A stretch of DNA of 45,378 nucleotides from Rubritalea marina DSM 17716 (GTDB taxonomy: Bacteria > Verrucomicrobiota > Verrucomicrobiia > Verrucomicrobiales > Akkermansiaceae). The notes beneath the pieces are model-generated. The model did not search any database and was not told the origin of the DNA. It saw only the letters and a program-made list of their open reading frames with translations. Below are positions 1 through 45,378 of the stretch, piece after piece. The stretch is taken from positions 1 to 45,378 of the forward strand of contig NZ_KB899267.1 of NCBI RefSeq assembly GCF_000378105.1, given 5' to 3'. The translations under genes and the position numbers were made by a program. Numbering within the stretch: the first letter of the stretch is position 1; the number at the start of each line of letters is the position of its first letter.

Positions 1-437
1 CCTTCATCTATCACATTAAGTGTTCGAAATCTCCTTCCATGATAGAGGCTGTCACTCATGAAGTCCATCGACCACATTACATGTGGCTCTGACGAGACAT
101 TCAAAGGTTGCTGCACTCTCTGTGGAAGACGCTTCTTTTTGCGTCTTGGAAGATTGAGGCCTAGATCCTTATAGACTCTCCAGACCTTCTTGTGGTTGTA
201 GCTATCACCATGCTGCCTCATCCAGTGGTAGCACTTCCAGAATCCCCATCGGCTATGTTTACTTACAACACTATTAAGCCTGTCGATGACTGGCTTATCA
301 CGTCGTAAGCGATCTGTAACTCCTCGGTAAAAACTAGAACGAGATAGCTGAAGAGCTTGGCAAGCTTTGGACTTGGTTAGTCCTCCTTCAAGCACAAGCC
401 AGTCGACTGCTTCTTTCTTTTCGACTGGCTTCAGAGC
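1..437 (-). CDS. IS3-family transposase OrfB, partial (DDE integrase core)
   Basis: Reading the -1 frame from the slippery site gives ALKPVEKKEAVDWLVLEGG and so on, continuous for about 145 codons to the window edge. Recognisable pieces are the HTH_21 segment (LQLSRSSFYRG), the linker with HSRWGFWKCYHWMRQHG, and VMWSMDFMSD, whose Asp is the first acidic residue of the DDE catalytic triad. The rest of the catalytic core lies beyond position 1. In the family this frame is made only as an OrfAB fusion by programmed -1 frameshifting. No internal stop is seen, so the visible part could be functional. Whether the element is active cannot be judged from this piece. Confidence 0.75.
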
Positions 438-697
438 TTTTTTTCAATCAACGATTTAAGCGCATTGTTCACCATAGCTAGATCAGCATACATGCGCTTA
501 AGACGACTATGTTCAGCTTCTAGCTCCTTGATTCGCTTAAGCTCGGAGACACCTAACCCTCCGTATTTGCTCTTCCACTTGTAATAAGTTGGCTGGCTAA
601 TCCCATGCTTGCGACATACGTCGCTTACTTTTATTCCTGCATCGGCTTCCTTTAAGATGGAGACGATCTGAGTCTCACTGTATTTGCTTCGTTTCAT
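431..697 (-). CDS. IS3-family transposase OrfA
   Basis: An 88-aa DNA-binding subunit of the IS3-type transposase. It opens with KRSKYSETQIVSILKEADAG, the classic IS407-group N-terminus, has a helix-turn-helix over residues 20-45 (CRKHGISQPTYYKWK) and a leucine-zipper-like helix over residues 50-88 ending IEKKL. In this family OrfA recognises the terminal repeats and dimerises with the OrfAB fusion. The stop at 431-433 lies just past a run of seven A and one G on the coding strand (444 to 437), a typical -1 slippery site. The ATG at 697 has only a weak upstream AGAAG. The gene looks intact. Confidence 0.85.
   Translation of the reverse strand: MKRSKYSETQIVSILKEADAGIKVSDVCRKHGISQPTYYKWKSKYGGLGVSELKRIKELEAEHSRLKRMYADLAMVNNALKSLIEKKL
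434..444 (-). promoter_or_regulatory. -1 ribosomal frameshift signal (A7G) between orfA and orfB
   Basis: The coding strand reads GAA AAA AAG CTC TGA at the end of OrfA. Slipping back by one base on A AAA AAG enters the OrfB frame, which is open. The motif and its position 3 to 10 bases before the OrfA stop match known IS3-family programmed frameshifting. I did not identify a stimulatory downstream structure. Confidence 0.6.
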
Positions 698-759
698 TTT
701 GCTTCTTTATGAACGAAAACCTCTACTTTAGAAATGTCTCAGTTCAGGGGAAGCTTACA

Positions 760-1060
760 CTTACAAGGGAACCCATAAATAGCAACAGAACTAGTGAACA
801 TGATACGCTTGCCTCGGCTGGACTTCAGAGCCAGTCACATTCACCTCGTAATACAATGACAGCGTCCCTATGCTCAGCAGCTAAGTTGATAATCACATCT
901 CCGCCAGCACTACAGCGTAGCAGTTGCTCCTTATCACAAATATCACACGCCATCTAAAGCTCTGGATAGGCTTCACTTTTGAGAATATCACCGCCCAAAC
1001 CTTCGAATCCTTTAAAGGGAACTAATACCAAATCGAGTTCCAAAAGAGACAATAGATTTT
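760..1060 (-). pseudogene. Decayed NAD-dependent epimerase/dehydratase, truncated by the IS element
   Basis: No intact frame is present, but minus-strand fragments match the extended-SDR family in order. The fragment ending SEAYPEL is stopped at about 955. It is followed by MACDICDKEQLLRCSAGGDV and IINLAAEHRD, the characteristic pre-catalytic segment. After another stop comes KRIMFTSSVAIYGF, the catalytic-Ser strand that precedes the active-site Tyr. The TSSVAIYGF stretch breaks off at the IS boundary near 759, so the IS sits inside the gene. In-frame stops and lost residues show decay. In an EPS locus such a gene would normally make a nucleotide sugar. The remnant may continue beyond the IS, left of the window. 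Confidence 0.6.
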
Positions 1061-1359
1061 TCTCTAATGTTTTAAGTAAGCGCTACGCGGATGGAGAATA
1101 ACTACGGGTTGCTCCCTGCAAAATAGACGTTTCTCTGCAGTCACGATACTAGCATTGCTCCTTTATCGAGCCTTTATTTTGCAGGGAGCATCTCCGTCTA
1201 GTGGCTCTTTTGAATCACGAAGTGGTATGAGGAATAATCGATAAGCGTCGCTTGTTTCAGTAGAGAGCAGAAATCCCAACGGGTTTCTATCCATCCAGCC
1301 ACTCTCTGTAGGCGCTAACTCATTCACAACACTTGGGAGTGAAGCTCCAAAATTAGTAA
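1061..1359. other. Intergenic remnant region with an unassigned open frame
   Basis: About 300 bases without a recognised gene. A minus-strand frame is open from about 1345 to a stop at 1163. It encodes a stretch containing NELAPTESGWMDRNPLGFLL and then YRLFLIPLRD, but it has no good start and I do not recognise the family. It could be the 3' end of another decayed gene. A long perfect inverted repeat (1110-1190) overlaps its downstream part. No tRNA or clear promoter is visible. Confidence 0.35.
1110..1190. repeat. Perfect 16-bp inverted repeat with 49-bp spacer
   Basis: Left arm 1110-1125 is tgctccctgcaaaata and right arm 1175-1190 is its exact reverse complement. Outside the arms, ggatggaga (1089-1097) and tctccgtct (1191-1199) can pair with a mismatch or wobble, so the structure may extend to about 110 bases. 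It is not followed by a T run on either strand, so it is not a simple terminator. It could be a remnant of a small mobile element, an inverted duplication, or a structured RNA. Confidence 0.6.
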
Positions 1360-3360
1360 TTACTTGCCTTGTTTTGAGTCACACTTAACCCTCTCAAGAA
1401 AGCGGGTCAGAGGGACTTCTAAAAATCGCTCTACCCCAGCCTTGGTGAGGTGGTCATCATCACGGTAGTAAGAGCGCTGAGCGAAAATAGAAGCAGGTTC
1501 ACCAGACGAATAGAACAAGGGTTTCACGTCAATCAATTCCACATTGTATGGCTGGAGACTTTGATAGATTTTTTCTACGGCATTCTGACGTTGATCGTAA
1601 GCCGCCTCAGATTGCACGAAACGTTGCTGTATCGGGTTAAGGCACGGATATGCTTGCATCTTTAAAAAGTCACGGGCTCCATTGAGGTACTCGGTTTCCG
1701 GTACCTGCTTCAGAATCCACACCTTCACACCTGCATTATGAAATTTCTCGACCATGGATACAAAATTGCGTCGTAAAACCTCTCCACTTTGTTCTTTAGT
1801 ATACGAATCGGTTCGATAATCACTCAAGTAGTTTTCTATCTCTTCGGCAGCAGTATGTCGATCCTGATCAATCTCATTAAAACCTTGCACTTTATTAGAC
1901 CATCTAGATATCAGCATAAGATGCTGGCATCCGGAATCGATAATTGCCTGACATACTACATGGCTTCTCCTCAGCTCTTCGTCTCGCTTCAACCTATCTT
2001 GGTTTGCCCACAATCCAGTCACTGGTACCCTTCCACTGTTTGCATAGAGGCGGCCTGAAATTGAAGCACTCTTTGCCCAATCGCTCAACTTTGGAGCTAA
2101 AGCCATCGCGTGACTATCGCCCCAAACAATGAAATCAACTTTGTCAAAGCTACTCCCAATATGCCTCCCACTCAAACCATATGGATCAGAACTCCATCCT
2201 CCACCTACTACATCATCTATCAACACATTGTAGCGAGGTTTGTTCAGAATATATGGCTGCGTCCACTTCCATAGCCCAACTGAAATCACCAACATCAACA
2301 CGGTGGCCAGAGTACCGAAGTAGATCAAAGGTTTGTTACCTGATATAAAGCCTGCTCTAAAAGGAGTTTCCACGTACTTCCATGAGATGTAACCAAATAT
2401 AAATGCAAGTGTGATTTGAATGGCCATCAACCATGGTTCATATGCCACAAAAAGATGGTTACAATAAGATATAATAGGCCAATGCCACAGATACAATGAA
2501 TATGAGATAAGGCCAACAAAGACCAAGGGTTTCCTCTGCAGTATTTTACCAGCGCCGTTCAGATAATGATTATTTGACCAAATGAATAGGCATGCGCCGA
2601 ACACTGGTGGAAGCGCAGCCATTCCCGGGAAGTTTGTTTGTTTGTCATAGGTCAACACTGGAATCAAAATCATTGCGATGCCAACCCATCCCATCACTTC
2701 TGCGAGCACACGGGGCAATTCCTTTTTGAAAATCGGATACACTGCCAGCAATGCACCTGCCAGCATTTCCCAAGCCCTATAGGGCAACAAAAAAAACGTA
2801 TCCGACGTCTTGGTATGGACACATACAACTGCCAGTGAAAGTGAGATCACAAAGGCTAACGTTAACAGCAGTCGCATCCAATTGGCTCGATATCTATATA
2901 CAAGCATCATTAAGACTGGGAGCACCACATAGAATTGTTCTTCTACCGATAGCGACCATGTATGCAACAAAGGCTTCAATTCTGCACCATCTGAAAAGTA
3001 ATCACTATTCCGGTTGAAATACCAATTTGCCATCATCACGGAATGGCAGGTCAATGACCGCAGAAGGCTAAAGTAGTCTTTAGGCAAAAGGATAAAATAG
3101 CCTATCAAAACTGTCACTAAGCACATAACCAACGCAGCAGGAGCGATGCGTCTAATTCTTCTCACCCAAAACTCTTGTATTGAAAACGTACCATTCTGCA
3201 GATCCCTCAGAATAATCGACATAATCAAATACCCTGAAATCACAAAAAAGATATCCACACCTACAAAGCCCCCTGGTAATATACCGCCTACATGAAAAAG
3301 TAGCACGGCAAGTACCGAAATCCCCCTTAACCCATCAATCTCTACTCGATATCGATCCAT
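1360..3360 (-). CDS. OafA/OatA-like O-acyltransferase with C-terminal SGNH domain
   Basis: A 666-aa inner-membrane acyltransferase. Residues 1-370 form an acyltransferase-3 domain of about ten membrane segments, with the family motifs IDGLRGISV, LFHVGG (His23), GVDIFFVISGYLI and HTWSLSVEEQFY. Residues 405-660 form a periplasmic SGNH domain with GDSHA (Ser416) and DDDHLT (Asp-His near 634-637) as the probable catalytic residues. The family moves an acyl group, usually acetyl, across the membrane onto surface sugars. Here the substrate is probably the polysaccharide made by this locus. The ATG is preceded by AGGAG at a good distance. The gene is last in the intact part of the cluster and has its own 147-base leader, so it may be separately transcribed. 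Confidence 0.85.
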   Translation of the reverse strand: MDRYRVEIDGLRGISVLAVLLFHVGGILPGGFVGVDIFFVISGYLIMSIILRDLQNGTFSIQEFWVRRIRRIAPAALVMCLVTVLIGYFILLPKDYFSLLRSLTCHSVMMANWYFNRNSDYFSDGAELKPLLHTWSLSVEEQFYVVLPVLMMLVYRYRANWMRLLLTLAFVISLSLAVVCVHTKTSDTFFLLPYRAWEMLAGALLAVYPIFKKELPRVLAEVMGWVGIAMILIPVLTYDKQTNFPGMAALPPVFGACLFIWSNNHYLNGAGKILQRKPLVFVGLISYSLYLWHWPIISYCNHLFVAYEPWLMAIQITLAFIFGYISWKYVETPFRAGFISGNKPLIYFGTLATVLMLVISVGLWKWTQPYILNKPRYNVLIDDVVGGGWSSDPYGLSGRHIGSSFDKVDFIVWGDSHAMALAPKLSDWAKSASISGRLYANSGRVPVTGLWANQDRLKRDEELRRSHVVCQAIIDSGCQHLMLISRWSNKVQGFNEIDQDRHTAAEEIENYLSDYRTDSYTKEQSGEVLRRNFVSMVEKFHNAGVKVWILKQVPETEYLNGARDFLKMQAYPCLNPIQQRFVQSEAAYDQRQNAVEKIYQSLQPYNVELIDVKPLFYSSGEPASIFAQRSYYRDDDHLTKAGVERFLEVPLTRFLERVKCDSKQGK

Positions 3361-3401
3361 AACTTACTCCTGTTCTTCTATGAGACCACTCCCAATACCT
3401 A

Positions 3402-3416
3402 AAGTTATAATAACTT
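3402..3416. promoter_or_regulatory. Palindrome upstream of the SGNH acyltransferase gene
   Basis: aagttataataactt is an AT-rich near-palindrome with 7-bp arms around one central base, about 40 bases upstream of the ATG at 3360. It could be an operator or part of a promoter. No convincing -35/-10 pair was fixed around it. Confidence 0.25.
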
Positions 3417-3507
3417 ACAGCCCAATACAGCAGAGGTGGTGATTATTGGTGTGACGCTTCAATGTCGCTTGATTATTTACACTAATGACAGTGCAGTAAC
3501 TTGGTTA

Positions 3508-4494
3508 CTATAGGCTTTCATTAGACGAGCTAGAGTGCTTACGAGTTTTATTAACGACAGCTGACGGCGAAACATCAAAACGAGTAATCAGTAACATAGC
3601 CAAAATGGGGTAGAGTAAAAATATTCCATTTTCGCCACGAAGTGCGTAATTACCAGCGTGAAACGCAAAGGCTATGAAAAGAAACGGCATCCGTAGTGGG
3701 CGGAAAAACAGAGCAATGGGGAAAAAAACTTCAAAAGCAATGGTTACGATACCAGTTAGCCTTAATGCGGGCAAGGAGTCGTAGAGCCAATAGTAGATCG
3801 AGTTCCTGTCGGGCGAACACATATAGGAAACATCGTCAACAAACAAATAGTATCGGCTAGTTAAGCCATTCATCCACTCGACACCACCTTGATATAAGAG
3901 CTTCCATAACCCGGAGTAGGAATAAGCGTATGCAATTAATGCCAGAAATAAGTTTCCAGCCCACGCGTACGATTGTGGCTCGGATAACAGTTGCTTAGAA
4001 GAATTCGCCCCTCTGTTTCTGATGAATGCATCAAGAGAGAAGCAATCACCGCATGGAGCAAAGAATAGTACGAGAAGGAACCAAACTGGCGCAATCCTAG
4101 GGTGATGAAGTTCCCCGAAAGACCACATGTGTGAAACCAGGAGCAGGTAGCCAATCGCAAAAATACGAATCGATACTTTTGTTCCTAAACCAAGGACTGA
4201 AAAGATGCCAGAAATGACGGTAATCCAATGGACACTCAACCAAATACTAGAGTGCGTTGCGTAGTCACCCACGAGCATTCTAAGTAAAAAGACTGCGGGT
4301 CGCTCAGTGCTGGCAGTTCCATTCACGGCATCCAGAGCGATGGTGAGCTCCAATGGCGGTAAGGCAAACATCAGGATCAGAAGACAGCCCAATGCACGAG
4401 CAATACCGAGGTCATAAGCATTCTGCCCTTGAAACCATATACAATCCCATAGCCTCTTGATCGATGCAGGTATAGATTTTGTCTTGTTGCTCAT
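3508..4494 (-). CDS. HTTM-domain membrane protein
   Basis: A 328-aa multi-pass membrane protein of the HTTM family, the domain shared with vitamin K-dependent gamma-carboxylase. Visible family features are the N-terminal YDLGIARALGCLL, HHPRIAPVWFLLVLFFAPCGD near 130-150, the SGLWKLLYQGG segment near 194-204, and FAFHAGNYALRG near 276-287. Several hydrophobic helices lie between them. The bacterial proteins have no established reaction. The ATG overlaps the stop of the preceding DCC gene as ATGA, so the two are translationally coupled. HTTM and DCC genes are often neighbours, which suggests a redox-linked function. Its place in the EPS locus hints at a polymer or envelope modification, but that is inference. 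Confidence 0.75.
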   Translation of the reverse strand: MSNKTKSIPASIKRLWDCIWFQGQNAYDLGIARALGCLLILMFALPPLELTIALDAVNGTASTERPAVFLLRMLVGDYATHSSIWLSVHWITVISGIFSVLGLGTKVSIRIFAIGYLLLVSHMWSFGELHHPRIAPVWFLLVLFFAPCGDCFSLDAFIRNRGANSSKQLLSEPQSYAWAGNLFLALIAYAYSYSGLWKLLYQGGVEWMNGLTSRYYLFVDDVSYMCSPDRNSIYYWLYDSLPALRLTGIVTIAFEVFFPIALFFRPLRMPFLFIAFAFHAGNYALRGENGIFLLYPILAMLLITRFDVSPSAVVNKTRKHSSSSNESL

Positions 4495-5435
4495 TTACTC
4501 TCCTCCAGTTTATTATCCGTGACATCAACCAACACGATGCGTGGAGGGACATGGTTTAAATCCACCCGCGTACTCGTAGCTCGAATACCGACAACCACTT
4601 CATTGACTCTTTGTTGAAGCAATGGAACAAGAACCTCTAAAGCTTCTTGATCACCATTGATTGACGGCCTTAAAATTTCTTTAGAAAACACATCATTGGT
4701 GTAGCCAAAGTTATAACTTGTAAATTTGGTAGGAACTACCTCACCTCCTTCTAGAAGAATCTCAAATGTGGATATCGTCTTGAACATTTCGGAAGAATCT
4801 TTCGAGTATCCATACATTGGAAATTTAACAAAAGGATACAAGACCCCTCTACCAGGAATGATTGAACCGAGGAACACCAAAATGGATAAAACTACGATGA
4901 CCATGTTGTATCGCTTCGGCCTAGGCAGATTCTCTAACTGATCATGATTTTCTGGTGCAAACTCGCTCGTATCAGCATCTACTAGCATACGCTGCCTAAG
5001 CTCCATACTAGGAATTGCACAGACATCCTTAGATACTGGAATTTTACGACGAACTTTGGCGATTATTCTATACCCCAGCCCCCTCAGCGATCGCGGCAAC
5101 AATTTGATTCCATAGATCCAACGGTATGATCGCTTAAGAAACTGAGCTATTTGGATGACGGCATCAGCTTCTTGATAGATCGATCCGTCTTGATCTATAA
5201 ATATAATAGAATCAATCTCGCGTAAAGGAGCAGGAACTAACGATACCGCCAATTGCGAGCCGAGAGGAGCAAATCGTATAAGCGGTTTTTGTTCACTCTT
5301 AATGACAAACCTCACCCAAGCATTGCAAAAATTGCATTCGTCATCAAATAACAATATAGGGTGCAAATCCTCATCGAGGGCGTGTTTATTCATAAAAAGG
5401 TGGCTACTTGTTAACAGCGTATTTGTCAAATACAT
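4491..5435 (-). CDS. DCC-family thiol-disulfide oxidoreductase with C-terminal extension
   Basis: Residues 25-130 are a DCC1-like domain: PILLFDDECNFCNAWVRFV carries the CxxC pair (Cys34/Cys37) expected of a thioredoxin-like redox site, followed by the RFAPLGSQ segment. After about residue 175 there is an extra part, with one membrane segment (YNMVIVVLSILVFLGSIIPG) and a roughly 110-residue soluble domain with no recognised family. Most DCC proteins are near 130 aa, so this is a fusion. A TTG at 5438 precedes the chosen ATG, and the ATG at 5393 is also possible because the domain begins just after it. The stop overlaps the HTTM start. Confidence 0.7.
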   Translation of the reverse strand: MYLTNTLLTSSHLFMNKHALDEDLHPILLFDDECNFCNAWVRFVIKSEQKPLIRFAPLGSQLAVSLVPAPLREIDSIIFIDQDGSIYQEADAVIQIAQFLKRSYRWIYGIKLLPRSLRGLGYRIIAKVRRKIPVSKDVCAIPSMELRQRMLVDADTSEFAPENHDQLENLPRPKRYNMVIVVLSILVFLGSIIPGRGVLYPFVKFPMYGYSKDSSEMFKTISTFEILLEGGEVVPTKFTSYNFGYTNDVFSKEILRPSINGDQEALEVLVPLLQQRVNEVVVGIRATSTRVDLNHVPPRIVLVDVTDNKLEESK

Positions 5436-5540
5436 CAATCTTCATGCCCAATTATACAACATAACCAATAGAACTTCCTGACTTTCTTGTATGCTAGCGT
5501 CATGTAATCACCGTAATATCACGCCCCATCAAAGAGGGGG

Positions 5541-6665
5541 CTAAAGGCCTAGAAGCACTTCCAAATACTTTTTTAGTACAATCTTCTCGTCGTATTCTTG
5601 TTCCACTTTGTCTCGACTGTTCGCTGCCATTTGCTTGCGCTCAGTAAGTGGCATACGGATCATGTCCAGCATGACGTCGGCAAGGCTCTGTGGATTTTTA
5701 GCTTCACAAAGTAAACCGTTGTAACCGTGATCGACGATTTCTCGGCAGCCTGGCATGTTGGTGGTGATGAGTGGCAGGCCAATCGCTCCAGCTTCGATCA
5801 ATGAGCGCGGTGTCCCCTCGCGGTAGGCACTGGGTAGCACCAGACAATCGGCATGGCGCAGGAAGGGGCGCACATCGTCACTTGATCCCTCATAGTGCAG
5901 CAACCCTTCACTTTGCCATTGCTGGACTTCCGCGAGGCTTACCGCACTAGGGTTCGCCACTCCCACAAAGCCAAGGAGCGAGACCCTGATCTTAGGGTAT
6001 TCACGTTTCACCATGCGCGTGGCCTCCACCAGATCGAGCAAGCCTTTGTCTTTGAGCAAGCGGCCGACAAAAAGAAACTCCATCTCGGCACCATCTCGCG
6101 CCGAATACGCGGTGCGTTGGAACCTGTTCAAGTCCACCCCTGAGCCCGGCAGGAGTCCTGCTTGAGCATGAGAAACCATTCCTTGCTCCAGAAACAGCTG
6201 GCGATCGTCTGGGTTTTGAAAGAATACCGTCCGCGAGCGGCGCAGCGCCAGTTTGTAGAGGAATTTGGCGAGGTTTTGGATCCAGCCGCCGCGCACGAAG
6301 ACATTACCCAGACCGGCCACATTATTCAGCACTGGCACACCATAGCAATGCGCCGCAAGTGAACCGTATATATTCGGCTTGATCGTGTAGCCTAGGTAAA
6401 AGTCTGGCTTCAGCTTGCGCAGCACCTGCAGGTAGTGCAGCATCAGCATGCCATCCTGCAGCATCGAAGTCCCCTGTTGCCTCATCGGCAACTCGACATA
6501 GTCGGCACCCAATGGCTCGATGCGGGCGCTGTAGTCATCCTTCGGCGCCACCACCGTCACCCGGTAACCCGCAGCGACAAAACCTTGGATCAAACCACTG
6601 CGGAAGTTGATGACATTCCATGAGGAATTGACGGAGAATAGGATGTGTTTCTTGGACTGACTCAT
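5541..6665 (-). CDS. GT4 glycosyltransferase, PglA/Cap1-like
   Basis: A 374-aa GT-B fold glycosyltransferase that probably adds one sugar to the lipid-linked repeat unit on the cytoplasmic face. The N-terminal domain has the family-typical NSSWNVINFRSGLI and GYTIKPNIYG. The C-terminal domain has FLFVGRLLKDKGLLDLVEA and a GT4 EX7E motif (Glu283 to Glu291, in REGTPRSLIEAG). This pattern is typical of the branch containing PglA-like N-acetylgalactosaminyl or galacturonosyl transferases, but the donor cannot be fixed from sequence. It lies 28 bases after the next GT4 gene and is probably co-transcribed with it. A GC-rich stem (about 5521-5540) follows its stop without a T run. Confidence 0.8.
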   Translation of the reverse strand: MSQSKKHILFSVNSSWNVINFRSGLIQGFVAAGYRVTVVAPKDDYSARIEPLGADYVELPMRQQGTSMLQDGMLMLHYLQVLRKLKPDFYLGYTIKPNIYGSLAAHCYGVPVLNNVAGLGNVFVRGGWIQNLAKFLYKLALRRSRTVFFQNPDDRQLFLEQGMVSHAQAGLLPGSGVDLNRFQRTAYSARDGAEMEFLFVGRLLKDKGLLDLVEATRMVKREYPKIRVSLLGFVGVANPSAVSLAEVQQWQSEGLLHYEGSSDDVRPFLRHADCLVLPSAYREGTPRSLIEAGAIGLPLITTNMPGCREIVDHGYNGLLCEAKNPQSLADVMLDMIRMPLTERKQMAANSRDKVEQEYDEKIVLKKYLEVLLGL

Positions 6666-6693
6666 GCTCTGCTAAATGCTCTAATGCGTGGCG

Positions 6694-7842
6694 CTATCCA
6701 TTGCTACAGGATTGGTAGACATCTGCCACTTCTTCGGCGCACTTGCGCCAGCTGAATTGCTTAGCACGCAGCAGCCCCATGTGCTTCATCTCCTCGGACA
6801 GCTTAAGGTCGAGGCAAAGGGATCTGATCCCCTCGGCGATCGAATGCGCTTGGTGAGGATCGACCAAGGCTGCGGCGTCACCGGCGACTTCGGGAAGGGA
6901 TGAAATGTTGGAAGTGACCACCGGGCAGGTCGAAGCCATTGCTTCCAGAACGGTCAAGCCAAAGCCTTCGAACAAGGAAGCATGGACATAGACTGAGGCC
7001 CTTCGATAGAGTGCCCGCAGCTGTTCATCACTGACAAAGCCCAAGAAGTGCACTCGGTCTTCCAGCCCATATTCGGTGACCAGCTCTTTCACCTGCTCAA
7101 AGTCCCAGCCGTCCCCCCCCACGGTCACGAGGTGATGCGGGATTTCATCTTTGAGTTCGGCCAGTGCTTTCAGCACCCCTTGGACATTTTTGCGCGGGCT
7201 AATTTTCCCAGCACTGAGGATGATCGGCAGTTCGGCTGAGGGCAATCCCTGCAGCGACTCCAAGCAAGCGGGATCTGGCGCAGCGAAAAACTCTTGCCCC
7301 ACCCCTTCGTGCACCACGTGAATTCTATCCGAGAGATCGACCCCGTAGTGGCTGTGGCCGTAGTCCAGCAACTCATCGGCGGTGGCCTGCGACACACAGA
7401 TCATTGCCACAGCCTGCTGTACCGCTTGATCGAGGCTATTCTGCATGATCCACGGTGGTGATCCTTGAAAGTATTCTGGGTGGGTGAGTGGGCCGATGTC
7501 GTGCACCGTGACAATGTAGGGTAGCTTGGTGGCGATCGGGTAACCTAAAGAGACTGCATGCAGGAGATCGGAGCGATGCTGCAACCAGGTCTCGATCCTC
7601 GGCCAATGGAGAAAATTCCACAGCAAGGGGGTGAGCTTTTGCCCCAGCGGCAAGATTTCTAGTGAGGTCTCGGCTTGCAGCTGCTGCAGGTCCTCTGCGG
7701 CACGGTTGCTCCAGGCCGCCACGGGCACCAAGCGCGGGCCATTCGGCAGCTCCTCCATCGCCTCGTACAGCTCATGCGCGTAGCGGGCGATCCCATGCCC
7801 ATTCTTCGAGGCAAATTGGTTTGAAAAGTAGGTGATATTCAC
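6694..7842 (-). CDS. GT4 glycosyltransferase (mannosyltransferase-like)
   Basis: A 382-aa GT4 enzyme. N-terminal GHGIARYAHELYEAM and the HDIGPLTHPEYF segment are typical of the WbaZ/MtfB-like branch. The C-terminal half has ILSAGKISPRKNVQGVLKAL and the EX7E motif in FEGFGLTVLEAMA. It should transfer a hexose, often mannose in this branch, to the growing repeat unit. The start is GTG, and GTGA overlaps the stop of the upstream gene, so translation is coupled. Base composition is high in GC, as for the other GT4 genes, and unlike the more AT-rich gene just upstream. Confidence 0.82.
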   Translation of the reverse strand: MNITYFSNQFASKNGHGIARYAHELYEAMEELPNGPRLVPVAAWSNRAAEDLQQLQAETSLEILPLGQKLTPLLWNFLHWPRIETWLQHRSDLLHAVSLGYPIATKLPYIVTVHDIGPLTHPEYFQGSPPWIMQNSLDQAVQQAVAMICVSQATADELLDYGHSHYGVDLSDRIHVVHEGVGQEFFAAPDPACLESLQGLPSAELPIILSAGKISPRKNVQGVLKALAELKDEIPHHLVTVGGDGWDFEQVKELVTEYGLEDRVHFLGFVSDEQLRALYRRASVYVHASLFEGFGLTVLEAMASTCPVVTSNISSLPEVAGDAAALVDPHQAHSIAEGIRSLCLDLKLSEEMKHMGLLRAKQFSWRKCAEEVADVYQSCSNG

Positions 7843-9008
7843 TTTGGCTGCCTCACCTTTTTCTTAAATTCTCTCTCAGCCAAGTCTACACAACGATCCC
7901 ACGATCTGGTGCTAGCAAATTCTTTCATCGCTCGACTCATCTCTTCGTAATTCTCCACAATCTTTTCAATGGCAAGCTCTACTTCCATCGAGTTCTCCAC
8001 AACAACAACGGGAGGTTGTAATTGCTCATATTCATCGTGATCTGTGGAGACGACAGGTAAACCAGCAGCCGCATATTCATAGAGTTTAAGCGGGTTTTGC
8101 CCTCGATACACCTGCTGTTTGCTCCGATCATAGACCATGATGCCTAAGTCAGCCTCTCGTAGGTAATGCAGCACTTCTTCGGGTGGCTTCGCCCCCACAA
8201 ATTCGACATTGTGATGCTTCTCTCGAAATTGACTAGCCCATTCGGCCTCAGGCCCAACAACTACCAATTCTCCACCAAAACCCAATAGCTTATTAGCCAC
8301 TGCCGCTAAGAGCTCTTGATCTAACTTATCGACAACCCCCACGTATACAGCGGTAATTCCCTTAGACGGATTCAATCTGCGGCTCACCGGAAAATCTTGA
8401 TACTTCTCTAGGCTCACACCTTGCCCCAATGTGGTGATTTTTGATTCAGGCACCTCAAGTTCTTCCACGAGATACTTTGTCACGGCATTCCCAATCGAAA
8501 ACACGTGATCTGCTCGTTGATAGTCTATTCTCTCCGTCTGCTTGATGATGTCGCCCCGAAATGCTGGATAGTAGTCGACCACATGGAAGATCAACTTTGC
8601 ATCAGGAAATAGTGTTTTTAACGATGAACTACCTGGAGCAGTCGTCCATATCACATCCGGATCGCGGCCATGACCAAGCCGTACTAGGCTCTTGATACTC
8701 GGTAGGCACATGAGATAACAATTCCTCAAGACCCAATCATTTATAAACTTCAAGAACTTCAAGCGCGGTAAAAGCGAGAAGGGAGCCATCACCCAAACCT
8801 TATGATCCATTCGTGATCCCTCACGGAACACCTCATAGTACCCTTTTCGGATCAATCGATGGAAAATATTGGTGAGATCTTGTAGGTAGCTCACCGAATA
8901 GCCTCTCTGGCTGAACTTTTTCGCGTATATCTTGGTACTGCACTCAATGGCTGCATGCCACGGTGTGCTGCGGTGAAATAAAATATGCTTAGTTTCACGA
9001 TCACTCAC
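7839..9008 (-). CDS. GT-B glycosyltransferase (TuaH/GumK-like)
   Basis: A 389-aa glycosyltransferase. It opens with HILFHRSTPWHAAIECSTKI, then has DVIWTTAPGSSS, VVDYYPAFRG, and a C-terminal nucleotide-sugar site in RGQNPLKLYEYAAAGLPVVS. This arrangement resembles the TuaH/GumK-type glucuronosyltransferases and related GT1/GT4 enzymes, so a uronic acid donor is possible but unproven. The start is GTG and overlaps the stop of the GT2 gene by 8 bases, and its own stop overlaps the next start. Composition is more AT-rich than the neighbouring GT4 genes, consistent with assembly of the locus from different sources. Confidence 0.72.
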   Translation of the reverse strand: MSDRETKHILFHRSTPWHAAIECSTKIYAKKFSQRGYSVSYLQDLTNIFHRLIRKGYYEVFREGSRMDHKVWVMAPFSLLPRLKFLKFINDWVLRNCYLMCLPSIKSLVRLGHGRDPDVIWTTAPGSSSLKTLFPDAKLIFHVVDYYPAFRGDIIKQTERIDYQRADHVFSIGNAVTKYLVEELEVPESKITTLGQGVSLEKYQDFPVSRRLNPSKGITAVYVGVVDKLDQELLAAVANKLLGFGGELVVVGPEAEWASQFREKHHNVEFVGAKPPEEVLHYLREADLGIMVYDRSKQQVYRGQNPLKLYEYAAAGLPVVSTDHDEYEQLQPPVVVVENSMEVELAIEKIVENYEEMSRAMKEFASTRSWDRCVDLAEREFKKKVRQPK

Positions 9009-9849
9009 AATCCACCTCCTCCCATTGACTTTGAATCTCCGCCTCTAGCGCCTCTCTGGAAATCCGATTTTGTGTATCCCAAACCAATGCTCTAGCGCGG
9101 AAAGCGGCCGCAGCCGCATGGAAGGCCCAGATCAGTCCCGCTGTACCATCTCTGTAGCCACGCTTATAAAAATACTTGATTAGAAATTCACGCACAAATG
9201 CTCTCAGGATCAGCCAAGAATTCATCTGACCTTCATTGTTTCGAACATCCTGCACCACTTCCGTTTGGTAGTTCGTACTCTTTTGAAGCCTTTCTGCATA
9301 GTCATCATCATTGATGTGGAGAATTCTCTGCGTCAATTGCCCCACTTTTTCGCTGGCACAAAGTAGCTCCACATTCTCGTGGAACATGCCTGAAAACCTC
9401 AAGACCTCACGCTTGGCGAGATGCACCTGGTTCCAATCTGCCCAGCCACCACCGCGCATCGGACGATTCAAAAAATAGTTTTCACGTCGGTAGTAAAATG
9501 CTTCACATTCTGCACGGAAAATCGCCCTCAAAACTTCCTGAGCGAATGCTGGTGTGGCTCGTTCATCGATATCTAGATGCAAGATCCAATCGGCACTAGA
9601 GGCATCGATTCCCTTATTGCGCTGGTCTGCGTAATATTCTCCAGCTTTCCTGGGTGATCTAAGGAACTTCACCTTCTCACCTCCACCTAGAGCCAAGGCT
9701 TCCGTCTGGTCAGACGATCCATCATCCACAATGACAATCTCGTCCACCCAAGGGAGAAAATTAGCCAAGAACCCGGGCATATCCTTCTCTTCATTGTAGC
9801 TGATGGCGACAATGCCTAAGCTTGCTTTCGTTGCTCTCGTCTCAGCCAT
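9001..9849 (-). CDS. GT2 glycosyltransferase (WaaE-like)
   Basis: A 282-aa GT-A fold family 2 enzyme. LGIVAISYNEE opens the domain, VDDGSSDQT (41-49) binds the nucleotide, and DIDE (93-96) supplies the DxD-type metal site. Length and pattern fit the WaaE/KdtX group, which adds a glucose to an LPS core, but many EPS enzymes share it. The C-terminal region KYFYKRGYRDGTAGLIWAF is the family's usual membrane-associated tail. The ATG lies one base downstream of the sulfotransferase stop, and its own stop overlaps the next start. Confidence 0.8.
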   Translation of the reverse strand: MAETRATKASLGIVAISYNEEKDMPGFLANFLPWVDEIVIVDDGSSDQTEALALGGGEKVKFLRSPRKAGEYYADQRNKGIDASSADWILHLDIDERATPAFAQEVLRAIFRAECEAFYYRRENYFLNRPMRGGGWADWNQVHLAKREVLRFSGMFHENVELLCASEKVGQLTQRILHINDDDYAERLQKSTNYQTEVVQDVRNNEGQMNSWLILRAFVREFLIKYFYKRGYRDGTAGLIWAFHAAAAAFRARALVWDTQNRISREALEAEIQSQWEEVDCE

Positions 9850-9850
9850 G

Positions 9851-10768
9851 CTAGCGTGAAAAGTATTTAAGTTTGATTGGCTTCAGCACTCTATTACGGA
9901 GCCGCTGCAGGAGCTGAGCAAAAGCAGATGGGCCGACATGTTGCTGTGCCCAATCTGGATCGAAGGTGTCATTGCGCAGGTCCTCATCGCGGAAGCCGAA
10001 TTGCTTGGCGATCTGGCGCACGGGTGTCGCCAATTGCAGGCCAAACGCGGGGTCCTCGATCGCCTTCTTCAGGGAATTGCCGTGCACGCTCGCGCCGATG
10101 GCAGGCTCGTAGTCGATACCGATGAACTGGCAGACCTTGGTGAATTCCTCCACCGGATGCTCGGTCAATGCCTCGTAGCCTACTTCATGGTATTGCCCTG
10201 GATCGAGCATCTGCCTGAAGGCCAAGAGGTTCTTTTGGATGTTCAGCCAACCATACTGGCGTGTTTCTGGATTAGTACCGAACAATTGCTGGGCGGAATA
10301 CATTACCCCCAGCGGGTTGCGCACCAGACCAATGAACTTCACCTGACAGTCACACTGTTGCGCCCATTCCAGCATCAAAGAAAGTGCCGCCCAATGCGCC
10401 AGATGCTGCGGCGACTTTTCAAAAAACACGGGCTGCGCATACTTCTCACATAGAGCATCCCATCCGCGAAACACCAATTGCTTGGCGTCTTCAGGCAGCG
10501 CAAAATCAGGCACATTGCCCTTGATTCCATCCTCTAGGTAAGCCCGTGCATTGTGCTTCGATCCATAGTTTCGATAGACCTCTTCGCCAGCAAACAGCGT
10601 ACCCGGAATCTCGGTGATCACCGCTCCCTTGAGCCAGTGGTGGGTTTCATTGAAGGTATGCGGACAATACGCCACATTCTGGATCGCCGAATGCTTGCAC
10701 AGCTCGCGCTCGAACATGGTCGAGCCCGAGCGTTTGTCGGACAATAAGATGACTACCGTTTTCTTCAC
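9851..10768 (-). CDS. PAPS-dependent sulfotransferase
   Basis: A 305-aa sulfotransferase that should move sulfate from PAPS to a sugar hydroxyl. The 5'-phosphosulfate loop is LSDKRSGSTMFERELCKH (residues 9-26). The 3'-phosphate site is IGLVRNPLGVMYSA, with Arg150. I place the start at GTG 10768, 14 bases after the ligase stop, because the P-loop strand begins right there. A longer frame reaching 11011 would run over 230 bases of the ligase gene and adds only low-complexity sequence. The next gene starts one base after the stop. Sulfated surface polymers are common in marine bacteria. Confidence 0.78.
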   Translation of the reverse strand: MKKTVVILLSDKRSGSTMFERELCKHSAIQNVAYCPHTFNETHHWLKGAVITEIPGTLFAGEEVYRNYGSKHNARAYLEDGIKGNVPDFALPEDAKQLVFRGWDALCEKYAQPVFFEKSPQHLAHWAALSLMLEWAQQCDCQVKFIGLVRNPLGVMYSAQQLFGTNPETRQYGWLNIQKNLLAFRQMLDPGQYHEVGYEALTEHPVEEFTKVCQFIGIDYEPAIGASVHGNSLKKAIEDPAFGLQLATPVRQIAKQFGFRDEDLRNDTFDPDWAQQHVGPSAFAQLLQRLRNRVLKPIKLKYFSR

Positions 10769-10782
10769 CTTGCGCTTGTTTC

Positions 10783-12096
10783 TTAAGATTTGGCGTCTCT
10801 GGTCCCCCAGGCCGAGAGCACGTGGACAAAACCCAGCAACACGAAGAACAGCATCGCCCCGCGCGGCTGGGACACCGCTGCGTGGCCTAGCATGAACCAA
10901 GGCACCACCCCCACCAAGGACAAAAATAAGGTCTGAGCATACATCCCAGTGAAGCTCGTCTGGCGGATGTACTTGAAGGCGTGCAGCAAAGCCGTCCCCA
11001 GCAGGGCACAATAGGCAACGGCGGAGAACATACCATAACTGTAAGTGGCCTGTGCAAAGACTGCATGGTCAGCCCCGGTTTTAAAGATTGGGTGCATCGG
11101 CACCGATGCCATGCTGTCTTTGGCATTGCCGGTGCCAATGAATGCAGTCACCGGGTGCTGGCCAACGTAGATAAATGGATGCAGGTAGGCATAGACTCTG
11201 CCCGCCTCACGCGCATCGTCCAGCGGGGCATCAAACATCGCCGCAGTGCGGTTTTCCAGACGATCGAAAAAGAACATCTTGGAATCGGTTCCCATCACCC
11301 ACACCAAAACCAGCAAAAACATCCCCCCCACCAGCACCCCCGACTTGAGGGATTTGGACTTGGTGAAGAGTAAGGCGCCAGCCACCACTGCCAGCCAGCC
11401 AAGAATCGCACCTCGCGAGTAGGAGGCAAGGACTCCCAAGGGAGCGAGTACACAACCAGCCGTGATCACCAAGCGCCAAGTCAGCGACAGCGACACCCGC
11501 GATTTCTCACGCAAAAACAACACCATTGGCCATGCCGCATTCACGAAGAACCCCGTTAAAATGGACACCCCGATCAAGGACTTACCTCTTATCGCGCTCT
11601 CAGCATCAATCTGTCTTGTCATGTATCTCCCTTCACCAGCTGGATCTAGCAGCGGCAATTCAAAAACTATCCGAGCCAGTCCTCGCGTCGGAGGCAGTGA
11701 GGACAATAGCATCAGCACAGCGCTTACGAGCATCCCTGCCGCGATCCACTTGAACAGATAGATGGCCGCTTCTTTGTTGCGCACCAACCGCGGCACCAAG
11801 AAAAACAATGACATCGCTAGAATTGTACGAAAAATCGTGTACACTGGGCGGGCTATGTCATGGATGTACATGGCCCCATGCAGTTCACTGAGAAAGGCCA
11901 CCAGCATCAAGCCCAGCACCCACTTGCTCATTGGCGATGTCCGCGGCAGCTTCGGCAGTTTCATAGCATAGAACCAAGCGAGCACCCACAAGCCGTCGAT
12001 GAAATACATCGGGATAGGCCCCAAGCGTAAACTCATCCGGGGTGCCGCAAATAAGAGGAATAAAGCCACCCCCAACCATTTCAATGCCTTATCCAT
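10783..12096 (-). CDS. O-antigen ligase/polymerase family membrane protein (Wzy/WaaL-like)
   Basis: A 437-aa integral membrane protein with about a dozen hydrophobic segments and a long periplasmic loop (about 255-360) that contains the IGTGNAKDS turn and several His residues. This is the Wzy_C/O-antigen ligase layout. It begins MDKALKWLGVALFLLFAAP, with an AAGGGG-type ribosome site just upstream. It probably polymerises the repeat unit in the periplasm or ligates the polymer. A second family member lies at 26218, and which of the two is the polymerase cannot be told by sequence. The 168 bases upstream hold no gene and may carry a promoter. Confidence 0.78.
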   Translation of the reverse strand: MDKALKWLGVALFLLFAAPRMSLRLGPIPMYFIDGLWVLAWFYAMKLPKLPRTSPMSKWVLGLMLVAFLSELHGAMYIHDIARPVYTIFRTILAMSLFFLVPRLVRNKEAAIYLFKWIAAGMLVSAVLMLLSSLPPTRGLARIVFELPLLDPAGEGRYMTRQIDAESAIRGKSLIGVSILTGFFVNAAWPMVLFLREKSRVSLSLTWRLVITAGCVLAPLGVLASYSRGAILGWLAVVAGALLFTKSKSLKSGVLVGGMFLLVLVWVMGTDSKMFFFDRLENRTAAMFDAPLDDAREAGRVYAYLHPFIYVGQHPVTAFIGTGNAKDSMASVPMHPIFKTGADHAVFAQATYSYGMFSAVAYCALLGTALLHAFKYIRQTSFTGMYAQTLFLSLVGVVPWFMLGHAAVSQPRGAMLFFVLLGFVHVLSAWGTRDAKS

Positions 12097-12264
12097 ACCC
12101 CTTCCCTAAATAGTTTTAAAAGCTTAAATGTCAAACCCTATTGAACTCTTCAGCTTACCAGAACAGCCCTGATAGAGAAAAGTGAAAATTGTATCTAGTC
12201 ATAGGCGGATCATCCCTATCAGTTCTGTAGTATTCAATCGTCAAGCTTCGATCATGATGTAATT

Positions 12265-13236
12265 TCATCGTTTGTGCCATTGTTCCGCTCTAGCTCCCAA
12301 AACGAGCCTAAAGACCGTAGCTTGGAAGCGGGTCAATTCTGTACGAGCCTTACTTTCACGAATCTCCACCGATCCTGTCTGAGACCTCTTTACCCAAGTA
12401 TTCCCAACAAATACGTGCTGTGATCGCAATTCAACATGCCGGGGGGAGAATCCATCACGAGACACCGGATCTAGCCCCATCCATTGATCCAAATTACTTA
12501 GCACTTTTTTAGGATCGTCAATAAATTCACTCAGGTTGACTACCGCTTTATTGGAATCTGAAATCCTTGCAAATACTCTATCACAATGCCTAGCCCTCAG
12601 AAATAGCCAGAGTGCCTCGCGCAGCGCCTTTGGCCCGTAATACTTTCTGGTTCGCTTTGGACGTTTGAGGATAGAAGCGTACACATCTCTTAATCTTCTT
12701 TTTACGTAGATCACTTTAACTTTAGCGCCTAACGATTCATCGAGTAATTCTAAGCGCTCTGGCGACTTCGACAAATCAAGGCAATAGTCCCCACTTGGTA
12801 AATACGACTGAAAGCCTCGGAAGTATTTGAGGTTGGTCCGCTCATATTCTTCGCAGTTCTGTCTTCCATAAATCCATTGCAGCGGAATCCCTAAAACCAC
12901 TAGAATCTTTCTCAAGCCTCCTCTTCTATCGATAATGTGCCTTGCTGCATTGCCACTAGAATCCCAGCGATTGAGTATATCTTTGGTTTCAGAATCCTTT
13001 TGTAGGGAAGACCTCATACCGTTCCAAAACGTGCAGTCCTGAAGTTTTTCACCACAAGAGCACTGAGTCTTAGGGTTATAATCACTCTCAATATTATTCA
13101 TTTCACCGATCGTATGGATGGCTGAATGTTGCCCTAAGGCCAATCCGAACAAGGTCGAACCCGAGTAGGGCAATCCCAACACATAAATCACATTTCCAGC
13201 ACTGCTCTCTTCCTTAGCATCCATAATATCTGTCAT
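12265..13236 (-). CDS. Sulfotransferase with N-terminal cysteine motif
   Basis: A 323-aa sulfotransferase-family protein. VLGLPYSGSTLFGLALGQHS (19-38) is the PAPS-binding P-loop, and VIYVKRRLRDVYASIL is the 3'-phosphate site. Between them, CSCGEKLQDCTFW (59-71) is a Cys-x-Cys-x6-Cys motif seen in a bacterial sulfotransferase subgroup, perhaps structural. It probably sulfates the EPS or a glycolipid. The ATG overlaps the stop of the preceding GT4 gene as ATGA. It is more AT-rich than the GT4 gene before it and differs strongly from the first sulfotransferase, so it is not a recent duplicate. Confidence 0.75.
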   Translation of the reverse strand: MTDIMDAKEESSAGNVIYVLGLPYSGSTLFGLALGQHSAIHTIGEMNNIESDYNPKTQCSCGEKLQDCTFWNGMRSSLQKDSETKDILNRWDSSGNAARHIIDRRGGLRKILVVLGIPLQWIYGRQNCEEYERTNLKYFRGFQSYLPSGDYCLDLSKSPERLELLDESLGAKVKVIYVKRRLRDVYASILKRPKRTRKYYGPKALREALWLFLRARHCDRVFARISDSNKAVVNLSEFIDDPKKVLSNLDQWMGLDPVSRDGFSPRHVELRSQHVFVGNTWVKRSQTGSVEIRESKARTELTRFQATVFRLVLGARAEQWHKR

Positions 13237-14312
13237 TTCTTAGAGACCTCCTTAATCATTTCACTATAAAGTTCGACATAGCCATCCACCATCGCTTGTT
13301 CAGAAAACTCCAGCGAGCGCTGGAATCCGGCGCGGCCATGGGCACTGCGCAAGCCTGGATTTTCCAAGTAGTTTCTGATGGCACCCGCCATGCTTGAGGC
13401 ATCTGAGGGGTCGCAAAGGCTGGCACAAGAAGCATCCACAACCTCACCCAGGCCATCAATATCGGAGGCGACGACTGGCAAGCCCGCATTCATTGCCTCC
13501 ACCGCCGCCATCCCGAAGCCTTCCCACATCGAAGGCATGAAAAACAGATCCGCGTGTTGCAGCAATTGCGGAACATCCTGAGTGTGTCCCAAAAGACGCA
13601 CTTTTCCAGCTAAGCCATGGGCGCTGATGTAGGCCTCCAATGCCTTACGATCTGCCCCCTCACCGGCAATGTGGTACTCAAAGTCTAGATCCCCCAGCAA
13701 TGCGATTGCTTCCAGCGCCTTGGGGTAATTCTTTTGTTCCCTCAGATTTCCCACCGACACGATCAGTGGTCTTTCTTTGTTTGAATCCAGCTTGAGGTAC
13801 TGGGCGAAGGGCAAATCCACCCCATTGGTGATCACCGTCGTCCTAGCAGCAAGCTGCGGCATCCATTGGAGCATGGCCCCCTGGGTTCCCTCACTGATGC
13901 ACACGATCTGCTCACACTTGGGGTAAATCAAGCGATCAATAATGCTCCCCAGCAGCGTGCCTCTACGGCGGTTGTGGGTATTATGCTCGGTGGTCACCAT
14001 GGCAGCTCCGCAATGCTTTCGCAACAAGCCTGCATAGAGGTTTGAGGGAAACAAATGCGCGTGAACGATGTCCTGCGGACCACATTCTCGCTTCAGGTAC
14101 GCGCGTACCCCGGCAAATGCCTTGTAGGATTTTGCCGACGGCAAGCCGAGCGAGACCGCCGCCTCCTCCTCATGGTCCGCTTGGTGCTCGATCCCCAGCA
14201 AGCGAGAATCTAAGCCTTGCCGACGCAGGCCAAGATGGAGGCCACGCACGAGACGCTCTGCCCCCCCCGCATGGAGGGAGTAACTATTGATGATGTGGTG
14301 AACTCGGCCCAT
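13233..14312 (-). CDS. GT4 glycosyltransferase
   Basis: A 359-aa GT4 enzyme. SYSLHAGGAERLVRGLHLGL is the GT4 N-terminal glycine-rich loop, TTEHNTHNRRRG follows, and SVGNLREQKNYPKALEAI and the EX7E motif in WEGFGMAAVEAMN mark the donor domain. The ATG at 14312 is chosen because GGAGAG lies ten bases upstream and the domain begins immediately. The frame extends to 14369, but that would overlap the acyltransferase gene. It is cotranslated with the following sulfotransferase (ATGA overlap). The donor sugar is unknown. Confidence 0.82.
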   Translation of the reverse strand: MGRVHHIINSYSLHAGGAERLVRGLHLGLRRQGLDSRLLGIEHQADHEEEAAVSLGLPSAKSYKAFAGVRAYLKRECGPQDIVHAHLFPSNLYAGLLRKHCGAAMVTTEHNTHNRRRGTLLGSIIDRLIYPKCEQIVCISEGTQGAMLQWMPQLAARTTVITNGVDLPFAQYLKLDSNKERPLIVSVGNLREQKNYPKALEAIALLGDLDFEYHIAGEGADRKALEAYISAHGLAGKVRLLGHTQDVPQLLQHADLFFMPSMWEGFGMAAVEAMNAGLPVVASDIDGLGEVVDASCASLCDPSDASSMAGAIRNYLENPGLRSAHGRAGFQRSLEFSEQAMVDGYVELYSEMIKEVSKK

Positions 14313-14313
14313 G

Positions 14314-15285
14314 TTACCTACTCTCTCCAATAAAAAATTTCCGGACCCATCCGTATTGCCGTAAAACATAAATAAATACAGTCGAGGAGATTAAAATGAC
14401 TAACCACATCACCAGCTTGGCTACTATCATATATGGCAAAACGCCACCTAAAAACTTCACATACAGCAACTCATAAAATTGATCAAAGCATGTGTGGGTC
14501 AAATACACCCCGAAGCTACAAGCTGCAATTTTTTGCAGCTTCGGAGGAACTTCTATCTCTTTAGCAATGAGGCAAAGAGACAAGAGCAAAGATGCCATTA
14601 GAGGGATAGTAAAAAGACGTAATCCCATCATATAAGTGTTCGCTAAACACAGCAGTATTATCACCAATAACCCCAAAAAAATAGCCACTCTTCTATTCAG
14701 CACGTATTCTTTACTCGTAATAAAAACATCTACAACCTTCGCGGAAAACCCGTACAGCAATGCATTGATAATTATAAGGTTATTAAATCCCAAGTAATCT
14801 GTACCTTTCAAAGAAATACTCAAAAACACAAAAAAAATGACAAGTATGAAGCAAAATAAATTAAACATCGGAGCATTAGATCTCCATCGCAACACATTCA
14901 TAACAGAAACGCATATGATTTGGTAACTAATCAACATCGGAATAAAATATAGACCTGTTGCTGCTTTACCGAAAAAAACAACCCCGAGAACATCCCAAGA
15001 TCTGTCATCTTCTATGACAGAGTGCTTCATCAACCTAAGAGCAATATATACAATGGACCATAAAACATATGGCAATAAAAGCCTCTTGAAGTGTATGCGC
15101 TTAAATGAGATGACTTTGCCTTTAAGAGTAAAATACAAGGAAGTGATCACAAAAAAAGGGACCGCAAACTGAAGAGTTATCTGAGTCAAGCATACTGCTA
15201 ATCCCTCCGAAGGAGCCACATGAATGAAGACAACACCTGCAACTGCAACAAACTTTGCCACATCAATTATTTGATTCCTTTTCAT
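14314..15285 (-). CDS. Acyltransferase-3 family membrane protein
   Basis: A 323-aa protein with about ten membrane helices and the acyltransferase-3 opening IIDVAKFVAVAGVVFIHVAP, with the conserved His in VFIHVAP. RIHFKRLLLPYVLWSIVYIA is the usual second-loop Arg/Lys stretch. Unlike the gene at 1360 it has no SGNH domain, so it resembles single-domain WecH/OafA-like enzymes that acetylate surface sugars. It is much more AT-rich than its neighbours: the 60 bases from 14821 hold 16 G or C, against 33 in the 60 bases from 15601. It probably arrived separately. Its end carries the ribosome site of the next gene. Confidence 0.75.
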   Translation of the reverse strand: MKRNQIIDVAKFVAVAGVVFIHVAPSEGLAVCLTQITLQFAVPFFVITSLYFTLKGKVISFKRIHFKRLLLPYVLWSIVYIALRLMKHSVIEDDRSWDVLGVVFFGKAATGLYFIPMLISYQIICVSVMNVLRWRSNAPMFNLFCFILVIFFVFLSISLKGTDYLGFNNLIIINALLYGFSAKVVDVFITSKEYVLNRRVAIFLGLLVIILLCLANTYMMGLRLFTIPLMASLLLSLCLIAKEIEVPPKLQKIAACSFGVYLTHTCFDQFYELLYVKFLGGVLPYMIVAKLVMWLVILISSTVFIYVLRQYGWVRKFFIGESR

Positions 15286-15288
15286 TCT

Positions 15289-16488
15289 TTAATTTAGAAA
15301 CTTCTTCAAAGCTATTTTAATCCATTGAACACTATCACTCGGCTCTTTTTTGCTAAACCCTAGAGGCACGGCAAATTCAGTCCAGGGTCGAGGGCTCCAC
15401 GCTGGCGGCGCCTGCGCCATCAGCTGATGGAACATCTCCGCGTAGGCTTGCGCCGTCTTTGCCGAGGCAAATCGACGCTGCGCTTCATCCACTAATTGTT
15501 CTTGCAGTGTGCGCAGTGCGCCACGGTCCTGCGCGAGCTGCTGAACCTTCTGCGCAAAGCCCTCGCAATCGCCACTGGGAACCAGCGCCCCGGTTTTGCC
15601 ATCCTCAATCAGGAAGTCGGTGATCCCTTCGATCACCCATGAGACTGGCACACAGCCAGCCACCATCGCCTCGAGCAAGGCATTCGGGCAGCCTTCGAAA
15701 TGCGAGGTGAACAGGTAGACATCCACCGAAGCCAAAAATGCGGGGATCTGCTCAGGGTTCAGCTGGCCCAACAATTCGACTTGGCCACTGGCGATCTCTT
15801 GACTCAGCGCCTTGCGCAGCTCGGGCTCGTGCACCCCCTTGCCAGCGATGCGTAGGCGGAAGGCCACCTGCATTTGCTGCAAGTGCTGCACGATCTTAGG
15901 CAGGTACAAAACGCCCTTTTGTTTGTGCTCCAGACGCCCGAGAAAGCCCAACTCCAACACCGCGCCACCACCGCGCACTTGTGCCGCCGCCTCACGGAAG
16001 CGGTCGATGTCGATGCCGTTCGGGATCAGTCGGAACAAGTCTGGCTTGGCGCCGTAGTTCTCAACCAAATCCTTCTGCAAGCGCGGCGTCAGCGCCACCA
16101 TTGCCGCATAGCGTTCTTGGCAGACCGTCCCGTAGCGGTAACCCTCATCAAAGGCATTGGCACAGCGCGACACCACCCGGATCCGCTGTGGCAAATGCGG
16201 CAATGACGCCAAAATCGCCTCGGAATTCACCCCAATCACAATATCAATCTGCTCGTCTTCGCACCACTCAGCAAAGGCCATCACCTGCTTCTTCAAGTCG
16301 CGTTCAGTCTCAGCGAGCAACACGCAGCCGTCATCCACGTAGGCCGGCTCGATGAGACGCGCCTCGCGCCGCCCCACGCTGACACAGCGCATCGCCACTC
16401 CGAGCTTCAAGAGCTTCGGGCGCTGGTTGCGGTAGAAGGTGAAGGTCCCCCCATCCTTGGGCACCGAGCCAAATGCTACTTTGATCAT
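15289..16488 (-). CDS. GT4 glycosyltransferase
   Basis: A 399-aa GT-B enzyme. The N-terminus MIKVAFGSVPKDGGTFTFYR keeps the GT4 glycine-containing loop. IPNGIDIDRF, ELGFLGRLEHKQKGVLYLP and the EX7E motif in FEGCPNALLEAMV mark the donor-binding half. It probably transfers a hexose to the repeat unit. The ATG overlaps the stop of the upstream glycosyltransferase as ATGA, so the two are coupled. The GC-rich composition contrasts sharply with the acyltransferase just downstream. The last 45 residues (from SPRPWTEF) extend past the domain and are not recognised. Confidence 0.8.
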   Translation of the reverse strand: MIKVAFGSVPKDGGTFTFYRNQRPKLLKLGVAMRCVSVGRREARLIEPAYVDDGCVLLAETERDLKKQVMAFAEWCEDEQIDIVIGVNSEAILASLPHLPQRIRVVSRCANAFDEGYRYGTVCQERYAAMVALTPRLQKDLVENYGAKPDLFRLIPNGIDIDRFREAAAQVRGGGAVLELGFLGRLEHKQKGVLYLPKIVQHLQQMQVAFRLRIAGKGVHEPELRKALSQEIASGQVELLGQLNPEQIPAFLASVDVYLFTSHFEGCPNALLEAMVAGCVPVSWVIEGITDFLIEDGKTGALVPSGDCEGFAQKVQQLAQDRGALRTLQEQLVDEAQRRFASAKTAQAYAEMFHQLMAQAPPAWSPRPWTEFAVPLGFSKKEPSDSVQWIKIALKKFLN

Positions 16489-17498
16489 GTGATTAGCCTC
16501 AGTTGTTGTATCAATGTCTCCGCCGCACTCTTACTTGAATAAGTGCCCTCCACCCTGTGCCGCGCCTGCTCTCCTAGGCTGCTGCGGAGATCGGAGTCGT
16601 TTAAGAGAGCCATCACGCCCAGCTCCCAATCGCTTGAACTGGCACAGACATAGCCATCGAACCCATGGCGCACGATATCGGCACTCACTGAGACCGGGCT
16701 CGCAAGCACGGGAATCCCCAACGCCATGTATTCTAATGCCTTGAAACCACATTTGTAGGGATTGAAGTTGTTTTCCAACAAGGGATAGAGACCAACATCG
16801 ACCCCACGCATCGCGTCTGCGGTGGCGGTGGGCGAGGCCCAATCGATCTGGTCAACCAATTCCAGCTCGAGCCCATCGATCTTGCCGAATGTCTCTGCGA
16901 GGCGTTCTTGGCCACAAGCCCCCACAATCTTCAATTTGATCGGCTGCTTTTGCGCCACGGCGGCCAATGGCTCAGCCAAGATACCGACCAGGTCATCGCA
17001 ATAATGCGCCCCATTGCCAATCCAGCCCAGAGTGTAGCCCTCTGTCTGAGCTTCCACTTCAGTCGCTGCACGATAATTCTCCATCTTCACCGTCGATGGC
17101 AGGAGCAGGACATTCGCTTGGTAGGGCGCGGCATATTCCACCAGCTTTTGACACCCCGCCAAGACCAAGTGGCTCAGCTTCATGATCTCAGCACAATTCC
17201 TGAGTGTCACCGGGCTCTCGTTGCGTGATGGCGCATCATCAATATCGAACACGACGATCTTGCCCAATAATCGCGCCCAGCGCGCCAACAACACATGCCA
17301 GCGCGAGTAACACTTTTGGAAGACCACCACACGGTAGAACAAAAGCCGCAGCGCCAGCAATAGCAAGTCGAATCGGCTATGCGTCTGAACCAGCGTCGAC
17401 TCCACGCCATGCCTCTCGAGTTCTTCCGCAATCCAATAGGCGCGCACTCTCGAGCTTGCCTTGTTTTGATCACCCAAGGTGTTCCATAGAATTCTCAT
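16485..17498 (-). CDS. Glycosyltransferase, GT4-like
   Basis: A 337-aa glycosyltransferase. MRILWNTLGDQNKASSRVRA resembles the group whose N-terminus senses an acceptor through SSRVRA, and VFDIDDAPS follows a Rossmann strand. The donor domain has LGWIGNGAHY and NPYKCGFKALEYMALGIPVL, a variant of the GT4 signature with Glu in KALEYMA. The acceptor and donor are unknown. AGGAG lies about 15 bases before the ATG. It is coupled to the next gene by ATGA and begins 12 bases after the acetyltransferase stop. Confidence 0.75.
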   Translation of the reverse strand: MRILWNTLGDQNKASSRVRAYWIAEELERHGVESTLVQTHSRFDLLLLALRLLFYRVVVFQKCYSRWHVLLARWARLLGKIVVFDIDDAPSRNESPVTLRNCAEIMKLSHLVLAGCQKLVEYAAPYQANVLLLPSTVKMENYRAATEVEAQTEGYTLGWIGNGAHYCDDLVGILAEPLAAVAQKQPIKLKIVGACGQERLAETFGKIDGLELELVDQIDWASPTATADAMRGVDVGLYPLLENNFNPYKCGFKALEYMALGIPVLASPVSVSADIVRHGFDGYVCASSSDWELGVMALLNDSDLRSSLGEQARHRVEGTYSSKSAAETLIQQLRLIT

Positions 17499-17510
17499 AT
17501 CAGCTTTATT

Positions 17511-18122
17511 TTACTCCTTCGTCGCCTCATCCAAAAACTTCTCAACATCCCCTGACTGCAGCAGGTCGACCTTCTGAAGGATGCGATCATCTGACCAATC
17601 CCACCACTTTAAATCCAGTAACTTCAAGATCGTGTCGTCATCAAATCGGAATTTCACGACCCTTGCCGGATTACCTACCACTATTGCATATGGCGGGACA
17701 TCCATACTCACAACAGCACTTGCTCCAATCACCGCCCCATCGTTGATTTTAACACCAGACAAAATGACAGCACCATTTCCAATCCAGACATCATTCCCAA
17801 TGATGACATCACCCTTTGAAAAAGGGGAGCCCTCAATATGTGAAGCCTCTTTCCAGAACTTGTTAAACGGATAGGTGGTCACCCATTCGGGTCGATGATT
17901 ACCACCTAAAAAAATCTTTGTATCAACAGCAATGGAACAAAAATTCCCCACAATCAATTTTTCATCTGGGTCCCAACGTAATATACGTAATTTAGGAAGG
18001 CCACGACAGTATGTACCTCGCCCAAAACTATCTTTGGGATACAACTCAGCAAGGCTCTTCGTTGCGTCCTCTGCCAGCACACATTTTACAAGTTTACGCA
18101 ATAGTTTGAAAAAAAAAATCAT
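17511..18122 (-). CDS. CatB/Vat-like hexapeptide O-acetyltransferase
   Basis: A 203-aa left-handed beta-helix acetyltransferase. [20 protein letters not shown] carries the family's catalytic His (His76), with the WVTTYPF signature after it. Hexapeptide repeats run from about 103 to 150 ([20 protein letters not shown]). The enzyme uses acetyl-CoA to O-acetylate a sugar in the cytoplasm. Members of this group are often annotated as antibiotic acetyltransferases, but within this locus a sugar substrate is much more likely. It is AT-rich compared with the following gene. It starts 8 bases after the ABC transporter stop. Confidence 0.8.
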
Positions 18123-18130
18123 TTTCTTTT

Positions 18131-19858
18131 TTATCCTACGACCCTTCCATTGTTCAAAGTGATCACCCGGTCACAATTCTCGATACTGGTCAGTCGATGG
18201 GCAATCATGATGAGGGTACGGTTTTTTTTGGCATTCTCGATGGCCTGCATTACTTTTATTTCGGTTGCATTGTCGAGGGCAGAGGTGGCTTCGTCGAGGA
18301 TCAAGAGCTGGGGCTCGAAATAGAGGGCGCGGGCGATGCCGATGCGCTGGCGCTGGCCGCCGGAGAGGCGGACCCCACGTTCGCCGATTTCGGTGTCGAG
18401 CCCCTCGCTTTGGCTGGCAACAAAATCGGCCAGACAAGCGGCCTCGATTACCTCCTGCAGTTTCGTCTGATTGACCTCCTTGGCTGGGACGCCGAAGGCG
18501 ATGTTGGCGCGAATACTGTCATCGATGAGGAAGATGGTCTGGGGGATGTAGCCGAGCATCTTGCGCCAAGCGTGGAGGTTCGCATAGATATCCTGACCAT
18601 TGACGCTGACGCTACCAGACTGCGGCTGCAGCAGGCCGAGGATGACGTTGACAAGGGTTGATTTACCGCAACCAGTCTCGCCGACAAAGGCGATCGACTC
18701 CCCTTGCTTCAGGCTCAGCGAGAGCTGCTGTACCACGGCGGTTTCGGTGTTCGGGTATTGGTAGCTGACTTGCTGCAGTTCCAGCGCCTCAAATTCTGGC
18801 CATTCTAGGTTCTGCTGCGGTGACCGCTGGGCTTGGAATCGCTCAATCTGCTGCAGGTCTTCGAGGATGCCAGGCAAATAGGATCGCGAGCCATTGATGG
18901 TATTGATGGCAGTGGCAATTCTCCCAGCCTGCGCCTTGAGCCGAACCACTGCGACAGCGAGCAAGGAGAGCGGTGCTGCCACCTCGCTGGGATCGTCCGC
19001 AAAGGCGAACAACAACACCGAGACCAGCAAGAGGCAAGTAATCGCCAAAGTTTCAATGATCACTGGGCTAACACGCATCACGGTGAGGCGCCTAGTCTCG
19101 GCCTGCGCTTGTTTGCGTGCAGAATTGTCGAAGCTCTGGGCAAGGTAGGCTTCACAGCCAACAATCCGCGCATCAACCAGCGCGCCAAAACCTTGCTGAA
19201 TTGCCTGGATCATTCGCGTGTTCTCACGGCGCAGAACATCGCCTGTGGCGCGCAGTTTTTTCTTAAAAAACCTTAAGGTAGTGGCCAGTCCGACCCCAAG
19301 GATGGCGACTCCAAGCATCGCCACCGGTGGGGTGCCGATGAGGATCGCCACAGCCACAAATAGGCACATCGACAGCCCCATCACAAGATCTAGCATAGGT
19401 AAAACCAAACCATTCACCACCTGTTGCGTGTCGCGCTGTACATTGTTCAAGATCTCTGAAGAACCGCGCTGCAGATGCCAATCGTAGGGTGCTTTCTGGT
19501 AGATACGGAACATCCGCGACTGCAAGCTCACGCGCTGAAAATTCACCACCCGTGCCTGCACATAATACACAAAGGCAAGGAACAGCCCCTTGAGCACAAT
19601 GAAGATGAGTAAAATGGCGGATGCCCAGATGATAAGCTCTAGGCTCGCTTGCGCCGGTAGTTTATGAAAGAGGAAACCAAAGTGCTCGTGCTCAGCGAGC
19701 TTAGAAGGCGACATTACCACCAACACAAACAGAGGAATGATGCCAACCCCTAGCGCCTCGACCAAAGAAGCGGCCATGATTAACACCAAAAGTAAGCTAA
19801 ACTTTCGTACTGCTTTCGCAGGGAACAACTGCAGCAGATCTCTTATTAAATTTTTCAT
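18131..19858 (-). CDS. ABC half-transporter, probable lipid-linked oligosaccharide flippase (PglK/MsbA-like)
   Basis: A 575-aa fusion of a six-helix permease (1-320) and an ATPase (350-575). Walker A is GETGCGKST (393-401), the signature is [16 protein letters not shown], and Walker B is [12 protein letters not shown], all intact. Homodimers of this type flip undecaprenyl-linked oligosaccharides (PglK) or lipid A. No Wzx is seen in the locus, so this is the best candidate for moving the repeat unit to the periplasm. The ATG at 19858 is preferred over GTG at 19864: GAGAG sits seven bases before the ATG but only one before the GTG. That site lies in a small GCTCT/AGAGC hairpin that could lower its use. 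Confidence 0.82.
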
Positions 19859-19873
19859 CAACACACGCTCTCT

Positions 19874-20863
19874 TTAGAGCCTCACATCGGCAAGCCACCC
19901 TTGGTTTTCAAGGTGCCAGTTCACAGTACGCTCTAGACCGTCGAGTGGGTGAACCTTAGGGGACCACTGGAGCTTCTTAATCGCTTTGTCGATATTGGCC
20001 GAGGTGTCTTGCATGTCGGCATTGTTCTGTGGCTGGTAATCGATCTGGGCCTTCTTGCGCGTGTGTTTCTCGATCTCGCCAATCATGGTGTTGATGCTGA
20101 TCGGCTGGTTACCCCCGCCGATGTTGTAGATCTCGTAGCCAGCGCATTTTTCTGTGGCTGCAATCGTGCCTAAGGCGATGTCGTCGATGTAGGTGAAGTC
20201 ACGGGTCTGCTCGCCATCGCCATAGAGACAGATCGCTTCGCCACGGTTGACCCATTCGGTAAATCGAAAGGGACTCATGTCTGGTCTACCCGCCGGCCCG
20301 TAGACGGTGAAGTAACGCAGCACCGAAACCTCCAAGCCGTGAAGGTGGTGGTACGAATAGGCCATGGTCTCCGCTCCTAGTTTACTGGAAGCATAAGGAG
20401 AGAGCGGTTTACGTACGTCGGCCGTCTCTAGGAAAGGCATGGGTACTCCAGCATACAGTGAGGATGTGGATGCCATCACATATTTTTTGACTCCATGCCT
20501 ATTCATTAAATCGAGTAAATTAAGTGACCCTAGGGTATTTGTGGATAAGTAGACATATGGATCAACAATGCTAGCACGCACTCCTGCGCGCGCCGCCAAA
20601 TTCACCACATAGCAAATAGGGTAACGTTCAAACACCTCGGAGAGAGTCTGACGGTCTTCTATATCCACATGCTCGAAGGTAAACCCTCCAAGCTCTTTGA
20701 GACGGGACAATCTATACTCTTTGAGGCGTAGATCATAATAATCATTCATGTTGTCTATTCCAACAACGTTAAATCCAGCCTCTATGAAAAGTTCCGTGGT
20801 GCGCGCACCAATAAAGCCTGCACAACCAGTCAACAATACTGTTTTTTTTGCTAATTCACTCAA
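19874..20863 (-). CDS. NAD-dependent nucleotide-sugar epimerase (UDP-glucuronate/UDP-glucose 4-epimerase-like)
   Basis: A 329-aa extended-SDR enzyme. The NAD loop is TGCAGFIG (12-19), the ribose-binding Asp is in VGIDNMNDYYD (37-44), Ser134/Ser135 precede the active site, and the catalytic pair is Tyr157/Lys161 in SPYASSK. FTYIDDIA and YNIGGG follow as in UDP-sugar 4-epimerases. The DNMNDYYD pattern favours UDP-glucuronate 4-epimerase, giving UDP-galacturonate, but this is not certain. The start codon is TTG with GGAG five to six bases before it. Eight A residues follow the start closely (20842-20849), a possible slippage site. It probably supplies a donor for the glycosyltransferases. Confidence 0.8.
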   Translation of the reverse strand: MSELAKKTVLLTGCAGFIGARTTELFIEAGFNVVGIDNMNDYYDLRLKEYRLSRLKELGGFTFEHVDIEDRQTLSEVFERYPICYVVNLAARAGVRASIVDPYVYLSTNTLGSLNLLDLMNRHGVKKYVMASTSSLYAGVPMPFLETADVRKPLSPYASSKLGAETMAYSYHHLHGLEVSVLRYFTVYGPAGRPDMSPFRFTEWVNRGEAICLYGDGEQTRDFTYIDDIALGTIAATEKCAGYEIYNIGGGNQPISINTMIGEIEKHTRKKAQIDYQPQNNADMQDTSANIDKAIKKLQWSPKVHPLDGLERTVNWHLENQGWLADVRL

Positions 20864-20897
20864 AATAACTCCAGAAGGTTAACAACCTAAATATCGA

Positions 20898-22979
20898 TCA
20901 TTTTTCATCGCTACCGTAGTAGCCATAGTCCTCTTGTCCGTATTCACCAAAGCCTTTGTAACCATGATACTTACCTCCCCCTGTGCGTTTCATCCCATTA
21001 ACAACGACACCACCTATTGTTGCTCCTGCAGAATTCAATAAATCCCTTGCACGCAACATCGCGCCGATAGGCGTCTTTCTCGATCTAACAACTAACAACA
21101 CACCATGCACATGCTTCGACAACAGTCTAGAGTCTGCGACCGGAAGTACCGGTGCAGAATCAATGATAATACGATCGAAACGCCCTTTTAAGTTTTCAAT
21201 TAAATCATGCATCTCAGAGTCATGCATCAATTCTGATGGGTTGGGAGCCTTACCACCTGAAGCAATAATAGAGAGATTCGGTATGGGACTTGTATGAATC
21301 GCGTGATCTAATGACACTTGATCAGCTAAGACCTCCGTAATACCTGGCGCATCTTTTAAACTTGGAAAATGTTCGGTTAACTTGGGTCTTCTCAGATCCA
21401 TATCGATAAGCAAGGTATTTTCCTTGTTCATTGCAAAGGCTGAAGCAATCTCTGCTGAGATCGTTGTTTTCCCTTCGCCAGGAATCGACGAAGTGACTAG
21501 AAGAACTTTGTTGCGTTCCTTCTTACCCATCAATATGATCGATGCCCTCAGGTTTCTTATTGATTCTGCATTAGGTGAATTGGAGTCATTTTGAAGCACC
21601 GAAGACCAATTACTCCCCTTACTGTGCCTATTAAATGTAGAAGAAGACGGGATAGCAGCTAAGCATGTCAAGCCACTTGCCTCTTCAGCTGAGCGGACAT
21701 CATAAATTTTATAGTCAATCACAGCCAATGCAAATGCGATACAAAATCCAGCTACAGCCCCCATGATCGAGCCTGCTGCCAGATACATCAACCGCACTGA
21801 ATCTTTCGCTAATCCGATGAAGGCTGGTTCGATAATTCTGATGTTACTCATAGGGCGATTATCAGCCACATCAATCTCAGTCATACGTTTAGTGATCAGC
21901 TGGTATTGAGCTCTTGATTGATCAATAGTCGTATTTAACAAACTAGCACGGGTTGCAAGAGCACTTTGTGCCAGCAACACCCACTCGTCAGCAGCCTCCA
22001 TGACCGCATCTTCATCGTCATTGGTGTCTATGATTTTTTCTAACGCATCCAATTGGTCTTTATACTCGATCCAGTATGGTGCTTCTGATTTTCTGGCTGA
22101 GGAACGTTTAATCTCTCGGGCAAAACGCATTAATAAATCATTGAATACTGCCTCAGATTGGATCCGAGCAGGGTGCTTTCTTAAGTAGCGCTGGCGGATG
22201 GCAATCACATTGGCCCGATCAGCTTGAATATCCTCGCTCAACTTTAGGGCTGAAACATACACTTGGAGAGCCTTTTCAGCATCTTCCATCTCCTGCCTCG
22301 CTGCGTCTCCTTCTTTTTTAAGAATTTTGAAGACATCATTTGAGCCGACCTGAGCCAAATCCTCTTCTTTTTCGCTATAAACGCGAATCAAGGTATCCGC
22401 AATCACTCGAGCAGTCTCAGGGTCTGGGTGTTTACAGCGCACCTCAATCAATGAGGTGTCGCGAATACCCGAAATGGATAACCAACCACGCGCCATACGA
22501 TTCACTAACTTGTATGTTTCGACAGAGCTAGCAGGCTTAAAAGCCAACTCCTCTTCGGTCAACATGTACCTTGGCTTCCATGATGACTTTGGGGGGATCG
22601 CATTTTGTAACGCCTGCACTTCAGGGCTGCGTGCTGTTTCCGCCAATATTGCTGGCCCCAGCAATTTGCTGGCCTCAGTCGCTAGGACAATGGCTGGTGT
22701 CATACGATCAACCGTCACACCCTTACCCAAAATTTGGCTATTCTCCATGCTTACCTCAATGATCGCGACTGCCTCGTTGCTGGGAGGAACAATCGACATG
22801 TAATACAACGCACCACAATAGCCGAGCACACCAAAAATCAGCATCATCCACCAACGGCTAAGCGCTTGTCGGACATTACTCATCCCCAATCTATTCGTAA
22901 TGAAGTTATCTTTACTCTGATTCTCTTCTGAGATTACACTAGTCGTTTGATCAGCAAATGGCTCGATGTCTGTTGACAT
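20898..22979 (-). CDS. Wzc-type polysaccharide co-polymerase with BY-kinase domain
   Basis: A 693-aa inner-membrane chain-length regulator. A Wzz-like region with helices near 43-62 and 397-421 flanks a periplasmic coiled-coil part. The cytoplasmic kinase has Walker A SSIPGEGKTT (497-506), Walker A' LLIDMDLRRPK (523-533, Asp526/Asp528) and Walker B FDRIIIDSAP (Asp607). The tail from 671 to 688 has six tyrosines (671, 674, 680, 685, 687, 688), the autophosphorylation cluster. All key residues are present, so it should be active. No low-molecular-weight phosphatase partner is in the window. The start has no Shine-Dalgarno site. A 130-base leader separates it from the export gene. Confidence 0.88.
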   Translation of the reverse strand: MSTDIEPFADQTTSVISEENQSKDNFITNRLGMSNVRQALSRWWMMLIFGVLGYCGALYYMSIVPPSNEAVAIIEVSMENSQILGKGVTVDRMTPAIVLATEASKLLGPAILAETARSPEVQALQNAIPPKSSWKPRYMLTEEELAFKPASSVETYKLVNRMARGWLSISGIRDTSLIEVRCKHPDPETARVIADTLIRVYSEKEEDLAQVGSNDVFKILKKEGDAARQEMEDAEKALQVYVSALKLSEDIQADRANVIAIRQRYLRKHPARIQSEAVFNDLLMRFAREIKRSSARKSEAPYWIEYKDQLDALEKIIDTNDDEDAVMEAADEWVLLAQSALATRASLLNTTIDQSRAQYQLITKRMTEIDVADNRPMSNIRIIEPAFIGLAKDSVRLMYLAAGSIMGAVAGFCIAFALAVIDYKIYDVRSAEEASGLTCLAAIPSSSTFNRHSKGSNWSSVLQNDSNSPNAESIRNLRASIILMGKKERNKVLLVTSSIPGEGKTTISAEIASAFAMNKENTLLIDMDLRRPKLTEHFPSLKDAPGITEVLADQVSLDHAIHTSPIPNLSIIASGGKAPNPSELMHDSEMHDLIENLKGRFDRIIIDSAPVLPVADSRLLSKHVHGVLLVVRSRKTPIGAMLRARDLLNSAGATIGGVVVNGMKRTGGGKYHGYKGFGEYGQEDYGYYGSDEK

Positions 22980-23004
22980 AATAGATAATTTTATTTTTTC
23001 GGTG

Positions 23005-23021
23005 ATTAGTTGAAAACTAAT
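23005..23021. promoter_or_regulatory. Hairpin or operator upstream of the Wzc-type kinase gene
   Basis: A perfect inverted repeat (ATTAGTT, three-base loop, AACTAAT) lies 26 bases upstream of the ATG at 22979, inside the 130-base gap between the SLBB export gene and the kinase gene. On the coding strand it is followed by A-rich sequence, not a T run. It may be an operator or a 5' leader hairpin. No clear promoter pair was fixed in the gap. Confidence 0.35.
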
Positions 23022-23109
23022 GAGGTGACATTACTTCTGTAGAGGAATATCTGCTAATTTAGATAATAACACCTATACGGTAAGGGCTGCTCGTATTAAT
23101 CTTGGGCGA

Positions 23110-23928
23110 TCAAAATCTTGATTCCTGAACGATTACGATATCACCAGGCTGCATATAAAACATCTTCGCTTTTGAACTTTTGATGTCTCGAAGGCTTACC
23201 AAGATCCTTCTACCACTGCGGCTCACAATCACATCCTTCTTGTTTGCAATGCGGTCAAAATCACCAGCTTGCGCAATTGCAGTTAGGATATCCAACTTAC
23301 CAGTCTTTGGGAAATTCACGATACCGGGGTTCCTGACATTTCCTGACACAGTGATGGAGGATTGCTTCAGTGTACTCCGGGGCACAGTGATCGAATCACC
23401 ATGCTTCAAAACCTTGCTGCCTGAGGATTGAAGGTTATACCGCACAATCGCCCCACTTTTACTCCGAACGACAATGCTCGAAGTATCGGCTGTTTCTGTC
23501 ACACCTCCGGCCTGGGCTACTGCGCCTCGAAGGTCTAGCGCGCCTTCTTCAGGATATCGAATGGTACCTGGCGATCGCACATCTCCACCCACAATCACCC
23601 ACTTGTCAGCGTAACCAACGACTGACAAATTGACCTGAGCATTGACCAAGTAATCTTTTTCATAGAGGCCTTTAATCTCTGCTTCGGCCTCCTTGAGGGT
23701 TTTACCAATGAGTTTAACGTTCCCGATCAAAGGGAATGATACAAACCCAGACTTCCCGATCTGGGATTCGCGCGACAACTCTTCTTCTTGGAAAACGATC
23801 ATTTTGACCGTGTCATCTTTCTGCAATTGGTATTCTTTGGCATCAGCCGCACTGAGCAGTGAGGGAAACAACATAGCCGTAATGGCGATGCATACCGCTA
23901 AAAGATTTTTCAACATGGTAGTTTTCAT
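23110..23928 (-). CDS. SLBB-domain polysaccharide export protein (short OPX)
   Basis: A 272-aa periplasmic protein. A signal peptide ends near LLSAADA (28-30) without a lipobox Cys. A polysaccharide-export domain covers about 33-105, and two SLBB domains cover about 110-180 and 190-268. The chain stops right after PGDIVIVQE, so it has no C-terminal alpha-helical barrel segment as in Wza. In Myxococcus, short OPX proteins of this kind work with a separate beta-barrel, and such a barrel is encoded at 24846. The ATG at 23928 is chosen because AGG lies eight bases upstream. A frame to 23955 would start inside a terminator hairpin. Confidence 0.82.
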   Translation of the reverse strand: MKTTMLKNLLAVCIAITAMLFPSLLSAADAKEYQLQKDDTVKMIVFQEEELSRESQIGKSGFVSFPLIGNVKLIGKTLKEAEAEIKGLYEKDYLVNAQVNLSVVGYADKWVIVGGDVRSPGTIRYPEEGALDLRGAVAQAGGVTETADTSSIVVRSKSGAIVRYNLQSSGSKVLKHGDSITVPRSTLKQSSITVSGNVRNPGIVNFPKTGKLDILTAIAQAGDFDRIANKKDVIVSRSGRRILVSLRDIKSSKAKMFYMQPGDIVIVQESRF

Positions 23929-23940
23929 TGGTTGCCTAAA

Positions 23941-23978
23941 TATAAAGAAAAGCACCTAGAACGTACTGCTTAGGTGCT
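23941..23978 (-). terminator. Rho-independent terminator after the secreted unknown gene
   Basis: On the minus strand an 8-bp perfect stem (AGCACCTA paired with TAGGTGCT) with a 12-base loop is followed by TTTTCTTTAT. It lies 34 bases past the stop of the 252-aa gene and 22 bases before the start of the SLBB export gene, so it may reduce rather than fully stop transcription into the export genes. Confidence 0.75.
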
Positions 23979-24012
23979 ACTCTTGCGTGGTTAGGCATCG
24001 AAGTTCAATGCA

Positions 24013-24771
24013 TTATTCGTCAGTTGCTGCGCTTGTGGCCTGCGTGCCCGTGACTGCATTGCTGCCCGCGAGGCCATCATTATTTTGAGCATCTTGTTGA
24101 ACTTGATCAACAGCTTGATTGACAGCTTGAAAACCAGTAAGTGCGATTGTTTCAGAAATAGCGGTACCCGTACCTAGCGCATATTCGCTAGGAAGCTCTT
24201 CCTTCCTTTCAGAGCCATTCAGGTCTGTGATCGTCACGACCACTTTACCACCTGAGATCTTGGTGAGCTTTTTAACTCCATTCTTATCAATCTCAGTTGC
24301 CAGGATCACCTGGTTTTTCTTGAAAGGGTTTTTGAACTCGTATTCTTTAAGGCTCCCCTTGGGCTCAAACATGAGTAAGCTGACGATGACACAATTCGCA
24401 ACATTGAGCTTGGATTTGATGTCTTTTGCGGTGAGTTGTGGTAGCACCACATTCTCCATGACAGACATCTTTGCAACCGTCTTGGTCTTATTCTTCTTCA
24501 CATGCACAGCTTGGAGTACAGCGCCAGTAGGCACCTTGATATCCTTGGCTCCAGCGGGCAGAGTCACAGTCTCACCAGGCTTGACCGTGAATGTCTTCCC
24601 TCCAGAGCTGTAGCTCACTGGGCTACCGTCCTTTGGAGCGGTGATTGACAGGGATGATGGTGCTTTCTTTGCTTTAGCCGCGGCCGCAGCATTGTTTTGC
24701 GCTACCACAGTGTTGCTCACACCAATGAGTAAGGCTAGGCAGGCGACACACGCTTTGATCAATATTTTCAT
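24013..24771 (-). CDS. Secreted protein of unknown function
   Basis: A 252-aa protein I do not recognise. A signal peptide (MKILIKACVACLALLIGVSN, cleavage near VVAQ) is followed by an Ala/Lys stretch, a Lys-rich region with FTVKPGETVTLPAGA that resembles a small beta-fold, a central domain (about 105-200) and a low-complexity Ala/Thr/Gln tail. Neither lipobox nor membrane segment is seen. It lies between an outer-membrane beta-barrel gene and the SLBB export gene, with a terminator after it. This suggests a periplasmic or surface accessory of EPS export, which is inference. A palindrome (taagtactta, 24776-24785) is just upstream and no ribosome site is visible. Confidence 0.6.
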   Translation of the reverse strand: MKILIKACVACLALLIGVSNTVVAQNNAAAAAKAKKAPSSLSITAPKDGSPVSYSSGGKTFTVKPGETVTLPAGAKDIKVPTGAVLQAVHVKKNKTKTVAKMSVMENVVLPQLTAKDIKSKLNVANCVIVSLLMFEPKGSLKEYEFKNPFKKNQVILATEIDKNGVKKLTKISGGKVVVTITDLNGSERKEELPSEYALGTGTAISETIALTGFQAVNQAVDQVQQDAQNNDGLAGSNAVTGTQATSAATDE

Positions 24772-24845
24772 AAATTAAGTACTTATTTAGAGAGGATTAT
24801 GCCTCATCGTGAGACATCAGACAAGTTTCTAAATCTAGCAGCAAC

Positions 24846-26093
24846 TTAGAAGTCGTAGCCAGCGTCTAGACTGAAGACCCAGGTGTCGTAATCTCGAGTG
24901 TTGTCACCAGCGTCATTGTTAGCGTAACTAAGCCTAGAACCAACAGTCAAACCGATTGGCGTGCGATAGCTCCCTCCAACATAAACACGTCTATAATCAG
25001 AGTCAGGATTACCAGTCGCACCAGCGATGGTACTAAAATAATCATCTCTTTCCAGATTCAAGCCTGCATTGAAGTGAACACGGTGGCTCATTTTGTAATT
25101 TGCCTGAGCGCTCAGACCAAAAGCCTTGTAGGAACGACCAAAGTCACTGTATGACGCACGTATCGTGTTGTATAAAGTACCCACGATATTTGTCTTACCA
25201 GTCAACTGATAACTCGCTGCGAACTCAAATGTAGGGGTCGTCGTATTTTCAACTCCACCTCCTTCGTAGCGACGGTTTTCAACACCAGCAAAACCACTAA
25301 AGGTCGTCTTCTGCAATGCCTGATAAGTCGCCTTAACACCAGCTGAATAGGCTTTATGGTTTGGCTGTTGTTCAACATTCACAAATTCATATCCCACATA
25401 CGGCCCGAGAGTCGTCTTGCCAGTCACCTGATATTGCCATGCCAATCGAGCATTGTACCTTTCGCGATCAAACAAGCTCTCTGACTTGAAATCATCAGCA
25501 TAAGCACCCAAATCTAGATCCAAACGAGTTTTACCTGTGAGCTGGTGATAGATAGAACCTCTTAGGGTGTAGGTATTCTTGGCAATATTGCCTGAGGCAA
25601 ATCGGTCACTTCCTCGTGTTTTAGAGAAGCCCGCATTCACATCAATCACGGTTTTTTCGAGTGTCGCAGTGTAGTTACCATTCAAAAAATGATCCACACC
25701 ATCCTCTCTTGAGTTGTCAATGTAGGCATTAATCTTTGGGGTGTAATGAATCCCCCAGTGGTGCCTCGCAAACTCTTCGTTCTCCACTGAAATAGGGATA
25801 CTCATGCGAATGATCACATCCTCCACTTCATTGGTATTCGAGTTGAAAATATTGCTATTGAAGTCGGTTGATACCCGGACGCCAAATTTAAAGTAATCAA
25901 GCACAGAACCAGCAACATCATCTTCAAAGCCCTGATCGAATGCGTCAAAAGCAGCAGCCTCAATCTGCGAACGGGTAAACGCGGCATAAGAACCTTGCAG
26001 ATCGTTATCGCTGTTCAAATCTTGCCCCATCAACGACGTCGCTGCCAGCATTGAGGCGCTTGCTATTAATAGTTTTCTTGGGGAATTTTTCAT
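24846..26093 (-). CDS. Outer-membrane beta-barrel protein
   Basis: A 415-aa protein with a signal peptide (MKNSPRKLLIASASMLAATS), a roughly 50-residue N-terminal stretch, then alternating amphipathic strands with many Tyr, Gly and Asn to a terminal Phe (DAGYDF). Phe-ended strand patterns are typical of proteins assembled by BamA. The repeated phrase YQLTGKT/YQVTGKT/HQLTGKT marks strand turns at several places. It resembles exopolysaccharide-locus beta-barrels. It may be the outer-membrane channel paired with the short OPX protein. The ATG at 26093 is preferred because the signal peptide starts there. An upstream ATG at 26135 would add 14 residues ahead of it and overlap the -35 region. Confidence 0.78.
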   Translation of the reverse strand: MKNSPRKLLIASASMLAATSLMGQDLNSDNDLQGSYAAFTRSQIEAAAFDAFDQGFEDDVAGSVLDYFKFGVRVSTDFNSNIFNSNTNEVEDVIIRMSIPISVENEEFARHHWGIHYTPKINAYIDNSREDGVDHFLNGNYTATLEKTVIDVNAGFSKTRGSDRFASGNIAKNTYTLRGSIYHQLTGKTRLDLDLGAYADDFKSESLFDRERYNARLAWQYQVTGKTTLGPYVGYEFVNVEQQPNHKAYSAGVKATYQALQKTTFSGFAGVENRRYEGGGVENTTTPTFEFAASYQLTGKTNIVGTLYNTIRASYSDFGRSYKAFGLSAQANYKMSHRVHFNAGLNLERDDYFSTIAGATGNPDSDYRRVYVGGSYRTPIGLTVGSRLSYANNDAGDNTRDYDTWVFSLDAGYDF

Positions 26094-26106
26094 AATTTCA
26101 ATGTAT

Positions 26107-26135
26107 AGTGTATTGGTGAGGTGACCTATTTCCAA
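26107..26135 (-). promoter_or_regulatory. Possible sigma70-type promoter of the beta-barrel gene
   Basis: On the minus strand TTGGAA, a 17-base spacer and TACACT lie directly before the ATG at 26093, giving a leader of roughly 10 bases. Both hexamers are imperfect, so this is only a candidate. It would make transcription of the export genes independent of the ligase gene upstream. Confidence 0.3.
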
Positions 26136-26217
26136 CAGTTAAGTCAAGTAAATTACGAACACCCCCTAGATATAATAAACCCTAGAAACCCTCCTTAGGG
26201 ATGACCGCACCCGTCTT

Positions 26218-27657
26218 CTATCCCACTCGTAATGATGACCATGTGACAGCTAGGACACACGCCAAGGTAATAGCAATGGATTCTATCTGCAATGGAAAAT
26301 CAACCCAAGCATGCGTAAACATAATTCCTATTCCTATCGCTGCCGATAAGTAGATTGCTTGCTTCGTCGTACGCATCTTTCGGCGCCTTTGAGCCAATGC
26401 CCGAATACACAATACAAGAGCTCCAATGAAAAAAGACAAGTAGATGAAAAAGCCCCAATACCCCCATTCTAATAGTGTTTGGAAATGATCATTGTGCGCG
26501 TAAACATAGTAGTGATGCTGTAATCCATCGACGAGATTCTGGTTCTTACGGATCTCAAACATGGGATAAAAGCTCCCAGGCCCATACCCCACTGCACCAA
26601 AATCAGGTTCATGCACCATCTTCCATTGAATCTTATTGAGCTCAACTCTGATCTGCATCGTCCCATAATCATTATGAATCGAACGCCCCCATCGATCAGC
26701 CACGATATTGCTAAAACTCAAGGCAGCAAAGCAACCCGCTCCCACCGTAGCCAACAGAATGATATTCCTTTCATGAGGGCTACCACTTGGGAGAATGCTC
26801 GAAGCTCGACGATACGCAGTTAGTATCATCCGCCACCCAAAGACAATCCACAACAAGAGTGAGAGCACCGCAAAAAATACTCCGGCCTTTGAACCAGCTG
26901 CGACCGCCCCTGCGAACACCACAATCAATCCGATCAAGACACTAACCGTCCTCCATGGGCTGGCATTTTCAGATTTACTCGCTCTATCCACAGTAGCGAT
27001 GAGGTAACCAAAACCCACTGAAAAGCATAGGTTCAGGTATGCAGCAGCAATGGCTGGACTCCGAAATGTTGCGAAAAACAAATGCCGATTCGACCAGCTA
27101 AATTCAGGATTCCAATAAATGCCTGACGCCCCGGTCATTCGCTGAGCTAACCCCAAGGTAGCGACAGCAACCCCCGCCCAGAAAATACAGGCTACAATGT
27201 AGCGCATGCTCAAGACCTTCAGGTGAAGCAAGCGCAAGGTGCCCAAGAAAACCAAACCACATGGAATCAGGTAGCTCAGTCGATCCCAGGCTTCTCCCCG
27301 ATCAGGGGCTCCGGGAAAATCAGGGAATGGCACCCCCTCTCTCGGTAATAATTCCCACCAATAATGCACCCCTTCATGCACTTCATTAAAATAAAAGGTC
27401 GACTTCGCATTGAACCACATCCAGCCACCTTGCACCCCGAGCGCTATTAACAGACCAGCCAGCACCCACCAGACTCGATTGAGGCGCACATTAGAATCCT
27501 GCCCCATCAGGCTCCGCCTAGGCAAAGCTATCGCAAGCACCCCGTACAAGGTTGCCAAAATCAAAAGGGGCCAACGATAATTGCCCCAGTATGACCCCAT
27601 GTTGAGCGGACCAATGAACAAAAAAATCGCCAGCAGAGCGTGAAGTACTCTGCGCAT
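26218..27657 (-). CDS. O-antigen ligase/polymerase family membrane protein (second copy)
   Basis: A 479-aa protein of about twelve membrane segments. In the long periplasmic loop AVGYGPGSFYPMFE and the segment YVYAHNDHFQTLLEWGYWGF carry the conserved Gly-rich turn and His-Asn-Asp-His of the Wzy_C family. It is probably the EPS polymerase or the ligase that releases the finished chain. It differs clearly from the family member at 10783, so it is not a recent copy. The ATG at 27657 is preferred over a GTG at 27666, since neither has a ribosome site. It is the first membrane gene after the GH36-like gene. Confidence 0.8.
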   Translation of the reverse strand: MRRVLHALLAIFLFIGPLNMGSYWGNYRWPLLILATLYGVLAIALPRRSLMGQDSNVRLNRVWWVLAGLLIALGVQGGWMWFNAKSTFYFNEVHEGVHYWWELLPREGVPFPDFPGAPDRGEAWDRLSYLIPCGLVFLGTLRLLHLKVLSMRYIVACIFWAGVAVATLGLAQRMTGASGIYWNPEFSWSNRHLFFATFRSPAIAAAYLNLCFSVGFGYLIATVDRASKSENASPWRTVSVLIGLIVVFAGAVAAGSKAGVFFAVLSLLLWIVFGWRMILTAYRRASSILPSGSPHERNIILLATVGAGCFAALSFSNIVADRWGRSIHNDYGTMQIRVELNKIQWKMVHEPDFGAVGYGPGSFYPMFEIRKNQNLVDGLQHHYYVYAHNDHFQTLLEWGYWGFFIYLSFFIGALVLCIRALAQRRRKMRTTKQAIYLSAAIGIGIMFTHAWVDFPLQIESIAITLACVLAVTWSSLRVG

Positions 27658-27811
27658 AGAAAACACAAACTACAAAAGCTACCCTCTAGAATGGAAGTCT
27701 AATCAGTACTTTCTATCAGATTTTCTAACGAAATTTGCATTCGAAACCACCAAACTGGTACACAAGCTTAGCATACAGCCTCCCAATGGTTCAAACAGTC
27801 CGCAACTTCGC

Positions 27812-30082
27812 TTACTTTAGTTTCAAGCAGATTTTCTGATCGGCATTCCAGACTCGATCGGCAATGTGCACTCTCCAAAGATCATTCCCCAGGCTCTCCA
27901 CAGAGCGAATGGTACAGTTTTCCGCCTTATCTTTCTGGAGAACTTTCTCACACACGAAGGTCAGAGATCCTTCTTGAGCGCCAGCATCAGTGAGTACCAC
28001 CTCAATCGCTGAATCCGTAGTCAAAATATTTTCAATCTCTGTCGCACCTATCGACAAATGAAGGTCAGAACCAACCAATGTTGGGCGATCAGATTGGATC
28101 GGAGTAAAGCGCAACAACGCTGAGGAGAGGTATTCTAAGTCCTTTGTGGTGTAGGAATCGCTTGCATAAGCAACCACTTTATTCTCCCAATAGTCGTACA
28201 CAGCACACTTCACACCAGCCGGTAAACCAGCCGCTTCAAAATCAATGGAGAGCGACTTCTTCCCTTCTGTGACATTGTACAGATTATAGACGGCAAAGTC
28301 TCCAAAGGGACGGTTTGCGGAGAAGCCAAGTGTGGTATTGTGCGGAGAATTTCCTAGCTCAAGCAAGCGTGCTGGTTCGGCACTCCCAGGGCGCATGATC
28401 TCGTAGTTGCGCCACTTTTCTTTCACATCTGGGAATTGGATTGGCTCCGAAATCATGGCGGTGCCACCAACCAAGGTATTGATGGCGTGCCAGGTCCTCC
28501 ACATACCTTCACCTTCAGGGGTATGACCAACACGGCGACTCTTGAGCTTGGGAGCTAGGTAAGTCACATCAGGATCGTTTTGCCACCAAACATTATCGAA
28601 TATCTGGAAACGAAGCACCGAATCCAAACAATGCTTGAAGCCCGCTGGGTGGGAATCAGGCCCCACGCGCGCCGCATCGATATAGCCGATGACGCCACGT
28701 GTCGGACTACCCAGGCACGATAGGATGTACATTTCCTCTCCTGCCGCTTCGCGGTACAAAGTGTAGAGCTCGCGGAAGATCTGCAGCCTTGTCTTTGTCG
28801 GATCGTAAAATTTATTTCCAATGCCATTGAAGTCGATCTTGATGTAGCCATAACCGCGTTCACGGGCGTCTCGAATGATGTTAAAGAGGAATTTCTTAGA
28901 TTCTGGATGATCTGGTACAATCCACTTCGCGCCAGCTGGGTGGAATGGGTTCGGGTTACTGAAGCGCTCAAGCCCCCCCGCATCCTTCTGGATCGCATCT
29001 GGGTTCGCCTTCGCCCACGGGTGGTCCGGGTGAATCATGAGTGGTGCAAACCAGACCCCGGGAATACAACCCGCATCACGGATTTCTTTGGCGATCGTCG
29101 CCATCCCTTGTGGGAACTTCTCATTGCCGCTCCAGTCACCATCCATCTTCTGATAACCATCGTCGATCTGGATGATTCCTTTACCGAAGGTGTTTAGGTT
29201 ATCTTTGATCGTTTGCGTCACATCGAGAATGTGCGCTGCATCGATTTTGGTGGTGCGATCATACCAACTACACCAACCGTATACTGCACCGCGGTGACGG
29301 CGGGCACCATGAGTGATCGCCACCCATTGAGTCCAAATATCGATTGATTCTTTGGCTGGCTCAAATGAAACCATGACCTCCTCACTTCGGCGGCTTTCAC
29401 CAGCACGCACGAGCACGTCGTCCATGCCAACCAAGGACTTAAAGGAACCTTTTCTAATTTCGACCGTCGTGTAAGCCTCTGCTGGACCAATCGGTCCAAC
29501 AAGAAACCCTTTCCCCTCTGGGTTGTAAATGATAGCTGCGTCCGTCGCATTCTTCTCCATCTCACTCAATGGCTGTGCTGGAAAATCCCGCATCAACGGC
29601 GTCACCAAGAACGTTGATGGATCCTCCACAATCTTACCATTCGGCATGTTGTGCATCGCATCAATAAGGTCAAAGGCGCGCAGCTTCACATCCTTTTCGC
29701 TGCGGTTGTGGAATTCAGCCTGTATCGTGAATGCCTGCATATTGCGCAAACGCTTCAACCGAACCGTGTATCCATAGGGCTCGGCCTCCAATGTCACCGT
29801 ACTCATGTCTGCCTTACCGAATGGCGTGTTTGCCACGCTGTGAGCGACTGGAGCACTCAACTCCATCCCATTCATCCTCAGGCGGCGAACCTCGCCATCC
29901 ACCTTCAAGACAGCGGAGGAAATCATATTAAACCTGGCCACTCCCTCCACATGCACCGACATCGACTTGCCGCCATCCTGGATACTGACCCATTCTCCAG
30001 CAGCGTGACACACCATCGTTGATAACGCCATGATCCCTAGTGCCGCCAATTTAACATATTTTTTCATCTCAAATTTCATCAT
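27812..30082 (-). CDS. Secreted GH36-like alpha-galactosidase
   Basis: A 756-aa clan GH-D hydrolase with a signal peptide (positively charged MKKYVK, hydrophobic core, cleavage near CHAAGE). An N-terminal beta-sandwich (30-250) leads into a TIM barrel with YGWCSWYD (268-275), IIQIDDGY (Asp307/Asp308), YIKIDFNG (nucleophile Asp417) and ARVGPDSHP (acid/base Asp476). A C-terminal beta domain follows. The family cleaves terminal alpha-galactosides. Next to the EPS locus it may trim or recycle the polymer, or degrade an algal galactan. It starts the leftward cluster, has AGGTG six bases before the ATG, and a 15-bp inverted repeat lies upstream. Confidence 0.78.
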   Translation of the reverse strand: MMKFEMKKYVKLAALGIMALSTMVCHAAGEWVSIQDGGKSMSVHVEGVARFNMISSAVLKVDGEVRRLRMNGMELSAPVAHSVANTPFGKADMSTVTLEAEPYGYTVRLKRLRNMQAFTIQAEFHNRSEKDVKLRAFDLIDAMHNMPNGKIVEDPSTFLVTPLMRDFPAQPLSEMEKNATDAAIIYNPEGKGFLVGPIGPAEAYTTVEIRKGSFKSLVGMDDVLVRAGESRRSEEVMVSFEPAKESIDIWTQWVAITHGARRHRGAVYGWCSWYDRTTKIDAAHILDVTQTIKDNLNTFGKGIIQIDDGYQKMDGDWSGNEKFPQGMATIAKEIRDAGCIPGVWFAPLMIHPDHPWAKANPDAIQKDAGGLERFSNPNPFHPAGAKWIVPDHPESKKFLFNIIRDARERGYGYIKIDFNGIGNKFYDPTKTRLQIFRELYTLYREAAGEEMYILSCLGSPTRGVIGYIDAARVGPDSHPAGFKHCLDSVLRFQIFDNVWWQNDPDVTYLAPKLKSRRVGHTPEGEGMWRTWHAINTLVGGTAMISEPIQFPDVKEKWRNYEIMRPGSAEPARLLELGNSPHNTTLGFSANRPFGDFAVYNLYNVTEGKKSLSIDFEAAGLPAGVKCAVYDYWENKVVAYASDSYTTKDLEYLSSALLRFTPIQSDRPTLVGSDLHLSIGATEIENILTTDSAIEVVLTDAGAQEGSLTFVCEKVLQKDKAENCTIRSVESLGNDLWRVHIADRVWNADQKICLKLK

Positions 30083-30112
30083 TTACAACACCTGTATGTC
30101 CAAGGTGTATAA

Positions 30113-30127
30113 CACAGTAACACTGTG
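30113..30127. promoter_or_regulatory. Operator-like inverted repeat upstream of the alpha-galactosidase gene
   Basis: cacagt-aac-actgtg is a perfect inverted repeat with 6-bp arms and a three-base centre, 31 bases before the ATG at 30082. On the coding strand it overlaps possible -35 (TTGTTC) and -10 (TATACA) elements spaced 15 bases apart, a poor spacing. This is the usual position for a repressor site, so the gene may be regulated separately. Confidence 0.4.
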
Positions 30128-30249
30128 AACAAAACAAAACACCCAGTATACACAGGACTAAGTAACCCATGAATCGGTCGGCCAGCATTGGCCTCTATTC
30201 CTCCAAATCACTGTGCAGCCTTCGCGTTCAGGTGACACCGCAATGTCGA

Positions 30250-31344
30250 TCACTTCGTCTCCTCAGCGAAGACCATGGTACCCGCAGACGTATTGATCGT
30301 CGAGATTACTGTCACATCGAGGGCACTCCCGATCTTGTTGTATGCATGATTGACCACAATCATCGTCCCATCATCAAGATAACCAACCCCCTGGTGATCT
30401 TCCTTTCCGGGGCGAACAATCGAGAGCTGCATCCTCGAACCAACCTCAACCTGTGGACGGAGCACTTCAGCTATTTGATTCAAATGCATCACCTCAATTT
30501 CTTGCACCTTGGCCAGCTTCGACAACGCATCGTCACAGGTCAAGAGCCTCGCCTGCAAAAAACTACACAGATGCAGGATACGATTTTCCTCCGCCACATC
30601 CATCGAGCCATCATGAATACGCACATCCACTTTAGGGTTGGTTTGAAACTCCCTCAAGAGCTCCAGCCCTCGCTCACCGCGCTGACTGCGGCTCTTCACG
30701 TCCGAATTCCTCATCTCCTGAAGCTCATTAAGCACAAAACGCGGAATGACAAACCGACTCCCAAAGAAGCCCGAATTCGCAATTCCAGTAAGCCGAGGAT
30801 CCACCAGCACCGTAGCATCCACCACCGTTGACTTATCAGGCCGTGATTCTGCACGGAATTGTACGTAAGGGATGACCAATGCAACGTCATCCGGGCTACT
30901 GCGTAGAGCGATCACCGTTCCCATGAATCCCATCGTCGCGTATGTACAGACGCGCAAAGTGAGATCCAAATTCTCCATCTCTGTAAAGCTATCGCCGAAA
31001 GTTGCCGTGAACAATTGTGTCAGCTGGATCGTCTGCAGCAGCCAAGCACAGGCCAGTCCTAATAAGAGCCCAAGCGTCGCGGTCGATAGGTGGCGGATCG
31101 TGAATTCCTTCAGGATATTGTCGATCATGATAAAGAGGATCGCCACCATAAAACCAGCCACCACACCAATCCATAATTTGTCAGGCCCCAGCATCTTGAA
31201 CGCAAGCGTGCTGCCTGCGATCTCACAGACAAGCAGATACATCATCCGTGCCACATTGACGGACAGTCTTGGATCAATACTACGCAATTTCTTCGGGGTG
31301 TGTGGGTTTCTGCTAGGATGCGACAGATTCACACCAAGTGACAA
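30250..31344 (-). CDS. PIN/TRAM-domain membrane protein (YacL-like)
   Basis: A 364-aa protein of the PIN-TRAM membrane family. Three or four hydrophobic helices (about 33-150) precede a PIN nuclease-like domain with the acidic residues Asp176 and Asp182 (VVDATVLVD), Glu207 (VLNELQE) and Asp271/Asp272 (TCDDALSKL). A TRAM RNA-binding domain spans about 300-352. Bacterial members are conserved but poorly understood. The annotated TTG start is weak. A GTG at residue 5 and ATGs at residues 34-35 are possible, and the first helix begins at about residue 34. It is not obviously linked to the adjacent EPS genes. Confidence 0.75.
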   Translation of the reverse strand: MSLGVNLSHPSRNPHTPKKLRSIDPRLSVNVARMMYLLVCEIAGSTLAFKMLGPDKLWIGVVAGFMVAILFIMIDNILKEFTIRHLSTATLGLLLGLACAWLLQTIQLTQLFTATFGDSFTEMENLDLTLRVCTYATMGFMGTVIALRSSPDDVALVIPYVQFRAESRPDKSTVVDATVLVDPRLTGIANSGFFGSRFVIPRFVLNELQEMRNSDVKSRSQRGERGLELLREFQTNPKVDVRIHDGSMDVAEENRILHLCSFLQARLLTCDDALSKLAKVQEIEVMHLNQIAEVLRPQVEVGSRMQLSIVRPGKEDHQGVGYLDDGTMIVVNHAYNKIGSALDVTVISTINTSAGTMVFAEETK

Positions 31345-31381
31345 GGACGAAAAACAGACGGAATCCTAAGCTCACAGCCAG

Positions 31382-31417
31382 AAAAAAACCTAGAGCTCCA
31401 TGCAGGGGCTCTAGGTT
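31382..31417 (-). terminator. Rho-independent terminator ending the exbB-exbD-TPR cluster
   Basis: On the minus strand AACCTAGAGC pairs with GCTCTAGGTT over a loop of about 11 bases and is followed by an uninterrupted run of T. It lies 26 bases after the stop of the 307-aa gene and just before the PIN gene, so it ends that transcription unit. Confidence 0.85.
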
Positions 31418-31443
31418 CAGAAAATAAGAAGGCTCAAGGTTAA

Positions 31444-32367
31444 TTAATTCGAAGGAGTGCACTTCAGGATAGGAGCAAAGCGTGCATCGAGATCGACACC
31501 GCCTCCCATTCCCGTTGTGTTGTACAACCGGGCAAGTGCATTGGCTTCCACCAACCACTTGTAACCCTGCCCCGCCTTGTCTTGCTTGGCAGTACCCCAG
31601 GCCTTGATCGCAGCCGCTACTTCCTTCTGGTTGAGATAGAGGTCAAGCGCTTCAAGCGCAGCCTGATTCACCAGCTCATGAGACTTAAAGGTATCGACGG
31701 TGAAGGCGGTACTATATGCATCAATGGCAGCATCGAGCTTACCTTGTTCTTTCAAAGCCACGGCATGACAATAAGCAATCTGTGCACGGTGGGTGTCAGG
31801 GATCGACTTTGCTTGCCATTCCTCACTGAGTGTCACCAATTGATCCCAAGACTTCGCATGAAGCAGCTCCCAGAACTTGTAGATCTCTACTTGCTGCACC
31901 TGCTCTGCATTACCGAGTGGTTTCGAGTTAAAGCTCGCGGCTTTAGCCACGAGGCCCGCCACATCGAATTGCTTCCGTAGAGACTCCATTTCATAGTAAC
32001 TCGCAAGCGTCGCATAGTTCTCCTTGAATGCCTTGAAGCTAGCGTACTTTTGCGCGAAGGCTCCGAAACCAGCAGCAGCCTCGCTGTACTTACGACCTTC
32101 AAAGAGATCCATGGCTGCCACAAATTCCTTAGGCTGCATGAAGTACAGGCTTGCACCACCAGACACCTTGCCGTTGCGTGTTTGAGTAGACTGCAGCGTA
32201 TTGACAAAGCTGAAGTTTGCGGGCGTGCCGCTAAGCACGTAGATTTTCACCGGCTTCTGCTTCGGACGGAGCAAGAAGGCCTCCATGGCCGTGCGGGATG
32301 CTTGCTGCGCGTGAGCCAGACCTGCGAGACCACATGCGATGAGTGCTGATACGGTAAATAGTTTCAT
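31444..32367 (-). CDS. Secreted TPR-like protein
   Basis: A 307-aa protein of unrecognised function. A signal peptide (KLFTVSALIACGLAGLAHAQ) is followed by an unassigned 80-residue part and an all-helical region with pairs such as ALKEQGKLDAAIDAYSTAF (about residue 205-225) that look like one or two tetratricopeptide repeats. It probably acts in the periplasm as a protein-protein adaptor. It lies 27 bases downstream of the large TPR gene and ends at a terminator, so it is most likely the last gene of the exbB-exbD-exbD-TPR unit. A GAAAGAG precedes the ATG closely. Confidence 0.65.
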   Translation of the reverse strand: MKLFTVSALIACGLAGLAHAQQASRTAMEAFLLRPKQKPVKIYVLSGTPANFSFVNTLQSTQTRNGKVSGGASLYFMQPKEFVAAMDLFEGRKYSEAAAGFGAFAQKYASFKAFKENYATLASYYEMESLRKQFDVAGLVAKAASFNSKPLGNAEQVQQVEIYKFWELLHAKSWDQLVTLSEEWQAKSIPDTHRAQIAYCHAVALKEQGKLDAAIDAYSTAFTVDTFKSHELVNQAALEALDLYLNQKEVAAAIKAWGTAKQDKAGQGYKWLVEANALARLYNTTGMGGGVDLDARFAPILKCTPSN

Positions 32368-32394
32368 CTCTTTCTAAATGCTTGTTGTTAAACC

Positions 32395-35300
32395 TTACTG
32401 GTTGGCTTGCTCTGCTTCGATTTGCTTGAAGGTCTTGATTTCACCACCTTCTTCCCATTGCTGAACACGGCGGTCCAGTGCGCGCCACGTGGTGCGCACG
32501 TCCTCACTCATGCTGTCCTTGAACTTATCAAAGGAAGCTCGGGAATTCTTGATGTAGCGCGCGGCCACCTCGTAGGCTGATTGCTTACGGCTTTTACCTT
32601 CTTTCTCGGCACCGTGTTCCCACATCAACTCAGTAGCGCGACTGATGGCTGGCACTGACACACCCCAGTTGCTCGTGTTGGAACTGTAGATACCCATATT
32701 GATGGCGATTGCGTCGTTGAATGCCTTCGTCTGATCGTATGCTTGAGCGAGCAAGAGCTGCACCATGAGCTTCTCTGAGCGGTACTTCTTGAGGTAATCA
32801 CGACCCGCTTCGATCACTTTAGGCCAGTTCTTTTGAGTCGCATAGATTTGCACGATACGAGCCACTGCCTGGCCACCGATTTTGGTGTCTTCCGGGTTGC
32901 TCTTCTCGATATCGGAGAGCAACTGGATCGCCTTTGCAGCTTCATCCTTAGACCCAGCCACACCGTAGACGTCAGCCACACCAAATTCAGCATCGAGCGT
33001 GTAGTCGCCCTTCTTGCGCTTGAGCAGCTCTTGATAATACGGGAGCGCCTGACGCGGTGCTGAGGACTTGGTGCGAAGATAATCACCCACCTTGATCAAG
33101 ACGAAGTCGGAAAGCTGCTCCACTGGGTACTGAGCCTTGAGATCCTTGAATGTCGTCGTGATACGACCCTGCATTTTCGCCATCAGGTCTTTATTCTCCT
33201 CAGTCTTAGCGTGCTGATAGGTTTCTTCATACACACCGATGAGCGCGACACGGAGCATAGCCTGTGTCCGTGCGTTCTTGGTATCCACATTCGGAAACTT
33301 GTAATAAACCGTCTTAAGCTTTTCGCCAGCAGCCTCAGCTGAGGCACCATTCTTGATTTCGTTCTCGATGTAATACTTGGAATAGTTGTCGATCGCGGTC
33401 ACGAGCACGATGGTGTTCTTGCTGTTCGCTGTAGATGCAATGGAGCTCTCCAGAGCTGGAAGGAGCACGGCATAACGACCCGCCTTTGCCAGGGCTTCAG
33501 CGGATGAAACCACCACATTGGCAAGGTAAGGGCTCTTCTGGTACTTCTTCCAGAACTCATCAAAGTATGGCAACACATCCTCCTGTTTGGCCCCCGCAGC
33601 TTTTGCCGCGTTTTTGTCACCTAGGAGGCTAATGAGGTAGAACAATGCTTCGGACTCAGAAGAAGAGCTCCCGCCCTTCTTCGCCATGTCGTAGGACTTC
33701 TTGAAATAGGCAAGCGCCTTTTCCTCGCCACCTTCCTGTGACTGAAGAATGCTACCCTTGAGGTTGAATGCTGCACCAGCGATTGGCGCAGTACCAAATT
33801 CCTTTTCGATACGGTCGAGGTAGACCAATGATTGGTCAAACTCCTGCTGCACAAAGTGCACATTGGCAAGATCGAAGAGCGCGTATGACAAGTAGATGTT
33901 CTTGCTCGGGTCGCTGAATTGCTTGATGAAACCTTCGAGATACTTCTGTGCATTTTCGTAGTCATCCAGCTGACTGTAGTTCGCCGCACGAAGGTAGCCT
34001 GCTGTCGCTGCAAACTTACTCTCTGGGTAAAGCTTACAATGCTCTTCCAGGTACGGCTTCGCCTTCTCATACTCCCCAAGGTAAAAGAGAGAACCACCAA
34101 TGACGTGCAAACACACATCGTGCTGCAATGAATTCTTTGGTAGTTGATCGATCCACTCCGACGCAGTCGCCTTAGCCTTCTCGTAGTCTCGAGCCTTGAA
34201 GATACTTGATAGAATCAACACGCGCACCGTCTCAGCGCGCTCAGATTTCGGGAAATTCTTGAGGAAGCTACGGCCGTAGGCTTCGCTCTCAGCTGCACGA
34301 CCGAGCTCAGAACCAATGCGGAACAACTGGAACAAGTAGTTCTCACGGCGACTCGACTTAGTGTAATTCTTCTCAAGCTGCTGATACACCGCGTAGGCTC
34401 CACGTAGATATCCAGCCTTCTCGTGCACCACAGCTGCGGAGTTGAGGGCCAACACCTCAGGTGGATCCCCCTTGGCGATACGCTTTTCTAAAAGCGCCTT
34501 AGAACTTGCTAGACGTTGCTTGTTGATCGTGTCACCACCGTCCCGAAATTGCTTCACGGGCACATTCTTGATGCGCTTACTCAGTTGCTCGATATCCGCG
34601 AGCGCCACTTCAGAGCTAGGCACCAAAGCGAGGAGGTTGAATCCAGCCTCCAGCATATCCGCCTTGATCGCCTCAGAGGCTAGCTTCTGGAAAAATGGAG
34701 TAAACTCTACCATCTGGTATGGCTTGAGCGTGAGGACCGCACGATTCTGATTGAGGAAGTCCACCATGGAACTCTCACTCTTGGCTGCAATTACTGCCTG
34801 GGAAAACGCCTGGAACGCGCTCACAATCGCCATGTCGTTGATCTTCCAGCGCTCACGATTCTTGAGTGCCGTCTCGAAAGCCGTCATACCCGCCTTGAGG
34901 TCAGGCTTAGGAAGCTTGAAATTACACGTCGCCAAGTTCACGTGGTACATTCCAATGCTGAACTTGTCGCTATCGTTACGCTCCGCCAAAAACTTTTCGT
35001 AAAGCGTGATGGCCTCGCGGTATTCGCCGAGAGCTTGGCAGGCTTGGGCCTTATAGAACAACGAGATCTTCTGTTGCTTATTTATCTTACCTCCCTCACC
35101 GGAGATGCTGTAACTATTGGAGAATGATTCTTTCGCAGACTGGAAGAACTCCTTGGCCTTAGCCGCATTCTTCTCACCACCGAGCCGGCTAAATTCATTG
35201 CCTAGGCTGAATTCTGAACGGCCCTTGTAGTAATAAGCAGAACCAAAGTGCCCACCAAACAGACGGGTACCACGCTCCTTATCGAAATTACTGGTGAAAT

Positions 35301-35466
35301 CGCCGAAGATTTGGTTCGCCTCAGCGAATTTTCCGGCACGCATCGCCTTCAAGCCTTTTGGCATTACTTCCTGAATGCTCTGGGCGGAGACCTGCGTTGG
35401 GGCAACACAGACCAATGCAGCAGTTGCTGCCATCATTGCTGGGTAAATCGATCCCTGGTGTTTCAT
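32395..35466 (-). CDS. Large periplasmic tetratricopeptide-repeat protein
   Basis: A 1023-aa protein with a signal peptide (cleavage near TQVSAQ) and repeated helix-turn-helix units over almost its whole length, for example ACQALGEYREAITLYEKFL, GSLFYLGEYEKAKPYLEEHC and LFDLANVHFVQQEFDQSLVY. The spacing fits TPR or BamD/YbgF-like repeats. It carries no recognised enzymatic domain. The neighbouring exbB and two exbD genes point to a role as periplasmic partner of a proton-driven energising complex. This gene context is known in PVC and Bacteroidota, but the cargo is not. The start has no ribosome site. It is separated from the second exbD by 85 bases. Confidence 0.78.
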   Translation of the reverse strand: MKHQGSIYPAMMAATAALVCVAPTQVSAQSIQEVMPKGLKAMRAGKFAEANQIFGDFTSNFDKERGTRLFGGHFGSAYYYKGRSEFSLGNEFSRLGGEKNAAKAKEFFQSAKESFSNSYSISGEGGKINKQQKISLFYKAQACQALGEYREAITLYEKFLAERNDSDKFSIGMYHVNLATCNFKLPKPDLKAGMTAFETALKNRERWKINDMAIVSAFQAFSQAVIAAKSESSMVDFLNQNRAVLTLKPYQMVEFTPFFQKLASEAIKADMLEAGFNLLALVPSSEVALADIEQLSKRIKNVPVKQFRDGGDTINKQRLASSKALLEKRIAKGDPPEVLALNSAAVVHEKAGYLRGAYAVYQQLEKNYTKSSRRENYLFQLFRIGSELGRAAESEAYGRSFLKNFPKSERAETVRVLILSSIFKARDYEKAKATASEWIDQLPKNSLQHDVCLHVIGGSLFYLGEYEKAKPYLEEHCKLYPESKFAATAGYLRAANYSQLDDYENAQKYLEGFIKQFSDPSKNIYLSYALFDLANVHFVQQEFDQSLVYLDRIEKEFGTAPIAGAAFNLKGSILQSQEGGEEKALAYFKKSYDMAKKGGSSSSESEALFYLISLLGDKNAAKAAGAKQEDVLPYFDEFWKKYQKSPYLANVVVSSAEALAKAGRYAVLLPALESSIASTANSKNTIVLVTAIDNYSKYYIENEIKNGASAEAAGEKLKTVYYKFPNVDTKNARTQAMLRVALIGVYEETYQHAKTEENKDLMAKMQGRITTTFKDLKAQYPVEQLSDFVLIKVGDYLRTKSSAPRQALPYYQELLKRKKGDYTLDAEFGVADVYGVAGSKDEAAKAIQLLSDIEKSNPEDTKIGGQAVARIVQIYATQKNWPKVIEAGRDYLKKYRSEKLMVQLLLAQAYDQTKAFNDAIAINMGIYSSNTSNWGVSVPAISRATELMWEHGAEKEGKSRKQSAYEVAARYIKNSRASFDKFKDSMSEDVRTTWRALDRRVQQWEEGGEIKTFKQIEAEQANQ

Positions 35467-35550
35467 TGTAAAGTGTGGATATTGGGTTTGAGTTTCCTCA
35501 ATGTGGGGGTCTTCAAAGCGCCCCCAATTCAGCAGCCAAGTGGCTATCGC

Positions 35551-36015
35551 TTAATAGTTCGCAAAATCGGTAAAAGTGACCTTGGTGATCTCAAGTCCAA
35601 CCAAACAGTTGAGCACATCGACCACTGATTCGTGTGGGGCTTCGCTGTCCACAGCCACCTGCACAAGAGGTGCAGTGTTTGCTGCAGAAGCACCTTCCTT
35701 GTAGATCAATAGGCGGTCCTCGAGCATTGGTAGATTACGACGACGACCAACGGCCCCCTGATCCATCTGCTCCTCGCGGTTCACCACGATGGATCCATCT
35801 TCCTTCACCTCGATAAACATCGGGTCAATCTCTGTTTGGCTGTCAGAATTTGATGCAGTCGTGGGGAGATTAAGCCCGAGATCACTCTCGCGTGGCTGAA
35901 TCGTCGCGGTCACCATGAAGTAAATCAACAATAGGAAACAAACGTCAATCAATGAGGAGATATCCAATAACGGTTCATCCTCCTCAGGCGCTTGGGCTTT
36001 CTTACGTCTAGACAT
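35551..36015 (-). CDS. exbD: ExbD/TolR-family biopolymer transporter
   Basis: A 154-aa protein with a short cytoplasmic N-terminus rich in Lys and Arg, one membrane helix (LIDVCFLLLIYFMVTATI, with Asp24 as the likely proton-bearing residue) and a C-terminal periplasmic domain ending near VTFTDFANY. It forms the ExbD part of a proton-driven ExbB/ExbD motor. It differs clearly from the ExbD just upstream in sequence, so the pair probably forms a heteromeric motor. It lies 22 bases from that gene and 85 bases from the TPR gene. Confidence 0.85.
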   Translation of the reverse strand: MSRRKKAQAPEEDEPLLDISSLIDVCFLLLIYFMVTATIQPRESDLGLNLPTTASNSDSQTEIDPMFIEVKEDGSIVVNREEQMDQGAVGRRRNLPMLEDRLLIYKEGASAANTAPLVQVAVDSEAPHESVVDVLNCLVGLEITKVTFTDFANY

Positions 36016-36036
36016 AGTGGGTGGGGCAGGATTGGT

Positions 36037-36489
36037 TTATTGTTCGAAGTTGTAGGCTGAGAAAAGCACTTCATTCACACCGGCATCAGCGGCGGCTTTG
36101 ATCACCTTGCGCGAGTGCTTGAACACTGCGTCTTTATCACCACGTAGGTGCAAGCGGGAGGCGATCCCTTGGTTTTTGTATTTATCGCGTAGTGACTTCA
36201 CGTAGGCTGTGATGTCATCTTCGTCAGTGATCTCACCATCTTCGATGTTCACCGGGAAGATTGAGCCATCCGAGCGCACGTTTACCACAATGCGGCCGCG
36301 CTTATCCTCTGGATCTTTTGAGTTGTACGCCACAGCGGGCTTCACCTCGGGATCCATCTTCACGATCATCGGAGTCGACACCACAATGAAGAACACCAAG
36401 AGAAGGAAAACCATGTCGATCATCGGCGACATGTCCATCTGCAACTCCTTGTCTTCTTGGGCGTTGAGCTTACTTAGTTTTTTAGACAT
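36037..36489 (-). CDS. exbD: ExbD/TolR-family biopolymer transporter
   Basis: A 150-aa protein. The N-terminal MDMSPMIDMVFLLLVFFIVV has the family's Asp (Asp25) at the start of the single membrane helix. The periplasmic domain carries the ExbD fold with GRIVVNVRSDGSIFPVN and LRGDKDAVFKHSRKVIKAA, the latter typical of ExbD. It is the first of two exbD genes after exbB. An AGG lies directly upstream of the ATG. A 105-base gap with no gene separates it from exbB. Confidence 0.88.
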   Translation of the reverse strand: MSKKLSKLNAQEDKELQMDMSPMIDMVFLLLVFFIVVSTPMIVKMDPEVKPAVAYNSKDPEDKRGRIVVNVRSDGSIFPVNIEDGEITDEDDITAYVKSLRDKYKNQGIASRLHLRGDKDAVFKHSRKVIKAAADAGVNEVLFSAYNFEQ

Positions 36490-36594
36490 CCTATTTCGGG
36501 TGAGATTGGGTTCTGAAGGTCAAAATACTGCGCCCATAACTGAGCGCAGTAGTCAAAATGTGAGAGCTCCTACGAGCTCCGGCGCTTGTATCAA

Positions 36595-37374
36595 CTAAAC
36601 TGCGATACCTTCTGGAATCTTAGCAAGGCGACCCTCACCATTCACAGTATCAAGGGAAGCGTCTACGAGTGCTTCAGCAGTTGCGTGACATTCAGCCACG
36701 AGGTTGTTGTAGCGTGACTTAAAGAAGAAGTAGGCTACCACAGAAAGGATCGCTACCACAAGACCCCACATGGTGGTCAATAGTGCGATGGAAATATCTC
36801 CCGCAAGCTTGGATGGCTCAGCACCAGCTTCCTTCAAAGTGGCGAATGCCGCAATCATACCGAAAACCGTACCGAAGAGACCGAGCATCGGAGCGGACTG
36901 AGCAACTAAAGAAATGAGGTTGATCCAGAGCATCTGCTTGCGGTTCTCGTTTACTGTGAAGTCTGCGATCGCGTCTTCCACGCTATCACGACCAAGTGTC
37001 TCAGGCTGAGTGGCGTCGATGTTGGGAAGTGAGTAGGCAAGCATACGACCAAGGTAGCTTGGGTGTGATGCAGAAAGCTCAATCGCTGAACGCACTCGGC
37101 AGTTCTGCATGTGATCAAGCAAGGCAGCTTTGAGATCGTCTGGGCAGAACTTAGCTTTCGCCAAGTTAATGAAGTTGTATACGCTGAGACCAATCAATGA
37201 GGTAAGGCCAACCCCCACAATGAAAATGGTCAAGGCGCCACCATCTGTAAGGTATTTCTCTAATGCGCTGGACTCAGATACTGTGTCCTGCGCCATCAGA
37301 CTGGCACTCGCGCCGAGGAAGCCAAGTGTGGTGAGGCTGATTGATTTTAACGTTTGGGTCGAACGGTATTTCAT
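36595..37374 (-). CDS. exbB: MotA/TolQ/ExbB-family proton channel subunit
   Basis: A 259-aa protein. It begins with a possible signal peptide (FLGASASLMAQ, cleavage near residue 29), then three membrane helices, including LISLVAQSAPMLGLFGTVFG and the ALLTTMWGLVVAILSVVAYF segment near the C-terminus, which is the MotA_ExbB domain. A cytoplasmic loop lies between helices one and two. Together with ExbD it conducts protons to drive work in the periplasm. It is the first gene of the cluster and has a structured 5' leader. A partner TonB is not encoded in the window. Confidence 0.85.
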   Translation of the reverse strand: MKYRSTQTLKSISLTTLGFLGASASLMAQDTVSESSALEKYLTDGGALTIFIVGVGLTSLIGLSVYNFINLAKAKFCPDDLKAALLDHMQNCRVRSAIELSASHPSYLGRMLAYSLPNIDATQPETLGRDSVEDAIADFTVNENRKQMLWINLISLVAQSAPMLGLFGTVFGMIAAFATLKEAGAEPSKLAGDISIALLTTMWGLVVAILSVVAYFFFKSRYNNLVAECHATAEALVDASLDTVNGEGRLAKIPEGIAV

Positions 37375-37400
37375 AGTGATAGTTTTGTTGGATCTTCATC

Positions 37401-37429
37401 TACGAGCTTCATGTAGCTTATTGCTCGTA
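37401..37429 (-). promoter_or_regulatory. Stem-loop in the exbB 5' leader
   Basis: tacgagc (37401-37407) and gctcgta (37423-37429) form a perfect 7-bp stem with a 15-base loop, 26 bases upstream of the exbB ATG. It is too far from the start for direct ribosome-site masking and has no T run. It may be a regulatory hairpin. The upstream sequence holds two more inverted repeats. Confidence 0.4.
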
Positions 37430-37491
37430 TACAATTGAGATTCTGTAATTCTGCGAATCGATTGCGATCAGTAAAGGATCAAATTTAAGAA

Positions 37492-37557
37492 ATTCATGAT
37501 TTTCATTTACATGAATCCCACAATCCACTGACCGACAGTGACACACAACCGTGTCAC
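37492..37557. promoter_or_regulatory. Two inverted repeats in the exbB-nth intergenic region
   Basis: The 217 bases between nth and exbB hold no gene. One inverted repeat is attcatg/catgaat (37492-37498 and 37510-37516). The other is gtgacac/gtgtcac (37538-37544 and 37551-37557), six bases apart. Both arms are perfect over 7 bp. The second lies 35 bases after the nth stop but has no T run, so it is either a weak terminator or a dyad operator for the exbB cluster. Confidence 0.4.
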
Positions 37558-37591
37558 CCACTCTTAGACCACGCCATCCCAGTCATGACCA

Positions 37592-38242
37592 CTACTTTTT
37601 CCAAATAACTGGCGATTTTCTTCTAGGAAACATCGTGCGGCACATCTCACAAACACGCCCATCACAGCCACGCGCTGTGCAGGCGTCTCGACCGTAAAAG
37701 ATAATTTGTAAGTGTAATTTGTTCCACTTCTCGGGCGGAAACAAGCTCTTCAGGTCATTCTCCGTCTTCACCACATTCTTGCCATCAGTTAGCTTCCAGC
37801 GCTGCGCCAGACGATGAATATGCGTATCTACCGGAAATGCAGGAACCCCAAATGCCTGAGCCACTACCACAGACGCGGTCTTGTGTCCCACCCCCGGTAG
37901 TTCCTCGAGCAACTCCAGCTCCTTCGGAACGACACCATCATACTTCTCTACCAGAATTTTTGACAACTCAGATATCGCTTTGGATTTCCGAGGCGAAAGC
38001 CCGCAAGGTCGAATAATTGCCTGAATCGCCTCCACTGGCTGCTGCGCCATTTCATGCGGGTTGTCGGCCAGCGCAAACAACTCTGGCGTCACGGTATTGA
38101 CTCGCGCATCGGTGCACTGGGCCGAAAGCAGCACCGCCACCAGCAAGGTGAAAGGGTCTGTGTGGTCTAGCGGAATGGGTGTTTCAGGGTACAATTCCTC
38201 CAACCGCTCCATCACATAGGCTGCTCGCTCCGCTTTCAACAT
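37592..38242 (-). CDS. nth: Endonuclease III (DNA glycosylase/AP lyase)
   Basis: A 216-aa base-excision repair enzyme. The helix-hairpin-helix is LEELPGVGHKTASVVVAQAF with catalytic Lys121, and the catalytic Asp139 is in FPVDTHIHR. Length is typical of Nth (about 210 aa). The C-terminal cluster site has Cys188, Cys193, Cys198 and Cys201, spaced x4, x4, x2. The usual Nth spacing is x6, x2, x5 and a Cys after CEMC is missing, so the 4Fe-4S site may be altered. The next gene to the right, coding for a 3D-domain protein, has a terminator, so nth is probably transcribed from its own promoter. Confidence 0.9.
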   Translation of the reverse strand: MLKAERAAYVMERLEELYPETPIPLDHTDPFTLLVAVLLSAQCTDARVNTVTPELFALADNPHEMAQQPVEAIQAIIRPCGLSPRKSKAISELSKILVEKYDGVVPKELELLEELPGVGHKTASVVVAQAFGVPAFPVDTHIHRLAQRWKLTDGKNVVKTENDLKSLFPPEKWNKLHLQIIFYGRDACTARGCDGRVCEMCRTMFPRRKSPVIWKK

Positions 38243-38349
38243 ACCCCTAGGACTAAGCGCTCAAGCTCCCAAACTCAAGACACAATCCAGCGATGCGATC
38301 CGCAGATCACTCCCACTCAGAAACAGCCAATCCACCCTCTAATCCCAAA

Positions 38350-38387
38350 TAAAAAAAGCGAGAAGCTGTCTCCAGCCGCTCGCTTCT
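38350..38387 (-). terminator. Rho-independent terminator of the 3D-domain gene
   Basis: The minus strand has AAGCGAG pairing with CTCGCTT over a 16-base loop, followed by a T run. It lies 28 bases after the stop of the 3D-domain gene and before the nth start. The intergenic stretch (38243-38412) otherwise holds nothing recognisable. Confidence 0.8.
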
Positions 38388-38412
38388 TCGAAAATGGATA
38401 CCCCAGATCAAT

Positions 38413-39018
38413 CTAGAGTTTTGCAAGCGCCTCGCTGCTGAGCTTGCGCTTGATCTCATTGTACATCTTACGACAATGCCAATAACCAGTGCGATGCTTG
38501 AGTATGCGGCGGCTCTTATCATAACACCCCCACTTCACCACGGTGATCTCGACTTTGCGTGTCCCCCAATGGTTCATCTTGCGTAGAGTCGGCTTGTAGA
38601 TATCAATGGTATTGGTACCTGTGAGGGCCGAACCGTAATCCTCCACCACATAGGTGTACGGGAGACCTTTAATCTTAAATTTCGTACCCAGCGGATACAC
38701 CGACCAATCAGCGGCCGCACTTCGGATCGTCTTACCATACTTCAGCACCGTGCCAGCAGCATTGAGGTTCCCATGCGCTCCCGGTTCATTTTCCATACAC
38801 GAATATGCAGTGGTGCGGACGTGGCGGGTGTGCTCACCGTCTGCGTAGCTCGCCATCCCATGCTTGTCAGTCTTGCGACCTTGAGAATCTGCCACAATTT
38901 TTTGCGAAGGCTTCGCGGGAAGCTCAGCGTGGGCAGCTGGAATCGATAAAACTGCCAATGCAGTCAATAGGAGCACAGCCGCTGGCTGCTTCGTCTTGGA
39001 TACTGAAAAAAGTTTCAT
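38413..39018 (-). CDS. Secreted 3D-domain protein
   Basis: A 201-aa protein. A signal peptide (KQPAAVLLLTALAVLSIPAA, cleavage near AHAELP) precedes a 3D domain named after its three Asp: AADWSVYPLGTKFKIKG, VVEDYGSALTG and NTIDIYKP. Related domains in MltA and Gram-positive Sps/Rpf proteins form a double-psi barrel and act on peptidoglycan or are structural. Function here is probably cell-wall related. The ATG at 39018 is chosen because the signal peptide starts there. A longer frame to 39081 would add 21 residues that spoil it. The C-terminus (YNEIKRKLSSEALAKL) is basic. Confidence 0.78.
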   Translation of the reverse strand: MKLFSVSKTKQPAAVLLLTALAVLSIPAAHAELPAKPSQKIVADSQGRKTDKHGMASYADGEHTRHVRTTAYSCMENEPGAHGNLNAAGTVLKYGKTIRSAAADWSVYPLGTKFKIKGLPYTYVVEDYGSALTGTNTIDIYKPTLRKMNHWGTRKVEITVVKWGCYDKSRRILKHRTGYWHCRKMYNEIKRKLSSEALAKL

Positions 39019-39165
39019 AATACTAGGATGCGGGAGATTCAATCGGCGTAGGCTAAATAGGTTATTCACTGCCTTCGCCAATCGAGCGGCGGGCTCTTAC
39101 GCCGCATATTCGGCGATGGCAACCCTTTTTTTCCAGTTTTCTGAAACGTCCGAACCTCTTAAATA

Positions 39166-39837
39166 TCAGAGAATCCTACTATCCAAATTGAAGGTCTGCC
39201 CGGAGGTGGCGGTCATCTGCGCGTGGAGAAAGGCAATAAACTGCGCCACCTTTTCTGGGGTGTTGAATGCCCCTAACGCATGCTTAGACAGAGAGGCCTG
39301 CTGCACCGATGCCGGTAAGCCCGAGGTCATCTTTGTCTCCAAAAAACCAGGCACCACAAGATTCGAGCGCACACCGCGCCCCCCCCATTCTTGGGCCAGT
39401 GACCGCATCATCCCACTCAATCCGGCCTTGGCCGCTGCGTAATGCGCCTGCCCCACTGGCGGGTGAAACCCAGAATAACTCCCAATAAACACCACATGAC
39501 CCGAACGCTGCCGCAACATCCCGCGCGAAACCGCTCGAGCGCATCGGAAAGCCCCCGACAAATGAGCATCCAACACCCCATCCCAAGCATCTTCGCTGAG
39601 CTTTAACAACAAGGCATCGTCGATGGAACCCGCCGCACAAACCAGTAAATCAATCGCACCACTTCCACTGATATAGCGATCCACTGAGTCGCTATCTGCC
39701 ACATCCATCTCAGACCGTGTAGGGGCCAGGACCTCCCAGCCGAGTCCTTCAAACGCCTCGCGGCACGCCATCGCTAGCCCGCCCTGACCACCAGTGACAA
39801 GGACGCGTTGAGTTTCTGATTCACTAGTTTGGGCCAT
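39166..39837 (-). CDS. Short-chain dehydrogenase/reductase
   Basis: A 223-aa classical SDR oxidoreductase. The cofactor loop is VTGGQGGLAMA (14-24), with Ser120 in FIGSYSG and the catalytic Tyr133-x3-Lys137 in HYAAAKAG. The variant glycine loop and VCAAGS support the assignment. A C-terminal GxTxNLD-like segment (SGQTFNLDS) agrees. FabG-like reductases share this fold, and the substrate cannot be named. It is divergently arranged from the pxp genes with a 66-base spacer that must carry both promoters. Confidence 0.85.
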   Translation of the reverse strand: MAQTSESETQRVLVTGGQGGLAMACREAFEGLGWEVLAPTRSEMDVADSDSVDRYISGSGAIDLLVCAAGSIDDALLLKLSEDAWDGVLDAHLSGAFRCARAVSRGMLRQRSGHVVFIGSYSGFHPPVGQAHYAAAKAGLSGMMRSLAQEWGGRGVRSNLVVPGFLETKMTSGLPASVQQASLSKHALGAFNTPEKVAQFIAFLHAQMTATSGQTFNLDSRIL

Positions 39838-39903
39838 CTAGCAGGCAATACTAATCGCACATCGCGACTCGTCAAAACCGAATTCTTTCGCTAGCCTCGT
39901 CAC

Positions 39904-40542
39904 GTGCCAAGGTCCTCGTCCATCAGCTACCAGATTCTGCCCTACGGGCCGAATGCGTGGTTACTACAATTAGACAATCCAGACGACATCGCAGCACTCC
40001 ACACCCTCCGTAAGGCAAGCTTCCAGCATATCCAAGAATGCGTGGTCGCATATGACTCCCTCTTGCTCACCACCTCCAGCCCTCTGACCCAGTCGCAAGT
40101 CAAAGCCCTGGTGCATGACACCCTCCAGAAGCACACTAGCCCAGACAACAAGCAGCGCCACCATGTGATCGAAGTCCACTACACCGGCCCAGACCTGCAG
40201 GATCTCGCGACCGCCAGCAAGCTGAGTATTCAGGAAATCATCACACTCCACAGCAGCGCCATCTATAGCGTGCGCTTCCTCGGCTTTAGCGCAGGCTTCG
40301 CCTACCTCGACGGCCTACCTGAGCCACTCCAACTCCCACGCCGTAGCACTCCACGCCCAAAAATGGAACCTGGCGCCGTAGCCATCGGAGGCAAACACGC
40401 CGGCATCTACTCCACCCCCAGCCCCGGTGGTTGGAATTGGTTGGGCAATACAGACTACCCACTCTTCCACCCCGACCGCAACGACCACTCAGCCTTCACG
40501 CTCCACCCTGGCGACACCCTCGAATTTCGCCCAATTTCATGA
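39904..40542 (+). CDS. pxpB: 5-oxoprolinase subunit B (KipI family)
   Basis: A 212-aa subunit of the ATP-dependent 5-oxoprolinase PxpABC, which hydrolyses 5-oxoproline to glutamate. FLGFSAGFAYLDGLPE, then PRRSTPRPKMEPGAVAIGG and TPSPGGWNWLGNT, are the KipI/PxpB signatures. The start is a GTG, the only start before an in-frame stop at 39892. No ribosome site is visible. The stop overlaps the pxpC start as ATGA. The gene order B-C-A is usual for this operon. Confidence 0.9.
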   Translation: MPRSSSISYQILPYGPNAWLLQLDNPDDIAALHTLRKASFQHIQECVVAYDSLLLTTSSPLTQSQVKALVHDTLQKHTSPDNKQRHHVIEVHYTGPDLQDLATASKLSIQEIITLHSSAIYSVRFLGFSAGFAYLDGLPEPLQLPRRSTPRPKMEPGAVAIGGKHAGIYSTPSPGGWNWLGNTDYPLFHPDRNDHSAFTLHPGDTLEFRPIS

Positions 40543-41390
40543 TTCAAGTCATCCAAACAGGAGCGACAATTAGCTTCCAAGACCAAGGACGTACTCACCC
40601 CAACAGTTGGTTAGAATTTGGCGTACCTCCCGCGGGATCCATCGACCCATACAGTGCCAAGCAGGCAAACCTGCTCGCCCATAACCTATGCAATGATACG
40701 CTATTGGAAGTTATGTTAGGTGGCGCGCTGATAGAAGTACTGAATGATTGCTACCTCGCCCATGTCGGCACCCTGCGCTGCGAGGCACTACCCCCGCACT
40801 GTGGAGGCTGGTTCCGCGCTGGCAGCTCTATCCATTTCACACCTAACAAGGATGGCGCATGGTCCTACCTCGCGGTCACCGGAGGCTGGGCTGCTGCCCA
40901 ACAATTCGGCAGCTCTTCCTACCACCAACGCTCAAATGTTGGACAAGAAATCAAGGCTGGCGACACCATCCATGTGGCAAACCCATCACCCAACCTGAAT
41001 AAACTCCCACGGCGCACCCCTGTAGCTGATCAACGCGACCACACAAGCCCACCATCGATTCGGATCTTCCCCGGCCCACACCGCCAACTCTTCTCAGACC
41101 AAGCCTGGAACGCATTAAAAGACATCCCCTGGAGAATCTCTGCTCGTTCAGACCGCAGCGGGTATAGGCTAGAATCAGAATCTAGCCCGCTGCAACACTC
41201 ACTCAGCATCCACAGCACACCCACCCTGACCGGCAGCGTGCAAGTTCTCAGCACCGGACAACTCATCACCACGCTCAACGACGGCCCCACCGTGGGCGGC
41301 TATCCGATCATTGCTCGCATCCACCCAGACGACATTGGCTGGCTCACCCAGCGCCACGCACACACACAAATCACCTTCAATCATGCCTGA
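40539..41390 (+). CDS. pxpC: 5-oxoprolinase subunit C (KipA family)
   Basis: A 283-aa subunit. ISFQDQGRTHPNSWLEFGVP begins the KipA/PxpC domain, with PAGSIDPYSAKQANLL and LEVMLGGALIEVL following. YLAVTGGWAA and the YRLESESS segment are in the second half. It works with PxpB and PxpA in the ATP-driven hydrolysis of 5-oxoproline. The ATG at 40539 is chosen because it makes the pxpB ATGA overlap and because the family begins exactly there. A longer frame to 40431 would overlap pxpB by over 100 bases. The stop overlaps pxpA by 8 bases. Confidence 0.9.
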   Translation: MIQVIQTGATISFQDQGRTHPNSWLEFGVPPAGSIDPYSAKQANLLAHNLCNDTLLEVMLGGALIEVLNDCYLAHVGTLRCEALPPHCGGWFRAGSSIHFTPNKDGAWSYLAVTGGWAAAQQFGSSSYHQRSNVGQEIKAGDTIHVANPSPNLNKLPRRTPVADQRDHTSPPSIRIFPGPHRQLFSDQAWNALKDIPWRISARSDRSGYRLESESSPLQHSLSIHSTPTLTGSVQVLSTGQLITTLNDGPTVGGYPIIARIHPDDIGWLTQRHAHTQITFNHA

Positions 41391-42123
41391 AATCTTCCTC
41401 AACTGCGACCTCGGCGAATGGGAATCCCATGAACAAAGCGCCGCTCTCATGCCCTTCCTACATATGGCAAACATCGCCTGCGGCGGCCACGCCGGAGATG
41501 CTGCATCCATCGCTCGGTGCTCGCACCTCGCGAATACCCAGCGCCCGATTGCCGTCAGCACCGGCGCCCACCCCGGACTCCCACCCGAGCTTAGCCCCGA
41601 TCGTGGTCGTAGCCTACCAGATGACTTCACAGTCCAGCAGTTCACCCAGCTTCTGGAACTCCAGCTGCATCGCTTCATCACCAATGCCGACCTCAATCAC
41701 ATCAAACTCCATGGCGCGCTCTACCACCTCACAGAGAACGATCCCCAGTTCCGCCACGCCTTCCTCGAATGTGTGAAGCGTAAATTCCTCATCACCATCG
41801 TCTGCCAAGCCGGCGGCGCAGTAGAAGCCGCAGCAAGCGCACGCGACCTCCCCGTCACTCCCGAAATCTTTCTCGATCGTAATTACGCTGCCAACGGCCA
41901 ACTGCTCCCAAGACAACACCCCGAGGCGATCATTCACGAGCCAGCCCAGGTCACTGCAAGGTTAGAACAAATCCTCCAACACAACAGGCTAACAGCTATC
42001 GATGGCACCGCACTCCCACTCTCTGGGGACTACGACCATATCACCGCCTGCGTCCATTCTGACAGCCCCAACAGCCTCGACACCCTCCAGGCCGCACGCA
42101 CCTTCCTCGACCTCCACCAATAG
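41383..42123 (+). CDS. pxpA: 5-oxoprolinase subunit A (LamB/YcsF family)
   Basis: A 246-aa subunit of the LamB/YcsF family. NCDLGEWESHEQSA and NIACGGHAGDAASIARC hold the conserved Asp and His, and STGAHPGLPP and HIKLHGALYH continue the metal-like site. This is the hydrolytic subunit of the PxpABC enzyme. The ATG at 41383 is chosen because the family starts at this Met and the overlap with pxpC is only 8 bases. A frame to 41311 would add sequence without family match. The operon ends convergently with the photolyase gene 29 bases away. Confidence 0.9.
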   Translation: MPEIFLNCDLGEWESHEQSAALMPFLHMANIACGGHAGDAASIARCSHLANTQRPIAVSTGAHPGLPPELSPDRGRSLPDDFTVQQFTQLLELQLHRFITNADLNHIKLHGALYHLTENDPQFRHAFLECVKRKFLITIVCQAGGAVEAAASARDLPVTPEIFLDRNYAANGQLLPRQHPEAIIHEPAQVTARLEQILQHNRLTAIDGTALPLSGDYDHITACVHSDSPNSLDTLQAARTFLDLHQ

Positions 42124-42152
42124 AATCAACCACAAGTGATCACTCAGATCCC

Positions 42153-43646
42153 TTAACGGCGTCGCTTTGATCGACTGCCATGCTTTTGGTACACCTGCTG
42201 CGCTTCAGCTCGAGCATCCGGATTTGCTCGCACAGCACGAATCTGCTGCTGCGCCTTTTTATATGCCTCCGCGTGCACTACCAACGGCGCAGGGTAATCC
42301 ACCCCTATCACGCAACCACAAAATTGCTGCTCAAGCTCCGGCATCAGCTCAGGCTGCGCCAAATAAGTACTGGGCACATTGGCCAGCTCAGGCACCCACT
42401 TGCGAATAAACACACCTTCGGGATCCTGATCTTCCACCTGCTTGATCGGGCTGTACACCCGCACACTATTGATTCCTGTCGTGCCGCTCTGCATCTGCAC
42501 CTGGCTCCAGTGAATCCCCGGCTCATAGTCCACAAAGTAGCGTGCTAAAACGATGCCTGTGGCTCGCCAATCCAACCACAAATGGTAACTAGCGAAAGAC
42601 ATCACCATCGCCCGCATACGAAAATTGAGCCACCCCGTAGCTCGCAACGCCCTCATGCATGCATCCACCATAGGGTAGCCAGTGCGGCCCTCTGCCCAAG
42701 CTTCTAACCACTCCACATGATCGCCTCTCAACCCATCATAGGCCCGTGCGATATTCACCACATCAATATCCCACTGATCCTCCATCTTCTGCATGAAATG
42801 GCAATGCCAGCGCAAACGCGAAAGATACGAACGCACACTACCCTTCCAAAGTGTCACCGTCCCCTTCGCCACTGTTTCCTTATTGATCGATCGATAACGA
42901 GCTCTACCAATCTGGTAAGCATGCCTCACAGAAATAGCACCGTAACTCAGGTAGGGGCTGATACGACTACATGCATCATATCCCGTCACCGGACTACTCA
43001 TCGCCGTCCGATACTCCATCCCCCTCTCATGCAGGAAACTATCGAGCAAATCGTGCGCCTGTGACTCACCGCCCACTTGACGTTCAGTCATCTCACGAGC
43101 CTTGAGCCCCAGAGCCTCCGGATTCAGAACATCCCCCATGAAATTGGTAGTCGGCGAACTCAAGCGCTCTGGGACAGCGTAGGCGGGCTCATCCATCCGC
43201 TCTCGCCACTGATCCGCCCATCCATCGCGATTCCGCAAACGCCGCACCACACCATTTTGATAAAACTCCTGCCACTCTACCCCCTGAGCACCCGCCCACT
43301 CTGCCACCCTGAGATCTCTAGCAAAAGTCAGCGCATTACCATTCTCTTCATGCGCCCAGAGCTTAGTCACCCCGAAGTGCTTACGAATTTGCTCAAACAC
43401 CCGCAGCACTTCGCCCTGCAAAATCAACAATGTCCCCCCCAGCGCCTCAATATTCTGCCGCAACTCTATAAGGCATTCATTGATGAATCTGAGGTGACAA
43501 ACATCAAAATCAGGCGCCTCGTACACCAAAGGCTCATACACATAGACGCCCAGCATCTGCTCGCCAGCCGCACATCGCGCTGCCACTTCGTGCAGCACAC
43601 GGTGGTCACATACCCGCAGGTCCCTCTTAAACCAAACTAAATGCAT
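42153..43646 (-). CDS. Photolyase/cryptochrome-family flavoprotein
   Basis: A 497-aa protein with an N-terminal photolyase alpha/beta domain (MHLVWFKRDLRVCDHRVLHE) and a FAD-binding helical domain, including SRISPYLSYGAISVRHAYQ, GRTGYPMVDACMRALRATGW and NFRMRAMVMSFASYHLWLDW. The family repairs CPD lesions in light or senses blue light. The FAD-proximal loop is YEPGIHWSQVQMQSGTTG (374-391) in place of the NxxWQWA-type loop of typical CPD photolyases, a variant group with unclear function. The C-terminal tail is basic (RSKRRR). It is second in a two-gene operon, 15 bases after the PhrB-type gene. Confidence 0.85.
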   Translation of the reverse strand: MHLVWFKRDLRVCDHRVLHEVAARCAAGEQMLGVYVYEPLVYEAPDFDVCHLRFINECLIELRQNIEALGGTLLILQGEVLRVFEQIRKHFGVTKLWAHEENGNALTFARDLRVAEWAGAQGVEWQEFYQNGVVRRLRNRDGWADQWRERMDEPAYAVPERLSSPTTNFMGDVLNPEALGLKAREMTERQVGGESQAHDLLDSFLHERGMEYRTAMSSPVTGYDACSRISPYLSYGAISVRHAYQIGRARYRSINKETVAKGTVTLWKGSVRSYLSRLRWHCHFMQKMEDQWDIDVVNIARAYDGLRGDHVEWLEAWAEGRTGYPMVDACMRALRATGWLNFRMRAMVMSFASYHLWLDWRATGIVLARYFVDYEPGIHWSQVQMQSGTTGINSVRVYSPIKQVEDQDPEGVFIRKWVPELANVPSTYLAQPELMPELEQQFCGCVIGVDYPAPLVVHAEAYKKAQQQIRAVRANPDARAEAQQVYQKHGSRSKRRR

Positions 43647-43661
43647 GCCGCGCCAATTGTT

Positions 43662-45170
43662 CTACAATAAGTAACCTCCATCCCAGCGTTCTCCACGACG
43701 CATCGTCTCACGAAAAGCCAGAGCCCGCTCATGATGCTCCGCAAGCTTCGCCGACCCCATGCGATCCAGATGCCCCAACATCATCTTCATCCTAAAATTA
43801 CCAGCAAAGAAGTCACGGTGATCATCGAGAAAACTCCAGAACAATGCATCCCAAACTGCATTCCACGATCCATTCGCGTAATCTGACATCTTCTTCAAAT
43901 AGTTAGATCCTGATAGGTAGGGTTTTGTCACCATGAAGCCACCGCTGGCAAACTGGCTCATACCATAGACATTCGGTACCATCACCCAATCATAGGCATC
44001 AACAAACATCTCCATAAACCAAGTATAAACGGCGTCTGGCTTAATCCGCATCATCATGAAAAAACTTCCCAATACCATCAGGCGCTCGATGTGGTGCGCA
44101 TAGCCTTCCTCTTGCACTTTACGAATCACCAAATCCAACGGTTCCAAACCAGTTTCACCTTTCCACACCGACTCCGGAATTTCTTCGTCAAATCCCCAAA
44201 AATTTTGCGCGCGCATCCAGCGTCCATGGCACTCATAAACTAATGCGGTGAACTCGCGCCAGCCAATCACTTGGCGCACAAAACCCTCCAGGTCATTGAG
44301 CGGGATCTCGCGATCCATGGCGAATGTCATGGCTCGATCCACCACCTGACCAGGCTCCAACAAACCAATATTCATGATTGGCGTTAGAACACTATGATAG
44401 AGAAAGTCACCTCGTGTGCTGAGAGCATCCTCATAGGTACCAAACCCCAAAAACCGCTGTTCTAAAAATTGCTCCAGCCACTCTATCGCTCCTGCATGAG
44501 TGATCGGGTATCGTAACTCCAAACAATCCTCAGAACCTCTATCCCACAGCCCTCTTGCTCGCAATTCCTGACACGCATTCTCGATCCAGCGCTGCTCCTC
44601 CACCCCGTGAATCGCCTTTGGTTCCTGCGGCACCAGAGCCGATTTCGGCAGTTTTTTACGATTCGCATCATCAAAGCTCCACTTGCCACCCACTGGACTG
44701 CCATCCGCTTCGAGCAAGAGCCCCATACGCTTGCGCTGCGCCTCATAAAACGTCTTCATGAAAGGCTTCTTACCGTCAGAAAAAAACTCCATCCCCCAAT
44801 TATAGGGAGTCACAAAGCCAGGTGAATCAAGCCATCGCAGCTCAAGATCTCGACGCTCGCAAAACTCCAACAACTCGCGCTCCAACAAATCATCATAGAG
44901 CCGACAAACCACAAGCTCAGAGGCATCGTGAGGCACCCCATCCAACTCGGCTACACGGCTGAGCTCCCTCCCCCTCGACTGCCACTCCGCCACATACGCC
45001 AGCACTGAAGCCTTCACCAACAAAAGGCGCTGAAAATGCGGATTCATCACCCACTGGCCTTTCCCCTCGTATAACCAAGAGGAATCCACCAACACACAAG
45101 ACAGTTCACCCTCTAGCAGGGGATGATGCGAAAATAATTGATGAGGAAAAATAATGCCGTAACAAGCCAC
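43662..45170 (-). CDS. PhrB-type photolyase/cryptochrome homologue lacking Fe-S cysteines
   Basis: A 502-aa protein of the FeS-BCP/CryPro lineage, seen in GYAHHIERLMVLGSFFMM (356-373), VDAYDWVMVPNVYGMSQF (390-407) and GGFMVTKPYLSGSNYLKK (410-427). Known PhrB proteins then have YCxxC and a later Cys that hold a 4Fe-4S cluster. Here the place reads YANGSWNAVWDALFW (431-445) with Ala432 and Ser435, and the loop with the third Cys is absent, so no cluster is expected. FAD binding should remain. The start is GTG, and no ATG lies upstream in frame. It is first in the operon with the gene at 42153. Known PhrB repairs (6-4) lesions, but the role of this variant is open. Confidence 0.82.
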   Translation of the reverse strand: MACYGIIFPHQLFSHHPLLEGELSCVLVDSSWLYEGKGQWVMNPHFQRLLLVKASVLAYVAEWQSRGRELSRVAELDGVPHDASELVVCRLYDDLLERELLEFCERRDLELRWLDSPGFVTPYNWGMEFFSDGKKPFMKTFYEAQRKRMGLLLEADGSPVGGKWSFDDANRKKLPKSALVPQEPKAIHGVEEQRWIENACQELRARGLWDRGSEDCLELRYPITHAGAIEWLEQFLEQRFLGFGTYEDALSTRGDFLYHSVLTPIMNIGLLEPGQVVDRAMTFAMDREIPLNDLEGFVRQVIGWREFTALVYECHGRWMRAQNFWGFDEEIPESVWKGETGLEPLDLVIRKVQEEGYAHHIERLMVLGSFFMMMRIKPDAVYTWFMEMFVDAYDWVMVPNVYGMSQFASGGFMVTKPYLSGSNYLKKMSDYANGSWNAVWDALFWSFLDDHRDFFAGNFRMKMMLGHLDRMGSAKLAEHHERALAFRETMRRGERWDGGYLL

Positions 45171-45302
45171 AAAAATAGAATGACACCACTCTACAGAGAG
45201 TCAACCTGATCAGCACGAAACCCTCTAACAACGAGACACCCCACATTGTCATACGCATCCACTTTCTTTTCTTATATTAGACAGACTAAATACAGAGGAT
45301 CG

Positions 45303-45332
45303 TTGATTCCATGCACTCTCCCGTGCTACAAT
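45303..45332 (+). promoter_or_regulatory. Candidate sigma70 promoter near the right edge
   Basis: TTGATT (45303-45308), an 18-base spacer and TACAAT (45327-45332) match a plus-strand sigma70-type promoter. The expected transcription start lies at or next to the ATG at 45340, which would give a leaderless or nearly leaderless message. The rest of the 45171-45378 stretch shows no other gene. Confidence 0.4.
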
Positions 45333-45339
45333 CCTTTCT

Positions 45340-45378
45340 ATGTCCTCCCCCAGAACACTCGCTCCTTGGCTTGGCAAG
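45340..45378 (+). CDS. Possible start of a plus-strand gene, cut by window edge
   Basis: ATG at 45340 opens a frame MSSPRTLAPWLGK that runs off the window after 13 codons. An alternative frame from ATG 45311 is also open to the edge, so which is real cannot be decided. A promoter-like pair lies just upstream. No function can be assigned. Confidence 0.2.
   Translation, partial: MSSPRTLAPWLGK

Follow-up and report, generated by a model that had tools for sequence, protein, structure and literature searches.

The cassette described here in Rubritalea marina is, on balance, best read as a polysaccharide translocon composed of an OPX ring and an outer-membrane beta-barrel, with a third protein acting as an accessory at the barrel/OPX junction. 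The exporter itself is of a known kind; the new part is the conserved third gene. Within the window, the whole stretch of 45,378 nucleotides that was analysed (contig C21 of the 3.0 Mb R. marina genome), the minus strand carries the barrel gene, the third gene, the OPX gene and the PCP kinase gene, in that order. The features are:

26218..27666, minus strand: candidate polymerase, Wzy_C / O-antigen ligase-like (PF04932, E 7.9e-10, above the cut-off)
24846..26093, minus strand: predicted outer-membrane beta-barrel (EpsL/EpsX/AlgE-like), 415 aa, signal-like N-terminus (TIGR03014 match below cut-off and an 18-strand model)
24013..24771, minus strand: third protein, 252 aa, predicted to be secreted (same-slot homologs in six other genomes)
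23952..23977, minus strand: terminator-like hairpin, then a T-rich run, in the third gene/OPX gap (folding against shuffles)
23110..23928, minus strand: OPX, predicted periplasmic, Poly_export and two SLBB domains (D1D2D2), 272 aa (Pfam and NCBIfam domains)
20898..22979, minus strand: polysaccharide co-polymerase with tyrosine autokinase domain (PCP), 693 aa (family matches)
18131..19864, minus strand: PglK/MsbA-like ABC transporter, candidate flippase of the locus (family matches)

Given that the cassette is surrounded by glycosyltransferases, two Wzy_C proteins (one above the family cut-off, the other just under it), the PglK-like ABC transporter and an epimerase-family enzyme, the locus is, by its gene content, a polysaccharide locus. 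PCP homologs are likewise present in the cassette loci of relatives. The OPX gene (start ATG 23928, stop 23110) encodes a Poly_export domain (PF02563, residues 28-103, E 1.7e-20) and ends in SLBB_2 at residues 192-267, after which five residues complete the chain. Because nothing more follows the second SLBB, the protein is predicted to have no space for a C-terminal helix, and by sequence the hallmark of Wza (class 1 OPX), an amphipathic membrane helix past the SLBB domains, is absent. Residue 13, within the signal peptide, is a Cys. The residue before it is Val, and as a Val directly before Cys does not fit the usual lipobox, the OPX appears to lack one. The initial annotation had described a 272-aa SLBB protein that ends right after its second SLBB domain, with no lipobox and no C-terminal helix, naming a predicted helix as evidence against its reading; the description is borne out, and the sequence gives no such helix. 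Among the 14 loci returned by the OPX-alignment scan, the closest is that of Rubritalea profundi (67% identity; order Verrucomicrobiales), and the best NCBIfam match is EpsE (TIGR03028), at 90 bits against a cut-off of 262.65.

Between barrel and OPX lies what had been called a 252-aa secreted protein of no recognised family, a description that still holds. Judged by eye, it begins with a signal-like stretch. Pfam gives no match at E 0.1, nor at E 1, and NCBIfam gives two weak ones, E 0.014 and 0.04, far under cut-off; a PDB sequence search finds no match at E 1 and tblastn against plasmids no match. The protein comprises a beta-domain at about residues 38-120, a low-confidence helix at 206-234 and a degenerate C-terminal tail. 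Its structural model is poor outside residues 38-115 (mean pLDDT 52.8), and fold searches with it return nothing significant (best Foldseek E 0.083; best Z 3.9, to TRAP). A profile match between the third proteins and the SLBB region of the OPX is weak (probability 18% over 35 columns). A cupin-like N-terminal domain was considered and dropped, as it is found in one relative alone, G146 (PF21621, E 7e-5, under cut-off).

Single-query searches with the third protein found matches in 2/141 genomes of the order, 7/195 of the family and 3/387 of the phylum, counts that include the R. marina genome each time and four matches that were later rejected. The rejected matches, in G264, G260, G554 and G461, comprise by reading a 77-aa frame, two LysM-like-looking proteins and one mannose-6-phosphate-isomerase-like protein, with no OPX match in the stretches examined. 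Searching 386 genomes with a profile yielded 12 matches, seven of them at E 2.4e-9 or better (R. marina, G006, G146, G147, G160, G184 and G182, apparently R. profundi) and five marginal, at E 0.001-0.01 (G060, G735, G019, G245, G670). Barrel and OPX flank the third gene in G006, G146, G147, G160, G184 and R. profundi and, counting R. marina, in seven genomes. This OPX occurs in 5 of the 19 close relatives searched, and all five have the third gene. The homologs vary much in sequence, being only 21-29% identical to the R. marina protein, whose middle region is missing from the shorter ones. Their C-terminal ends are kept in 4/7 third proteins of the R. marina clade and in 12/13 of a second clade considered below. 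A motif, VNPx[NT][VI]...TDxN, stands at the C-terminus in G146, G147 and G160 and before a fused part in G184; G006 has VNPVN placed earlier, and R. marina and R. profundi are without the motif.

That the third protein may work at the OPX is hinted at most strongly by the fusion in G184. There, on a single MAG contig with a recorded read depth of about 5, the third protein is 525 aa long and has an SLBB domain at its end (SLBB_2, E 1.1e-4, under cut-off). BLAST gives the fused SLBB 54% identity with the terminal SLBB of the G160 OPX and 49% with that of the G184 OPX, which is intact and encoded downstream of the fusion.

In a second OPX clade, family f2, of other Verrucomicrobiales, the slot between barrel and two-SLBB OPX is also occupied, by small secreted proteins that share the signal-like N-terminus of the R. 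marina protein and differ from it in their N-terminal domain, which is SdrD_B-like. All six f2 slot proteins scanned match PF17210, five above its cut-off, whereas the R. marina third protein does not (Pfam being without a match for it up to E 1). The f2 proteins have a conserved end, NPAN..G..VSPFAP; G127 has this tail behind an N-terminal part that is different by eye, and G047 is without it. The R. marina protein has no such NP motif, and a profile comparison of the two clades' third proteins detects no homology (probability 8.7%). NP-x-[NTSA] occurs in the last 45 residues of 5/7 third proteins of the R. marina clade and 12/13 of the second clade, as against 10/409 other frames, a pool that includes spurious frames, or 9/408 once a frame that is the G107 third gene read from an earlier start is set aside. 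A tail profile built from 12 of the 13 second-clade proteins was given 416 tails and scored 279, of which the seven first-clade tails rank 2, 7, 18, 19, 28, 39 and 214; the tail at rank 1 scores as expected for the G107 copy. The tail link between the two clades is thus only suggestive. A search of the phylum with the SdrD-type third proteins matched mostly SdrD_B domains in large frames. Taken together, the kept position, the one SLBB fusion and the parallel gene in the other clade strengthen the 252-aa protein as the candidate third component that it was initially proposed to be, a candidate still.

The spacing of the genes bears on how the third protein is made. In 3/3 Rubritalea (R. marina, R. 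profundi, G146), the gap from third gene to OPX gene contains a hairpin with a T-run behind it, and for each of the three, 0/40 mononucleotide shuffles were as good. The gap between barrel and third gene contains no such hairpin in these three genomes, and after the OPX only G146 has one, weaker (3/40), with R. profundi scanned for the first 200 bases. The 84-nt gap of R. marina folds at z -3.75 (1/200 shuffles as good); three other gaps fold like shuffles (z -1.4, -0.9 and +1.5). By the same rule no hairpin is found in G147, G160, G184, G006 and 8/9 f2 genomes, G006 having a strong stem followed by four T only. The default promoter and terminator scan showed no excess over shuffles and did not list the hairpin at 23952-23977, and Rfam gave no match. 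The position of the hairpin suggests that barrel and third gene may constitute one dosage unit in Rubritalea and hints that third protein and OPX would not be made in fixed ratio. Such a unit is equally compatible with an OPX partner, a barrel partner and an exported product.

Are we then looking at an exported product? The third protein could be cargo: a carrier or matrix protein of small size, secreted and possibly glycosylated, which exits via the OPX/barrel exporter or together with it, as has been proposed for E. coli GfcA. According to PMC8592465, GfcA, whose gene neighbours that of a capsule barrel, has 101 aa, 30% of them threonine, and may be either an inner-membrane or a secreted protein; the authors suggest that O-antigens might modify it and that it might be sent to GfcD to be exported. 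Besides this precedent, the threonine content of the R. profundi third protein (33%), the strong sequence variation among third proteins and the Rubritalea hairpin, which would yield more third protein than OPX, all speak for cargo. However, threonine amounts to 9% in the R. marina protein and to 5-13% in the other five, the G184 fusion ties the third protein to the OPX, and the C-terminal ends are conserved in both clades. The likeness to the E. coli group 4 capsule genes gfcABCD and to yjbEFGH, drawn by description from the same part of PMC8592465, is that genes for a capsule barrel and an OPX are accompanied by one for a small protein whose function is not known; there, the barrel GfcD is believed to be 26-stranded, GfcE is paralogous to Wza and GfcA is Thr-rich, unlike the R. 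marina protein, which at 252 aa and 9% threonine does not fit a short Thr-rich protein of the GfcA/YjbE type. We regard cargo as the main rival account, though less likely than not, and an accessory at the junction as the better one.

Presence of the third gene goes with the type of OPX. Among 56 OPX genes with an adjoining barrel, it is found beside 18/24 two-SLBB, 1/28 one-SLBB and 0/4 three-SLBB genes, where one-SLBB proteins were split off at a core length of 215 and two SLBB domains were told from three by core length (247-279 vs 341-360). This census kept G184, whose barrel is cut by the contig end, and counted the third genes of G107 and G127, recognised by eye outside the automatic rule. 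It left out L065, L127, L135, L136, L138, L149, L150, L151, L155, L157 and L162 (no recognised barrel within 1.5 kb), L057, L063 and L069 (stretch without barrel) and the contig-cut OPX of G083 (third gene present). Barrel-OPX gaps that lack the third gene measure at most 194 bases; in G009 the two genes are 73 bp apart, and in G004 the OPX has a long N-terminal extension of its own that takes up this space. In the OPX tree the third genes group into two supported clades, one of 12 rows (100/98) and one of 8 rows, 7 of them with the gene (100/97). The association amounts to three changes in total and so does not represent 18 independent events; 0/500 shuffles gave a number as low, near-copies favouring that result. 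G047, the exception with one SLBB, branches off first within the f2 clade; the remaining members carry two SLBB domains.

Given that 6/24 two-SLBB OPX genes, that of G009 among them, do without it, the third gene is dispensable. It might accordingly be an unrelated passenger inherited with the locus, with only the two-part D1D2D2-OPX/barrel translocon being real, and the cassettes without the gene, G009 included, together with the low identity to the R. marina protein are what such a history would produce. Yet the slot is kept in seven genomes, a parallel gene occupies it in the second clade and the gene is fused to an SLBB domain in G184, which makes a passenger improbable.

The barrel gene (start ATG 26093, stop 24846) encodes a protein with a C-terminal Phe, one gene away from the OPX, as was first noted. 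To this must be added a known relative, NCBIfam EpsL (TIGR03014), its sole family match, at E 1.1e-15 but under the cut-off (57.5 vs 275 bits). The model, built on an 8-row alignment, has 18 strands and a mean pLDDT of 81.9, with residues 1-62 of low confidence. VIA-align places AlgE entries at the top (Z 20.7, rmsd 4.7 over 308), followed by a BenF-like porin and OprD/OccK-type porins at Z 19.3 and less, about 1.4 under AlgE; Foldseek is led by OccK porins, and the 50 matches listed do not include AlgE. The initial annotation had named a porin-type barrel as a finding against it, and that type is excluded only in part, AlgE leading by Z and OccK leading in Foldseek. A search of the order with the barrel gave 56 matches in 47/140 other genomes, and at least 40 of the 56 (37/47 genomes) lie upstream of a same-strand OPX match at an estimated gap of 844 bases or less. 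OPX matches were taken at E 1e-10 or better, and the count used 70 of 76 OPX rows, leaving out that of the locus itself and five rows that each held the second piece of one gene. Recurring as it does throughout the order, the barrel/OPX arrangement is more than chance, and the conserved neighbourhood that had been proposed as a check is found both across relatives and in the order. That the barrel is an ordinary diffusion porin, the OPX working with another partner, is very improbable: the model also matches OprD/OccK porins well, but the barrel is genetically coupled to the OPX throughout the order and has its family match in EpsL. By sequence and model, the barrel/OPX pair belongs to a kind already described, the short-OPX/beta-barrel translocon.

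In the parts of PMC9601211 drawn on here, short OPX/barrel couples are reported from 10 phyla, the OPX being 280 aa or less and without the helix; ten couples examined comprise five D1D2 proteins of under 200 aa and five D1D2D2 proteins of over 250 aa. The myxobacterial D1D2 OPX are, all but one, predicted lipoproteins, Myxococcus EpsX is an 18-stranded barrel with AlgE as its nearest fold, and binding of EpsX to EpsY has been demonstrated. The Myxococcus principle invoked at the outset thus applies, and was already published, D1D2D2 subtype included. With Myxococcus EpsY/EpsX and Vibrio VpsN/VpsM, as presented there, R. marina has in common a short helix-less OPX, a nearby 18-stranded AlgE-like barrel within five genes (here one away), and PCP and polysaccharide genes nearby; it differs in the intervening third gene and in an OPX without lipobox. 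The helix-less OPX are class 3 in the corresponding part of PMC9603273, where WzaX/S/B with WzpX/S/B likewise consist of Poly_export and SLBB only, paired with an 18-stranded barrel that is PgaA-like; R. marina has the extra gene between barrel and OPX. EpsE and EpsL of the XrtB/PEP-CTERM systems are the best NCBIfam matches of the R. marina OPX and barrel, both far under the curated cut-offs, and exosortase matches (PF09721) occur on contigs C13, C20 and C4, with none on C21, which carries the locus. As 'Verrucomicrob' is absent from the main text of PMC9601211 and of PMC9603273, to call the exporter under-described in this phylum is fair. We found no description of a third component of an OPX/barrel translocon in the literature searched, including the parts of PMC9601211, PMC9603273, PMC1569441, PMC8592465 and PMC13343947 consulted.

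Gene order, domain make-up, the 18-strand model, the kept slot, the fusion and the hairpin are what the data show; from these we infer a ring, its docking and transport, as well as where the third protein sits and what it does. The PCP kinase and the Wzy-type polymerase would feed polymer to a periplasmic, helix-less OPX ring of Poly_export and two SLBB domains; this ring would dock beneath the 18-stranded AlgE-like barrel, so that polymer passes from PCP to OPX ring to barrel. The third protein would be periplasmic and serve as adaptor or gate, its N-terminal beta-domain and its C-terminal tail both placed where barrel and OPX meet. More tentatively, and with less confidence than for the R. 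marina cassette itself, two-SLBB OPX/barrel translocons of Verrucomicrobiales may have a true third subunit. Small beta-domain proteins of different kinds would occupy the slot, docking by their C-terminal tail where OPX and barrel meet, so as to gate or seal the channel. One lineage would then have captured a copy of the terminal SLBB of the OPX, with which the protein may enter the ring.

We know of no established answer to what connects a ring of helix-less OPX with its barrel, nor to how the pore is closed. The third gene, conserved and in one case fused to an OPX domain, is a candidate for either the ring-barrel junction or pore closure, and the findings extend the OPX/barrel system through an order of Verrucomicrobiota.

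Two OPX genes of relatives were noted.
L148:3738-4271, reverse strand: OPX gene of genome G047, with one SLBB domain
L066:967-2001, reverse strand: OPX gene of genome G004
The one-SLBB protein lies at the base of the two-SLBB clade of f2, the family with SdrD_B-like third proteins, and the slot protein beside it is without the NPAN tail. In the G004 protein, the Poly_export domain is preceded by a long Ser/Ala/Gln-rich N-terminal extension, which takes up the room occupied by the third gene in other genomes.

Side features of the cassette and its surroundings were also recorded.
L084:628-2205 (the same as L100:628-2205): third protein of G184
L083:2196-4259 and L083:5221-7266: two PCP-kinase genes of G146
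Window, 9851-11011 and 10783-12096, both on one strand: reading frames with 229 nt in common
The G184 protein carries, in addition to its SLBB domain, a Cys-containing stretch that has no Pfam match and is probably helical. One G146 kinase gene adjoins the OPX gene and the second lies about 1 kb beyond. The TTG start listed for frame 9851-11011 is probably too early.

Among the genomes listed, the barrel search gave no match in 20 of 21 from the Akkermansia-like genus g2. Amuc_2077 is described as a Wza required for capsule (PMC13343947); in that paper's main text the word 'barrel' is absent.

The genome of R. marina itself has four exosortase (PF09721) matches, on contigs C13, C20 and C4, none of them inside the window. 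SLBB matches occur on three more contigs (C12:19800-21285, C14:29446 and C3:70244), yet a TIGR03014 (EpsL) search of this genome matches the window barrel only; its other exporters may therefore have different partners.
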